Virus record (IMG/VR): IMGVR_UViG_3300017706_001290
Location: 1 to 48,417 of that record
Length of the DNA: 48,417 bases
Reading direction: 5' to 3' (one strand)
Source of the DNA: a virus
Under the pieces are notes generated by a model. The model was not told the origin of the DNA. It made no database searches and was given only the letters and a program-made list of their open reading frames with translations. How positions within the stretch are numbered: position 1 is the stretch's first letter; each line of letters starts with the position of its first letter. A program made the translations under genes and the position numbers. Of the stretch, positions 1-48,417 are shown in pieces.

Positions 1-39
1 CACAAAAGTTTCGATTTCAAATCTTGTTCTAATGCTCAT
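1..39 (-). CDS. Start of an unrecognised gene, truncated by the window edge
   Basis: Only the first 13 codons are inside the window, reading MSIRTRFEIETFV, so the product cannot be named. The ATG at 37-39 is preceded by a strong ribosome binding site (AGGAGA, about 6 bases upstream). A near-perfect sigma70-type promoter lies just upstream at 85-112, and a terminator for the neighbouring 74-residue gene sits between the two genes. That arrangement makes this the first gene of a separate transcription unit, probably expressed early or in the middle of infection, unlike the late structural genes to its right. The function is unknown. Confidence 0.75.
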   Translation of the reverse strand, partial: MSIRTRFEIETFV

Positions 40-84
40 AGTTATCTCCTGTGTGAGTTTACATTGTTTTGATTATATAAGATG

Positions 85-112
85 ATTATATAAGAAAATG
101 AGACAATGTCAA
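85..112 (-). promoter_or_regulatory. sigma70-type promoter, exact consensus boxes
   Basis: On the minus strand TTGACA (107-112) is followed after 16 bases by TATAAT (85-90), both exact consensus. The -35 box lies in the loop of the upstream terminator hairpin (100-133), so terminator and promoter overlap physically. The expected start of transcription is near position 78, about 40 bases before the left-edge gene. A second TATAAT-containing copy of the ATCTTATATAATC segment follows directly. Confidence 0.85.
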
Positions 113-133
113 GATGATTCTTAACATTGTCTC
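93..133 (-). terminator. Intrinsic terminator after the 74-residue gene
   Basis: A perfect 10-bp stem, GAGACAATGT paired with ACATTGTCTC (arms 124-133 and 100-109 in plus coordinates), with a 14-base loop, is followed on the minus strand by ATTTTCTTA. It lies directly after the stop of the gene at 151-375. The loop contains the -35 box of the next promoter. Confidence 0.75.
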
Positions 134-150
134 TTATAATATTACTTATC

Positions 151-375
151 CTATGGAGGACTTGTATATTCGTCATCATCCGGATGTAACCCAGAATCTG
201 TACCATATTGGTTTGGATTCTGCCATCCGCCGAAAGTTTCAGATAGCTTAATATTTGATGTTACTGATGGTGAAATAAAATTTCCTAAAGTAGACATACA
301 AATTGACCCGCTTAGACCAAAATAGTTACGAACTTCTCCCATTGTGATATATGCGCCGGTTGCTGGTAATGCCAT
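151..375 (-). CDS. Small conserved-looking virion-associated protein, 74 aa
   Basis: A 74-residue protein that I do not recognise by name. It is rich in Gly, Ser and Thr, with a central stretch (SPSVTSNIKLSETFGGW) of a style I associate with small genes among the tail-fibre loci of marine T4-like phages, and an acidic C-terminal tail (PDDDEY). No signal peptide or membrane segment is visible. The start is well supported by AAGGAGAA about 5 bases before the ATG. It is the last gene of the fibre block, has its own late-promoter-like box upstream (439-446) and a terminator downstream, so it is probably a late product. A role in tail fibre or virion assembly is inferred from position only. Confidence 0.7.
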   Translation of the reverse strand: MALPATGAYITMGEVRNYFGLSGSICMSTLGNFISPSVTSNIKLSETFGGWQNPNQYGTDSGLHPDDDEYTSPP

Positions 376-438
376 TAATATTCTCCTTGAAGTGATTGTT
401 GTTTAACGTTAAAAAGCAAACACCTGTTTACTCCATAC

Positions 439-446
439 TATTTATT
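439..446 (-). promoter_or_regulatory. Late-promoter-like box AATAAATA
   Basis: Minus-strand AATAAATA, seven of eight matches to the T4 late consensus TATAAATA, lies about 64 bases before the ATG of the 74-residue gene. It is one of a family of similar boxes before structural genes in this window. Confidence 0.55.
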
Positions 447-505
447 AACGTAAGTTAAAAGTTAAGTTATACGTTTTCTATTGTTGTATTTTTTATGTAA
501 AAAAA

Positions 506-3500
506 TTATAGATCTTTGAATTTATTTTTTAGCTCTTCTATTTGTTTTTGTTGTTCTTTTATGGCTTCAATCAATACACCTACTATGTTACCATATGCAA
601 CACTTTTCATTCCATCTGCATCTGTGTTTACTAGCTCAGGCAAAACTTCTTCAACTTCCTGTGCTATAACTCCAATGCTAGGCTTCAGGGATTTTTCAAA
701 TGTTACTCCCCTTAAATTATGCACTGTGTCTAACGCATTGTCAATAGTTTGTATATTTCTTTTTAGCCTTTTATCTGAATATGCACAAATGTCTCCTGAT
801 GCAGTAAAAGTACCAGTATAACTTCCGCTCATTTTAAGACCATCTGCTGTTTGTGTAAGTCCATTACCAGCATCTACACTAAATGTAGTGGACGATAACC
901 CAATACCGTTTCCATCAGAATATGTTGTATTTGTATTAGTATCTGTATCTACCCATGGAACATTTACAAACATTTTTCCACTTGATAATTCTACTGGATA
1001 GTTTTTACCATTCTCACCGTATCCAATTTTAACTAATCCTAGTGTGCTTGATGTAGCAGTTGAATATGTTGTGTTTGTGTCAGTATTTGTATCTGTACTG
1101 CTAATAGTAAAGTTAGGATATGTTCCGCTAATACTTGTAGCACCTGAACCTGTTAAACTTACAGTCTGGTCTGGTGCTGTATTTTGGAATTCTGTTCCTA
1201 CAAGAGTAAGTCCAGTTCCTGCTGTATATGTTGTGTTTGTAAAAGATGTAATATATCCTGCACCGTTAGTTAACTGATTGTTATTAGTTGGTATTGTTGG
1301 TTTATCAGATAAATCATCATAACTTTCACTAAACAATTGACTAGTTGTTGCATAACTTGCACCGTTAGTTAACTGATTGTTATTAGTTGGTATTGTTGGC
1401 TTATCAGATAAATCATCATAGCTTCCACTAAACAATTGACTTGTAGTTGCATAACTTGCTCCGTTAGTTAACTGATTGTTGTTAGTTGGAATTGTTGGCT
1501 TATTAGATAAATCTGTATAGCTTCCACTAAACAATTGACTAGTTGTTGCATAACTACTGTCGTTTGTAAATGAACTTACATTAGTTGGTATACGTGCGTC
1601 TACTCTTGCATCTGTATAATATAAATTTCCTGCTTCTGTAATATCATCTGTATCTAATGCAGTTGTTCCACTTGATACTGCACTATCAACATATGATTTG
1701 GTTGTTGCATGATTCGCATTACTTGGAGCACCTGCAAGAGTTAAATCTCCTGTCATTGTATCTCCGGCTTTGCTTATTTTCGTTCCAATATCATTACTAA
1801 CAGTTGTTGCAAAATTTGCATCGTCGCCTAATGCCGCCGCTAGTTCGTTTAGAGTATCTAATACTGCTGGCGCACTATCTATAACATTTGCTACTGCGGT
1901 ATCTGTATAACTATTTGCAGTAGATACTGCATCTACTTCTGATTGATCTGCATATGCTTCATATGCAGTTGTAATTGCTGTTTCACGTGTATCTGTATAT
2001 GCCTTTGCATCTACTTCTGCTGTATCTGCATATGCTTCATATGCAGTTGTAATTGCTGTTTCACGTGTATCTGTATATGCCTTTGCATCTACTTCTGCTT
2101 GATCTGCTTTTGTAGTAGCATCTGTTGCTGATGCACTAATTGCATTAGCTTCTGCCGCATCTGCTTTTGTAGTAGCATCAGTTGCCGCATTTGCTTCTGC
2201 CGCATCTGCTTTTGTAGTAGCATCTGTACTTGCTGTACTAATTGCTGACGCTTTGGCTGTATTAGCTTTGGAAGTCGCATCACTTGAAGCTATTGAAATT
2301 GCTGCAGATTGGGCCGCATTGGCTTTGGAAGTTGCATCATTTGATGCCGCACTAATTGCTGCTGATTGTGCCGCATTAGCTTTAGATGTAGCATCTGTAC
2401 TTGCTGTACTAATTGCATCTGATTCTGCTTGATCTGTATATGCTTCATATGCAGTTGTGATTGCTGCTTCACGTATATCAGTATATGCTTTTGCATCTAC
2501 TTCTGCTGAATTTGCTTTAGTAGTAGCATCTGTTGCTGCTGCCGCTTGTGCCGCATTTGCTTTAGATGTAGCGTCTGCACTTGCTGTACTGATTGCATCT
2601 GATTCTGCTTGGTCTGCATATGCTTCATATGCAGTTGTAATTGCTATTTCACGTGTATCTGTATATGCCTTTGCATCTACTTCCGCTTGATCCGTGTAAT
2701 TATTTGATGTAGATACTGCGTTTGCTTCTGCTGTATCTGTATATGTTTGGTATGCAGTTGTAATTGCTGCTTCACGTGTATCTGTATATGCTTTTGCATC
2801 TGCTTCTGCTGTGTCAACATATACCTCTGTTGCTACGTTGTTACTATTAATTTTTATAGGAACAGTTGACATTAATTCAGTTGCTGATAATGTAAAACGT
2901 TGAGCACCATCAACTGTCATAATGACTGTACCAGTGCCTAAATCAGCAATCTCAACTTGTGAATCGCCTTCTGTAATTGCATTTGTTGAAACTGTAGAAA
3001 TTGTACTATCAACATATGCTTTGTTTACTCCATCAGTAGCACTAGTTGGTGAACCAACATTAATAATTTGGTTACTATCCATGTTAATTTTATCACCAAA
3101 CTGGATTGCATTTCCTCCAGAATCAGTAATACGCTTACCACTTTGTATTTGTAATGTAGACGCAACATTTATTGTTGAATCTGATTCAAGTGTTAGTACG
3201 CCTGTACCTTCTGTTTTAATTAATAATGACTGATCTGTATTAGAACGAACAATAATTGTTCCTGCGCTATCTTCTATAACTTTTTGATTGTTAATATACA
3301 GTGATCCTTCTGACAAATAAAGGTCACGCCATTTTTTACTAGGACTACCTAAGTCAAAACCAGTTGTTCCGTCTGAATCTACACTTGGTATAATATGTCC
3401 TGATAATGACAAATTTCCTACAAGTATACTATCTGCATATGATTGTGCGGCAGCTAATGTATTTGTATCACCAATTCCAATATTAGTTTGTAAATTTATT

Positions 3501-3721
3501 ATATCGCCTGCTAATGCTGCTTGCGCCCTAGCATCTGTAAAATATAAATTATTAGAACCTTCATTCACTGAATCAGAATCTATATTTAATATTACATTTT
3601 GTAATGTAATATTTCCATTTCCATCACCAACAAGTACAGGTACATCTTCTACTCTTAGTAGATTAACATTACCATCTGTATCATTATCAATTACTGTTTT
3701 ATTAACTACTTTAAAAGCCAC
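506..3721 (-). CDS. Tail fibre protein with C-terminal S74 intramolecular chaperone, 1071 aa
   Basis: A long fibre protein. Residues about 100-240 form a head module with GHIIPSVDSDG and LGSPSKKWRDLYL motifs. The middle (about 300-640) is an Ala/Asp/Thr-rich repeated helical stalk with 26-residue units (AYTDTRETAITTAYEAYAD). Three 33-residue repeats (SQLFSGSYDDLSDKPTIP) follow at about 715-820. The end is a peptidase S74 chaperone: YSDKRLKRNI, with the likely self-cleavage Ser near residue 982, then GVIAQEVEEVLPELV and a final coiled coil. In this family the chaperone drives fibre trimerisation and then cuts itself off. The start codon is GTG, with AGGA upstream and a late promoter at 3751-3758. 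It is paralogous to the next fibre (3819-7103). Receptor binding is inferred. Confidence 0.9.
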   Translation of the reverse strand: MAFKVVNKTVIDNDTDGNVNLLRVEDVPVLVGDGNGNITLQNVILNIDSDSVNEGSNNLYFTDARAQAALAGDIINLQTNIGIGDTNTLAAAQSYADSILVGNLSLSGHIIPSVDSDGTTGFDLGSPSKKWRDLYLSEGSLYINNQKVIEDSAGTIIVRSNTDQSLLIKTEGTGVLTLESDSTINVASTLQIQSGKRITDSGGNAIQFGDKINMDSNQIINVGSPTSATDGVNKAYVDSTISTVSTNAITEGDSQVEIADLGTGTVIMTVDGAQRFTLSATELMSTVPIKINSNNVATEVYVDTAEADAKAYTDTREAAITTAYQTYTDTAEANAVSTSNNYTDQAEVDAKAYTDTREIAITTAYEAYADQAESDAISTASADATSKANAAQAAAATDATTKANSAEVDAKAYTDIREAAITTAYEAYTDQAESDAISTASTDATSKANAAQSAAISAASNDATSKANAAQSAAISIASSDATSKANTAKASAISTASTDATTKADAAEANAATDATTKADAAEANAISASATDATTKADQAEVDAKAYTDTRETAITTAYEAYADTAEVDAKAYTDTRETAITTAYEAYADQSEVDAVSTANSYTDTAVANVIDSAPAVLDTLNELAAALGDDANFATTVSNDIGTKISKAGDTMTGDLTLAGAPSNANHATTKSYVDSAVSSGTTALDTDDITEAGNLYYTDARVDARIPTNVSSFTNDSSYATTSQLFSGSYTDLSNKPTIPTNNNQLTNGASYATTSQLFSGSYDDLSDKPTIPTNNNQLTNGASYATTSQLFSESYDDLSDKPTIPTNNNQLTNGAGYITSFTNTTYTAGTGLTLVGTEFQNTAPDQTVSLTGSGATSISGTYPNFTISSTDTNTDTNTTYSTATSSTLGLVKIGYGENGKNYPVELSSGKMFVNVPWVDTDTNTNTTYSDGNGIGLSSTTFSVDAGNGLTQTADGLKMSGSYTGTFTASGDICAYSDKRLKRNIQTIDNALDTVHNLRGVTFEKSLKPSIGVIAQEVEEVLPELVNTDADGMKSVAYGNIVGVLIEAIKEQQKQIEELKNKFKDL
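1271..1567 (-). repeat. Three tandem 99-bp repeats inside the fibre gene
   Basis: The segment starting TAACTGATTG on the plus strand recurs at 1271, 1370 and 1469, an exact 99-base period, encoding three copies of a 33-residue fibre unit (SQLFSGSYDDLSDKPTIP core). A more diverged copy of part of the unit adjoins. Because the period is a multiple of three, gain or loss of a unit would keep the frame. Confidence 0.85.
1940..2800 (-). repeat. Degenerate 78-bp repeats encoding the fibre stalk
   Basis: The 78-base unit encoding YTDTRETAITTAYEAYAD recurs back to back near 1946 and 2024 and again near 2450, 2620 and 2750, interleaved with shorter units encoding DATSKANAAQAAA. The copies are near identical at the DNA level, which suggests duplication or recombination within the stalk. 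The same units occur in the neighbouring fibre gene at about 4400-5460. Confidence 0.75.
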
Positions 3722-3750
3722 TTTAATTATTCCTAGTTTGTTATTAGTAG

Positions 3751-3758
3751 TATTTATG
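3751..3758 (-). promoter_or_regulatory. Late promoter CATAAATA
   Basis: Minus-strand CATAAATACTA, seven of eight matches to T4 late TATAAATA, lies 30 bases before the GTG start of the 1071-residue fibre and just downstream of the preceding terminator. Confidence 0.75.
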
Positions 3759-3767
3759 CATATTCAT

Positions 3768-3796
3768 AAAAAAAGGAGCAGTGTTGCCACTGCTCC
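3768..3796 (-). terminator. Strong intrinsic terminator after the 1094-aa fibre gene
   Basis: A perfect 9-bp stem GGAGCAGTG/CACTGCTCC closed by a GCAA tetraloop is followed by seven T on the minus strand. It sits 22 bases after the stop of the gene at 3819-7103. Confidence 0.92.
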
Positions 3797-3818
3797 AAAT
3801 ATTACTAGTTTGGTAAAA

Positions 3819-6800
3819 TTACTTCTTTAGTGACTCTACTTCTGCTTTTAGTTCTTTTAATGCTTCAATTAGTAAGCCTGTTACGTTACCGTAAGCTACC
3901 ATTTTAACACCATTTTCATCAGTTTGTACTGCTTCTGGAAGAACTGATTCTAGTTCTTGAGCAATAACACCTGTTGATGTTGAACCGTCTGCTAGTCTGT
4001 CAAATGTTACACCACGGATTGCATCCACTTTGCCCATCGCACCTTCAATTGTTTGTACGTTAGTTTTTAGTGAAGCATCTGAGTATGCACATATGTCACC
4101 AGTTGCTGTAAATGTACCAGTGTATGAACCACTCATTGTAACTGCATCTGCTGATACTGTAATACCATTACCGCCAATAACATTCATAGTTACTGTTTCA
4201 CTGTTGGTTTGGTTCATGCTAAATGCACCACCACCAGTCATACCAGCACCTGCTGCCATTGTTACAGTTCCATTACCAATTGTCAATCCTGAAATAGCTG
4301 CTGAAAGTTCTGCATCAGTTGCCATTGCATCTTGAATTTCTTTTAGTGTATCAAACGATGCACTTGCACCATTTACTAAGTCTGAAATTGCTGAAGTTGC
4401 AAAAGATTGTGCTGCTGATTGAGCCGCATTAGCTTTAGAAGTTGCATCTGAACTTGCTGAACTAATTGCTGCTGATTGAGCCGCATTAGCTTTAGAAGTT
4501 GCATCACTTGACGCCGCACTAATTGCCGCCGCTTGTGCCGCATTAGCTTTAGATGTAGCATCTGCTGAAGCTGCTGATTCTGCGTCTGCTTCTGCTTGGT
4601 TTGCATATGATTGATATGCACTTGTAATAGCAGTTTCACGTGCATCTGTATATGCTTCTGCTGTTGCTTCTGCCGCCGCTTGTGCTGCATTTGCTTTAGA
4701 AGTTGCATCTGCCGCCGCTGCTGTTGTTGAACCTGATCCTGCATTATCTGCATATGTTTCGTATGCAGTTGTAATAGCCGCTTCACGAGTATCTGTATAT
4801 GATTCACAACTTGCAATTGCTGCTGCTTGTGCCGCATTTGCTTTAGAAGTTGCATCTGCACTTGCTGTACTAATTGCATCTGCTTCTGCTAAATCTGCAT
4901 ATGTTTCACAACTTGAAATTGCCGCCGCTTGTGCTGCATTTGCTTTAGTTGTTGCATCAGTTGCCGCCGCTGAGGTAGCTGCCGCTTGTGCCGCATTTGC
5001 TTTATTAGTTGCATCAGTTGCCGCATTAGATTCTGCTGTATCAGCTTTTGATGTCGCATCAGCTGATGCTGCTGCTTGTGCCGCATTAGCTTTAGATGTT
5101 GCATCTGCACTTGCTGTACTAATTGCTTCAGATTTTGCTGTAGCAATATTTGTAGCTGTTGAAGCTGCAAAATTAGCATCGTCGCCCATTGCTGCTGCTA
5201 GTTCATTTAATGTATCTAGCGCACCAGGTGCTGCGGCTACTAAGGCTGAAACTTCTGTATCTGTATATGCTTTTGCATCTGCTTCTGCTTGATCAGCGTA
5301 TGCTCTATATGCAGTTGTAATTGCTGTTTCTCTTGTATCCGTATATGCTTTTGCATCTACTTCTGCTGAATCTGCTTTAGTAGTAGCATCTGTTGCCGCT
5401 GCCGCTTGCGCCGCATTTGCTTTAGATGTAGCGTCTGCACTTGCTGTACTAATTGCATTTGATTCTGCTGAATCAACATATGTTTTATTTGTTGCATCTG
5501 TTCCTGCTACTGGTGTACTAACACCTTCTAGAACATTACCACCTAGTGCAATTGCACCACCTGCACCTGGACGTAGATTAAGATCTGCTTGACCAGTTAC
5601 TGGACGGAATGTAGAAGCACATACTGTTGGACTACCAGCGTTATCTGGGTCATCACCAACAATGCCTACTGCACCATATGTTACATCTCCACCATCTAGT
5701 GAAATTTTACCACCTGAATTAGGACGTAAGTTTAGGTTTGATACACTTGCTGTAGGACGGAATGATGACGCACAAACTGCTGGGTTACCAGCTGCATCTG
5801 GGTCGTCGCCTACAATTGTTGATCCTGAATATGAAACTTCTGATGTTCCTGATAATTCTAGATCTGCATTAGCACCTAATTCAAGTGCGCCGCCTGTTAC
5901 TGCAATGCCGCCTGCTACATTATTAAAATCTAATGCTGCAATTTCTGAATCAGTATGTGCAATAGCCGCTGCTTTTGCTGTAGCAATATTTGTAGCTGTT
6001 GAAGCTGCAAAGTTTGCGTCATCACCCATAGCTGCCGCTAGTTCATTTAGTGTATCTAGTGCGCCTGGTGCTGTATCTACTAATGCCGCAATTGCTGCAT
6101 CTGCATATGCATTTGCATCTGTTTCTGCTGTATCTGCATATGTTTGTAATGCTGTCGTTGCTGTAGCAACAATACCATCTGCATATGTGTTTGCCGCTGT
6201 TCCTGTTGCATTTGTTTTATTAGTTGCATCAGTTGCCGCCGCTGAGATAGCTGCCGCCTGTGCCGCATTTGCTTTAGTAGTAGCATCTGTGCTTGCTGTA
6301 GTAGTTGCTGTAGCAACAATACCATCTGCATATGATTTTGCATCTACTTCTGATTGATCTGAATATGCTTGTAATGCAGTCGTTGCTGTTGCAATTTCTC
6401 CATCTGTATATGTATTTGCATCTGCTTCAGCTGTATCAACATAGCCTTCATTTGCTAATGTATGACCGTTTACTGTTACTGGAACCGTCATTGCTAGTCC
6501 AGTAGCTGATAATGCAAACCTTTGGCCGCCGTCTACAGTAATTCCAACTGTACCAGTACCCAAGTCAGCGATTTCAATTTCTGAGTCGCCTTCTGTAATT
6601 GCATCTGTTGCTATGCCATTTACTAATGAATCAACATATAGTTTTGTCGTTGCATGTCCATCTGCTGTTGGTGCTCCAACATTAATAACTTGATTATTGT
6701 CCATATCAATTTTATCACCAAACGTAACTGCGTTACCGCCTTGGTCTGTGATTTTTTTGTCTGTACCCATTTGTAGGGTAGCTGCTATTGATACAGTTGT

Positions 6801-7103
6801 AGCTGATTGAAGTGTTAATACACCAGTACCAGTTACTCTCGTAGTTAGTGATTGATCTGGGTCAGCTGTAACAACGATTGTTCCAGCATCAGATTCAATA
6901 ACTTTTTGCCCATCGATATATAGTGAGCCTTGTGATAGATATAGGTCGCGCCATTTTTTGCTAGGACTACCCAAATCAAAACCAGTAGTACCGTTAGAGT
7001 CTATACTTGGTATGATATGACCAGTCATGTCTAGGTTACCCACTAATACTGAGTCAGCATTAGTATTGAAGCCACCGTCTATAAAAAATTGTTTTTGTGC
7101 CAT
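3819..7103 (-). CDS. Tail fibre protein with C-terminal S74-like chaperone, 1094 aa
   Basis: A second long fibre, paralogous to its downstream neighbour. It has the same head module near the N terminus (GHIIPSIDSNG, LGSPSKKWRDLYLSQGSLY), an Ala-rich repeated stalk, two GALDTLNELAAAMGDDANFA segments, a central pair of GDDPDxAGxPxVCASxFRP repeats (about residues 430-510), and a C-terminal S74-type domain (YSDASLKTNV, GVIAQELESVLPEAV, final coiled coil). The Ser expected to be the self-cleavage site is near residue 1008. The downstream neighbour has SDKRLKRN where this protein has SDASLKTN, so a basic residue close to the cleavage site is replaced and processing may differ. It has a late-promoter-like box upstream and a strong terminator downstream. 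Confidence 0.9.
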   Translation of the reverse strand: MAQKQFFIDGGFNTNADSVLVGNLDMTGHIIPSIDSNGTTGFDLGSPSKKWRDLYLSQGSLYIDGQKVIESDAGTIVVTADPDQSLTTRVTGTGVLTLQSATTVSIAATLQMGTDKKITDQGGNAVTFGDKIDMDNNQVINVGAPTADGHATTKLYVDSLVNGIATDAITEGDSEIEIADLGTGTVGITVDGGQRFALSATGLAMTVPVTVNGHTLANEGYVDTAEADANTYTDGEIATATTALQAYSDQSEVDAKSYADGIVATATTTASTDATTKANAAQAAAISAAATDATNKTNATGTAANTYADGIVATATTALQTYADTAETDANAYADAAIAALVDTAPGALDTLNELAAAMGDDANFAASTATNIATAKAAAIAHTDSEIAALDFNNVAGGIAVTGGALELGANADLELSGTSEVSYSGSTIVGDDPDAAGNPAVCASSFRPTASVSNLNLRPNSGGKISLDGGDVTYGAVGIVGDDPDNAGSPTVCASTFRPVTGQADLNLRPGAGGAIALGGNVLEGVSTPVAGTDATNKTYVDSAESNAISTASADATSKANAAQAAAATDATTKADSAEVDAKAYTDTRETAITTAYRAYADQAEADAKAYTDTEVSALVAAAPGALDTLNELAAAMGDDANFAASTATNIATAKSEAISTASADATSKANAAQAAASADATSKADTAESNAATDATNKANAAQAAATSAAATDATTKANAAQAAAISSCETYADLAEADAISTASADATSKANAAQAAAIASCESYTDTREAAITTAYETYADNAGSGSTTAAAADATSKANAAQAAAEATAEAYTDARETAITSAYQSYANQAEADAESAASADATSKANAAQAAAISAASSDATSKANAAQSAAISSASSDATSKANAAQSAAQSFATSAISDLVNGASASFDTLKEIQDAMATDAELSAAISGLTIGNGTVTMAAGAGMTGGGAFSMNQTNSETVTMNVIGGNGITVSADAVTMSGSYTGTFTATGDICAYSDASLKTNVQTIEGAMGKVDAIRGVTFDRLADGSTSTGVIAQELESVLPEAVQTDENGVKMVAYGNVTGLLIEALKELKAEVESLKK

Positions 7104-7155
7104 TTTTTAAAAATCCTTTTCGCGAAAGAGTTTAAGTCGCATTGAGCAACTATAA

Positions 7156-7163
7156 TATTTATT
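7156..7163 (-). promoter_or_regulatory. Late-promoter-like box AATAAATA
   Basis: Minus-strand AATAAATATTATAG lies about 53 bases before the ATG of the 1094-residue fibre. It matches seven of eight positions of TATAAATA. The ribosome binding site AAGGA follows closer to the gene. Confidence 0.6.
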
Positions 7164-7213
7164 TCAATATATGTAGTATTAACTACTTTTATATTGAAAA
7201 TTTTAGTTTAGTT

Positions 7214-7236
7214 GGGTGCAACCTTATGCTGCACCC
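7214..7236 (-). terminator. Probable terminator hairpin after the 1516-aa fibre gene
   Basis: A perfect 7-bp stem GGGTGCA/TGCACCC lies 20 bases after the stop. The downstream minus-strand sequence is A/T-rich but lacks a clean T tract (AACTAAACTAAAATTTT), so termination may be weak or the hairpin may mainly protect the 3' end. Confidence 0.5.
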
Positions 7237-7255
7237 ATCTTTATTAAATTAACTC

Positions 7256-10200
7256 TTACACATCGATGTATGTTGAGATAACTTTTACTGTTGAAGTACC
7301 TGAAGTACATGTATAAACTAGTTCTACATCAGTGCCGTTCATTGTAACACTAGCATCACCAATTAAACCTGCACCTGTGTAAACAAGTGCATATTCTGTG
7401 ATGTATGCGTTTGTGCCATCGTGTACTACTAATGCTTCACGTGTTTCATATTCGCCGTTATCATCTACTTGAATGATATACTTGGCTGAACGATATTTTG
7501 TTCCGTCAAATGTATCAATAGTGTCGCCACTTGTAGATGCAGTAACTGATGCTTGCTGGATGTATGCTTTTACATCTGCTGCAAACTTATCTTTTGTTAC
7601 TGATGCTGCTGCAATGAATGGTACGTTTACAATTTGGTGAGAAATTACAACTGCTTGTGTTCCTACTGGGATTGCACTGTTAAATGTAATTTGCTGTCCT
7701 GAACCATTAAGTGTATAGTGTGTACTTGGATCCTGGATAACACCACCCACAAACACCATCGCATCATCTACTGTTGAGTAGAAGTTAAGTGAGAATACTG
7801 TTTGTGAACCATCACCATCAATTACTTGGCGGTGTGGAGTTGCAAATGCTAGTTCTGATGGATCAACCAATGTCATTCCACCTTCATCTTCATCTACACT
7901 TAGAACAAAACCAGCTTTATTGGTATATGATGAGCTGTTTACGTCATCTAGTTCTAGTACTTCTGAAGCAACATTACCTACTACAAGGTCACCGTCTGCG
8001 TCAAAGCGTAATGCTTGACCCTCGTTACCTGAAGCGCCTGGGAATGTATATGCACCTGTGTTAATTGCATTTAATGCTCTTGTATCTGTAAAGTATAGGT
8101 TAGTTGAACCTTCTGATAAATCATCAGTATCGTAAACACTAATATCCTGTGCCGCAATTGCTGCATCTAGGAATGCTTTTGATACTGCATCACCAGCTTG
8201 TGCCGCTGAACCTAAACCACTTACCATATTGCCACCCATTGCTAGGTCGCCTGACATAGTATCGCCAGCTTTTGTTACTTTAAGATCTATATTAGCTTGT
8301 AATGTAGTATCTGCTGTCGCAAAGTCTGTTCTAATACTTGTATCTGCCGCTGCTCTATCAACAATCTCTGTTGCTAGTCCAGTTGCATTAGTTGCAATGT
8401 CAGTTTGGTTAGCTGTAACTAAACCAGTTAATGTTGAGTCAGCTGATTGGAATGCACTTACGATTTCAGTTAGTGAGTCTAAAGCTGCTGCATCTGTGTT
8501 AGAAATAATATTGTCGACTTTTGCTTCAATACGTATTTCTTCAGCTTCTGCTCTAGTTTCTTCTGCTAAAATTGCTGCTGCATTTGCTGTAACCTGTGTT
8601 TGGATACCAGCTTCTACACCAGTTGCACGTGTAACTTCAGTTGTTACAAGACCTTCAATTCTTGCTTCTTCTGCTATAGCACGTGTTTCTTCTGCATCAA
8701 CATCTGCTGTACGATCTGTTACTTCTTGTGTAAGTGCAGTTTCGTTTGCTTTAATTGCTGCGTCTAGTAGTAAGTCAACTGCTTTTAGGTTTGATGCTGC
8801 ATCAATATAGTTTGAAGTAGTATGTGCAGTAAATGTACCGTCTAAGTTTAGACCTGCGCCTGCTTGTGTTGCAGTGATTTCAGTTAAGTTATTTGCAATA
8901 CCTGTTGCATTTGCTGATTCAGCTGCACGGGCAGTTGTAGCTTCTGCTGTAATTGCATTTGCATTTACAAGTTCTGCTGCCATTGCACGAGTCTTCTCTG
9001 TTAATACTTCAGCGTCTGTATATGTAGCCGCCGCTGTAATTGCATCTGCTTCTGCTGTATCTGCATATGCTTTTAGAGATGTATCTAATGCTGTATCTGC
9101 TGCTGCAAATTCACCGCGAATTGCAGTGTCTTCTGTTGCAAATTCAGCACGTACAACATTATCTGCCGCCGCAAATTCTGTGCGGATAGCTGCACGATCA
9201 GTTACTGCTGCTGCTAAGTTAGTATCAACTTCACCGTGAACTTCGTTTACTGCATCAACTAAGTTAGATGCTGTAGTATCTAAGTCACCAATTGTACCAA
9301 TGTTTGTAGTATTAGTATCTGTTTCACCATGCACTTCGTTAATAGCACCAACAAGTGTTGTTGCTGTTGTGTCTAGTGATTGACCTGCTGATTGAACAAC
9401 TGCTTCTAAACTATCTAAACGACCTTCTGCTGCATCCATTTCTGTTTCCAGTGTATCAATGTCGCCTTCGTTAGTTGTTAAACGTGTTCCGTTAGCTGTA
9501 ATTAGACCTTGTAAAGTTGAGTCAGCTGCTGCAAATGCATCGCCAATTTCTTTTAATGTGTCTAATGCGCCATCGGCATTTAACAGGATAGCGTCGATAC
9601 GTGCTGTTTCTGTATCAATGTTACCTTGTAACGTTAAATCAGCTGCCTGTCTTGCCGCTGTTTCAGTTGTAATGTCTGCTGCGTTTGTAGCAACACCTGC
9701 TGTATTAGCATCTGTATCTGTACGTAAACCTGCTTCGATACCTGTTGCACGTGTTACCTCATTTGAGATAGCTAATGTATTAGCATCTTCTGCCGCTGTT
9801 GCACGTGTTACTTCTGCCGCAAGACCATTTGTTAATACTGTGTCTGCTGCAATTCTGTCAGCTTCTTCTGTATCAATATTACCTTGTAGTGTAGTATCAG
9901 CAGTTGTACGATCTGTTACTTCTTGAGCAATAGCACCTGTATTTGTTGCAATATCAAGTACGTTTTGATCAATTTCACCGTCATGTGCAGTGATTTGAAG
10001 TTGTAGAGCTGTGTCAGCCGCTGTAAATGCAGTTGTAATTGCAGTATCGTCTGCTTGGAAAGCACTTGTTACTGCCGCATCACCATCTTCAATACGATCT
10101 TTTAGTGTATTACCTGATGATCCGTCTACAGTTGCATCACCAATTAATAGTGCGTCTTCTGTATCTGCATGTGCAATTGCTGCCGCTTGTGCCGCATCTG

Positions 10201-11806
10201 CTTTAGTTGTAGCGTCTGCCGCCGCCGCTAGTTCAACTGCATCATCGTCTGATGCACGAGTTGCTGCTTCTGCATCGATGTTAGCTTGTAGTGTAGTGTC
10301 TGCTGTTCCACGTGTAGATGCTTCACTATCAATATTACCTTGTAGTGTAGTGTCTGCTGAAATTCTTGCAGTTTCTTCTGCTGTAATAGCTGAAGTGTTA
10401 GAGTTGATCAACGCTTGGAAGTTTGAGTCAGCTGCTTGGAATGCCGCAACAATCTCTGTTAGTGAGTCTAGAGCCGCTGCATCTGTGTTAGAAATGATGT
10501 TATCAATTCTACTTGTTTCAGTTGCTAGGTCTGTTGTTAGCGTTGCTTCTGCTGCTTCAGCACGTGTTTTTTCAACAAGTACATCTGCATCAGTATCTGC
10601 TGCTGCCGCTGCAATTGCTTCTGTTTTTGCTGTTGCAATACGAGCTGTTATTGTGTTACCAGCTGTACCATCTACTGACGTATCACCAATGTGAGCTTCA
10701 ATTTCATCATCAGTATAGTTTTCAGCATCTGCCAGAACTTGAGTAATTTCATTATCTGTGTATGTAGCTGCTGCTGTAATTGCATCTGCTTCTGCTGTAT
10801 CTGCATATGTTTGTAATGCAGTTGTTACTGCTGTATCTGCTGTTGCAAAGTCACCACGTACTGCTAAATCAGCCGCTGTACGAGCAGTAATTTCAGATTG
10901 GATTGAATTTGCATTTGCTTGTTCAGCTCCTGTTGCACGAGTTACCTCTGCTGCAAGATCTGTTTGTAGTGTTGAAATTTCACCGTCTGTTGTTGAAATT
11001 TCTGCTGCAAGATCTGTTTGTAGTGATGTAATATCACCTTCATTTGCAGTTACTCTTAAATCAAGAGCATTATCTGCCGCTGTTCTTGCCGCCGCTTCAG
11101 TAACTACTGCTGCTGCATTAGTTGCTTCTACGCCTTGAGCACGTGTTATTTCGTTTGCAATGTTAGTTGCATTAACACCTTCTGCACCTGTTGCACGTGT
11201 TACCTCATTTGAGATAGCTGTTGCATTTGCTGCTATACCAGCAGTAAATACTGAGTCTGCAGATTGAAATGCAGTTACGATTTCACTTAGTGAGTCAAGT
11301 GCAGCTGCATCTGTGTTTGAAACGATGTTGTCAATCTGTCCTTGTAAGTTAGTATCTGCCGCTTTGTATGCCGTATCTAAAGCAGTATCTGCTGCTGTAC
11401 GGTCCGTTACTTCAGTAGCAAGGTTTGTAGTTAACGTACCTTCCGCTCCTGTTGCACGAGTTACTTCCGCTGCTAGGTTGTTTGTTAAAACTAATTCTGC
11501 CGCCAATGCACGAGTTTCCTCTGCCGCTACCGCTGCTGCAATATCCGATGCTACTGCTGTTTGAGCACGAACATCTGTAAAATAAAGGTTTGCACCTTCA
11601 GCTAAATCATCAGTATCGAAAGAACCGATAAGATCTGAAGCTGTTACTTTGCGTAGGGCACTTTGTGCGTTACTATGAATTAGTAGAGTGTCTAAGCCCG
11701 CTAGAGTATTACTTGCCGTTTGGCCGGAAACCGAAGTAACATCTAGTTTTGAGTTGATAACCGCTTGGTTAGCCAACGCTGGACTCTTAATCTGTCTAAA
11801 AGCCAT
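7256..11806 (-). CDS. Very long coiled-coil tail fibre protein, 1516 aa
   Basis: A giant fibre whose body is built from degenerate helical repeats: EVTRATGAE, DTTLQGNIDTE, ADTALQTYADTAEADAI, and several copies of NTDAAALDSLxEIVxAFQxADS. Residues about 1330-1400 contain a fibre-type beta module (GSQTVFSLNFYST, VFVGGVIQDPSTHYTL). The C terminus is a beta-rich domain (TFDGTKYRSAKYIIQVDD, YALVYTGAGLIGDA) and there is no S74 domain. The ATG at 11806 (MAFRQIKSP) is chosen because GGAGAA lies 6 bases upstream; an in-frame ATG at 11824 would place that ribosome binding site inside the gene. A consensus late promoter lies at 11902-11909. Its role as a long fibre or a structural whisker is inferred. 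Confidence 0.88.
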   Translation of the reverse strand: MAFRQIKSPALANQAVINSKLDVTSVSGQTASNTLAGLDTLLIHSNAQSALRKVTASDLIGSFDTDDLAEGANLYFTDVRAQTAVASDIAAAVAAEETRALAAELVLTNNLAAEVTRATGAEGTLTTNLATEVTDRTAADTALDTAYKAADTNLQGQIDNIVSNTDAAALDSLSEIVTAFQSADSVFTAGIAANATAISNEVTRATGAEGVNATNIANEITRAQGVEATNAAAVVTEAAARTAADNALDLRVTANEGDITSLQTDLAAEISTTDGEISTLQTDLAAEVTRATGAEQANANSIQSEITARTAADLAVRGDFATADTAVTTALQTYADTAEADAITAAATYTDNEITQVLADAENYTDDEIEAHIGDTSVDGTAGNTITARIATAKTEAIAAAAADTDADVLVEKTRAEAAEATLTTDLATETSRIDNIISNTDAAALDSLTEIVAAFQAADSNFQALINSNTSAITAEETARISADTTLQGNIDSEASTRGTADTTLQANIDAEAATRASDDDAVELAAAADATTKADAAQAAAIAHADTEDALLIGDATVDGSSGNTLKDRIEDGDAAVTSAFQADDTAITTAFTAADTALQLQITAHDGEIDQNVLDIATNTGAIAQEVTDRTTADTTLQGNIDTEEADRIAADTVLTNGLAAEVTRATAAEDANTLAISNEVTRATGIEAGLRTDTDANTAGVATNAADITTETAARQAADLTLQGNIDTETARIDAILLNADGALDTLKEIGDAFAAADSTLQGLITANGTRLTTNEGDIDTLETEMDAAEGRLDSLEAVVQSAGQSLDTTATTLVGAINEVHGETDTNTTNIGTIGDLDTTASNLVDAVNEVHGEVDTNLAAAVTDRAAIRTEFAAADNVVRAEFATEDTAIRGEFAAADTALDTSLKAYADTAEADAITAAATYTDAEVLTEKTRAMAAELVNANAITAEATTARAAESANATGIANNLTEITATQAGAGLNLDGTFTAHTTSNYIDAASNLKAVDLLLDAAIKANETALTQEVTDRTADVDAEETRAIAEEARIEGLVTTEVTRATGVEAGIQTQVTANAAAILAEETRAEAEEIRIEAKVDNIISNTDAAALDSLTEIVSAFQSADSTLTGLVTANQTDIATNATGLATEIVDRAAADTSIRTDFATADTTLQANIDLKVTKAGDTMSGDLAMGGNMVSGLGSAAQAGDAVSKAFLDAAIAAQDISVYDTDDLSEGSTNLYFTDTRALNAINTGAYTFPGASGNEGQALRFDADGDLVVGNVASEVLELDDVNSSSYTNKAGFVLSVDEDEGGMTLVDPSELAFATPHRQVIDGDGSQTVFSLNFYSTVDDAMVFVGGVIQDPSTHYTLNGSGQQITFNSAIPVGTQAVVISHQIVNVPFIAAASVTKDKFAADVKAYIQQASVTASTSGDTIDTFDGTKYRSAKYIIQVDDNGEYETREALVVHDGTNAYITEYALVYTGAGLIGDASVTMNGTDVELVYTCTSGTSTVKVISTYIDV

Positions 11807-11901
11807 TAAGAATTCTCCATTCAAATATATTTGTGAGAAGTATATAATCTATTATATACCATGCACTTACTCGACAATTACTCGTAGAATAAATGCAATG
11901 G

Positions 11902-11909
11902 TATTTATA
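11902..11909 (-). promoter_or_regulatory. Late promoter TATAAATA, exact consensus
   Basis: Exact T4 late consensus on the minus strand (TATAAATACC), about 96 bases before the ATG of the 1516-residue fibre. Confidence 0.85.
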
Positions 11910-11956
11910 GTGTTGGTCTAGCAATTATAAGGTATGATAATTATAAAGTTGAAAAT

Positions 11957-13204
11957 TTAGATTGGAAGATATCTAAAATCTACTACTGCGTTTGTTGCAG
12001 GAGCATTTGTTATAGTAAGTGTCGTGCCACTTATACTATAATCTGTAGGGGGCAAAATTAAGCCATTGACAATTACCAAAACACTATGTACAGTATGTCC
12101 TAGAGGTACTGCATAATCTGTAGTTGTAGCATCTCCTGTATATTGGGTACTATTATAAACAAAACTTATATGATTATTTGTAATACTGTTGTTTGGTATG
12201 GATTGATTAGTAGCATAATCTGCATATCTATATTTTACATATACATCTGTTCCATTATCTGGAGTTAGAGTAAATGTTAAAACATTAGTTGTTATACTGA
12301 AAATATCAGGACGCTGTAGAACATCGTTTATGTAAACATCTACATATTCGCCACCTGCTGGTGTATTGCTTAAAGTAAAAGAAGTTTGTGTTCCATCTGC
12401 AACAAAAGTTTCTGCTGGAAAAACTGTTGCTACTGGTAACGCTAAATCACTTCTTAATGTAGCTTCTAATGTTGCTAAATCAGCAGTACTTGCAATTTGT
12501 GCTGCACTGTCTGCATCTTGAAATGCAGTTACAATTTCAGTAAGAGAATCAAGTGCGGCTGGATCTGTGTTAGTGGTGATAAAATCAATTTGGGTTTGAA
12601 GAGTTGTATCTGCTGCTTGCCTGTCTGCGATCTCTTGTGTTAAATCTGTATTAATCTGTTGAGTTACATTTGCATCACCAACACCAAATCTACCATCATA
12701 TGTTGCACCGCTTATGTAAACGCTTTTACCTGTAAAAGATTTTCCGTTTGGTAAATTCTCACCAATAAAGTTTAATACACCAGATTGATAATCAAAGAAC
12801 CATTCGTCCTCATTATTGGTACCAGTTACGAATACTTTGTTTGATATAATATCTGCACCTGCAGCATCATTACTATCATGTATAAAAATACTTACTAGAT
12901 ATGTGGATCCAAATTCAGGTGGGATCCAATCTGTAATACTTGTTTTCCAAGTTCTATTTTGTGTTGCTGTAATATCAGGGCTACACTCCACTGTAGTATA
13001 AAGTTTTACTTGTGTTGTATCTGCTGATGGTTTTACTGATGGAATTTCAGCGGCCTCTGCCCAAACTTTATCTCCACGTAATAAAAGCGGACTTGCAATA
13101 CTTTCATTAGGTGCTAATTTATTGGCATTAGTATCAGTCTTAGTAACACCATATCCAACTTTTTTAAATAAGTAATCTACCTTTTGTGAGTCAGTGATAG
13201 CCAT
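11957..13204 (-). CDS. Virion or tail-fibre structural protein, 415 aa
   Basis: The N-terminal 130 residues (MAITDSQKVDYLFKKVGYG, then a beta-rich stretch) appear to be an attachment domain. A short coiled-coil linker at about 190-225 (TNTDPAALDSLTEIVTAFQD) is nearly the same as repeats in the adjacent 1516-residue fibre. The C terminus holds two copies of a fibre-type beta module: FVADGTQTSFTLSNTPAGG with VYINDVLQRPDIFSI, and YTGDATTTDYAVPLGHTVHS with VIVNGLILPPTDYSI. The ATG overlaps the stop of the upstream gene (TAATG), which implies translational coupling and a shared transcript. A fibre or collar component is likely; the exact structure is unknown. Confidence 0.8.
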   Translation of the reverse strand: MAITDSQKVDYLFKKVGYGVTKTDTNANKLAPNESIASPLLLRGDKVWAEAAEIPSVKPSADTTQVKLYTTVECSPDITATQNRTWKTSITDWIPPEFGSTYLVSIFIHDSNDAAGADIISNKVFVTGTNNEDEWFFDYQSGVLNFIGENLPNGKSFTGKSVYISGATYDGRFGVGDANVTQQINTDLTQEIADRQAADTTLQTQIDFITTNTDPAALDSLTEIVTAFQDADSAAQIASTADLATLEATLRSDLALPVATVFPAETFVADGTQTSFTLSNTPAGGEYVDVYINDVLQRPDIFSITTNVLTFTLTPDNGTDVYVKYRYADYATNQSIPNNSITNNHISFVYNSTQYTGDATTTDYAVPLGHTVHSVLVIVNGLILPPTDYSISGTTLTITNAPATNAVVDFRYLPI

Positions 13205-16200
13205 TAGTTAAAATCCTTCACTGCTAATGTGGTAATATTTTTATTACTTTCTAATCCTATTCGCACAAGGATTATATTATTAGTTGCATTACTCATATTT
13301 TCACTACCTAAAGTCATAATATATGTATTGTTTATACTTGTATTTGTTGGTACTACATCGTTTCCAGTTAATGCGCTACCATCTATACCATTACCACCAT
13401 TTGCAGTATTGCTTCCTGGAACACCAACACCAGCGTACTGTTCTGTACAAGGGATCCAACCATTTAAACCACTCGAGCTGTCTATTTGTGTTCCAGGCGC
13501 CGCAATCCACATCCCACTAATTCCGTTAGATGCGAGTTGTATTCCAAAGTTAGCTGCAACTTTTCTTTGGAATGCAAATGTAAAGTATTGTGTTCCTGTA
13601 TCTGAACTTCTATCTGGTCCTACTGGCAAATATCCTGTGCTATAATCTGTTACATCATGTGCAAGTGTTCCCCATCGTATAGTGGCCTCATTTGTACCTG
13701 CAACTGCAATTGCACCAGTAAATGGATTTTGTGTAAAATCAGTACTACCAACAAAACTAGGAGTACTACTAGTAGCACTTATAAAGTCAGCTATTCTAAA
13801 TGCATCATTTGTTAAACTTCCATCTCCCAAACTATCATCTACAGGAATATTATTTTCTAAAATACCAAAAGGATTAGAAGTATGTACTTGTATTTTTTTA
13901 GAAAGTTCTTTATAGTTTCCTGTTCCATTTACATTAAATGTTCTTACCTTAAGAGTTTCTACAGCTGCTATATTTGAATTTGTGATATCTATGCTTTGGT
14001 TTGCAAATGTATAATTCAATGTATCTTTATTAGGTATACCATTAGTCAAATAAGTCACATCTTCTAGATCAGCATAAGTTTTATATTGCGTACTTATAGT
14101 TGCTCCAGATGTACCTTCTAAATTATTACCATTACTAATTTCAAATACTGTATTTGTATCTCTATATGCTTGACCAATCCAATTACTTACAGATACTCCA
14201 CTAAGTGTTAAACTTGGACTACCTGTATTATAATAAGGAATACCTGAAATATATCTGTATGATCCTGCATTGTCTTCTGTAATAGATGCACCTGTTATAT
14301 CATTACTTGGTACATCTGTCAAGTTATCACATACTACTGTAACATAGTTTGTATTTCCTGTTTCAGTATGTTCTATTCTTTGATCATTAACACCTAATAA
14401 ATATCCGCTAAAGTCGTTAGTAATTTTTGCGTCAAATGTTTGATAGAAACCAGTTGGATATACTGATGAGCTAATTGTATTATTTGCATCATCTTGTCCA
14501 CTAATAACTAAGCTATCAAAAGTTCCGTTTTCATTTAAAGAAGTAGTAAACGCTTTTGATCCACTTGCCACTCCATTTATAATTGCAGATGCTTCGCCGC
14601 TTAATCCATTATAAGCATTTTCTGCAATTGTAGTATCTATTACACCACTTGTATATCTTCTTGCAGTATATGTATCTAATTCATCACCTGCACTTAGTGG
14701 ATTAGTATCACTATTATCTGTAAACCCAGATGTTAATTTTGGATTAATACCTTGCCACATATCAGTTAACTGAATTATTTTGTTACCTAATCCGTCTGGT
14801 GCTGGCGGTACTGCATTAACTTTAAAAGTTAAATTATCAGAATCTGTTTGAGTTGTTATGTCTGGAGTTCCTGTTGCAGTAAAATCTAATTGATAATTAC
14901 CTGCTACGATACCTGTAAAATCATGCGATACACTACTTAAATCTGTTGTTGAATCATTTGCACTACCATCATTCCAATCCCAATCAAATGTATCACCATG
15001 TTGTGTTGTGTTGTTAACTGTTACTAATGCACGATTTACACCGTTATAATCTACATTATCATATACAACATATTGATTGTCGCCGTTGCGATCTGAAACT
15101 GTATCTGCACTACCTGAGATGGTTGCTCTAACATCTGGTTCAACATGTATTATAAAGTTGCTACTAGTAAATGGACTATTTGTATGATTACTAATTACTT
15201 GTAAGTTTCCAGTAAAATCAGTTCCTGTATTATTTCCTGGCAAAGTATACTTGTGTGTAATTGTTTGTCCAGTATCTCCAGATTGATTAGTGCCTGCATT
15301 TACAGTTTGTATTGTTCCGTCTCCAAAATCCCATCTATACTTTATACCGTATTGAGAATGGTTACCGATTGTATTTTCTGTATTATTTGTAAATGTTACA
15401 GTTAGTCCATCATTTGACTGTTCGTTAATACCAGTAACAATATCACTAGATGTATCTGGAGTATGAGTATCATAAATTTTGTAACTTGCATCATCATCAA
15501 TAGGAATAAGTCCTGGAGTACTTGTACTATGTACATCCAATGTTAAGCTAACTTGTCTAGATACTTCTTGTTTTGGACTTAATGCAAACGTATGTTGTAT
15601 TCTTGCACCTGCTGCGCCACCTGCATCAATATCATCTGAAATTACGCTGTCGCTAGAACCGTCTCCCCAAGACCATGTATATTGTATTGTAGCACCGGTT
15701 GTATTTGAAGTTGTATTTTCAAAGTATACAGTATCACCATCGTCCCAAAAAGTGATTGCATTGCCGCCTGTTGGGGAATCATATACAGCAAAACTTACTG
15801 ATGGGTCTGCTGTAAAGATTGTAATATAATCTTCTCTTAATTTTACTGATTGGCTACCACTTCCTATACCAATATTATTGAAAGCTGTTACTTGTACATC
15901 AAAGGGACTACCTACATTATCAGCATAAGTGTGGGTAGGAGTAGAGTCTGTAGTAGAATTTGTTACTGATCCGTCTCCCCAATCAATAGTATATCTATTT
16001 GCATTTCCTTCTGATGTGATTGTAAGTGTAGAAGTTAATCCAGCACCACCTACTAAAATATTTGAAGTAAAATCTACATTTCTCACAAATGTATTATTTC
16101 TTACATTCTCAATTACTTCATTAAGATCGTCAATTGCTTCTGTAAGTGTTTGGTCGTCTCTGAAATCTTGATATGCCCCATCATCAAAATTTCCATCTGG

Positions 16201-16413
16201 AGGAGTTCCTAGCAAAAGGTTTGATTGTCCTGTTGCTGCCCCTACTACGGATTCTAAATAAATTTTTGTGACAAGGTCTTGTGGGTCTATAGGATCCTGT
16301 GCATTTTTAACAATTTTAGCAGAAACGTCTATATTATTGTTAGTGCCAGCATCTAAAACTAGCTCTGCATCAGAAGCTAGTTTACCAATACTATGGTTTA
16401 TATTAATTGCCAA
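13204..16413 (-). CDS. Large virion protein with about four PKD-like domains, 1069 aa
   Basis: The N terminus (about 1-110) contains an attachment-like segment (DPIDPQDLVTKIYLE, frequent in marine T4-like structural proteins). Four PKD-like Ig folds follow, marked by YTIDWGDGS (about 141-149), TWSWGDGSSD (about 246-255), YRWDFGDGT (about 359-367) and FDWDWNDGS (about 476-484), each with a downstream HTY/HTF/HKY/HDF motif. The remaining 500 residues are beta-rich and Asn/Thr/Ser-rich. PKD domains in virion proteins are generally thought to bind surface polysaccharide weakly. The gene lies between two fibre-like genes and overlaps the next gene by one base, so it is probably a tail or capsid-surface adhesin. 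Confidence 0.85.
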   Translation of the reverse strand: MAININHSIGKLASDAELVLDAGTNNNIDVSAKIVKNAQDPIDPQDLVTKIYLESVVGAATGQSNLLLGTPPDGNFDDGAYQDFRDDQTLTEAIDDLNEVIENVRNNTFVRNVDFTSNILVGGAGLTSTLTITSEGNANRYTIDWGDGSVTNSTTDSTPTHTYADNVGSPFDVQVTAFNNIGIGSGSQSVKLREDYITIFTADPSVSFAVYDSPTGGNAITFWDDGDTVYFENTTSNTTGATIQYTWSWGDGSSDSVISDDIDAGGAAGARIQHTFALSPKQEVSRQVSLTLDVHSTSTPGLIPIDDDASYKIYDTHTPDTSSDIVTGINEQSNDGLTVTFTNNTENTIGNHSQYGIKYRWDFGDGTIQTVNAGTNQSGDTGQTITHKYTLPGNNTGTDFTGNLQVISNHTNSPFTSSNFIIHVEPDVRATISGSADTVSDRNGDNQYVVYDNVDYNGVNRALVTVNNTTQHGDTFDWDWNDGSANDSTTDLSSVSHDFTGIVAGNYQLDFTATGTPDITTQTDSDNLTFKVNAVPPAPDGLGNKIIQLTDMWQGINPKLTSGFTDNSDTNPLSAGDELDTYTARRYTSGVIDTTIAENAYNGLSGEASAIINGVASGSKAFTTSLNENGTFDSLVISGQDDANNTISSSVYPTGFYQTFDAKITNDFSGYLLGVNDQRIEHTETGNTNYVTVVCDNLTDVPSNDITGASITEDNAGSYRYISGIPYYNTGSPSLTLSGVSVSNWIGQAYRDTNTVFEISNGNNLEGTSGATISTQYKTYADLEDVTYLTNGIPNKDTLNYTFANQSIDITNSNIAAVETLKVRTFNVNGTGNYKELSKKIQVHTSNPFGILENNIPVDDSLGDGSLTNDAFRIADFISATSSTPSFVGSTDFTQNPFTGAIAVAGTNEATIRWGTLAHDVTDYSTGYLPVGPDRSSDTGTQYFTFAFQRKVAANFGIQLASNGISGMWIAAPGTQIDSSSGLNGWIPCTEQYAGVGVPGSNTANGGNGIDGSALTGNDVVPTNTSINNTYIMTLGSENMSNATNNIILVRIGLESNKNITTLAVKDFN

Positions 16414-16424
16414 CTTTAGTCCCC

Positions 16425-17018
16425 TTAGGTTATACTTGTTCTAAAATGCGATATAATTGCCCAACCATTAGGCGTCCACATTAAATAGATACTATCTCCT
16501 AAGTTATTAAAAGTTACAGTAGTATACCCTAAACCATTAGCAGGGGTAAGTGTAACAGGATTGCTAAGTGCTTCTGTTGCCACAATTGTAATAAGTTGAC
16601 CTAATTCTCCATCTGGAAGTGTAGGTGAAACATTTGTTACACTTGTTATATAGCTAACTCCGTTATCTATAGACACTTCTGTTCCTACGTTAGAGGTAAT
16701 TTGTGTCATAAGGATTTTATTAGCGTAAATTTTATCCCATTGTTTATTATTGCTACCTAAATTGTAATTATTTGTTGCGGTTGGAATTACATCACTTGAA
16801 ATATTAGAATTTAAAGTTAAAGAGCCGCCAGTGTTACCAATAGTAATAATATCACCATTTGCAATTAGTGTACCACCAATATATAAATCATTGTTTATAT
16901 ATGCACCACCTTTTACGAGTAAGGCTGATTCTGTATCAACAATAGCATTTAAATCAGTAAAATTTAAGGTACTATTAATTACTAGCCGACCATCGTCAGG
17001 TTTTATATATGATGCCAT
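16425..17018 (-). CDS. Small tail or virion structural protein, 197 aa
   Basis: A 197-residue beta-rich protein. Residues about 40-105 contain NNDLYIGGTLIANGDII and LGSNNKQWDKIYANK, a short version of the LGSPSKKWRDLY head module seen in the two S74 fibres, so it is probably a fibre-related structural protein. The C-terminal 70 residues look like a compact beta domain ending in WTPNGWAIISHF, a pattern I associate with small receptor-binding or capping modules. It is the first gene of the three-gene fibre operon (16425-17018, 13204-16413, 11957-13204), with 11 bases to the next gene and a late-like box upstream. Confidence 0.78.
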   Translation of the reverse strand: MASYIKPDDGRLVINSTLNFTDLNAIVDTESALLVKGGAYINNDLYIGGTLIANGDIITIGNTGGSLTLNSNISSDVIPTATNNYNLGSNNKQWDKIYANKILMTQITSNVGTEVSIDNGVSYITSVTNVSPTLPDGELGQLITIVATEALSNPVTLTPANGLGYTTVTFNNLGDSIYLMWTPNGWAIISHFRTSIT

Positions 17019-17054
17019 TTTTTCTAATCCTTCAAGAGTTTTTTTTTCTATATG

Positions 17055-17062
17055 TATTTAGC
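17055..17062 (-). promoter_or_regulatory. Late-promoter-like box GCTAAATA
   Basis: Minus-strand GCTAAATACATATAG lies about 37 bases before the ATG of the 197-residue gene. It deviates from TATAAATA at the first three positions, so support is weaker than for the other boxes, but the position and trailing AC match them. Confidence 0.4.
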
Positions 17063-17087
17063 AAAATTTACGTTGTATATAATAAAT

Positions 17088-17114
17088 AAAAAAGGCCCGC
17101 ATTAAATGCGAGCC
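17088..17114 (-). terminator. Intrinsic terminator of the small RNA unit
   Basis: Minus-strand GGCTCGCAT/ATGCGGGCC forms a 9-bp stem (one G-U pair) with a 3-base loop, followed by TTTTTTA. It ends the transcript that begins near 17329 and precedes the late-like box of the 197-residue gene. Confidence 0.9.
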
Positions 17115-17329
17115 CCTTATTAGAGTGATAGGTTGGACTCTGTGAATACCAACAATCCCTAGTAGAGCCACGCTCAATTTCAGGATACCTTGCATCGGAT
17201 AGTTACTTCCAAAACACGCATCTTCATGTCTCCATGCTCATGCGCTGTCACTACAACTACAAATCAAGTTACAACCTCTACAGACTGCTATTACTTGAAC
17301 TATCTAAGTTACACCGTCGTCTAACTTAT
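17090..17329 (-). ncRNA. Candidate structured noncoding RNA, about 240 nt
   Basis: This intergenic stretch is an independent minus-strand transcription unit: a sigma70-type promoter (17336-17364), about 240 bases without a convincing reading frame, and a strong terminator (17088-17114). Predicted structure includes a clean hairpin at 17217-17244 (CGCAT, internal loop GAG/AAG, CATG stem, GAGA tetraloop), a long-range GATAGTT/AACTATC pairing (17298-17304 with 17198-17204) that would close the 5' half, and a possible AGAGT/ACTCT hairpin near 17122-17141. It does not resemble tRNA, tmRNA or 6S RNA on inspection. It lies between the haloperoxidase gene and the fibre operon, both probably late, while its own promoter is of early type. 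The function is unknown. Confidence 0.65.
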
Positions 17330-17335
17330 GTATAT

Positions 17336-17364
17336 AATATAATACTTTTAGACACAAATGTCAA
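17336..17364 (-). promoter_or_regulatory. sigma70-type promoter for the small RNA
   Basis: Minus-strand TTGACA (17359-17364) is followed after 17 bases by TATATT (17336-17341) in an A/T-rich tract. It lies directly behind the haloperoxidase terminator and no protein gene starts nearby, so it most likely drives the RNA at 17090-17329. Confidence 0.75.
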
Positions 17365-17366
17365 GT

Positions 17367-17395
17367 AAAAAAGGCAAATTAATTCACCTTTTTTT
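17367..17395 (-). terminator. Intrinsic terminator after the haloperoxidase-like gene
   Basis: AAAAAAGG and CCTTTTTT arms flank a 12-base segment. The minus-strand transcript would end GCCTTTTTTA. The A tract on the other side makes it look bidirectional. It lies just after the stop codon at 17404. Confidence 0.7.
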
Positions 17396-17403
17396 AATTT
17401 TTT

Positions 17404-18972
17404 TTATACTGTGACTGAAACTCCATCAAATCCAACAATAGTAATATTACCACGTGATTCAATTTGTCTACTAATATAATCTTTGAAATATGCAATAGCA
17501 ACTTTTTGTCCTAACATCATTCCCTCATCGCCATCTACACGATAATGCACACCTGCAATATTACGACCAATGGCAATGTTTGCTGCTAGTTTGTTTAATT
17601 CTCCATGAACTGTTAAGTCTCCAGAGTCACTACGAGTATATGCTACACGGGCTGTACCATTTGTAGAATGCATTACACTTGAATAATTACCCATTGATGA
17701 CCAGTTTGTATCTGAATACATCAGTTTTAATATTGTTGCACATGCACCTGCGATCACAGCATGTCCTGCTGGATAAGCTGGGTGTGTTGGTGAGCCTTCT
17801 GCATACAATAATGGTAAGAAAGGTTCGTTATCTCCACCATTTGCTACGTTAAATGCTTTCACTGCATTAATTGTTGATTGTGCATTTGTAGTTAATGATG
17901 AATCATAATACACAGAACTATCTCCTGCAATACCAGTTACTACACGTGCAGCCATTGTTTCTGGTCGTAGTCTTAAATGTTGTCTCCATTTTTGTACCCA
18001 TGACGCTGATAGCGCATTTGCTGAAACTGCCGCTACTGCTGGAGCAACAAATGCTGGTCCGCCTTGTGTTAAGAATGCACCACTATTGGATGGATCTGCA
18101 TCACTAAATGCAGTGTGCCTTGTGCCACCTTGTGCTAACATTGATGTTGCATAATAAAAATGTTGGTAAACAAAATCATTATGTACAATTGTACCAAGTG
18201 AACGTCCATTCCATATATATTGATCTGATCCGTTAGCAGCTTGTGCTACTGGTACTGAACCATCAGCAATTGCTTTAAAATTGCTTTTCGTGATGCCATA
18301 TACACCTGTATGATAATTATATTTTTGTTCTATTTCATGAGAACCTAAATTAAAGTCATGAATTAAAAATTGTGATATATATGGTCCAGTAAGACAACCA
18401 GGCGCAACGCCACGAAATAATTCAGCTCTTGTTAATTGGCTTGTTGTTTCATTTACTGGGCCTTTGTATTCAGAACCAAATGCATTTAAGTTTGTTACTG
18501 CACGATCAGCATCTGTATCTGCGGCTCCAAAGTTAAGATGGTCAAATGAAGTATCTCTCTGTATATTCATTTCCCAAACTTCTACCATTTCGCCTGCAGC
18601 TTCTTCACTATCAAGTGCTGGTGAAGCTTTCATTGTCATACCATATGCTTCTTGTCCCATACTTTCTACAATGAAAGCACCAAGAGGATTGGCTAGTTTA
18701 CGTGTTGCATTGGAGGAAAGGTTAACTTGTTCTAAATCAGATTTAGAACCGCTTTCCATTGCTGTTTTTAATTTTTGTGTTTCTGTTGCATCAGGAAGTA
18801 GTGTGGTCGAATCATGTTCCAATGTTTTACTAAACATGGCTGGAGTATTGTTTGCAACCATGTCTGGATTTTTAACTTGGCCAGTTTCAAATTCTTTACT
18901 TCTTGAAAGTGTGTTAGTTATACGCTTTTGGTTAAAGCTGTTTTTTCGATTATTTTCTTCTATTGAACTCAT
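17404..18972 (-). CDS. Vanadium-dependent haloperoxidase-like protein (PAP2 superfamily), 522 aa
   Basis: Length and motifs match algal and bacterial vanadium haloperoxidases, which use vanadate and H2O2 to oxidise halides. Visible are an N-terminal helical motif EVWEMNIQRDTSFD (about 131-144), FRGVAPGCLTGPYISQFL (about 186-203), KWRQHLRLRPE with K328 and R336, HPAYPAGH with H397, G403 and H404, and GRNIAGVHYR with R470 and H476. Against the eight vanadate-site residues known from the Ascophyllum enzyme (K341, R349, H411, S416, G417, H418, R480, H486), seven are in register and only Ser416 is changed, to Ala402. The ATG at 18972 is chosen for its AGGGAGA ribosome binding site; an upstream ATG at 19002 lacks one. 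No signal peptide is visible. It closes a cassette with an amidotransferase and a diiron protein. Peroxidase activity is inferred; phosphatase activity is the alternative. Confidence 0.88.
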   Translation of the reverse strand: MSSIEENNRKNSFNQKRITNTLSRSKEFETGQVKNPDMVANNTPAMFSKTLEHDSTTLLPDATETQKLKTAMESGSKSDLEQVNLSSNATRKLANPLGAFIVESMGQEAYGMTMKASPALDSEEAAGEMVEVWEMNIQRDTSFDHLNFGAADTDADRAVTNLNAFGSEYKGPVNETTSQLTRAELFRGVAPGCLTGPYISQFLIHDFNLGSHEIEQKYNYHTGVYGITKSNFKAIADGSVPVAQAANGSDQYIWNGRSLGTIVHNDFVYQHFYYATSMLAQGGTRHTAFSDADPSNSGAFLTQGGPAFVAPAVAAVSANALSASWVQKWRQHLRLRPETMAARVVTGIAGDSSVYYDSSLTTNAQSTINAVKAFNVANGGDNEPFLPLLYAEGSPTHPAYPAGHAVIAGACATILKLMYSDTNWSSMGNYSSVMHSTNGTARVAYTRSDSGDLTVHGELNKLAANIAIGRNIAGVHYRVDGDEGMMLGQKVAIAYFKDYISRQIESRGNITIVGFDGVSVTV

Positions 18973-19026
18973 TTTATTCTCCCTTATGAAAAGAAATAGC
19001 ATAGAACTTATTAAGTCCCATGCTAC

Positions 19027-19034
19027 TATTTAAC
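19027..19034 (-). promoter_or_regulatory. Possible weak late-type box GTTAAATA
   Basis: Minus-strand GTTAAATAG lies about 55 bases before the haloperoxidase ATG. Similar TTAAATAG boxes occur at 24405-24412 and 29323-29330, each shortly upstream of a late gene, so this may be a variant late promoter. The match to TATAAATA is only partial. Confidence 0.3.
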
Positions 19035-19055
19035 TAAATTTTGCTATTATTTAAA

Positions 19056-19613
19056 TTAAATGTTATTAATAAATTGTTCTAGATCGTTTGGCAGAACGGG
19101 ATTTTCCATTCGCTCTGGATGCCAAACTATACCCCATACTTTATTAATATTATGTTTGAATGCTTCAATGTCACCTTCTTTTGTGATAGCAGTAGGTGAA
19201 AATCCCTCTGCTAATTTTAAAATTTTGTTTTGATGATAGCTGTTTACTACAACAGATTTATTATCCATTGTAACTTCATGTTCCGTTTTATAATGATCCT
19301 CACATTCTATATTAATACCTTCTTCAAGTTGATTAATTAAAAATGCTCCGTGGCAAACTCCTAGTACAGGTTTTTTTTGTTTATAACACTCAGTAAGTAG
19401 TCTTATTTCTGTTATTATCCTAGGACTACTCGCATCGCCACCTGTAAAGATTACCATGTCTAAGTCTTTGATAATATTAGAAAAATCTTGTTCTGGATTG
19501 TTTGCTATATTAAAAAGCGTATGATCGCTTAGTAGGTTGTACCAACCATGTTCTAAACAATCATACGCAAAATCATTGTAATGGAATATGCGTTGTGTTA
19601 ACCCAATATTCAT
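19056..19613 (-). CDS. Class I glutamine amidotransferase-like hydrolase (PuuD / gamma-glutamyl hydrolase type), 185 aa
   Basis: A compact class I glutamine amidotransferase fold. The N terminus MNIGLTQRIF is typical of the peptidase C26/PuuD branch. The oxyanion loop is FTGGD (56-60), the nucleophile Cys87 sits in LGVCHGAF, NSYHQ is at 124-128, and the catalytic dyad is H165 and E167 in WHPER. All three triad residues are present, so the protein should be active, probably hydrolysing a gamma-glutamyl amide or supplying ammonia. The N-terminal TQR...WY pattern also recalls gamma-glutamyl-CDP-amidate hydrolases of the Campylobacter phosphoramidate pathway, a weaker guess. It lies between the diiron gene (15 bases away) and the haloperoxidase gene and is probably co-transcribed with them. 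The substrate is unknown. Confidence 0.85.
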   Translation of the reverse strand: MNIGLTQRIFHYNDFAYDCLEHGWYNLLSDHTLFNIANNPEQDFSNIIKDLDMVIFTGGDASSPRIITEIRLLTECYKQKKPVLGVCHGAFLINQLEEGINIECEDHYKTEHEVTMDNKSVVVNSYHQNKILKLAEGFSPTAITKEGDIEAFKHNINKVWGIVWHPERMENPVLPNDLEQFINNI

Positions 19614-19628
19614 TTACAATATGTTCTC

Positions 19629-20330
19629 TTACCAACCGTAAGCTTCGTTTACTAGCTCGTCTGAACCTTCTGCTTTAACTGTGTTTAAGCATGAAACGTT
19701 GTATAGGTCTTTTCTCATACCGTCAACGATGTCTAATACGTGTGCTTGTACTTCTGGTGTTGTTGCAATTGCTTCTAGTTTCATTGCACCAATAGTTGAG
19801 TGGAAACCCTCATCTTTAGCAATTTTTGCATATGACTTTGCAATGAATTCGTCTTCAATTGATTCTGCCATTTGTGCCCATACTGCTGCCGCACGTCCTT
19901 CAGCAACGATTTGATATACAGCTAGAGCTGCTTCATCATTTGATGCTTCGTACGCTTCTAGTAGATCAGCACCTTTAGCTTGTGGCTTTGCTGCCTCAGC
20001 TGCGATTGCTGCGTCTACGTCTAGAGTTTCGCCTGTGATTTTTTCGATGCACTCTTTAACCATACGGAAGTGAACTGCCTCATCATGCGCTTGCTTTGAT
20101 AGGTTTTGTAGTTCAATTGGGTCTGCGTCTGCTGGCATTGAAGCAACTTGGCGAGAAATCTCTACCATGTTCATTCTTTCGTTTACCATACGACCTGTGA
20201 AGTGCTCTACTAGCTCTTCCATTGAGTTATTTTTTGACTCAAAATATGCTTTCACATTCATTTTTGATGCTGTGAAAAGTGCTTCGTTATCTTTTTGTAG
20301 TTTTGCTACAAATTGTGTTGATGTTGTCAT
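19629..20330 (-). CDS. Ferritin-like carboxylate-bridged diiron protein, 233 aa
   Basis: A mostly helical protein with two matching halves: E57, then E84xxH87 (DEAVHF), and E144, then E174xxH177 (DEGFHS). The spacing of 27 and 30 residues between Glu and the ExxH motif is that of ferritin-like diiron oxidases and oxygenases, so all six metal ligands appear present. It is not recognisably ribonucleotide reductase (no R2 motifs) nor a ferritin by length. An N-oxygenase, hydroxylase or oxidase role is plausible; the substrate is unknown. The start is supported by GGAGAA about 6 bases upstream. A late promoter at 20496-20503 and a structured leader of about 165 bases precede it. It is the first gene of the cassette with the amidotransferase and haloperoxidase genes, immediately after the capsid gene terminator. 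Confidence 0.8.
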   Translation of the reverse strand: MTTSTQFVAKLQKDNEALFTASKMNVKAYFESKNNSMEELVEHFTGRMVNERMNMVEISRQVASMPADADPIELQNLSKQAHDEAVHFRMVKECIEKITGETLDVDAAIAAEAAKPQAKGADLLEAYEASNDEAALAVYQIVAEGRAAAVWAQMAESIEDEFIAKSYAKIAKDEGFHSTIGAMKLEAIATTPEVQAHVLDIVDGMRKDLYNVSCLNTVKAEGSDELVNEAYGW

Positions 20331-20339
20331 GATTAATTC

Positions 20340-20495
20340 TCCATTTGACTTAAATATAATTCACTTATGTGAACCTTGAAAAAATCATTTATTACTTATC
20401 AGGTAAATAAATGAATCACACTCAGTCATATAACAACTCTGTTATACCAGTGCGATACATCTTCGATGTCGTAACACAACTCTGTGCTACAGTTT
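20340..20495 (-). promoter_or_regulatory. Structured 5' leader of the diiron gene
   Basis: The minus-strand transcript from the late promoter would carry a long leader with several hairpins: GTAGCACA-GAGT-TGTGTTAC (20471-20490, 8 bp), ACATC-GAA-GATGT next to it, TATAACA-GAGT-TGTTATA (20429-20446, 7 bp), and TTCAC-ATAA-GTGAA closer to the gene. The first and third share the same GAGT loop within an identical 10-base core ACAGAGTTGT. No reading frame fits. Its length and structure suggest control of translation or mRNA stability; no known riboswitch class is recognised. Confidence 0.55.
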
Positions 20496-20503
20496 TATTT
20501 ATC
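20496..20503 (-). promoter_or_regulatory. Late promoter GATAAATA
   Basis: Minus-strand GATAAATAAAACTG, seven of eight matches to TATAAATA, lies 20 bases downstream of the capsid terminator and about 166 bases before the diiron gene. Confidence 0.7.
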
Positions 20504-20522
20504 TATTTTAAAATATATCAAT

Positions 20523-20547
20523 AAAAAAGCAGGACCGAAGCCCTGCT
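20523..20547 (-). terminator. Strong intrinsic terminator after gp23
   Basis: AGCAGGGC-TTCG-GTCCTGCT, an 8-bp stem with a TTCG tetraloop, is followed by TTTTTT on the minus strand, 27 bases after the capsid gene stop. Confidence 0.95.
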
Positions 20548-20573
20548 TTCTTGTTTTTTAAATTCAGTAAAAC

Positions 20574-21737
20574 TTACTGGAATGTTAGGTTAGAATCGTT
20601 AACACCGATCTTCGCTAGGTAGTCTGCTGCATTACCAAGTGATGATGCTTGGTTGTTTAGCTCTACGTAGCCGTAACGTGTCATGAATGACACTGTTGGC
20701 TCGAATGTTGCCGGATCTAGTACTGTGCCTGATGACATTAGTGGGATGTATGGGCAATAGAACGCTGCCGCATCAATTTCACCGTCGCCTTTATAGCCAA
20801 CTAGTACTGGTGTTGAGTCGTTTGCATACTGGTCTACGAACACTCTCATTGTGTTGTTTAAAGTACCTACGAATTTTGTATTTGTTGGTGCTTCAAAAGG
20901 ACCTTCTGTTGTACGTGCAAATGCTGATGTTGTTGCTGACTGTAGTACTGTTAGTACTGTTGGTGATACAACTACATAGTTACCTGCGCCACGGCGTGTT
21001 CTTGCCGCGATTAGGTTTGCTGCTCTGTTGATTAAGATTGCTAGTGCCGCATGCTGGTCACCTACGAATGTTGCTTGGCCTGTTGCCGCTGCTTGGTCGT
21101 ATGTGTCTGTAGCTGTGCCTGCTAGTGATCTTAGTGAAGTTAGAACTTCTTGGTCGATTTCAGCAGTAATTTCTTGTGCAAGTGCTTGCATGATTTCTGC
21201 TTCTACATCTAAGCCGTGCATTGACTGTGCGTCTTGCGCTGCTTCGAATGTCCAACGTGCTGATAGCTTACGTGTTTTTGCTTCAACAGTTTGTTTTAGA
21301 ACTTGGATAGATAGTTTTCTACCAGCTTCTGCTTCTAGTGCTGCTGTTGCGTCTGGACCGCCGTTTGCTGCATTACCTGAATAACCTTTTGCAATTGCAA
21401 ATGGTGATAGTGCTTCATCACCTGCTGTTACACCAGCGGCTGTTTGGCCGTAGCGTACTCTTAGTGTGTGAATTTGGCCTACTGGACCTGTCATTGGCTG
21501 AACGCCGACTAATTCGTTTGCAATAACCGTTGGCATTACGCGACGGATTACTGGTAGAATTACTTTGTTTAGCGATGCAATGTTGCCCGCCATTGTTGAA
21601 CCTGCAACTGCTGATTCTGAAAGATATGTTTTAGTATTTTCTAAAACTGATTCCATTACAACTTTTTTGTTGCCTGTTAGACCATCTGTTAGGGCTTCTT
21701 TGGTTACACCCCAGTTTTCAAATAGGTTCTGTGACAT
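20574..21737 (-). CDS. 23: Major capsid protein, T4 gp23-like, 387 aa
   Basis: This fits a shortened marine gp23: N-terminal region MSQNLFENWGVTKEAL, then IASLNKVILPVIRRVMPTVI and ANELVGVQPMTGPVGQIHTL, which are typical of T4-like capsid proteins (the NELVGVQPMxGPxG stretch), and a C terminus with MTRYGYVELN. It forms the hexameric capsid lattice and is normally trimmed near the N terminus by gp21. The 387 residues are shorter than T4 gp23 (521), which is usual for marine relatives that lack insertions. It follows gp20, gp67-like, gp21 and gp22 in T4 order, 13 bases after gp22, and a strong terminator follows. The heavy use of GCT, GGT and ACT codons compared with its neighbours agrees with high expression. 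Confidence 0.95.
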   Translation of the reverse strand: MSQNLFENWGVTKEALTDGLTGNKKVVMESVLENTKTYLSESAVAGSTMAGNIASLNKVILPVIRRVMPTVIANELVGVQPMTGPVGQIHTLRVRYGQTAAGVTAGDEALSPFAIAKGYSGNAANGGPDATAALEAEAGRKLSIQVLKQTVEAKTRKLSARWTFEAAQDAQSMHGLDVEAEIMQALAQEITAEIDQEVLTSLRSLAGTATDTYDQAAATGQATFVGDQHAALAILINRAANLIAARTRRGAGNYVVVSPTVLTVLQSATTSAFARTTEGPFEAPTNTKFVGTLNNTMRVFVDQYANDSTPVLVGYKGDGEIDAAAFYCPYIPLMSSGTVLDPATFEPTVSFMTRYGYVELNNQASSLGNAADYLAKIGVNDSNLTFQ

Positions 21738-21750
21738 ATTGGTATACTCC

Positions 21751-22848
21751 TTATGATTTGATACCTGCTAGTTTTTTTAGGTTAATGATTTCCGCTTCAC
21801 TAGATGTGTCTAGTTCTGGGGTTTTGTTACCTGTAACCTCAGTCGTCTGAGATTCGTTTAAATTTTGCGCTGTTTCTGTTTTAACTGTTTCGTTTAGTAC
21901 AGTTGGTAGATACTTGTTAAATGCTGTTTTTAGTTTATTTGTTGCAACACTTTCTAGTAGGCTACCCATTAATTGACGCTTGTCTTTGGACAGAGTTCCA
22001 AGCATTTCTGACATTGCTGCCTCACGCTCTCTGCTTTCTTTGATTTGGCGAACTTCTTTGTTTGCTTCATCAATTTTTGCTTCTCTGCTTGCAATTTCTT
22101 CCTTTGATTCTGCTAACGCAACTTGTACGTTTGCAAGCTCTTTGGAAATTTTCGAAATGTGTGTTCCCTCTGCTAAGTGAGAACCCATAAACTCAGCTGC
22201 GAATGTTTCGAACAGTTTGCGTCCAAACATATTTTCTTTAGCTTGTTTAATGTCTTCTTTTAATGTACCAAGCTCTGTAGATAGTGTTGATTCAACAATA
22301 CCTGCAAGTTTGGTAGAAGCTTTTTCGATGAACTCCGCTTTTGCGTTGGCAATAATTTCTTTACCTTCGCTAACAAGTTTTACCTTTTGCTCTACAAGGT
22401 CTTTTTTGTCTTGGTGGAATTCATTAAGTTCAGTAGTTAATTGTTCCATTACAAAGTCTTCAAGCTGTTCGAAGTTTCCTTCTTGTGCTTGTCTGTCTTC
22501 ACGTAACTCTGTAATTTCACGCTGTAATGTTTCCATTACAAACTTATCTAAAAGTTCTGCATGTTGTGCAATTTTTCGCTTATACTCTACTTGTGATTCT
22601 ACAGCTGCTCTTTTGTCAGCCGCAAATTCTGAAAGTTCTGATTTAATTGTTTCTGAAACCATTGCATCTAGTGCTGACACCATTTGCTCTTTGTCTGTTT
22701 CATAACGACCAGAAAATTCTTCACGTAGTTCAGCAGTGATTTCCTCACGTGCCTCGCTTAGTTTTGCATTCCATGCTTCAGAAAGAGTAGTTCTTACTTC
22801 TTCTGATAGTACTTCTGAACTTAGGAGTTGTTCTATTGCATGAGCCAT
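21751..22848 (-). CDS. 22: Prohead core scaffold protein, T4 gp22-like, 365 aa
   Basis: A highly charged, almost entirely helical protein with long Glu/Lys/Gln-rich coiled-coil stretches (for example LREDRQAQEGNFEQLEDF and LAESKEEIASREAKIDEA). Its position between the prohead protease and the major capsid gene is that of gp22, the main internal scaffold, which is cut to peptides by gp21 during maturation. Repeated motifs of the form KxVMETLQREITELRED and DFVMEQLTTELNEFHQDKK (about residues 100-150) suggest internal duplication. The T4 protein is about 270 residues; this one is longer, like other marine versions. The identification rests on composition and gene order rather than a catalytic motif. 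Confidence 0.88.
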   Translation of the reverse strand: MAHAIEQLLSSEVLSEEVRTTLSEAWNAKLSEAREEITAELREEFSGRYETDKEQMVSALDAMVSETIKSELSEFAADKRAAVESQVEYKRKIAQHAELLDKFVMETLQREITELREDRQAQEGNFEQLEDFVMEQLTTELNEFHQDKKDLVEQKVKLVSEGKEIIANAKAEFIEKASTKLAGIVESTLSTELGTLKEDIKQAKENMFGRKLFETFAAEFMGSHLAEGTHISKISKELANVQVALAESKEEIASREAKIDEANKEVRQIKESREREAAMSEMLGTLSKDKRQLMGSLLESVATNKLKTAFNKYLPTVLNETVKTETAQNLNESQTTEVTGNKTPELDTSSEAEIINLKKLAGIKS

Positions 22849-22860
22849 TAATACTTTCTC

Positions 22861-23484
22861 CTATAGTTTATTAATAAAGTTTAGTATCTCCTTCTGGAGA
22901 TATTTTTCAGCTAATTTGTCGTGATTTACTGCTTCAGCAACGTCTAATAAAATGTTACCTCTTCTACCATTCATAATGGTTTCATATAGAGGATCTGGAT
23001 ATGCATCAGGTGCTGATGGATTCGCGACAATATCTACTGTCTGAATCTCAAAATCTGATACTTTACCGCCATCATTTACGTTGCCGCTACCTCTTGACGA
23101 AACGCCAAGTTTAACACCGTTGCCTAATAATGTAATACATATATTACCCATTGGTGTAGGTAAAAGTTTTAAACGACCATAACCGTCTTGACCATTCATC
23201 CACATGCGTTCAATCATGTGTGATACTCGGTCTAAATTGACTTGCAGATCATCTGGATGATCTGCTTCACCTAAAACTGTGTACCCGTCATCAATTCTTT
23301 TCTGTATTGTTCCAACAGCTTTTTGAATTTCTGATTGTGGGTACACACGTTTGTTTTGGTTTACTTGATTTCCTTGAACAAATATTCCTTCCATGTACAT
23401 GCTTTTACCGCCGTTGCCGTCATCTTTGGCCTCGGTTACGATACTTGCTTGATCAAATGTTAGGTGTTCTTGTAATCTAAGCAT
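22861..23484 (-). CDS. 21: Prohead core protease, T4 gp21-like, 207 aa
   Basis: A herpesvirus-assemblin-type serine protease of the T4 gp21 family (peptidase U9/S80 type). The family pattern is clear: GIFVQGNQVNQNKRVYP (about 33-49), the active-site His in GEADHP (H76), and the Ser motif GVSSRGSG (S129 or S130). DIVANPSAPDA (about 151-161) is a further conserved segment. It cuts scaffold and capsid proteins during head maturation and itself. It lies 12 bases upstream of gp22 and 2 bases from the end of the acidic core gene, so all are co-transcribed. The length is close to that of T4 gp21 (212). Confidence 0.95.
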   Translation of the reverse strand: MLRLQEHLTFDQASIVTEAKDDGNGGKSMYMEGIFVQGNQVNQNKRVYPQSEIQKAVGTIQKRIDDGYTVLGEADHPDDLQVNLDRVSHMIERMWMNGQDGYGRLKLLPTPMGNICITLLGNGVKLGVSSRGSGNVNDGGKVSDFEIQTVDIVANPSAPDAYPDPLYETIMNGRRGNILLDVAEAVNHDKLAEKYLQKEILNFINKL

Positions 23485-23486
23485 TC

Positions 23487-24368
23487 TTATTCAGCCTTGC
23501 CTTTTTTCTCTGCGCCGTGGCCTCGAGATTCTGGGGACATTTTTGCACCATCACCTGGGTGTGTTACATTCATATCTTTTGCTGCTGGTGTTGAACCGCC
23601 TTTTTCTGCTGCACCGCCAGCAAAATTCACTGGATCTGCATCATTGTTGCCTTGACCTTTAAATGGGTCGTCTAGGCCTGGGCCAACTGGTGAAGATTTG
23701 CCGTCATCGCCTGCTGGCATATCTGCTGGGTGCATACCCTCTTTGCCAACTTTCTTTAACTCTGCGCCTTCTTCCAAGTTTTCCTCTTCAGATTCTTCAG
23801 ATGCTTCTTCTAGGTCGTCTGCTTCTTCGTCTGCTGATTCTTCAATTTCTTCGTCTGCATCATCTGATTCAAACGCATACTCTTCTTCCATTTCTGGTTC
23901 AGCTTCTTCTTCTGCTTCGTCGCCCATTAGTTTTGCGAATTCTGCTTTAAGATCTGTTAGTGCATCTTCTACACTTTGCATCTTATCTTCCATGTCGCCA
24001 TGCTCTTCTTCATGGTCATCCATTTCGCCGTCGCCGTCGAAGTCCATTTCATCTCCGCCAAGTTCGTCTGCTGCTTCATCATCCGACATTTCGTCGTCGT
24101 CTTCTTCACCAAACATTTCTTCTGCTTCAATTTCTTCCGCATCAGCTTCAATATCGCCGATGAAGTCGTCTGCTTCTTCTCCGCCGATAGCTTCTTCTAG
24201 TTCGTCTTCCGCTACTTCTTCTTCAATGCTCTCATCTGCTTCAACAAGGTCATTCCAAATTTCACGTGCTTTTTCCACGAATGCCTCGTGTAATAGGTCT
24301 GAAGCTGTCGCTTCTTCGCCGTTTACTAGGCTTTCGATAATCTTAGTATAACGATCACGAGTACTCAT
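23487..24368 (-). CDS. 67: Acidic prohead core protein, gp67-like, 293 aa
   Basis: The first 40 residues are helical (YTKIIESLVNGEEATASDLL, then HEAFVEKAREIWNDLVEADE), followed by about 170 residues dominated by Glu, Asp and Ala, and a flexible Gly/Pro/Lys-rich tail. A short amphipathic helix followed by an acidic run is the architecture of T4 gp67, an internal head protein that is degraded during maturation; T4 gp67 is only 80 residues, so this is much enlarged. It occupies the gp67/gp68 position between portal and protease genes. A 217-codon open frame on the opposite strand is a side effect of the GAA/GAT-rich sequence and is not annotated. Assignment is by architecture and order. Confidence 0.75.
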   Translation of the reverse strand: MSTRDRYTKIIESLVNGEEATASDLLHEAFVEKAREIWNDLVEADESIEEEVAEDELEEAIGGEEADDFIGDIEADAEEIEAEEMFGEEDDDEMSDDEAADELGGDEMDFDGDGEMDDHEEEHGDMEDKMQSVEDALTDLKAEFAKLMGDEAEEEAEPEMEEEYAFESDDADEEIEESADEEADDLEEASEESEEENLEEGAELKKVGKEGMHPADMPAGDDGKSSPVGPGLDDPFKGQGNNDADPVNFAGGAAEKGGSTPAAKDMNVTHPGDGAKMSPESRGHGAEKKGKAE

Positions 24369-24404
24369 ATTCTCTCTCCTTTTAGGTTAAGGTTATAACA
24401 TAGC

Positions 24405-24412
24405 TATTTAAT
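24405..24412 (-). promoter_or_regulatory. Possible late-type box ATTAAATA
   Basis: Minus-strand ATTAAATAGC lies about 37 bases before the acidic core gene and after the upstream terminator. It differs from TATAAATA at two positions and belongs to the weaker TTAAATAG group also seen near 19030 and 29326. Confidence 0.4.
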
Positions 24413-24443
24413 ACATATTGGTTACTACCAATACATAATACAA

Positions 24444-24468
24444 GAAAAACCGCGGTTTTCACCGCGGT
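24444..24468 (-). terminator. Intrinsic terminator inside the head gene cluster
   Basis: ACCGCGG-TGAAAA-CCGCGGT, a 7-bp GC-rich stem, is followed by T residues on the minus strand (GGTTTTTC). It separates gp20 and its small partner from the core/protease/scaffold/capsid genes, so portal level can be set apart from capsid level. Confidence 0.88.
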
Positions 24469-24502
24469 AATATATTATTTATTATTTTTTCAATTTTATG
24501 CG

Positions 24503-24697
24503 TTATTCGCCTGTTGCTGATGCATACATGCCTTGATAATTTTTAATTTTTTCATCATTTTCAACCTTAGACATTTCTTTCATATTACGCATTTTATTTA
24601 AATGACGTAAAGTAATTCTAGGTCTACGAGTATCATCAACAGACCATCTTGCTTGTCTATCTTCCTTATCGTTTTGTCTTAGTTCATTAAATCTCAT
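24503..24697 (-). CDS. Small basic protein overlapping the end of gp20, 64 aa
   Basis: A short, highly charged helical protein (MRFNELRQNDKEDRQAR..., ending GMYASATGE) with many Arg, Lys and Glu residues. I do not recognise it. The frame continues upstream into the portal gene, but the start is placed at the ATG run ending at 24697-24703, because the portal end encodes a GGAGGAG ribosome binding site immediately before it. The overlap with the last codons of gp20 implies translational coupling. The place between gp20 and the core gene suggests a minor prohead component, although it is basic where gp67 and gp68 are usually acidic. The ATGATGATG run leaves the exact start within 6 bases open. 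Confidence 0.65.
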   Translation of the reverse strand: MRFNELRQNDKEDRQARWSVDDTRRPRITLRHLNKMRNMKEMSKVENDEKIKNYQGMYASATGE

Positions 24698-26351
24698 CAT
24701 CATCTCCTCCGCCTGACGCATTACCAAGAGGACTAGCATCATTACCTGGATCCTCTCCTGTTACGTCAGCATTTTCAGCATCAACATCCGTTGGCTCAAA
24801 ATTATTGACATCAGATCCTCTAACTCCTAGTGAGCCTAAATCTGATACACTATCTGAAACAATACCGCCTGTACCATTCTCTTCACGCCATAAACGCTCG
24901 TTTTCTATTAGTTCGTCTTCTGATAGCCCCAAGTACTTACTTAATATAAACTTACGGCTTAGATATGGTACGCCTTCAATGCTACTAAACAATGCTGTTT
25001 TTGCATTATCTAATTCTATTTCTCTATATTGGCTAAAGCTCTGAGGCTCTGCAAAATTAAGTTCAAATAAACTACTCGTAACTTCTACACCTCTAAATTT
25101 TAAAAACATTTTAAATTCTTTATCTAGTGGAGGTAAAATAGTCATTTGTAAACGTTCGCAATATTTACTAAAGCGGAACTCTTGTATCATCGCTGTGCCA
25201 ACTCTGCCATCTGAATATGCACTTTGGCCGTCATCCGAACCCGTAGGTAGGTAGCTACTTGGTATACGAAGCCCACGCATTAATTTATTATTAAAGTACT
25301 TTAAATCATCTATTTCACCCAAGTTGTCACCACCTGGCAATACTTCAACTTTACTACCTCTACCTTCTGCTGTTTGTGCAAAAAAGTAATCTTCCATAAT
25401 TGACAATGGATTATATGCAGCATCCATAACTTTTGTACCGCCGCCTGTCATATTAGGAATACGTGTTTGGTGTACTTCATTTTTTGTACGCTCTACAAAG
25501 TCCATAGCTTTGTGTGCTGGCATATTACCAACATCTACATAAAATACTCTACGCTCTGGAGCTCTTTGTACACGATAGATAATAATACTATCTTCTAATA
25601 ATTCTTTTTGTTTGTATACTTTAAATACACTATCTAAAATACTTTTACCAAACGGCCATGCTACATTCATGCCATCACTTAATGCAATATGTACAACATT
25701 TTTTGAGTCTACTGCAACTTCAGTATTACTTCCTTGGGCATCTCCAACATTATAAACACCAGATGTATTGTTATTTGGGGTGCTATATCCTGTTGTTGGT
25801 GCAACTGTTGTATTTGCCATTTTTTTGGTATCAGTTACAACCATATCTGTTAAATTAAGACTGATATTTTTAACAATATATTGTTCAATTTCTTTACCAG
25901 TTGATTCATTTACAACTGCTTTTGTTACATCACTTACATTAACCCAAAATAGTTTATATGTTTCTGGATCCCTGATAAAAAATTGATCACCATATTTAAT
26001 TGCATTACGAAAAATCCCATGCACTCTGCGATCCATTTTATTGATATTACACCATTGTCTTAAAGAAGTCTCAAGTGCATTTACTTCTGCTTCTGTTGCA
26101 TCATCATTATACTGAATTTTAAAAGGTAATTTTGAATCTTTATCAAACTGTGTAGCAAATTCTGCAATAGTATCTAATGCAGCATTAATTTCACTATCTT
26201 GATCCATCTGGTCGTACTGAGCATACCGCTCAACACGATTAGGTTGACCTGTATAAACTTCTGGTAACCAACTACTCCATCTACTAGCTTTACTGCTAGG
26301 AGAGTTTGGTCTAACGTCATACTTTGTAAAGTGCTTTTTCCAGCCTGCCAT
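24687..26351 (-). CDS. 20: Portal vertex protein, T4 gp20-like, 554 aa
   Basis: A clear gp20: N-terminal SRWSSWLPEVYTGQPNRVERYAQ region (in two parts, about 24-46), MDQDSEINAALDTIAEFATQ (about 49-68), IYRVQRAPERRVFYVDVGN (about 260-280), FAQTAEGRGSKVEVLPGG (about 325-342) and LRIPSSYLP followed by GRVGTAMIQEFRFSKYCERL (about 385-402). The dodecamer forms the DNA gate at the head vertex and starts prohead assembly. The length is close to T4 gp20 (524). A late promoter at 26374-26381 lies 23 bases upstream, and the C terminus is Asp/Gly-rich (GGGDDDEI) and overlaps the next small gene. Confidence 0.97.
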   Translation of the reverse strand: MAGWKKHFTKYDVRPNSPSSKASRWSSWLPEVYTGQPNRVERYAQYDQMDQDSEINAALDTIAEFATQFDKDSKLPFKIQYNDDATEAEVNALETSLRQWCNINKMDRRVHGIFRNAIKYGDQFFIRDPETYKLFWVNVSDVTKAVVNESTGKEIEQYIVKNISLNLTDMVVTDTKKMANTTVAPTTGYSTPNNNTSGVYNVGDAQGSNTEVAVDSKNVVHIALSDGMNVAWPFGKSILDSVFKVYKQKELLEDSIIIYRVQRAPERRVFYVDVGNMPAHKAMDFVERTKNEVHQTRIPNMTGGGTKVMDAAYNPLSIMEDYFFAQTAEGRGSKVEVLPGGDNLGEIDDLKYFNNKLMRGLRIPSSYLPTGSDDGQSAYSDGRVGTAMIQEFRFSKYCERLQMTILPPLDKEFKMFLKFRGVEVTSSLFELNFAEPQSFSQYREIELDNAKTALFSSIEGVPYLSRKFILSKYLGLSEDELIENERLWREENGTGGIVSDSVSDLGSLGVRGSDVNNFEPTDVDAENADVTGEDPGNDASPLGNASGGGDDDEI

Positions 26352-26373
26352 TTTAATGTCCTTTAATAATATG

Positions 26374-26381
26374 TATTTATG
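26374..26381 (-). promoter_or_regulatory. Late promoter CATAAATA
   Basis: Minus-strand CATAAATACAT, seven of eight matches to TATAAATA, overlaps the end of the upstream tail gene and sits 22 bases before the gp20 ATG. Confidence 0.75.
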
Positions 26382-29298
26382 CTGAATTTATTCTATCAAT
26401 ACGTGCTTTTTGATGCTTAGTACCGTGAATAAGTTTTATTGTATCTTTCAATGCTAATGCAGTAGATACAGCTTCTGCTTTTTGTAGCAATAAATTATCA
26501 TATTCTTTTTCTAGATCCTCTATTATACTATTATTATCAGTATTTGTCAAGTTACTTGAATTTTGTAGCATAGTTTTGAAGTCTGTATTATTAACAATTG
26601 TCCCAGATTCTCCTGGTACAAATAATTCTGCATTTTCCATTCCTAGTTGGTCGCCCACAACATATGGTTTATTAGAGGCAACTGAGCCTCCCATTCTTCT
26701 ACTTGTTACTGTGACGGCTTCACGACCCAATGCTTCATTAATTCTATCAGCAAATAACGGATAAACTTCACTTTTAGCTTTCATTCTTGCTTTGGCTTTA
26801 TCACCGCGATTGGCTCTTCTATCAAGTTCTGATAATGTATTTTTAACATGATCATTGTAAGCAGTTGTTAATTGTTCATATAAATCGTTATCTGCTTCTA
26901 ATAGTTCTCTCATACTAAAGTCAGAATTTACTGTGCTTCTTTGTTCACTTGTATTATTATTTTCTGTCGTTGGAACAGTTGCTGGTTCAGGAGACTCAGT
27001 GTTGCCATTTTCTAATATATTTTCACTCATCTCAACTGCCTGTTGCTCCATTAGAGTTCTATTTCCACTACTAGCTTTTGCTACAGTAGACAACTCTATA
27101 GGCACTGCAACTGGCATTTCACTAGGTTGAAAATGTCCAGTGTCGTTGTTCACAGGGTTATTTAATCCATGCCTATTTGCAATCTCTGATAATAATGTAT
27201 ATTCACTGTTATTATCGTTTTGTATCAACTCTCCATCTTTATATATTAAAAAGTCTCCAGCCAGACCATAATTGTGATAACTTTGTCCTCCTGGTGTAGA
27301 TATTTCTCCACTATTATATAATTCATTAGAGTCTTGTACTGATCTATAACCTTCAGCTAGTAATAGTTTATATCCATCGCCTCCATATGTTTCATTAAAT
27401 TCTGATATTGTACCCTTAAATCTATCTCTTACATGTTCACTTAAACTGTTTAGATTTTCAGCCGTTTTTTCTGAATTTTCAGTAAAGTCTATATCTTCAC
27501 TTGCTACTTCATTTCCACTAGGATCAAAAACAGTACTTGTGTTGGGTACTGGAACTTTTTGTGTAGGAGTATTTCCATTTCCTGGTATAGGATTTGTTGA
27601 ATCTTTTGATGGTGTTTGGTTTCCGTCTTCTTTAATAACATTACCAAAATCATCTTCCTCACTTGAAAGTCCAAAAAACTCTTTAATCTTTGCCGCACCT
27701 TTTTGCAATCCTTCTGATATAAATTCAAAAGTATCTGCAGTAGTTTGCATAGGAAAGGTCAAAGCATCTTGCAATTGGTAAAACTGCTCTGTAGCTTTAT
27801 TCATAATTACTACACTTTTACCTGATATTCCCATTGCTTCGCCAAATTCTTTATTATATTTTTCTCTGTCAGCTTTTGACATTTTTAAGTAGTTACTAAA
27901 GTTTTTCTCTATAATAAATCCACTTCCTTGTATATCTTGTACTAGTCTTAATATACTTCCTGATGCAGCTCCAGCACTTGCAAGTTTAGTTTGATTTACA
28001 TTTGCCAAAGATCTAATAATATATGTCTCTGCATCTGCATTAGCCATATTACCAGTTCTAATTGCTTCATTTATTGTTGGAATAAAATCAGTACCCAATG
28101 CTGTATCTAATGCACCACGTAAATTACCATCAAGCCTACGTCCAAGGTCAAAAGTTTCTATATTATCACTTGTTTCTGCAATTTCCCTACTTATTGCATC
28201 TAACACTCCTTGAAACTCTGGAGCTTCTGGTGCAATCATTCCTAATTGACTTACAAATGTATCTACCATTGCTGCTTGAGCAGTTAATCCATTGTTTAGC
28301 AACGTTTGCTTACCTAGTGCAGTTAGTGGTTCTGTCATTGCGGCTAATTGTCTTGACATAGCTTCACTTTTACTTAATGCTGTGAGGTTTGCTAAACCTG
28401 CTGACTCTATAGTTAAATCAATAAATGATTTGTTAATTTTATCACCTGCATCTAGAGTAGCATTTCCTAAACGACCACTTAAACGTGCGAACTCTAAAAA
28501 CTGTCCATATTGATTAAGCATATCTTTAGAAGTAAGTCCCAAATCACCAAACTCGTCTGCCATATCGTTTAAGTTATCAAACATATGTATAAAGTTATCT
28601 GTGCCTGCACTTACACTTCCTCCTAATCCAGTTAATGTACCACCAAATTGATTTACCGCTTCCATCATATTATTATAAGATACACCTGCATCCATACTAC
28701 GGCTATAAAGTTGATCAAATTGATCTCCACTATTATAGAATATTGCGCCTGCTTCTAATGCTAATTTTTGTGCATCTGCAAATTGTTCAAACTTGGCTGC
28801 ATTCCAACCTAACAAAGCAAGGCCTGCGTCTGTAGCTACATCTAATGTACCTCCAAACTTACCAAAAAACTTTCCTAAAGCACTTCCTTCTGGCATAAGT
28901 CTTTTAATAAATCCATCATCAAGTCCTTTAAGACCATCTGTTAAAGTACCTGTTGCTGATACTAAACTTGTCATTGGTTTTTCAGCATCACCAAAAAAGT
29001 TACTTGCTTTCATTACAGAATTTGCTATAGTTTTAAAGCCTTTGGATGCTGCATCAGCCGCATCTAGTGCAGTTTCATTTTTAGTAGTGTTTTTTACACC
29101 AGTTACTAGACCTGATATTTCTCGTTGCAAATCAGTTACATCTGCTCCCAAGCCCTTCATTAATCCTAAAAACTTTTGATCTACTTTATTAGATGCTGCC
29201 ATGTATCCAGCAACTTGTGTCATAGTATCTTCGGTAGCCCATGCAGGTACAGGTATTGTAGTACCATCAGGTAATGTTATATTATGTACTTTAGCCAT
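26377..29298 (-). CDS. Large tail protein, tape-measure-like, with M15 peptidase domain, 973 aa
   Basis: A mostly helical protein with Gly/Ala-rich hydrophobic parts, as in tape-measure or tail-lumen proteins. The N terminus (about 15-40: PVPAWATEDTMTQVAGYMAA) parallels the start of the upstream gene (PWASEETATRLAELSRSS), suggesting duplication. Residues about 620-725 form a VanY/D-Ala-D-Ala peptidase-type M15 domain: LLLAEGYRS, SYHNYGLAGDF (His and Asp zinc ligands near 674-681) and DTGHFQ (third ligand near 720). This would cut peptide crosslinks of the wall during DNA entry. The start lies inside the end of the upstream gene (8-base overlap), so the two are coupled. No T4 gene name fits with confidence. 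Confidence 0.8.
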   Translation of the reverse strand: MAKVHNITLPDGTTIPVPAWATEDTMTQVAGYMAASNKVDQKFLGLMKGLGADVTDLQREISGLVTGVKNTTKNETALDAADAASKGFKTIANSVMKASNFFGDAEKPMTSLVSATGTLTDGLKGLDDGFIKRLMPEGSALGKFFGKFGGTLDVATDAGLALLGWNAAKFEQFADAQKLALEAGAIFYNSGDQFDQLYSRSMDAGVSYNNMMEAVNQFGGTLTGLGGSVSAGTDNFIHMFDNLNDMADEFGDLGLTSKDMLNQYGQFLEFARLSGRLGNATLDAGDKINKSFIDLTIESAGLANLTALSKSEAMSRQLAAMTEPLTALGKQTLLNNGLTAQAAMVDTFVSQLGMIAPEAPEFQGVLDAISREIAETSDNIETFDLGRRLDGNLRGALDTALGTDFIPTINEAIRTGNMANADAETYIIRSLANVNQTKLASAGAASGSILRLVQDIQGSGFIIEKNFSNYLKMSKADREKYNKEFGEAMGISGKSVVIMNKATEQFYQLQDALTFPMQTTADTFEFISEGLQKGAAKIKEFFGLSSEEDDFGNVIKEDGNQTPSKDSTNPIPGNGNTPTQKVPVPNTSTVFDPSGNEVASEDIDFTENSEKTAENLNSLSEHVRDRFKGTISEFNETYGGDGYKLLLAEGYRSVQDSNELYNSGEISTPGGQSYHNYGLAGDFLIYKDGELIQNDNNSEYTLLSEIANRHGLNNPVNNDTGHFQPSEMPVAVPIELSTVAKASSGNRTLMEQQAVEMSENILENGNTESPEPATVPTTENNNTSEQRSTVNSDFSMRELLEADNDLYEQLTTAYNDHVKNTLSELDRRANRGDKAKARMKAKSEVYPLFADRINEALGREAVTVTSRRMGGSVASNKPYVVGDQLGMENAELFVPGESGTIVNNTDFKTMLQNSSNLTNTDNNSIIEDLEKEYDNLLLQKAEAVSTALALKDTIKLIHGTKHQKARIDRINSA

Positions 29299-32131
29299 TG
29301 TTTAAATCCCTTGCATTCTCACTATTTAATTCATTGTTAATGGAATTAATAACTTGTGCTAGTTCTTGTTCCAAGATTGTTATCTGCTGCCTTTTTTGCA
29401 TTAAATTATTTTGTGACTGTGTAATTTTTCCAGTAGTTGGTTCTTTTAAAGAAGTAATTTGTTCTTCTAAGCGGCTCTTTCTTAATTGTGCTTCGCTTAA
29501 TGTAGCCGGTGCTACATAATCTATTCTTCCTTGCTCTTCTAAATTTGCTTTTCTTACTTTTTTCAACACAGATTCAACTTCACTTATACTATGACTTGCA
29601 CGGTTTCCATTACCATATACACTGTTTCCAGTATCAGGATGTGGTAAACTTGCCCATTCTCTTGCAAAGGATATCATTGCAGTTCTTAGAGATACGTCTT
29701 CTCCTTGTAAATATGCCGATAGTTCTGGACGTTTACTATAACCATTGTTTCCTTGAAGTAATAATAAACCTAGCTTATCTTGGTTTTCTTGTGTAAATTT
29801 GTCGTCTAAGTTAAGTCCACTGTGTGGGAATATTTCTTGCATTGTACTAGGTATAATTTGGTACTTGCCTACTGCAAATAGTCTATCTTCATTATGTGGG
29901 TCTTTTATACTCTGATGTTTGAAAATATCTGCAAATGTCATTTCTGATAACATCCTGCCATCTCTACTAGTACTGTGGGTACTGCCTACAATATTACCGC
30001 CTGATGTTCCTCTATTACTACTATCATAAGATCCCTCGCCTTTACCAATAAAGTCTAGTAAAGATGTTATAGGATCATTCATTAAAGGTGTTTCTATTTC
30101 TGGTGCAGTACTATCTTCAGTAGCAGTATCTCTCACTCTAAAGCTAATTTTAGCATTTTGTTCTTTTAGTTGTGTAACTTCTTCATTATATGTTGCTAGG
30201 TTTGCAATAGATTCTGACACTTGTGAAGTTAGTTCGTCAATCTCAGTCTGAATTTTTGTAAGCAATGCTTGGTTCACTGAGTTATCAGGTCTTACATCTT
30301 GATTAATTATATCAATTCTTTTTTGCTTCTTGTCAATTTGTACTTGTACATCACTTACTTCAGTTTCTAAATTCTGAATTTGCTGTTCTAAATGGTATAT
30401 AGTTTCTGAGTTTTGTACTACTTCATTAACTGGATCTGATTGTGCAGATGCTCCAAAGTTATTATACATTTCTACTTTTGCATCTGTGCTTTCATTTCTA
30501 ATTACGTCATTTAGATTTCTTTTTCTTCTCTCTTCTAAAGTCCTTACATTTTCTATACCAAATAAGTTTATCCAGATTTTACCAAATTTTTCTCCTGCTT
30601 TTGTTACAAGACCAAACATTTCTTCTGTTGTTTCAAATCCTGGAGTTATTGTATTTTGTGCTTCTTTAAATGCAATAGACACTGCACTAATTTGATCAAT
30701 AGACTTGCCAGCAGTATCTGCCATTGTACTGCCACTTTCTAATTGTTCTAAAAATTCTTCTTCTGTAAAATTCATAAATGATTTTGGTATAAGTGCAGTT
30801 TGCGCTCTTAGTTCTGTTGCTCTCATTCCAATATCATCAATACTTAATTTAGCTTGACTTTCATTTATAGCTTTTATAAATTCTCTTCCTCTAAGTACTG
30901 CTTCTTGTCTTGTAATTTTTCCTTGTAATACATCTTCCATTAATCCTACATATTGACTTGCTGCATCAGGACTTAATACCTGTAATGTTTTTATAAAATC
31001 AGCACTTGCATTGTTTACAATACTAGTGTCAAAACTTATATCGCTCAAAGCATTTGCAAATATTTGTTGAGATTCTTTTGCAAACTCTTCGCCAAGCCCA
31101 GCAGTGAATATGATATTAAGTAGTTCATTACCCTCTTTAATATTTCTTTGTGCTTCATTACCAAATTGTTGTGTAATATATTCCCCATTTTGTCTTAAAG
31201 CATGCCCAAATTCTTCGTTTTCTGATGCCTCAGATCGTAGTCGTAACTGCTCACTACGTTGTACACCAATATTATCAGCTAAAAATAAACTTAAATTATT
31301 TACAGTTTCAAAAGTTTTAATAATTTTAGCCTGTGTTTGTAGACCAAAATCTTGTATCTGATTTGTTTCATAAAGCATAGCGGCTTCTTGTGCAAGTATA
31401 TTAGCATAGTCTTGTATACCGTATCCAAACTTTTTAGCAGTTTTATCACTATAGCTGTTAGCAACAAACTCTGCAAATTGCATTTGGCCTTCAAATGTAT
31501 TGTTTGACACACGAGTCATCATAGGCTTTGTTTTATCTATTACACCGGTAAAATCTCCCAAACTCATACCTAACTGTGCTACTCTTCCTCTAAGGTCAGT
31601 AAACAATTTGGTATCGCCAACAACCATACCATAATCAATTAATTGTCTTAATTGTTTTTCTTGTTCTGTCATTAACTTGGTAAACACTGTACCAATTGCA
31701 GCCACACCTACTGCGGCGCCTGTTCCATAGTTTAACACTCCTTTGAGTGCGGCTCCTGCTTTGCCTGCTCCCATAGAACTGGTGGATGCTTTTGTAAGTT
31801 TGTGTAATGCTTGTGTACCGGCATATGTAAGTTCAGATATAGCCTCTATTCCACTTGTACTACCCATAATATTAGAAGAACCTTTGATATTCTTTTTAAT
31901 ATCGTCTACAGTTTGTTCTGCTCGTTTGCCAGCTAACTCAACATCTTGCAATGCGCTTGCAATAGACTGTTTAATAGCATTTCCTTCAGACTGATTAAAC
32001 ACATTACTTATAGCTAAAGCCAAGGCGGTGCTTTTAATATTGCTTGATCTAGAGAGTTCAGCTAAACGAGTTGCTGTTTCTTCACTAGCCCAAGGGTATT
32101 GATTGTGTATTGAATTTACTATTTGTTCCAT
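29291..32131 (-). CDS. Large tail protein, tape-measure-like, with GH104/lambda-endolysin-like domain, 946 aa
   Basis: Residues 1-130 are helical. A Gly/Ala-rich hydrophobic stretch follows at about 125-150 (AGAALKGVLNYGTGAAVGVA), as in tape-measure proteins, and then long coiled-coil regions (about 580-670 and 880-940). Residues about 690-855 resemble the lambda R transglycosylase (GH104): the likely catalytic Glu in GKGEGSYDS, AVGKYQIIPSTM, and FAREWASLP matching the lambda segment NIWASLP. It is therefore a virion-associated wall-degrading protein. It heads the two-gene tail unit. No clear ribosome binding site is visible before ATG 32131. A late promoter (32174-32181) faces it and overlaps a divergent one. 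Confidence 0.8.
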   Translation of the reverse strand: MEQIVNSIHNQYPWASEETATRLAELSRSSNIKSTALALAISNVFNQSEGNAIKQSIASALQDVELAGKRAEQTVDDIKKNIKGSSNIMGSTSGIEAISELTYAGTQALHKLTKASTSSMGAGKAGAALKGVLNYGTGAAVGVAAIGTVFTKLMTEQEKQLRQLIDYGMVVGDTKLFTDLRGRVAQLGMSLGDFTGVIDKTKPMMTRVSNNTFEGQMQFAEFVANSYSDKTAKKFGYGIQDYANILAQEAAMLYETNQIQDFGLQTQAKIIKTFETVNNLSLFLADNIGVQRSEQLRLRSEASENEEFGHALRQNGEYITQQFGNEAQRNIKEGNELLNIIFTAGLGEEFAKESQQIFANALSDISFDTSIVNNASADFIKTLQVLSPDAASQYVGLMEDVLQGKITRQEAVLRGREFIKAINESQAKLSIDDIGMRATELRAQTALIPKSFMNFTEEEFLEQLESGSTMADTAGKSIDQISAVSIAFKEAQNTITPGFETTEEMFGLVTKAGEKFGKIWINLFGIENVRTLEERRKRNLNDVIRNESTDAKVEMYNNFGASAQSDPVNEVVQNSETIYHLEQQIQNLETEVSDVQVQIDKKQKRIDIINQDVRPDNSVNQALLTKIQTEIDELTSQVSESIANLATYNEEVTQLKEQNAKISFRVRDTATEDSTAPEIETPLMNDPITSLLDFIGKGEGSYDSSNRGTSGGNIVGSTHSTSRDGRMLSEMTFADIFKHQSIKDPHNEDRLFAVGKYQIIPSTMQEIFPHSGLNLDDKFTQENQDKLGLLLLQGNNGYSKRPELSAYLQGEDVSLRTAMISFAREWASLPHPDTGNSVYGNGNRASHSISEVESVLKKVRKANLEEQGRIDYVAPATLSEAQLRKSRLEEQITSLKEPTTGKITQSQNNLMQKRQQITILEQELAQVINSINNELNSENARDLNNG
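29323..29330 (-). promoter_or_regulatory. Possible late-type box ATTAAATA
   Basis: Minus-strand ATTAAATAG inside the 3' end of the 946-residue gene, 25 bases before the next ATG. It is a weak match to TATAAATA and may be coincidental coding sequence. Confidence 0.25.
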
Positions 32132-32150
32132 TATGTGCAGTTTTAATCCA

Positions 32151-32158
32151 GATAAATA
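32151..32158 (+). promoter_or_regulatory. Late promoter GATAAATA for the gp26-like operon
   Basis: Plus-strand GATAAATAC lies 35 bases before the ATG at 32194. It forms one arm of a perfect 9-bp inverted repeat with the promoter of the opposite gene. Confidence 0.75.
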
Positions 32159-32173
32159 CTATTGTACTTAACG

Positions 32174-32181
32174 TATTTATC
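32174..32181 (-). promoter_or_regulatory. Late promoter GATAAATA for the large tail-protein operon
   Basis: Minus-strand GATAAATAC lies 42 bases before the ATG at 32131. It is the mirror image of the box at 32151-32158, so the two late promoters point toward each other and their transcripts overlap at the 5' ends. Confidence 0.75.
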
Positions 32182-32193
32182 GCGGAGAATCTA

Positions 32194-33030
32194 ATGAACA
32201 ACCCATTAATCGCAGCTTATAGAAAACCTGCATTATATATTGCATTACCTAGTGAAGGTAAGTATTATACAACCAAGCCTAAACTTAGCGTTGATAACGA
32301 ACTGGCTATCTTTCCTATGACTGCCAGAGATGAATTAGTTACAAAAAATCCAGATGCTTTGTTTAATGGTGAAGCCACAATAAGTTTAATTAAAAGTTGT
32401 GTGCCAGATATCGAAGATCCAAATGAAATACCTGTGAATGATTTACTTAGTATTTTAATAGGAATAAGACAAGCCAGTTACGGCAGTAAAATAGATTTAG
32501 ATATAAAATGTCCTAGCTGTGAACATATGAATCAACTACAAATTGATGGAGCTATGTTGCTTGGCACAGGACCTAACCAGCAAGCACCTGAGAATGTAAA
32601 ACTAGAAAGCAACTTTAAAGTTTTTTGTAAGCCTTATAGTTTGCGTGACAGAACATTGTTACAGGTGCAGACAATTAAACAACAAAAATTAATTGAAAGT
32701 CTCAGTGATGCAAATTTATCAGATGAAGAGAGAGAAGCTCAGTTTGGTAAAACATTTGTAGAAATAGCAGACTTAACAGTGGGATTAATCGCCAACTGTA
32801 TACAGAAAGTTCAAACACCAGATAATGAAGTGTTTGAAAGTGACCAAGTTAAAATTATTTTAGAATGGTTACAGAGTATTACAAAGAAAGATTATGACCA
32901 AATTAAACAATGTATTGAAGCATTAAGTGAAAATGTTATCGATACAAAATTTAATGCACAGTGCCAAAGTTGTCAGCATGAATGGCAAACTACTGTAGAT
33001 TTGGACATTGCAAATTTTTTCGAGGGCTGA
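32194..33030 (+). CDS. 26: Baseplate hub protein, T4 gp26-like, 278 aa
   Basis: The sequence begins MNNPLIAAYRKPALYIALPS and includes GKYYTT and FPMTARDELVTKNPDAL, followed by a zinc-ribbon-like CPSCEHMN (about 110-117) and a second CQSCQHEW near the C terminus. These are typical of the gp26-like hub subunits of marine T4-like phages, which are longer than T4 gp26. The ATG at 32194 has GGAGAA 5-6 bases upstream. A longer frame begins at 32110 but overlaps the divergent promoters and the opposite gene. The paired CxxC motifs suggest a structural zinc site. Located next to the tail-length/tape-measure genes, as expected for a baseplate hub gene. Naming rests on motif memory and position. Confidence 0.75.
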   Translation: MNNPLIAAYRKPALYIALPSEGKYYTTKPKLSVDNELAIFPMTARDELVTKNPDALFNGEATISLIKSCVPDIEDPNEIPVNDLLSILIGIRQASYGSKIDLDIKCPSCEHMNQLQIDGAMLLGTGPNQQAPENVKLESNFKVFCKPYSLRDRTLLQVQTIKQQKLIESLSDANLSDEEREAQFGKTFVEIADLTVGLIANCIQKVQTPDNEVFESDQVKIILEWLQSITKKDYDQIKQCIEALSENVIDTKFNAQCQSCQHEWQTTVDLDIANFFEG

Positions 33031-33248
33031 TAGCTTCTCGTCAGCCCCAAGAAATATTAGACATAGTTGAAAGATATAATAAAGACGCTAAGAAGACAGA
33101 ATCAGATTATCTTGATATTGTATTGCACAGCAATGGGGCTGTATCATATCAAGATGTTATGACAATGCCAATAGATAGTGTTATGTTATTGGTGGAAAGA
33201 ATGAACCATATGGCTGAAGAAAGAAATAACGCTATTAAACAGAAGTGA
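32982..33248 (+). CDS. Small protein downstream of the gp26-like gene, up to 88 aa
   Basis: Mostly helical and charged (QEILDIVERYNKDAKKTESD, then PIDSVMLLVERMNHMAEERN). I do not recognise it, although it occupies the place where marine T4-like phages often carry a small gene such as gp51, the hub assembly factor, so a chaperone-like role is a guess. The start is uncertain: ATG 32982 lies 49 bases inside the preceding gene without a clear ribosome binding site, and the non-standard CTG or ATA codons near 33027-33030, beside a GAGGG, would give a product of about 73 residues beginning at GLIASRQPQ. Its 3' end overlaps the convergent gene by 14 bases. Confidence 0.65.
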   Translation: MANYCRFGHCKFFRGLIASRQPQEILDIVERYNKDAKKTESDYLDIVLHSNGAVSYQDVMTMPIDSVMLLVERMNHMAEERNNAIKQK

Positions 33249-33675
33249 TCATTTTATAATAATCCAATGGCCAACTATCATAATATTTGGTTGTGTGTAA
33301 ATATTTTCTTTTTTCTTCCAAATCTCCACGCAACTGAATAAAAACACAATTAGTAAAGTTCTTAGTAAAGTGGCCACTTGTTGTTGTACTGGTAAAATAT
33401 AACAAGTCAGTATCCTTGATTGCCTGAAGTTCTATAATTTTCTCTACTTCTGACATATCACAACCATCTACCCAAGCAATACCTATTTCATAAGTTTCCT
33501 TATCAAACGTATCATAACTTGAAGCTAGATTATCTCTAGCATCTATAAATTGTATTTTGTTTTGTAATCTAGCTTTTCTAGCAAAAGGACAAATGGGAAA
33601 CCCGTCCAATTTTTTAGCTTCGATTTCTTCTTGTGTCCATTCAAGAAATTTATCTTGAAACTCTTGGAAATTCAT
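33235..33675 (-). CDS. Hypothetical protein with CPFA motif, 146 aa
   Basis: A compact protein of 146 residues. GFPICPFARKARLQNKIQFI (about 25-44) is its main motif and recalls the LCPFA...IRF pattern of the DUF1415 family, but the similarity is by eye and weak. Further on is ELQAIKDTDLLYFTST and a C-terminal beta strand region (NCVFIQLRGDLEEKR). No known active site was identified. The gene is convergent with the gp26-like operon and the two stop-proximal ends overlap by 14 bases. Upstream are two perfect hairpins and, farther away, a late-type promoter at 33824-33831. No ribosome binding site stands out before the ATG. Confidence 0.7.
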   Translation of the reverse strand: MNFQEFQDKFLEWTQEEIEAKKLDGFPICPFARKARLQNKIQFIDARDNLASSYDTFDKETYEIGIAWVDGCDMSEVEKIIELQAIKDTDLLYFTSTTTSGHFTKNFTNCVFIQLRGDLEEKRKYLHTTKYYDSWPLDYYKMITSV

Positions 33676-33885
33676 TCACAGGTATCCATATATCTAAGAT
33701 CATATTATATATCCTATTAAATGCCTACGGCATTTTCAGCTTCATAAAGCTATCGCTTTATTCGCTGTTACTTTAGGAAATATCGAATATAATGATTATT
33801 TTTAAGAATTTTTTCTATATTAATATTTATGATACTATATCACATGAAGTTTTATTCACACTTAGCCTGAAGAAGGCCAAGCATG
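33676..33885 (-). other. Noncoding leader region with two perfect hairpins
   Basis: About 210 bases with no plausible gene. It contains the inverted repeats AAATGCC-TAC-GGCATTT (33719-33735) and ATAAAGC-TATC-GCTTTAT (33744-33761), each 7 bp and perfect, and a third imperfect one at 33861-33881 (CTTGGCC/GGCTAAG on the minus strand, one G-U pair). If transcribed from the late box at 33824-33831, the first two would lie in the leader of the 146-residue gene. The one at 33719 is followed by TTTT on the plus strand and may also stop plus-strand readthrough. Confidence 0.5.
33824..33831 (-). promoter_or_regulatory. Late promoter CATAAATA
   Basis: Minus-strand CATAAATATTAATAT lies about 150 bases before the 146-residue gene. 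The same 15-base string occurs at the late promoter before gp25 (44701) on the plus strand, which supports it as a real element. Confidence 0.6.
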
Positions 33886-33911
33886 AAAAAAAACCTGACA
33901 TCACCGTCAGC
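33886..33911 (-). terminator. Intrinsic terminator of the 34 kb noncoding RNA
   Basis: CTGAC-GGTGAT-GTCAG followed by G and eight T on the minus strand. It ends any transcript coming through the structured stretch 33912-34200. Confidence 0.88.
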
Positions 33912-34200
33912 CTCACTCACATTGTTGTATTAAACCTAAATTAACGCTCAGGGGAGGCGGTTATGCTGTACCTCTATTACATAATGCTTAATAACGCAGA
34001 AACGCCATATGTTACAACAAACAACATATAGCTATCCGTAAGTTCCAATTGGACAGGAGAGCTTACTCGTTTTTGGTTGGTCAAACCAGCGCATTGACCA
34101 AGGCACACCAGGTTCTGGTCACAAGTTAATGTAACCTCAAGGTGAGTCGAGCTAATCCCGACCAATCAAAGCCATGATGCCTTTATTAGAATTGTATTAG
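33886..34200 (-). ncRNA. Candidate structured noncoding RNA, about 300 nt
   Basis: Between the nuclease gene and the 146-residue gene lies a stretch with no supported reading frame but a run of strong hairpins on the minus strand, ending in an intrinsic terminator: GTCGGG/CTCGAC (34146-34162), GGTTACA/TGTGACC (34117-34136), TTGGTCAA/TTGACCAA (34077-34101, perfect 8 bp), GTAAG/CTTAC with inner TCCAATTGGA (34038-34066), and ATATGTT/AACATAT (34007-34029). The local GC content is higher than in flanking A/T-rich DNA. No clear promoter lies directly upstream, so it may be cut from the nuclease transcript. It is not recognisable as tRNA or another known class. An unusually long 3' UTR is the alternative. 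Confidence 0.55.
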
Positions 34201-34211
34201 AGTTGTGTTAG

Positions 34212-34757
34212 TTATCTAGGATCTATATTAGCGCCTTTAACGGCAAAAGTCTCTAGTGTTTCAGTATTGTCTGTGTTAGCCTTAAAATCATCCCAAAATG
34301 TAATTGTCCATGATCCATATTTTTTTGATCCATAAGTTACTCTTCGAGCAGTGAATAAAAATCTATCCAATATCGAAGGAAATGCTATGTAAATGCCTTT
34401 GCGATTAAACTTCATAAACAATATGTCTAAGTCGTCTTTATCGTGTGCGTCTAGTGTTTGTTCGAGCCATTGTTCTAAAATTGGTATTGGTTTTTCCTGT
34501 AATAGATGATGGAAAGGAAAGTCTGCATAGTTTTTACACTCGCAATTAAAATAATTCCAATGGTCTGGAGGAATTATATCTCCTTTAAATGCCTTGATTT
34601 GGTTTTCCGTAAGTGTACTCTTACGAGCAGCATTAATGCCGCCTACAAATGCACCACTGTGTGGTACACGTTCGAAGTTATCTCCATAAAGTTCTGACAG
34701 TATTTTACATACTTCACGTTCAAAACCTTTGCCTTTATTTTTACTTTTACTACTCAT
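34212..34757 (-). CDS. PD-(D/E)XK nuclease, resolvase-like, 181 aa
   Basis: The N terminus GKGFEREVCKIL (about 9-20) supplies the conserved Glu (E13 or E15). The motif FKGDIIPP has Asp60, and FNCECKN has the E73xK75 pair, giving the order E, D, ExK of Holliday-junction-resolvase-like PD-(D/E)XK nucleases. It probably acts on branched or damaged phage DNA together with gp46/gp47, whose genes are just upstream on the same strand. Its ATG overlaps the stop of the 59-residue gene, so the two are coupled. A sigma70-type promoter (34762-34790) directly precedes it, and its predicted transcription start falls almost on the ATG. The nuclease call is firm, the substrate is not. Confidence 0.8.
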   Translation of the reverse strand: MSSKSKNKGKGFEREVCKILSELYGDNFERVPHSGAFVGGINAARKSTLTENQIKAFKGDIIPPDHWNYFNCECKNYADFPFHHLLQEKPIPILEQWLEQTLDAHDKDDLDILFMKFNRKGIYIAFPSILDRFLFTARRVTYGSKKYGSWTITFWDDFKANTDNTETLETFAVKGANIDPR

Positions 34758-34929
34758 CTTGTTTATACTGTATTTTCTGCATTATGTCAATACCTAATTT
34801 TGTAATATCTATATGTTTAAATTTAGATGCAAATAATTCATGTTGTGTATCTGTAATTTGTTTTTTTGGATACATAACCTTTTCAATAATTTTACTCCAA
34901 TTTTTAGATAAATCTTCTTCGTTAGACAT
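34750..34929 (-). CDS. Short conserved-looking gene after gp46, 59 aa
   Basis: The ATG at 34929 lies inside the last codons of gp46 (8-base overlap) and the frame runs 59 codons to a stop that overlaps the nuclease ATG (ATGAGTAG). The product is helical and charged: MSNEEDLSKNWSKIIEKVMY, then PKKQITDTQHELFASKFKHI, ending QYKQDE. Complete frame use between two coupled genes and a coding-like pattern support it as a real gene. I recognise no domain. Its location suggests a small accessory of the recombination/repair operon. Confidence 0.7.
   Translation of the reverse strand: MSNEEDLSKNWSKIIEKVMYPKKQITDTQHELFASKFKHIDITKLGIDIMQKIQYKQDE
34762..34790 (-). promoter_or_regulatory. sigma70-type promoter inside the 59-aa gene
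   Basis: Minus-strand TTGACA (34785-34790), a 17-base spacer, and TATAAA (34762-34767). The predicted start of transcription falls within a few bases of the nuclease ATG at 34757, which would give a leaderless message or a start used for the downstream noncoding RNA. It lies in coding sequence, so chance is possible. Confidence 0.5.
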
Positions 34930-36697
34930 CCACTATTTCTACTTCTGTATTAAACGTAGTAAATCCATTTTCTTTTGTTACTTGTAAAATGTTATTCACT
35001 CGCCCTACTAATTCATCTCTGTGACTAATTAGTAAAATATTCTTACCTCGCTCACGCTCTTGCTTTTTAAGAACACTTAATGCGCTTTCCACACCAACTG
35101 TATCCATACCACTATCAACAAGTTCGTCAATACAAACTAAGTTAATAGGATGATTCATACTTTCAAATACATCGCGAAAACTCCAACTAAGTCCTAGTAT
35201 TAGTCTATTGCGCTCACCACGTGATAAGTTGTCAAAGTCTAAGTCTTGTCCAAGCTGTGTAATAGTTACAGTTAGATCACTTTGGAATTGTACTTCGTGT
35301 GGTAAACCTAAACGTGTAATATAATATTCTAGTCGTGTGTTTAAGAACTGCAAGTTCTGTTCAATAATCTTTTTACGAATAAAACTATCTTTGTTTGTAA
35401 GTAGTTTTAATAAAAAATCCTGGTGCTCTTTTAGTTCAGTAACTCTATTAACTTCTGACCAGTCTAATTCTTGCAGTCCTGTTTCATTCAAACTTTCAAT
35501 TTGTTCTGTATATGGATCTGTTTCTTGTTCTGCATTAGTTAATGCAGTCTGCATTTGTTGTATTTTATTCTGATGTTCAAATGCTTCTTGCACAGTATTA
35601 TATTGTATTTTTGGGGAAACACCCAAAGCACCAATTTCTGCTATAGTGTCTTTATATTCTTTTTGTTTTAATCCATTATCCCAAATATGTGTGCTTGCTT
35701 CTTCTCTTTGCTCATTTTTACTATTTAAAATGTCTTGTTGCTTATCATCATGTAATTCTTGTCCACATGCATGACATTTGTGTTCTTGAAGTAATTTTGT
35801 TTCTTTATCTAGTTTAGTTATTAGTTTTTGTTGTTTGTTGTTGTCTGCATCTAAACTAGCAATCCACCGATTAGCTTCATCAAGTCTTGTCTTTTTTTCG
35901 TTAAAAGCAGCAAAGTCTACATGTGCTTGTAATTCAGCATCAATGTCTATGTGTTCCAAGGCACGTAGCTCACTAGCAAATTTATTAATTCTCTCTTGTC
36001 TTTTTTGTACCCACACACGTTGTCTGCGTTCTAAATCAGAAATACTTTTACCAATTCTTTCGTTGGCTTCCTCTATACCTCTTATACGGTATGTTTCTTC
36101 TTGTATCTTATCTTTACTTATGCGAACAAGATCTTTGAGTACATCAGCCTTTTCACTAAGCTGTGTGATACCCAATAATTGTTCAATTAAGTCTCTTTGA
36201 TCATTAGCTCGCATACTAAGAAAAGGTTCAGTATATGTATTTAAAGCACAAACATGTTTAAACATTGTATGGCTCATTCCAAGAACACGCTCAATAGCAC
36301 GTTGGCTCATGCGTCCTTCGCCTTGCATTTCGTCAGTAATGCTTTCAAGACTATCAACTTCATTTACCAAAAATTTAAAAATATTTGGTTTACGTCCACG
36401 TTCAATACGATACTGTACACCATCACGTTCAAAGTCTACAGTAACTAACATTTGTTTATTATTTGTCTTGTTAACAAGGTTATCTTTTTTAATATTATAT
36501 AATGCATTACCAAACAAAGCAAAACTCAATGCGTTTACAATAGTAGTCTTGCCTGTGCCATTACGTGAACCATCTCCTCCTAAGTCTAGGTTATTTCCTA
36601 AAACAAGAGTAAGTCCTGCATTATCAAAATGTACCGCTTGTGTTACATTTCCAACACTCATAAAGTTTTTTACTGTTATATTCTTAATTATTAACAT
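34922..36697 (-). CDS. 46: Recombination endonuclease subunit gp46, SbcC/Rad50-like ATPase, 591 aa
   Basis: A Rad50/SbcC-type ATPase. The N terminus has the Walker A site GSRNGTGKTT (about 43-52), then AIERVLGMSHTMFKHV. A coiled coil follows with a CHAC zinc hook (about residues 308-311) in the middle. The C-terminal half has the ABC signature LSRGERNRL (about 490-500), Walker B (VCIDELVDSGMD) and a histidine switch (LLISHRDEL). With gp47 it resects DNA ends for recombination-dependent replication and helps degrade host DNA. The length is close to T4 gp46 (560). It overlaps gp47 by a base (ATG at 36697) and forms one operon with gp55 and gp47. Confidence 0.96.
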   Translation of the reverse strand: MLIIKNITVKNFMSVGNVTQAVHFDNAGLTLVLGNNLDLGGDGSRNGTGKTTIVNALSFALFGNALYNIKKDNLVNKTNNKQMLVTVDFERDGVQYRIERGRKPNIFKFLVNEVDSLESITDEMQGEGRMSQRAIERVLGMSHTMFKHVCALNTYTEPFLSMRANDQRDLIEQLLGITQLSEKADVLKDLVRISKDKIQEETYRIRGIEEANERIGKSISDLERRQRVWVQKRQERINKFASELRALEHIDIDAELQAHVDFAAFNEKKTRLDEANRWIASLDADNNKQQKLITKLDKETKLLQEHKCHACGQELHDDKQQDILNSKNEQREEASTHIWDNGLKQKEYKDTIAEIGALGVSPKIQYNTVQEAFEHQNKIQQMQTALTNAEQETDPYTEQIESLNETGLQELDWSEVNRVTELKEHQDFLLKLLTNKDSFIRKKIIEQNLQFLNTRLEYYITRLGLPHEVQFQSDLTVTITQLGQDLDFDNLSRGERNRLILGLSWSFRDVFESMNHPINLVCIDELVDSGMDTVGVESALSVLKKQERERGKNILLISHRDELVGRVNNILQVTKENGFTTFNTEVEIVDV

Positions 36698-37719
36698 TAA
36701 TGGCTTAGTCCTCTATAAATGTCTACCAAAACTTCTTTTTTGATATTTTCGCTTTCTATTGATTGTATTTGGCTTAGTACTATACTATCAACATTTTCTA
36801 CTTGAATGTCAACACCTTGTTGCCAATCATTTGTATGTTCTTCTTTTTTACTTGGAATAAGAGAAATTTCTCTCAAATTATATTGTTGGGCAAATGTTTC
36901 TTTTACAAAGTTTGCTTCCTCGTATGTGATGCCACAGTCTAAACTTACACGACAATATGTATTGTCTGCCAAATAATCACCAGGACTATCAATTAATTTA
37001 CTCAATGGTATTGTGCGATACTTTGGAGCATCAGGCCATGGTATGTATTCCATAGTACCATCCCAATCCAAAACCATCATACCACGATCATCATCCCACG
37101 CATCTGAAAAGTTATGTGGAAATGCATTACCAGTATAAACTACATTGCCTCTTTCTTGTCTTTTATGAAAATGCCCACTAAAAACTTTATCAGGCTTCTT
37201 TAAATCTTCAGCACTTAATTGTCCATGATCTGGCATCTGCACAAGTGCATTCATATAGAAACTAGGAAGCTCAAAATGACCAAACATAAATTTACAATCA
37301 ACTTCTTTTAATTTTTTCCACTCGTCATCCACAAGCCACGGAACAAATGCCACACCATCTTCAATAAATGTACCATCATTAATCATTCTAATTTTATTAT
37401 AGTTTGATACCATAGGTACACTGTGTATTTCTCTCTTCTCACGATAATACAAGTCATGGTTTCCTGTAATCATAATTACCTCGTCAAAGTTATCATTCAG
37501 TCTTTCGAGATTACTATGTGTGTAATTGAGTGTACTAACATTAATACTTGCACGATTATGATGCCAGTCGCCCAAAAAGAAACATTTTTTAATCCCTCTT
37601 TGGTGTGCCTGTTCAATCATCCATATAATAAAGTTTTCACAATCAATGTTGTGAGTTCGTGAGTTATTCTTCATACCGAAGTGGATATCGGTAAAGATAA
37701 CAGCCTTATCAAAAAACAT
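36697..37719 (-). CDS. 47: Recombination endonuclease subunit gp47, SbcD/Mre11-like phosphoesterase, 340 aa
   Basis: A calcineurin-type metallophosphoesterase carrying the full Mre11 motif set: FTDIHFG (D11, H13), LGDWHHNR, TGNHDLYY, MFGHFELP and FSGHFHKRQ. It pairs with gp46 as exonuclease/endonuclease in recombination and host DNA degradation. The length equals that of T4 gp47 (339). The gene follows gp55 with no gap (ends join at 37719/37720) and its last base overlaps gp46, so it is strictly coupled. The order gp55, gp47, gp46 is preserved from T4-like phages. Confidence 0.96.
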   Translation of the reverse strand: MFFDKAVIFTDIHFGMKNNSRTHNIDCENFIIWMIEQAHQRGIKKCFFLGDWHHNRASINVSTLNYTHSNLERLNDNFDEVIMITGNHDLYYREKREIHSVPMVSNYNKIRMINDGTFIEDGVAFVPWLVDDEWKKLKEVDCKFMFGHFELPSFYMNALVQMPDHGQLSAEDLKKPDKVFSGHFHKRQERGNVVYTGNAFPHNFSDAWDDDRGMMVLDWDGTMEYIPWPDAPKYRTIPLSKLIDSPGDYLADNTYCRVSLDCGITYEEANFVKETFAQQYNLREISLIPSKKEEHTNDWQQGVDIQVENVDSIVLSQIQSIESENIKKEVLVDIYRGLSH

Positions 37720-38625
37720 TTATTCTCCTGCTTCTTGCTTTGATGTTGTGGGTTCGGATTCTTTAACTTCTTTACTTTTTTCTTTGAGTATTTCCTGAGC
37801 ACTTTCCCATTCTGCATTAAACAATCTTGTGCTACTTGGATTTAGACCTTCTTCTTCTAATAAGTCATCTCTAATTTCCTGGCTACGTTTTTCTAAATTA
37901 AGTACTCTTGTAAAACTATTATTGATTGCGGCAGTGTAGTATGCAAACGGATTAGAACTTTTTGCTTCATTAAATTGCAAACCTATTTGTGTCAATTGTA
38001 ATAATGCCTGTCCACGCATCTCATCTACATACGTATAGCCACGCCAATTACCACGCATACTATATCGTTCACACAATTTCATATACATACTTGCTAAACG
38101 ATTATTAGTAGTACCATGTGTAACACTAAATGCTCCATTGCCTAAACTACCTTCCCAGTGACTTCGTGTAACTTCTTCCCAAGAATTGTCTTCTTTAAAA
38201 TTATAATGTTTAAAAGGAGGAAAATTACACTTAGCATGATAGTCTGCTTCTGTTTTTGGTTTGTTTTTTCTATTCTCTTTAGGAACATGATCAAAAGTCA
38301 TTACACGAATAACTACATCTGTTTTTGGAATTGTATCTACATCCACTGCAAAATCTGCAGCTTTAGGCTTTGTTTTTTTGCCTGTTAATCCTTTTTCCCA
38401 TCGTTTAACTTCTGCCTCATGTGCTTCTTTTTGCATCCTGGTTGCACGTGTTTGTCTAGCGAGATCCATAATCTCGTCGTCAATATCATCTAAACTATCC
38501 ACAATTGCATCAAATAAGCCTTCGCTTTCTTCATCTTTGATCCAACAATAGGACATTTTAGATTTGTGTATTTCTTTCAATAAGTCTTTGTTTGTTAAAT
38601 AAAATTGTTTAGGGGCTCTAGCCAT
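37720..38625 (-). CDS. 55: Late-transcription sigma factor, T4 gp55-like, 301 aa
   Basis: The core YVDEMRGQALLQLTQIGLQF and FAYYTAAINNSFTRVLNLEK (about 204-250) is the sigma-2-like region shared by T4-like gp55 proteins, which bind host core polymerase and direct it to the TATAAATA late box. At 301 residues it is longer than T4 gp55 (185), with an extra N-terminal charged helical region (1-90) and a segment (about 95-150) that I do not recognise. A sigma70-type promoter lies immediately upstream (38647-38675), consistent with production before late genes. The numerous NATAAATA boxes in this window are its expected targets. Confidence 0.92.
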   Translation of the reverse strand: MARAPKQFYLTNKDLLKEIHKSKMSYCWIKDEESEGLFDAIVDSLDDIDDEIMDLARQTRATRMQKEAHEAEVKRWEKGLTGKKTKPKAADFAVDVDTIPKTDVVIRVMTFDHVPKENRKNKPKTEADYHAKCNFPPFKHYNFKEDNSWEEVTRSHWEGSLGNGAFSVTHGTTNNRLASMYMKLCERYSMRGNWRGYTYVDEMRGQALLQLTQIGLQFNEAKSSNPFAYYTAAINNSFTRVLNLEKRSQEIRDDLLEEEGLNPSSTRLFNAEWESAQEILKEKSKEVKESEPTTSKQEAGE

Positions 38626-38646
38626 AATTTTCTCCTAGTTATAAGC

Positions 38647-38675
38647 ATTGTATATGTGGCCTTGTACGATGTCAA
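38647..38675 (-). promoter_or_regulatory. sigma70-type promoter of the gp55-gp47-gp46 operon
   Basis: Minus-strand TTGACA (38670-38675), 17-base spacer, TACAAT (38647-38652), 21 bases before the gp55 ATG and its AGGAGA ribosome binding site. A late promoter facing the other way (38691-38698) starts only 15 bases away, so early and late transcription diverge here. Confidence 0.88.
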
Positions 38676-38690
38676 TCGATATTTCAATAG

Positions 38691-38698
38691 TATAAATA
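38691..38698 (+). promoter_or_regulatory. Late promoter TATAAATA, exact consensus
   Basis: Exact T4 late consensus on the plus strand (TATAAATACTATTGGAG). The predicted start near 38704 coincides with the ribosome binding site GGAGAA, giving a leader of about 11 bases for the nucleotidyltransferase gene. Confidence 0.92.
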
Positions 38699-38714
38699 CT
38701 ATTGGAGAATAGTC

Positions 38715-39323
38715 ATGATTATTAATGAAATTATTAAAATAACTGAAAATGTTGAAAATGTTGTAGTATTTTTTGGAGGCCGCTTTCAACCTATGCACCA
38801 AGGACACCGAGATGTATACAAACATCTAGTAAGTAAGTTCGGTGCTTCAAATGTATTTATTGCTACGACTTTTAGTCAGAAAGCAACAAAAATGCATGCG
38901 GCTGGCAACTACAGTAATGATCCATTTACGTTTGATGAGAAGAAAAGCATCATGTCTACAATGTTTGGTATACCAGCAGACAAGATTGTAAACAGCAATC
39001 CATACAGAAGTGAACCATCTACAGTAGGCAGAGACAACAACAATACAAGGCTTGTATTGGTATTTGGTGCCAAAGACGCAGGGCGTTTAGGTGGCTCAGA
39101 TAAAGTACAGCCATTACCGAATAATATGGACGAAATGAAACCAGCTGCTGAAATGATATATTATTATGAAGCACCGCTAATGCAAGGTGGAATGAGTGCA
39201 AGTGACTTTCGTGCAACAATGGCAAGTAACGCCACACCGGAAGCAAAACAAGAAGAATTCGCAAAGTTTTTTGGAAAGTTTGATGAGAAGATATTTAAAT
39301 TTATTGAGGATAGACTTACATGA
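38715..39323 (+). CDS. HxGH nucleotidyltransferase-like protein, 202 aa
   Basis: A member of the nucleotidylyl transferase superfamily with GGRFQPMHQGH (about 21-31), in which H28-Q-G-H31 is the signature, and a C-terminal SASDFRATM (about 161-169) corresponding to the ISxTxxR motif. The pattern is closest to NMN/nicotinamide-nucleotide or cytidylyltransferase-like proteins seen in marine T4-like phages. It could make NAD from NMN or activate a small phospho compound; the substrate cannot be read from sequence. The start has GGAGAA 7 bases upstream and an exact late promoter. The stop overlaps the ATG of the next structural gene (ATGA), so it is expressed with the baseplate module, which is unusual for an enzyme of this type. 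Confidence 0.85.
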   Translation: MIINEIIKITENVENVVVFFGGRFQPMHQGHRDVYKHLVSKFGASNVFIATTFSQKATKMHAAGNYSNDPFTFDEKKSIMSTMFGIPADKIVNSNPYRSEPSTVGRDNNNTRLVLVFGAKDAGRLGGSDKVQPLPNNMDEMKPAAEMIYYYEAPLMQGGMSASDFRATMASNATPEAKQEEFAKFFGKFDEKIFKFIEDRLT

Positions 39324-40015
39324 GTGGTGGAGTATCACAAGATCAATTTGTAAAGCTGGTAACAAAACCAGGAAACCCTTTTGACTTTAGTGGCATGTTG
39401 GCACCTTTACGTTCCGGCCAAGGAGCTAATAATGGGGGTATAGTTTTTCCTTATACACCTACAATGCAGATGTCGCACAGCGCAAATTATGGTGCTTTCG
39501 ATATAACACATGGCATGTATGCTCCCAATTATTATGTAAACACACCAAGCCCTCAGATTAGTATCACTGCATTATTTACAAGTAATAATTTAGAAGAAGC
39601 AAAATATACAATTGCTGCTATACATTTTTTAAAAACATGTGTAAAGTCAGATTTTGGACAACAAAGAAGAGCCACTGCTGGAACACCTCCGCCTATCCTT
39701 AGTTTTAGTGGATACGGTGCAGTACATGCAAAAAATACACCAGTGGTAGTGAAAAGCGTTTCATACACATTAACAGAAGATATTGATTATGTAATGGTAT
39801 CTGAATCAGATATTGAAAGTGGTCCTCAAATTGAAGATACAACAATTTTAGATGCAGGAGCAGATTTTGAACCTGGTAGTACTGTTACTATACCTACACA
39901 ATTATTAATGTCTATTGAGTTAGGTGTACAACTACCACCAAGTAGTGTGCGTAAAGAATTTAACATTAAAAACTTTGCTTCAGGTGGATCACTAATTGAT
40001 AAAGGATATATCTAA
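39320..40015 (+). CDS. Baseplate tail-tube cap/initiator protein, gp48/gp54-like, 231 aa
   Basis: The protein begins MSGGVSQDQFVKLVTKPGNP and contains IVFPYTPTMQMSHSANYGAF, THGMYAPNYYVN and PPPILSFSGYGAVHAKNTPVVV, a pattern I associate with the tail-tube initiation proteins of marine T4-like baseplates (gp48 or gp54). It would cap the baseplate and begin tube polymerisation. Its start overlaps the nucleotidyltransferase stop and its stop overlaps the next ATG (TAATG), so the whole module is coupled. Which of gp48 and gp54 it is cannot be decided here. Confidence 0.65.
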   Translation: MSGGVSQDQFVKLVTKPGNPFDFSGMLAPLRSGQGANNGGIVFPYTPTMQMSHSANYGAFDITHGMYAPNYYVNTPSPQISITALFTSNNLEEAKYTIAAIHFLKTCVKSDFGQQRRATAGTPPPILSFSGYGAVHAKNTPVVVKSVSYTLTEDIDYVMVSESDIESGPQIEDTTILDAGADFEPGSTVTIPTQLLMSIELGVQLPPSSVRKEFNIKNFASGGSLIDKGYI

Positions 40016-40299
40016 TGACTAGTTATAGAACAGATAGTGTTTACAGAAATACAGGTATTGTAAACAATAAGTATTTGGATGTATATGAGCCTGGTAGTTT
40101 AGATTTAGAAAATACTTCTACTGAAGACTATGTTCTTACATCAAAACATAATAATAGACCAGACGTACTGGCACACGAACTTTATGGTAATGCTAAACTT
40201 TGGTGGGTATTTGCACAGTTCAACCCGGATATGCTGAACGACCCTATTATTGATTTTGTATCAGGATTAAAAATCAAAGTTCCAACAAGGTTTACATAA
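40015..40299 (+). CDS. 53: Baseplate wedge protein with LysM-like segment, gp53-like, 94 aa
   Basis: A short protein with HELYGNAKLWWVFAQFNPDM (about 53-72) and a closing GLKIKVPTRF, the LysM-like pattern characteristic of the gp53 family of baseplate wedge proteins. T4 gp53 is 196 residues; the shorter marine form keeps the LysM part. It is placed between the tube initiator and the hub gene, as expected for a baseplate module. Start and stop are tightly coupled with neighbours (TAATG, then a 1-base gap). Confidence 0.75.
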   Translation: MTSYRTDSVYRNTGIVNNKYLDVYEPGSLDLENTSTEDYVLTSKHNNRPDVLAHELYGNAKLWWVFAQFNPDMLNDPIIDFVSGLKIKVPTRFT

Positions 40300-40300
40300 A

Positions 40301-42157
40301 ATGACCAAAACCGTATCTGATAATTGGATCAGCACAGTAGATGTAGGTACATATAAATTTACATTTTATATTGTTGATAATGATCTATATAATGACCCTA
40401 GCCCATTAGCAGCAAATGACACTGCATCTTTACAAGCAGGTAAAGCAGTAGTGATTGCTGAAAGTGGTGTAACTGGTGCATATAGCATAGAGAATATAAT
40501 TATTCAAAGTACAATTAATCCAGGTACAACTGGAGGTAATACTACGCCTACTGGTTTTGTATTTGAAATATATGAACCTTTGGGATTTAGTTTATTGGAT
40601 AGAGTTTTAAGTGTAGGCAGACGAATGGGTAGACCCAGTAACTTTCCTAGCCAAGCATATGTTCTTAAATTAGAATTTGTAGGCAGAGATAGAGATACTG
40701 GTGCAAGTAAAAAATATGATGGTATTTTTCTATACCAGTTACGTATAGGACAAATGAAAGCAAGCCTAGGTCCTGCAGGTGCAAAATACTTTATAGTAGC
40801 ACAGAGTATTATTAAATCTGCCCAAACAAGCACAGTAACAAAAACTGACATCAATATAAGCGAAGTTACTAATGTTCAAAACTTTGGGCAACGGTTACAA
40901 GATGCGCTTAATGAAGCTGAGTTTGACCTATTAAGACCTGAAGAGCAAGCAAGCGGATTTAAACCAAACAAAGAGTATGTTGTTGAATTTGCACCAAGCA
41001 CAAGTATAGAAGTTGATAGTGTAACTAGAACGAAAAGATTTGATTTAAAAGCCGCCCCTTGGGCTGGTACTGCTGATAGCCAAACCTCATCAGGACAAAG
41101 TACCACTATGGATGACGTTAATACAAGAGACGTAACAGTAAATAGTGAAACACAACTAACTGCAAAAGTTACTAGCCTTATTGAAAAAAACGTACCAAGT
41201 TTTAGTACATATGTACAAGATGCAAGAAAAAATAGTTTTGTTGTGCCTTATGTTTATACAACTGTATCAGAAGAATTATTTAATGATGAGGATAGCACCT
41301 TAAATACACAACGTGTTAAAATTATTGTGACTATACATTTGGGAGAAGATTTTACAGTTCCAAAAGAACTAGCAGATGAGCAAGAACAACTTCAAACAAA
41401 TCAGCCAATTCAAAGACAAAGATTTGAAGCTCTACCTATAGTAAAAAAATATAACTACCTATATACTGGCGAAAACACTGAAATATTAGATTTCCAATTA
41501 GACATACAACAATTATTTACAGTAGCACAAGCACCTGCCGCTGGTATATATTATGCTGATAATAATCAACAGTTTACACCTACAAACGCTATTCAAATAA
41601 CTACAGATAGAAAAGGTGTTACGATTAAAACAAGAGAGCAACAGCAACAACTTACAGGAGAATTTTTCCTAAGTGATGTTGAATTACCAAAGATAAATGT
41701 TAATGAGAGTGTTGTGTATGACAGAATACCAGGTAGCTCTAATTCACAACAAGTTAACGAAACATTAACAGAAACAGACAGAATTGCAAGTTCAGTTGCT
41801 GGACAAATGGCAAGACGAGAAAATGATGCACAACAAATTGTATTAGAAATTAAAGGAGATCCTTTTTGGATGGGTACTCCTGATAGTGTGAGAAGTGGTA
41901 ATAATCTAACAGTAGCAAACTTTAAAGGCACAAATGCAATGATAGGATTTTTAAATTATCAAGCAAACGAAAAAGATTTGCTAATAGACCAAAATAGAGG
42001 ACCTGTTGATTTGATTAGTACTGGTATATATAAAGTTGTTACAATTGAAAGCAAGTTCCAACAAGGCCAGTTTACTCAAACACTAGATGCATACAAAGAT
42101 AGAAATACAAATTCGTTCCTAACGCTCGATGCTTTAGTTAATATAAGGATAGAATAA
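40301..42157 (+). CDS. Baseplate hub protein, gp27-position, 618 aa
   Basis: A 618-residue beta-rich protein that directly precedes the gp5-like spike gene, the place of gp27-like hub proteins. The N-terminal half contains LSVGRRMGRPSNFPSQAYVL and LKLEFVGRDRDTG with DGIFLYQLRIGQMKA (about 107-160). It has a Gln/Asn-rich C-terminal half (LTGEFFLSDVELPKINVNES) and a closing GIYKVVTIESKFQQGQFTQTL that is typical of hub proteins of contractile tails. T4 gp27 is 391 residues, so if homologous this is enlarged. The identification rests on position and general style; a different hub or spike-adapter protein is possible. Confidence 0.6.
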   Translation: MTKTVSDNWISTVDVGTYKFTFYIVDNDLYNDPSPLAANDTASLQAGKAVVIAESGVTGAYSIENIIIQSTINPGTTGGNTTPTGFVFEIYEPLGFSLLDRVLSVGRRMGRPSNFPSQAYVLKLEFVGRDRDTGASKKYDGIFLYQLRIGQMKASLGPAGAKYFIVAQSIIKSAQTSTVTKTDINISEVTNVQNFGQRLQDALNEAEFDLLRPEEQASGFKPNKEYVVEFAPSTSIEVDSVTRTKRFDLKAAPWAGTADSQTSSGQSTTMDDVNTRDVTVNSETQLTAKVTSLIEKNVPSFSTYVQDARKNSFVVPYVYTTVSEELFNDEDSTLNTQRVKIIVTIHLGEDFTVPKELADEQEQLQTNQPIQRQRFEALPIVKKYNYLYTGENTEILDFQLDIQQLFTVAQAPAAGIYYADNNQQFTPTNAIQITTDRKGVTIKTREQQQQLTGEFFLSDVELPKINVNESVVYDRIPGSSNSQQVNETLTETDRIASSVAGQMARRENDAQQIVLEIKGDPFWMGTPDSVRSGNNLTVANFKGTNAMIGFLNYQANEKDLLIDQNRGPVDLISTGIYKVVTIESKFQQGQFTQTLDAYKDRNTNSFLTLDALVNIRIE

Positions 42158-43389
42158 TGTCAGGATCAAGTATCAAAACACAAGGCTACAATGTTGCTGG
42201 AAGAGGCAAACAGGATAGCAAATACAATATTAATGACCTTAGCGGGATGTATATTGGACAAGTGATAAACAATAATGATAGTTTGCATACTGGTAGAGTT
42301 ACTGTTCGTATTAGTGATTTTAGTGGCAAAGCAACAGAAAGAATATGTCTATTGTGTACTCCATTTGGTGGCCATACTGACGTTGTTGGTAGTAGTGAAG
42401 ACGAAAAGAAGTTTGGAGAAGCCGAAGGACAAACAGGAAATGGTAGCCCTAAGAGTTACGGAATGTGGTCACAGCCTCCAGCAATAAACACAAATGTAGT
42501 TGTATTATTCACTGCTGGTATGGAACAAGGTGTGTATATAGGAAGTCTTATATCTAAAGATAGAAATGCTATGATGGGTGGCAACGCAAGTAGCCAAGCA
42601 TACAAAGAAGAAAAAACTATATTATCTCCATCAAGCGAAAAGAATCCGTATGACAGAAATGATAATGACACCAGGCCCTCAGATAACGAAGCAATGGATG
42701 TTTTAACAGAGAAAGGTACTGACGAAGACTATGTAAGAGGACATAGTATGAGTAGTGCTAGACGAGAAACTCCTAGCCGTGTGTTTGGTATGACAACCAG
42801 AGAAGGGCATGTGGTATCATTAGATGACGGTCTAGAAGGTGGGCCTAGTAGAAATATAAGAATAAAAACAAAACAAGGCGCTCAAATACTTTTGGACGAT
42901 ACACATGGTTTTATTAATATAATAAACCAAAATGGCAACTCTTGGATAGAAATAGACAGTGAAGGCAGAATAGATATGTACAGCAAGGCTGGTGTTAGTA
43001 TCAGTACTGAAGGCGATTATAATGTACATGCAAAAGGACATATCAATATGCAAGCTGACCAAGGTGTCAATATTAAAAGTACAGGAGATGAAGGTATAAA
43101 AATACAATCCAGTGTTAGTAGTATAGATATACACAGTGCCCTTGCAATTAGAAGCGAAACATCACAATATGAAATAAACGCATCAAGCGGTTATATAAAA
43201 GCAACTGGTGGACGTATTGACTTAAACGGTCCTCCTGCAAGCTCCGCATCTAAACCTGAAGTACAAGCACAGACTGTAAACAGCAATATAACTTCTAGTA
43301 TTGCAAGTCGTGTGCCAGAACATCAGCCTTGGTTAGGAAATAGTAGTATACAAGAATCATTTACAACAGGAAAAGGAAATACTGGATAA
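42157..43389 (+). CDS. 5: Baseplate central spike, gp5/VgrG-like without lysozyme domain, 410 aa
   Basis: The N-terminal OB-fold region (about 28-130) contains GMYIGQVINNNDSLHTGRVT and PPAINTNVVVLFTAGMEQGV, which is the gp5/VgrG pattern. The C-terminal half (about 215-380) is a repeated beta-helix needle (RIDMYSKAGVSISTEGDYNV, INMQADQGVNIKSTGDEGIK). No T4-lysozyme domain lies between OB fold and needle as in T4 gp5 (575 residues). Instead, a lysozyme-like protein is encoded by the next gene, with a TAATG overlap. The protein would form the membrane-piercing tip of the tail. Confidence 0.9.
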   Translation: MSGSSIKTQGYNVAGRGKQDSKYNINDLSGMYIGQVINNNDSLHTGRVTVRISDFSGKATERICLLCTPFGGHTDVVGSSEDEKKFGEAEGQTGNGSPKSYGMWSQPPAINTNVVVLFTAGMEQGVYIGSLISKDRNAMMGGNASSQAYKEEKTILSPSSEKNPYDRNDNDTRPSDNEAMDVLTEKGTDEDYVRGHSMSSARRETPSRVFGMTTREGHVVSLDDGLEGGPSRNIRIKTKQGAQILLDDTHGFINIINQNGNSWIEIDSEGRIDMYSKAGVSISTEGDYNVHAKGHINMQADQGVNIKSTGDEGIKIQSSVSSIDIHSALAIRSETSQYEINASSGYIKATGGRIDLNGPPASSASKPEVQAQTVNSNITSSIASRVPEHQPWLGNSSIQESFTTGKGNTG

Positions 43390-44114
43390 TGCCATCTTTC
43401 AAATTACCTAATGTTATAACTAGTAAAGACTTAATTACTTGGGATTTATTTCCAGTTAAAAACTCTACTACAACATCTACACTTATCCCTTTGCAAGACT
43501 TAGAAGCAAGTAACGATATAATTAATTTTGTATTACGCAATACAAAATGGACAGGTTATTGTTATTATGGTATTGACAATAAATTAAAAATAGGTTATAA
43601 TCTTAAGGGTAACCAAGAGGATCCTGGTCTTACTGAAGCAGATGCATTCAATTTATGGATAGCAGACTTTAAAGACAAGGAACGAAAATTTAAGAAGCAA
43701 ATGACGCTTGACACTCTGTCACAAAGTCAATATGACGGATTGTTGAGCTTATTCTATCTTACTGGAGATTTTTATAGTGTTGGTACAGACACTCGAAAAT
43801 TTCAATTAAGAGAGTATATAGAGAATAGAAAGTGGGAGTACATCAGTACTGCTTTGACTATTACAGGTGGCAACCAACGGCCATTAAGACAAAGCGAAGG
43901 TAAAATTATTATGTTAGCAGACTATGGTTTACCTAAAGCAAGAAATTTAATTAAAGAACAAGGCCTACAGGAATTAGTTAAACGATATCCAAATAGGTTT
44001 ATAAACGAAAAAGCCAAAGCCCAAGCAGAGTATGTATACTTTGCAGAAACACAGCGATTCCTCCCCAACATGAGCGAATCTAGAAAGCGACTCTTGGCCA
44101 ATTTACTCAAATAG
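43389..44114 (+). CDS. Lysozyme-fold protein, GH24-like, probably catalytically altered, 241 aa
   Basis: The middle follows the T4-lysozyme order: KIGYNLKG (about 62-69), LTEADAFNLWIADFKDKERK (about 78-97), LSQSQYDGLLSLFYLTGDFY (about 108-127), and TGGNQRPLRQSEGKIIM (about 158-175). However, the residue corresponding to the catalytic Glu11 of T4 lysozyme falls in TKWTGYCYYGID, where no Glu is visible, so activity is doubtful. The gene follows the gp5-like spike directly with a one-base overlap, which suggests that the lysozyme module of T4 gp5 is encoded separately in this phage. A purely structural role or a changed catalytic residue are the alternatives. Confidence 0.7.
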   Translation: MPSFKLPNVITSKDLITWDLFPVKNSTTTSTLIPLQDLEASNDIINFVLRNTKWTGYCYYGIDNKLKIGYNLKGNQEDPGLTEADAFNLWIADFKDKERKFKKQMTLDTLSQSQYDGLLSLFYLTGDFYSVGTDTRKFQLREYIENRKWEYISTALTITGGNQRPLRQSEGKIIMLADYGLPKARNLIKEQGLQELVKRYPNRFINEKAKAQAEYVYFAETQRFLPNMSESRKRLLANLLK

Positions 44115-44122
44115 GAAATAAA

Positions 44123-44680
44123 ATGCAAGCCAGTGTACTCTTACTAAACGCAGATGCCCAACCATTAAGTTTACTTCCCCTGAGTACAATTAGCTGGCAA
44201 ACGGCTGTTAAATCACTGTACAGTGATAAAGTCTTTGTAGTTAAAAATTGGAACAATGTATTTTTAAATAGTTCAACTATAAGTATTCCATTACCAAGCA
44301 TTGTAATGTTGAATAGTTATCACAGGCCTCCGTTGCGAGCAAAGTATACAAGAAAAAATTTATATATCAGAGACAGCTATAATTGCCAATATTGTGGAAA
44401 CAAATTTAGCCATTCTGATTTAACTATTGATCATGTTATACCAAAAAGCAAAGGTGGCAAACTCACTTGGGAAAATAGCGTAGCGGCATGTGGGCCATGT
44501 AACGTAAAGAAGAATGATAAAATTATTAAGCCATTACAAGATCCAAAACGTCCTAGTTGGCATCAGCTTAATTTTGCAAGTAAAAACTATCATACTACTA
44601 TCCCAGACGCTTCCTGGCAGGACTATATCATGTGGCCAGAGGACAAACTTACCATACAAGATACAAAAATTACAGTATAA
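44123..44680 (+). CDS. HNH endonuclease, 185 aa
   Basis: The C-terminal half holds a complete zinc-bound HNH module: CQYC (C88, C91), LTIDHVIPKSKGG with D103-H104, TWENSVAACGPCN with N118 and the second zinc pair C123 and C126, and a closing N127. The N terminus (VLLLNADAQPLSLLPLSTIS) matches the beta-strand start common in bacterial stand-alone HNH proteins. It has no fused DNA-recognition domain visible. The gene interrupts the baseplate operon between the lysozyme-like gene and gp25, as a free-standing homing endonuclease would; a function in DNA packaging or host DNA degradation is also possible. A late box follows before gp25. Confidence 0.88.
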   Translation: MQASVLLLNADAQPLSLLPLSTISWQTAVKSLYSDKVFVVKNWNNVFLNSSTISIPLPSIVMLNSYHRPPLRAKYTRKNLYIRDSYNCQYCGNKFSHSDLTIDHVIPKSKGGKLTWENSVAACGPCNVKKNDKIIKPLQDPKRPSWHQLNFASKNYHTTIPDASWQDYIMWPEDKLTIQDTKITV

Positions 44681-44700
44681 ACCTAGTAGTTAATTATTAG

Positions 44701-44708
44701 CATAAATA
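44701..44708 (+). promoter_or_regulatory. Late promoter CATAAATA
   Basis: Plus-strand CATAAATATTAATAT directly before the gp25 gene. The ATG at 44714 is only 5 bases beyond the box, so the transcript would begin at the start codon (leaderless) or serve the gp6 gene downstream. Confidence 0.6.
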
Positions 44709-44713
44709 TTAAT

Positions 44714-45097
44714 ATGACTAAAATAACAGGCTATACAACAACTCTGAACGATTTTACAAGCACTACGCTAACTAATTTAGATTTAGCGAAGCAAGATTTA
44801 ATCAATCATTTTCATATTAGAAAAGGAGAAAAGTGGACCAATCCAGACTTTGGTAGCGACTTGCCTTTTTATGTATTTCAACCTTTAGACGAATCTACTA
44901 TTGATTTAATTAATACAGAGGTATTAACAATAGTATCTAACGATCCTAGGTTTGAGTTGAATAGCAGCAAGGTAAATGTACAATCAGATGCACACACAAT
45001 TACAATAATTGTGCAGTTAATTTATTTACCATCAACAACTGCAACTGAGTTGCAAGTTAAATTCGATAGAGATTTCGAACAAGATATAGAGTTTTAA
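44714..45097 (+). CDS. 25: Baseplate wedge protein, T4 gp25-like, 127 aa
   Basis: A gp25-family protein: RKGEKWTNPDFGSDLPFYVF (about 37-56) is the conserved core (the family pattern RGExxxxPxxG), followed by beta strands (IITIIVQLIYLPSTTATELQ region). It forms the inner wedge of the baseplate, common to all contractile tails. The length is close to T4 gp25 (132). No good ribosome binding site is visible before the ATG, and the late promoter lies almost on it. The gene is followed by gp6 after 3 bases. Confidence 0.93.
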   Translation: MTKITGYTTTLNDFTSTTLTNLDLAKQDLINHFHIRKGEKWTNPDFGSDLPFYVFQPLDESTIDLINTEVLTIVSNDPRFELNSSKVNVQSDAHTITIIVQLIYLPSTTATELQVKFDRDFEQDIEF

Positions 45098-45100
45098 AAA

Positions 45101-48100
45101 ATGGCACAAAATAAAAGACAGAATAAATTGTTCGCGGCAGAAGATTATACAGTTGTTTATGAATCATACATCAATGCAAACTTTCAAGCATTTGACTATG
45201 ATACAATTAGAACTACTATGGTTGAGTATGTACGCAACACCTATCCAGAAAACTATAATGACTGGATTGAATCGGCTGAATTTGTAGCACTACTTGACGT
45301 AGTTGCACAATTTGGACATAACTTAGCATACAGAGTTGACTTAAACACACGTAATAACTTTTTAAGTACTGCAACAAAACAAGAGAGTGTTTTTAAACTT
45401 GCAGAGTTTTTGGGATACAGTCCTCGACGCAACGTGCCAGCGTTTGGAGAAATGAAAGTAGTGAGTGTTAAAACTAACGAAGCAGTTATTGGTAGTGAAG
45501 GTACAAGTTTAGGTGGACAAGATATTAGATTTGAAACCACAACTGATGTAAACAATATAGACAACTTTATTACAGTAATGAATGCAGTATTCCAAACTAG
45601 CAACAACTTTGGTAGTCCAAAGAAACAAGTAATGCTAGATGGTGTATCAACACAATTTTATGATTTAAATAATACTGCCAGTCAAATTAGATTTGATATC
45701 AGTGGATTTGCAGATGGTAACCAAGTAAGCTATAACTTAATAAGTGTTGACTATGACACAACTGCACAAACAATTGTAGAGAAATCTCCAGATCCTCAGA
45801 GCAGTTTTGGTATATATTATAAAAATGATGGCAAAGGCCTTTCAAGTAATGATACAGGTTTTTTTGTAGGTGTAAAACAAGGCACACTACAATTTGACGA
45901 TTTTAATATTGATAACCCAATAGACAATCTAACATTAGATATTGACACAGACAATATTAACAACAGCGATGTTTGGGTACAAACTATCGACACATCAGGA
46001 AATGTTGTGAAAAGTTGGAATAAAGTTTTAGACACCAATAGTGAAAATGTAATTTATAATAGCTTTGCAGGCGGTGTTAGAGATATTTTCAGTGTTAAAA
46101 CAAGAACAAATAACAGAGTTAGCATTAGATTTCCTGACAAACTATTTGGTAGTTTGCCAGTTGGAAATACACGAGTTTGGTACCGTGTAAGTGAAAACAG
46201 CACATATACTGTAAGACCAGACGACCTTGTAAACAAAAAGCTGTCTATTAACTATGTTGGTATAGATGGCAACACATACAATGCAGTCATGACTGTACAG
46301 CTTAAACGTAGCATTAGTACAGCAAGTAGTAGTGAAACACTAGATAGTATTAAAGAAAACGCACCTAAAGCCTATGCATCACAAGATAGGCTAATTACCT
46401 CACAGGACTATAACAGCATCTTACAAACACAAGTAGGTGGTGTTAAAAAAATTAAAAGTGTAAACAGAACATTCGCAGGACATAGTAGGTACGTTGACTT
46501 TACAGATCCAACTGGAGCATATTCAAGTTTAGATGTATTTGGTAAAGACGGAATATTAGCTAAAGCCAATGACTTAAATTCTGCTCAAAGTGCAGCAGGA
46601 GAGTCAGCAGCTAGTGTATTTCAAAATTATATAAAACCTATTTTACAAGATGATAACTTTGTTAACTTTTACTATGATAAAGTTTCAGAAGAGTTCGCAA
46701 GTCTTAAACAAAGCTCAACTCCAGTTTATGCTCCAACATTAACCACAGGAAATACATTTGGAGACAATGCATATGTTTGGAATACAACAAGTTCCAATAG
46801 TGCAACAGCAACATCAGGATATTTAATTTATGATAATAATACTGAAATATCAAGAGTGGGTAAAACACAAAGTACATATGTTGAATTATTTACAGTAGGT
46901 GCTTTAGTCAAGTTTACAACTCCAACAGGAGAATCAATGTGGACAAAAGTTATTAGTATTTTACTTGATGGGCTTGGTATTGATAAAGTAGGCGAAACAG
47001 GAACAGCAAGTGGAATAGACTCATCAGGTAAAGGTGCAATTGTTTTAGACGCTGTAATACCTAATGGAAGTGCTATTGATATAATTTATCCAAGTTTATC
47101 TAGAAAATTTACTACAAGAGAAACTGAAGTTATTACTGCATATATTAAGTCTAATATTGGTTTTGGAATTAAATTTGACCACATAAAAGGTTCATGGGAT
47201 GTAGTGCCTAATGTACAAGCAATAACCGAACAACCAGTTTCTGATTATAATGATAGTTCAGATTCGTTAATCCATATAAACCATTTGCCAAACACCAATG
47301 AGTATATGATTAATTATAGAATCACAAAGTATACATTGGCGAGTAATAAAGTTAGCTTTAGTAATATTACTAATGAAAAATCTTTAGACCAATGGACAAA
47401 TAAACCGTTTAGAGATAGTGTTATAATTACTGGAGTAAGTAACAACGCTATTACTGAACTAGGAACATTTTATATTAATGGCTATGAAGTTGATAAGGAT
47501 GGTATAACAAAAAGTAATCATGTTTATCTAAGTTTAATAGATAGTAATAATAATAGTAGGCCTGACAATCCTGATGTCTTTAATGATGTTGTTACACAGG
47601 CAGGAAACAATAATTTAAGATTTGAATGGAAACATATTGCTGCTGATAACGAAGTAGTTGATCCTAGTTTTACAAATATTGTAGATGTGTTTGTTCTTAA
47701 TTCTGTATATGATACAGAATACAGAAATTGGTTAACAACTAATCAAGGAGAGGAACCAAAAGTTCCTTCAACATACAATTTAACAAAACAATTTAGTAGC
47801 ATCAAAAGTAAAAAAGCAATGAGTGATACAATTGTATACAAAGCAGTCAAATATAAACCATTGTTTGGGCATCGTGCATCATCTGATTTTAAAGCCAAGT
47901 TTAGAGTAATTAAACTTCCTGGATCAAATATAACAGATAGTGATGTTAAAACAAGATGTGTGAAAGCAATAAATGAATATTTTTCAGTAAGCAATTGGGA
48001 CTTTGGTGAAACATTTTACTTCACAGAGTTGGCTGCTTATGTTCATAAAAAATTAAGTGGAGCTATTAGTAGCTTTGTAATTGTACCACAAGGACCAGAT

Positions 48101-48229
48101 AGTGTATTTGGAGATTTATTCCAAATCACACCTAACTCAGATGAGATGTTTATACCAGATGTAAGTTTAATTGATGTTGATATTATACAAAACATTACAG
48201 ATGAAAACCTAAGAACAGGAGCCCAGTAA
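45101..48229 (+). CDS. 6: Baseplate wedge protein, T4 gp6-like, 1042 aa
   Basis: The N-terminal 300 residues (YINANFQAFDYDTIRTTMVE, WIESAEFVALLDVVAQFGHN, LAYRVDLNTRNNFLSTATKQ) match the gp6/baseplate J-like family. Later segments include ENAPKAYASQDRLITSQDYN (about 422-441), characteristic of the same family. T4 gp6 is 660 residues, so the marine form is much longer because of a central and C-terminal insertion (about 460-1000) of beta-rich sequence. Dimeric gp6 forms the ring that holds the wedges together. It follows gp25 directly, as in T4-like phages. Confidence 0.92.
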   Translation: MAQNKRQNKLFAAEDYTVVYESYINANFQAFDYDTIRTTMVEYVRNTYPENYNDWIESAEFVALLDVVAQFGHNLAYRVDLNTRNNFLSTATKQESVFKLAEFLGYSPRRNVPAFGEMKVVSVKTNEAVIGSEGTSLGGQDIRFETTTDVNNIDNFITVMNAVFQTSNNFGSPKKQVMLDGVSTQFYDLNNTASQIRFDISGFADGNQVSYNLISVDYDTTAQTIVEKSPDPQSSFGIYYKNDGKGLSSNDTGFFVGVKQGTLQFDDFNIDNPIDNLTLDIDTDNINNSDVWVQTIDTSGNVVKSWNKVLDTNSENVIYNSFAGGVRDIFSVKTRTNNRVSIRFPDKLFGSLPVGNTRVWYRVSENSTYTVRPDDLVNKKLSINYVGIDGNTYNAVMTVQLKRSISTASSSETLDSIKENAPKAYASQDRLITSQDYNSILQTQVGGVKKIKSVNRTFAGHSRYVDFTDPTGAYSSLDVFGKDGILAKANDLNSAQSAAGESAASVFQNYIKPILQDDNFVNFYYDKVSEEFASLKQSSTPVYAPTLTTGNTFGDNAYVWNTTSSNSATATSGYLIYDNNTEISRVGKTQSTYVELFTVGALVKFTTPTGESMWTKVISILLDGLGIDKVGETGTASGIDSSGKGAIVLDAVIPNGSAIDIIYPSLSRKFTTRETEVITAYIKSNIGFGIKFDHIKGSWDVVPNVQAITEQPVSDYNDSSDSLIHINHLPNTNEYMINYRITKYTLASNKVSFSNITNEKSLDQWTNKPFRDSVIITGVSNNAITELGTFYINGYEVDKDGITKSNHVYLSLIDSNNNSRPDNPDVFNDVVTQAGNNNLRFEWKHIAADNEVVDPSFTNIVDVFVLNSVYDTEYRNWLTTNQGEEPKVPSTYNLTKQFSSIKSKKAMSDTIVYKAVKYKPLFGHRASSDFKAKFRVIKLPGSNITDSDVKTRCVKAINEYFSVSNWDFGETFYFTELAAYVHKKLSGAISSFVIVPQGPDSVFGDLFQITPNSDEMFIPDVSLIDVDIIQNITDENLRTGAQ

Positions 48230-48417
48230 ATGGCTAACAACAAAAAAAGAGCAGGTGGCTTTAAGAATAATAAAATTAAGTCAAGTAATTTTTTACCAGG
48301 AGTATTTCAGACCAAACTTAATAGTAAATGGTTAGATAGTACTCTTGATCAAATGGTTAGTAAAGGTAATTTAAAAGACCTGAACAGCTACATTGGATCA
48401 CAAGATGGTAGATATAG
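48230..48417 (+). CDS. Start of a virion structural gene, truncated at the window edge
   Basis: ATG at 48230 overlaps the gp6 stop (TAAATGG) with AGGAG about 8 bases upstream. The visible 62 residues begin MANNKKRAGGFKNNKIKSSN and continue FLPGVFQTKLNSKWLDSTLD, ending with IGSQDGRY. This N terminus is of the type seen at the beginning of large tail or baseplate proteins in marine T4-like phages. The frame is open to the end of the window. The identity beyond that is unknown. Confidence 0.8.
   Translation, partial: MANNKKRAGGFKNNKIKSSNFLPGVFQTKLNSKWLDSTLDQMVSKGNLKDLNSYIGSQDGRY

Follow-up and report, generated by a model that had tools for sequence, protein, structure and literature searches.

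Gene content of the locus

Judged by its gene content, the 48,417-nucleotide stretch of viral DNA analysed here (IMG/VR record IMGVR_UViG_3300017706_001290; hereafter referred to as the window) is a T4-like, jumbo-type phage contig, and its phage nature is solid. Pfam searches identified Gp23 (E = 6e-101) and Portal_T4 (E = 1e-105), and the window also encodes the gp21 protease, the scaffold gp22, a late sigma factor, and baseplate and tail fibre proteins. Its gp23 is nearest to those of the large-genome phages Sinorhizobium phage Phosso, Vibrio phage 2.275.O and PA5oct (67–71% identity). The region downstream of gp23 contains a gene for a homologue of vanadium bromoperoxidases (the gene and its product are hereafter referred to as VHPO), together with the following features:

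20574–21737, minus strand: major capsid protein gp23, upstream of VHPO in the same orientation (Pfam Gp23; 70.8% identity to Phosso)
19629–20330, minus strand: ferritin-like protein with two ExxH motifs (weak DUF455 match; motifs read directly)
19056–19613, minus strand: class I glutamine amidotransferase, Peptidase_C26-like (Pfam E = 1e-17; phrog_7218)
18979–18985, minus strand: ribosome-binding site AAGGGAG ahead of the ATG at 18972 (read directly)
17404–18972, minus strand: vanadium bromoperoxidase homologue (VHPO), 522 residues (phmmer, alignment and fold model)
17122–17327, minus strand: manA RNA motif (RF01745), in the gap separating VHPO from the tail-fibre-like gene (Rfam, full model match)
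16425–17018, minus strand: tail-fibre-like protein of 197 residues, the next gene downstream (weak PHROG tail fibre match)

The longest open reading frame at the VHPO locus (17404–19002, minus strand) encodes 532 residues. We prefer the start at 18972, because AAGGGAG precedes this ATG with a spacing of 6 bases and an equivalent Met begins the homologues of L003 and L004. The gene is intact in the window, and the presence of gp20, gp21, gp22 and gp23 on the same T4-like contig bears out the preliminary description of its product as phage-encoded.

The manA RNA motif scores 37.4 bits (E = 2.8e-8), under the Rfam gathering score of 55.2, and is kept between VHPO and the fibre-like gene in L001 (6649–6850) and L031 (2990–3194, minus strand). 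It is preceded by TTGACA-17-TATATT (17364–17336) and followed by a strong terminator-like hairpin (about 17117–17088), and here it stands ahead of a tail-fibre-like gene instead of a metabolic gene. The window shows no enrichment of the T4-type late promoter TATAAATA (2 matches versus 6.7 expected), which therefore gives no support for late promoters.

Homology and predicted fold of the phage protein

Algae, fungi and certain bacteria are the known sources of vanadium haloperoxidases, enzymes that use hydrogen peroxide and halides to produce bleach-like oxidants. The resemblance of the 17404–18972 product to these enzymes, as gauged by sequence comparison, is far beyond chance. In a phmmer search of PDB chains, the vanadium bromoperoxidase (VBPO) of Ascophyllum nodosum (1QI9) was the top match (E = 4.6e-48, residues 30–494), followed at 1e-44 to 1e-40 by the VBPOs of Corallina, A. 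nodosum (the second enzyme, AnII) and Acaryochloris; among solved structures, only vanadium bromoperoxidases gave strong E-values. An AlphaFold2 model, built with 21 phage and bacterial homologues as input, has a pLDDT of 87.9 and a pTM of 0.91. Foldseek aligned this model with all VBPOs at E = 1e-28 to 1e-25 and TM 0.81–0.86 (0.82–0.86 for 1QHB, 1QI9 and 5LPC), with chloroperoxidases, iodoperoxidases and acid phosphatases trailing at E > 0.004 and the acid phosphatases at E > 1. Pfam PAP2 reaches 22.1 bits on the C-terminal part, against a cut-off of 27.2, and the Lys–Arg spacing is K-x7-RP, not the KX6RP of PAP2 acid phosphatases.

Thus, phmmer, the AlphaFold2 model and Foldseek agree with the preliminary description of a full-length vanadium-haloperoxidase homologue rather than a small PAP2 phosphatase, and the helical vanadate pocket on which that description had been made to depend is present, within a full-length VBPO fold. 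The predicted structure shows the complete VBPO fold (TM 0.85 to solved VBPOs) with its vanadate site, and the phage protein is very probably a VHPO-type enzyme.

Distribution, phylogeny and selection

A tblastn search of 50,697 GenBank phages revealed no VHPO relative, PHROGs and NCBIfam hold no family for it, and our literature search for haloperoxidases of phages, viruses in general or giant viruses turned up no relevant work. By contrast with the GenBank phages, IMG/VR, scanned with a degenerate active-site motif, yielded 21 stretches, 19 of which contain a clear homologue; L063, found beside a PiT gene, was added, and a second DNA motif scan returned zero further contigs. About 20 IMG/VR contigs therefore carry VHPO. 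The survey of phage homologues that had been proposed earlier thus succeeded in IMG/VR and came back empty from GenBank, and the view that the enzyme has no annotated phage counterpart held for GenBank phages, PHROGs and the literature. Among bacteria, homologues occur in 6 of 786 genomes sampled from two phyla, two of the six being the genomes around which the sampling was centred, with a best identity of 38–39%.

In a maximum-likelihood tree of 43 sequences (quick search, SH-aLRT without bootstrap, unrooted), the window protein and ten other phage proteins form one branch (SH-aLRT 98). This 11-sequence phage-only branch spans T4-like and unrelated tailed phages, shares at most 39% identity with cellular enzymes, and no description of it turned up in the literature searched. 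A second viral group, on contigs of 96–619 kb, and a third group each have an SH-aLRT of 100, and bacteria group with algae at 99. Since the terminase searches (phrog_2, PF03237) missed most fragments, the assignment of clades B and C to phages is derived partly from IMG/VR and neighbouring endolysin or replication genes. The second viral clade includes L034, L035, L040 and L043, with a terminase match on the 619-kb contig.

Comparisons of five phage homologues with close relatives gave dN/dS values of 0.10–0.24, indicating strongly purifying selection. Between the window and L001, the synonymous divergence of VHPO is 0.30 and that of neighbouring genes is 0.02–0.11, which suggests exchange of the gene or its parts between related phages.

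Active site and Ala402

In a 21-sequence alignment, 53 of 522 positions are invariant, including K328, R336, H397, G403, H404, R470 and H476. The vanadate-site residues named in the preliminary description are in register with those of two algal enzymes, H397 being an additional active-site His aligned with a His of the A. nodosum and Acaryochloris enzymes. Compared with the eight-residue site of Curvularia chloroperoxidase and A. nodosum, the phage protein has Ala402 in place of Ser. Ser402 of the Curvularia enzyme is one of the residues that hydrogen-bond vanadate (PMC10278073).

The replacement of Ser by Ala402 had been regarded as a distinctive change, a view that the wider comparison does not sustain. 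In the bacterial loci, the position is Ala in nearly all, with Gly in L007 and Ser in Pyxidicoccus L014; in the phages, it is Ala throughout clades A and B, with Ser in the three clade C sequences. The Acaryochloris marina enzyme AmVHPO (5LPC) also has Ala here, in the motif HPSYGAGH, and is an active enzyme (PMC11871015, PMC8407142). As Ala402 is common to bacteria, phages and active AmVHPO, it is a branch character and no mark of lost or new function, and a Ser at this position does not define the bromoperoxidase branch.

Trp325, three residues ahead of the catalytic Lys, is matched in the A. nodosum and Curvularia (C. inaequalis) enzymes, whereas the Corallina and Acaryochloris bromoperoxidases have Arg. 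The residue at this position has been tied to chloride-oxidizing ability (PMC11871015), and the phage enzyme may therefore not be restricted to bromide.

Gene neighbourhoods and accessory status

Most VHPO genes of the phage branch are housed in virion or lysis modules. VHPO lies downstream of gp23 in the window and in G002, G006 and L063; in G011 it comes after terminase, portal, capsid and fibre-like genes, and in G019 it is directly followed by a head–tail adaptor and tail genes. In G016 it adjoins a transglycosylase and small membrane proteins, and in G013 an endolysin and a GroEL-like chaperonin are nearby. The exceptions are G003 and G010, in which VHPO is surrounded by genes of host takeover (for IMPDH/GMP reductase, Hsp20 and a ClpX-like protein) and structural genes do not adjoin it.

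The nearest bacterial homologues (L007–L011, L013 and L015) start with Tat-like RR leaders, whereas the phage proteins have no leader. By eye, no T4-style capsid-targeting peptide or cleavage motif was recognized at the VHPO N terminus. In L047 (7055–12281), the VHPO of G007 lies amid short proteins with starts like MKHIKLYEEFINE, which may resemble the peptide that directs internal head proteins of T4 to the capsid. A GroEL-like chaperonin is encoded on the VHPO-bearing phage contig L039 (4333–5904, minus strand; Cpn60_TCP1, E = 6e-63), and a permuted alphaproteobacterial-type tmRNA, a possible host clue, lies on the VHPO-bearing phage contig L004 (12293–12799).

Optional genes, VHPO among them, occupy a hot spot downstream of gp23. 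The gene order of L064 matches (major capsid protein, PiT, ferritin-like protein, amidotransferase, fibre), but the VHPO position is taken by a different RNA-like segment and a small open reading frame, and in L065 and L066 a different gene follows the amidotransferase. A PiT-type phosphate transporter (6L85, E = 5e-4) lies directly downstream of gp23 in L001 (2508–3467) and L031 (4921–5874, minus strand). Its relatives occupy 441 IMG/VR loci and none in the GenBank phage set; it is common without VHPO and missing from the window. Because PiT is so widespread and is absent here, import of vanadate by a PiT-like transporter is a lead only.

The ferritin-like gene was considered as a specific peroxide partner of VHPO and rejected, since it commonly pairs with the amidotransferase without VHPO: of 80 IMG/VR loci inspected, more than 70 have the pair, and VHPO is missing from nearly all of these. 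The ferritin-like gene has 221 IMG/VR relatives, is common in phages lacking VHPO, and has zero matches in the GenBank phage set.

Proposed role and alternative explanations

We favour, as the probable reading of these sequences, a catalytically competent, leaderless bromoperoxidase that is made late in infection and works for the most part extracellularly, following lysis or together with the virion; its placement outside the cell or at lysis is the tentative part. Full-length homology, the VBPO fold, the invariant site, dN/dS, the monophyletic clade, the virion and lysis neighbours, the missing leader and the syntenic contigs that lack VHPO speak for this reading. Against it speak the position of the G003 and G010 genes among host-takeover genes, the failure to recognize a capsid-targeting or cleavage motif, and the lack of enrichment of the T4-type late promoter. 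Catalysis is well supported by inference, and the biological role is hypothetical, as are the oxidant removal, halogenation of surface molecules and disruption of signalling suggested in the preliminary description.

The enzyme would bind vanadate at His476; H2O2 would convert this to peroxovanadate, which would oxidize bromide or iodide to hypohalous acid, and possibly chloride too, because Trp325 places it closer to the enzymes of A. nodosum and C. inaequalis than to those with Arg. Judging from gene order, VHPO would be synthesized late, alongside virion and lysis proteins, and it would fold in the host cytoplasm because it lacks a Tat or Sec leader; timing and place of action are both read from these two features. 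It would meet a halide-rich working medium only upon lysis or as a particle-associated protein, and there destroy peroxide and produce hypohalite, as auxiliary cargo non-essential to the virion. Phosphatase activity may also occur, because the vanadate site binds phosphate as well. A bolder version, in which several unrelated tailed-phage lineages carry a virion-borne haloperoxidase that makes hypohalite during lysis, or on or close to the surface of the cell, as a chemical weapon or protectant, seems unlikely.

The strongest rival, itself doubtful, is an intracellular peroxide sink, in which VHPO lowers H2O2 in the infected cytoplasm and shields phage replication while thiols consume the hypohalite. 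Bromoperoxidases remove H2O2, the phage VHPO has no export leader, and two relatives lie amid stress and chaperone genes, all of which fit such a sink; however, hypohalite within the cell is damaging in itself, cytoplasmic bromide is probably low, and most clade members reside in virion or lysis modules. Less likely is a role in phosphate metabolism, with the vanadate-site fold serving as a PAP2-type phosphatase coupled to phosphate uptake, and we consider it improbable. Here, the below-cut-off Pfam assignment of the C-terminal part to PAP2, the PiT-type transporter directly downstream of gp23 in sibling phages (6L85, E = 5e-4) and the phosphate that occupies the vanadate site in AmVHPO crystals (PMC11871015) are set against the absence of PiT from the window, its frequency in phages without VHPO, the K-x7-RP spacing, a whole fold that is VBPO-like, and acid phosphatase matches at E > 1.

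Reuse of the scaffold as a non-catalytic virion component is very unlikely: although structural genes adjoin VHPO and characterized VBPOs form large oligomers (PMC11871015), no catalytic residue varies among the 11 phage proteins, and VHPO is optional cargo. The contig is metagenomic and linear, and bacterial DNA could in principle have been misassembled into it, a prospect made almost negligible by the shared arrangement in the independent contigs G002, G006 and L063, by homologues of 94% and 72% identity, and by the finding that no bacterial protein among the 786 sampled genomes exceeds 39% identity.

The place of the gene in an apparently undescribed phage-only branch suggests that phages may deploy oxidative halogen chemistry. 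A leaderless branch under purifying selection, mostly in virion or lysis context, would bring peroxide-driven halogen chemistry to bacterial viruses, and could couple lysis by viruses to the formation of halogen compounds that are reactive or volatile.

Comparison with known enzymes

The A. nodosum VBPOs I (1QI9) and II (5AA6) share with the phage protein the fold, a full-length alignment, the K/R/H/G/H/R/H site and the Trp before Lys; they differ in being algal, in having Ser where the phage has Ala402, and in overall sequence (about 31% identity). AmVHPO has the VBPO fold and the vanadate site, including Ala before Gly-His, but carries Arg425 for Trp325, is longer and dodecameric, and is cellular. 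The Tat-leader homologues of Verrucomicrobiota, Acidobacteriota and Pseudomonadota (L007–L011 and L015) are 32–36% identical over the full length and have Ala at the 402 position (Gly in L007), whereas their twin-arginine-like leader and separate clade set them apart. VirX1 of cyanophage Syn10 (PMC8407142) is likewise a phage-encoded halogenating enzyme, but is flavin-dependent and belongs to a different family, whereas the VHPO type depends on vanadate and H2O2. Proteins of the giant viruses Sylvanvirus (A0A3G5AI90), Hokovirus (A0A1V0SGK0) and Yasminevirus (A0A5K0U6L7) have the VBPO fold in predicted structures (TM 0.76–0.86, BFVD), but belong to a group of viruses with eukaryotic hosts and show 22–28% identity. 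These three proteins are annotated only as uncharacterized or PAP2.
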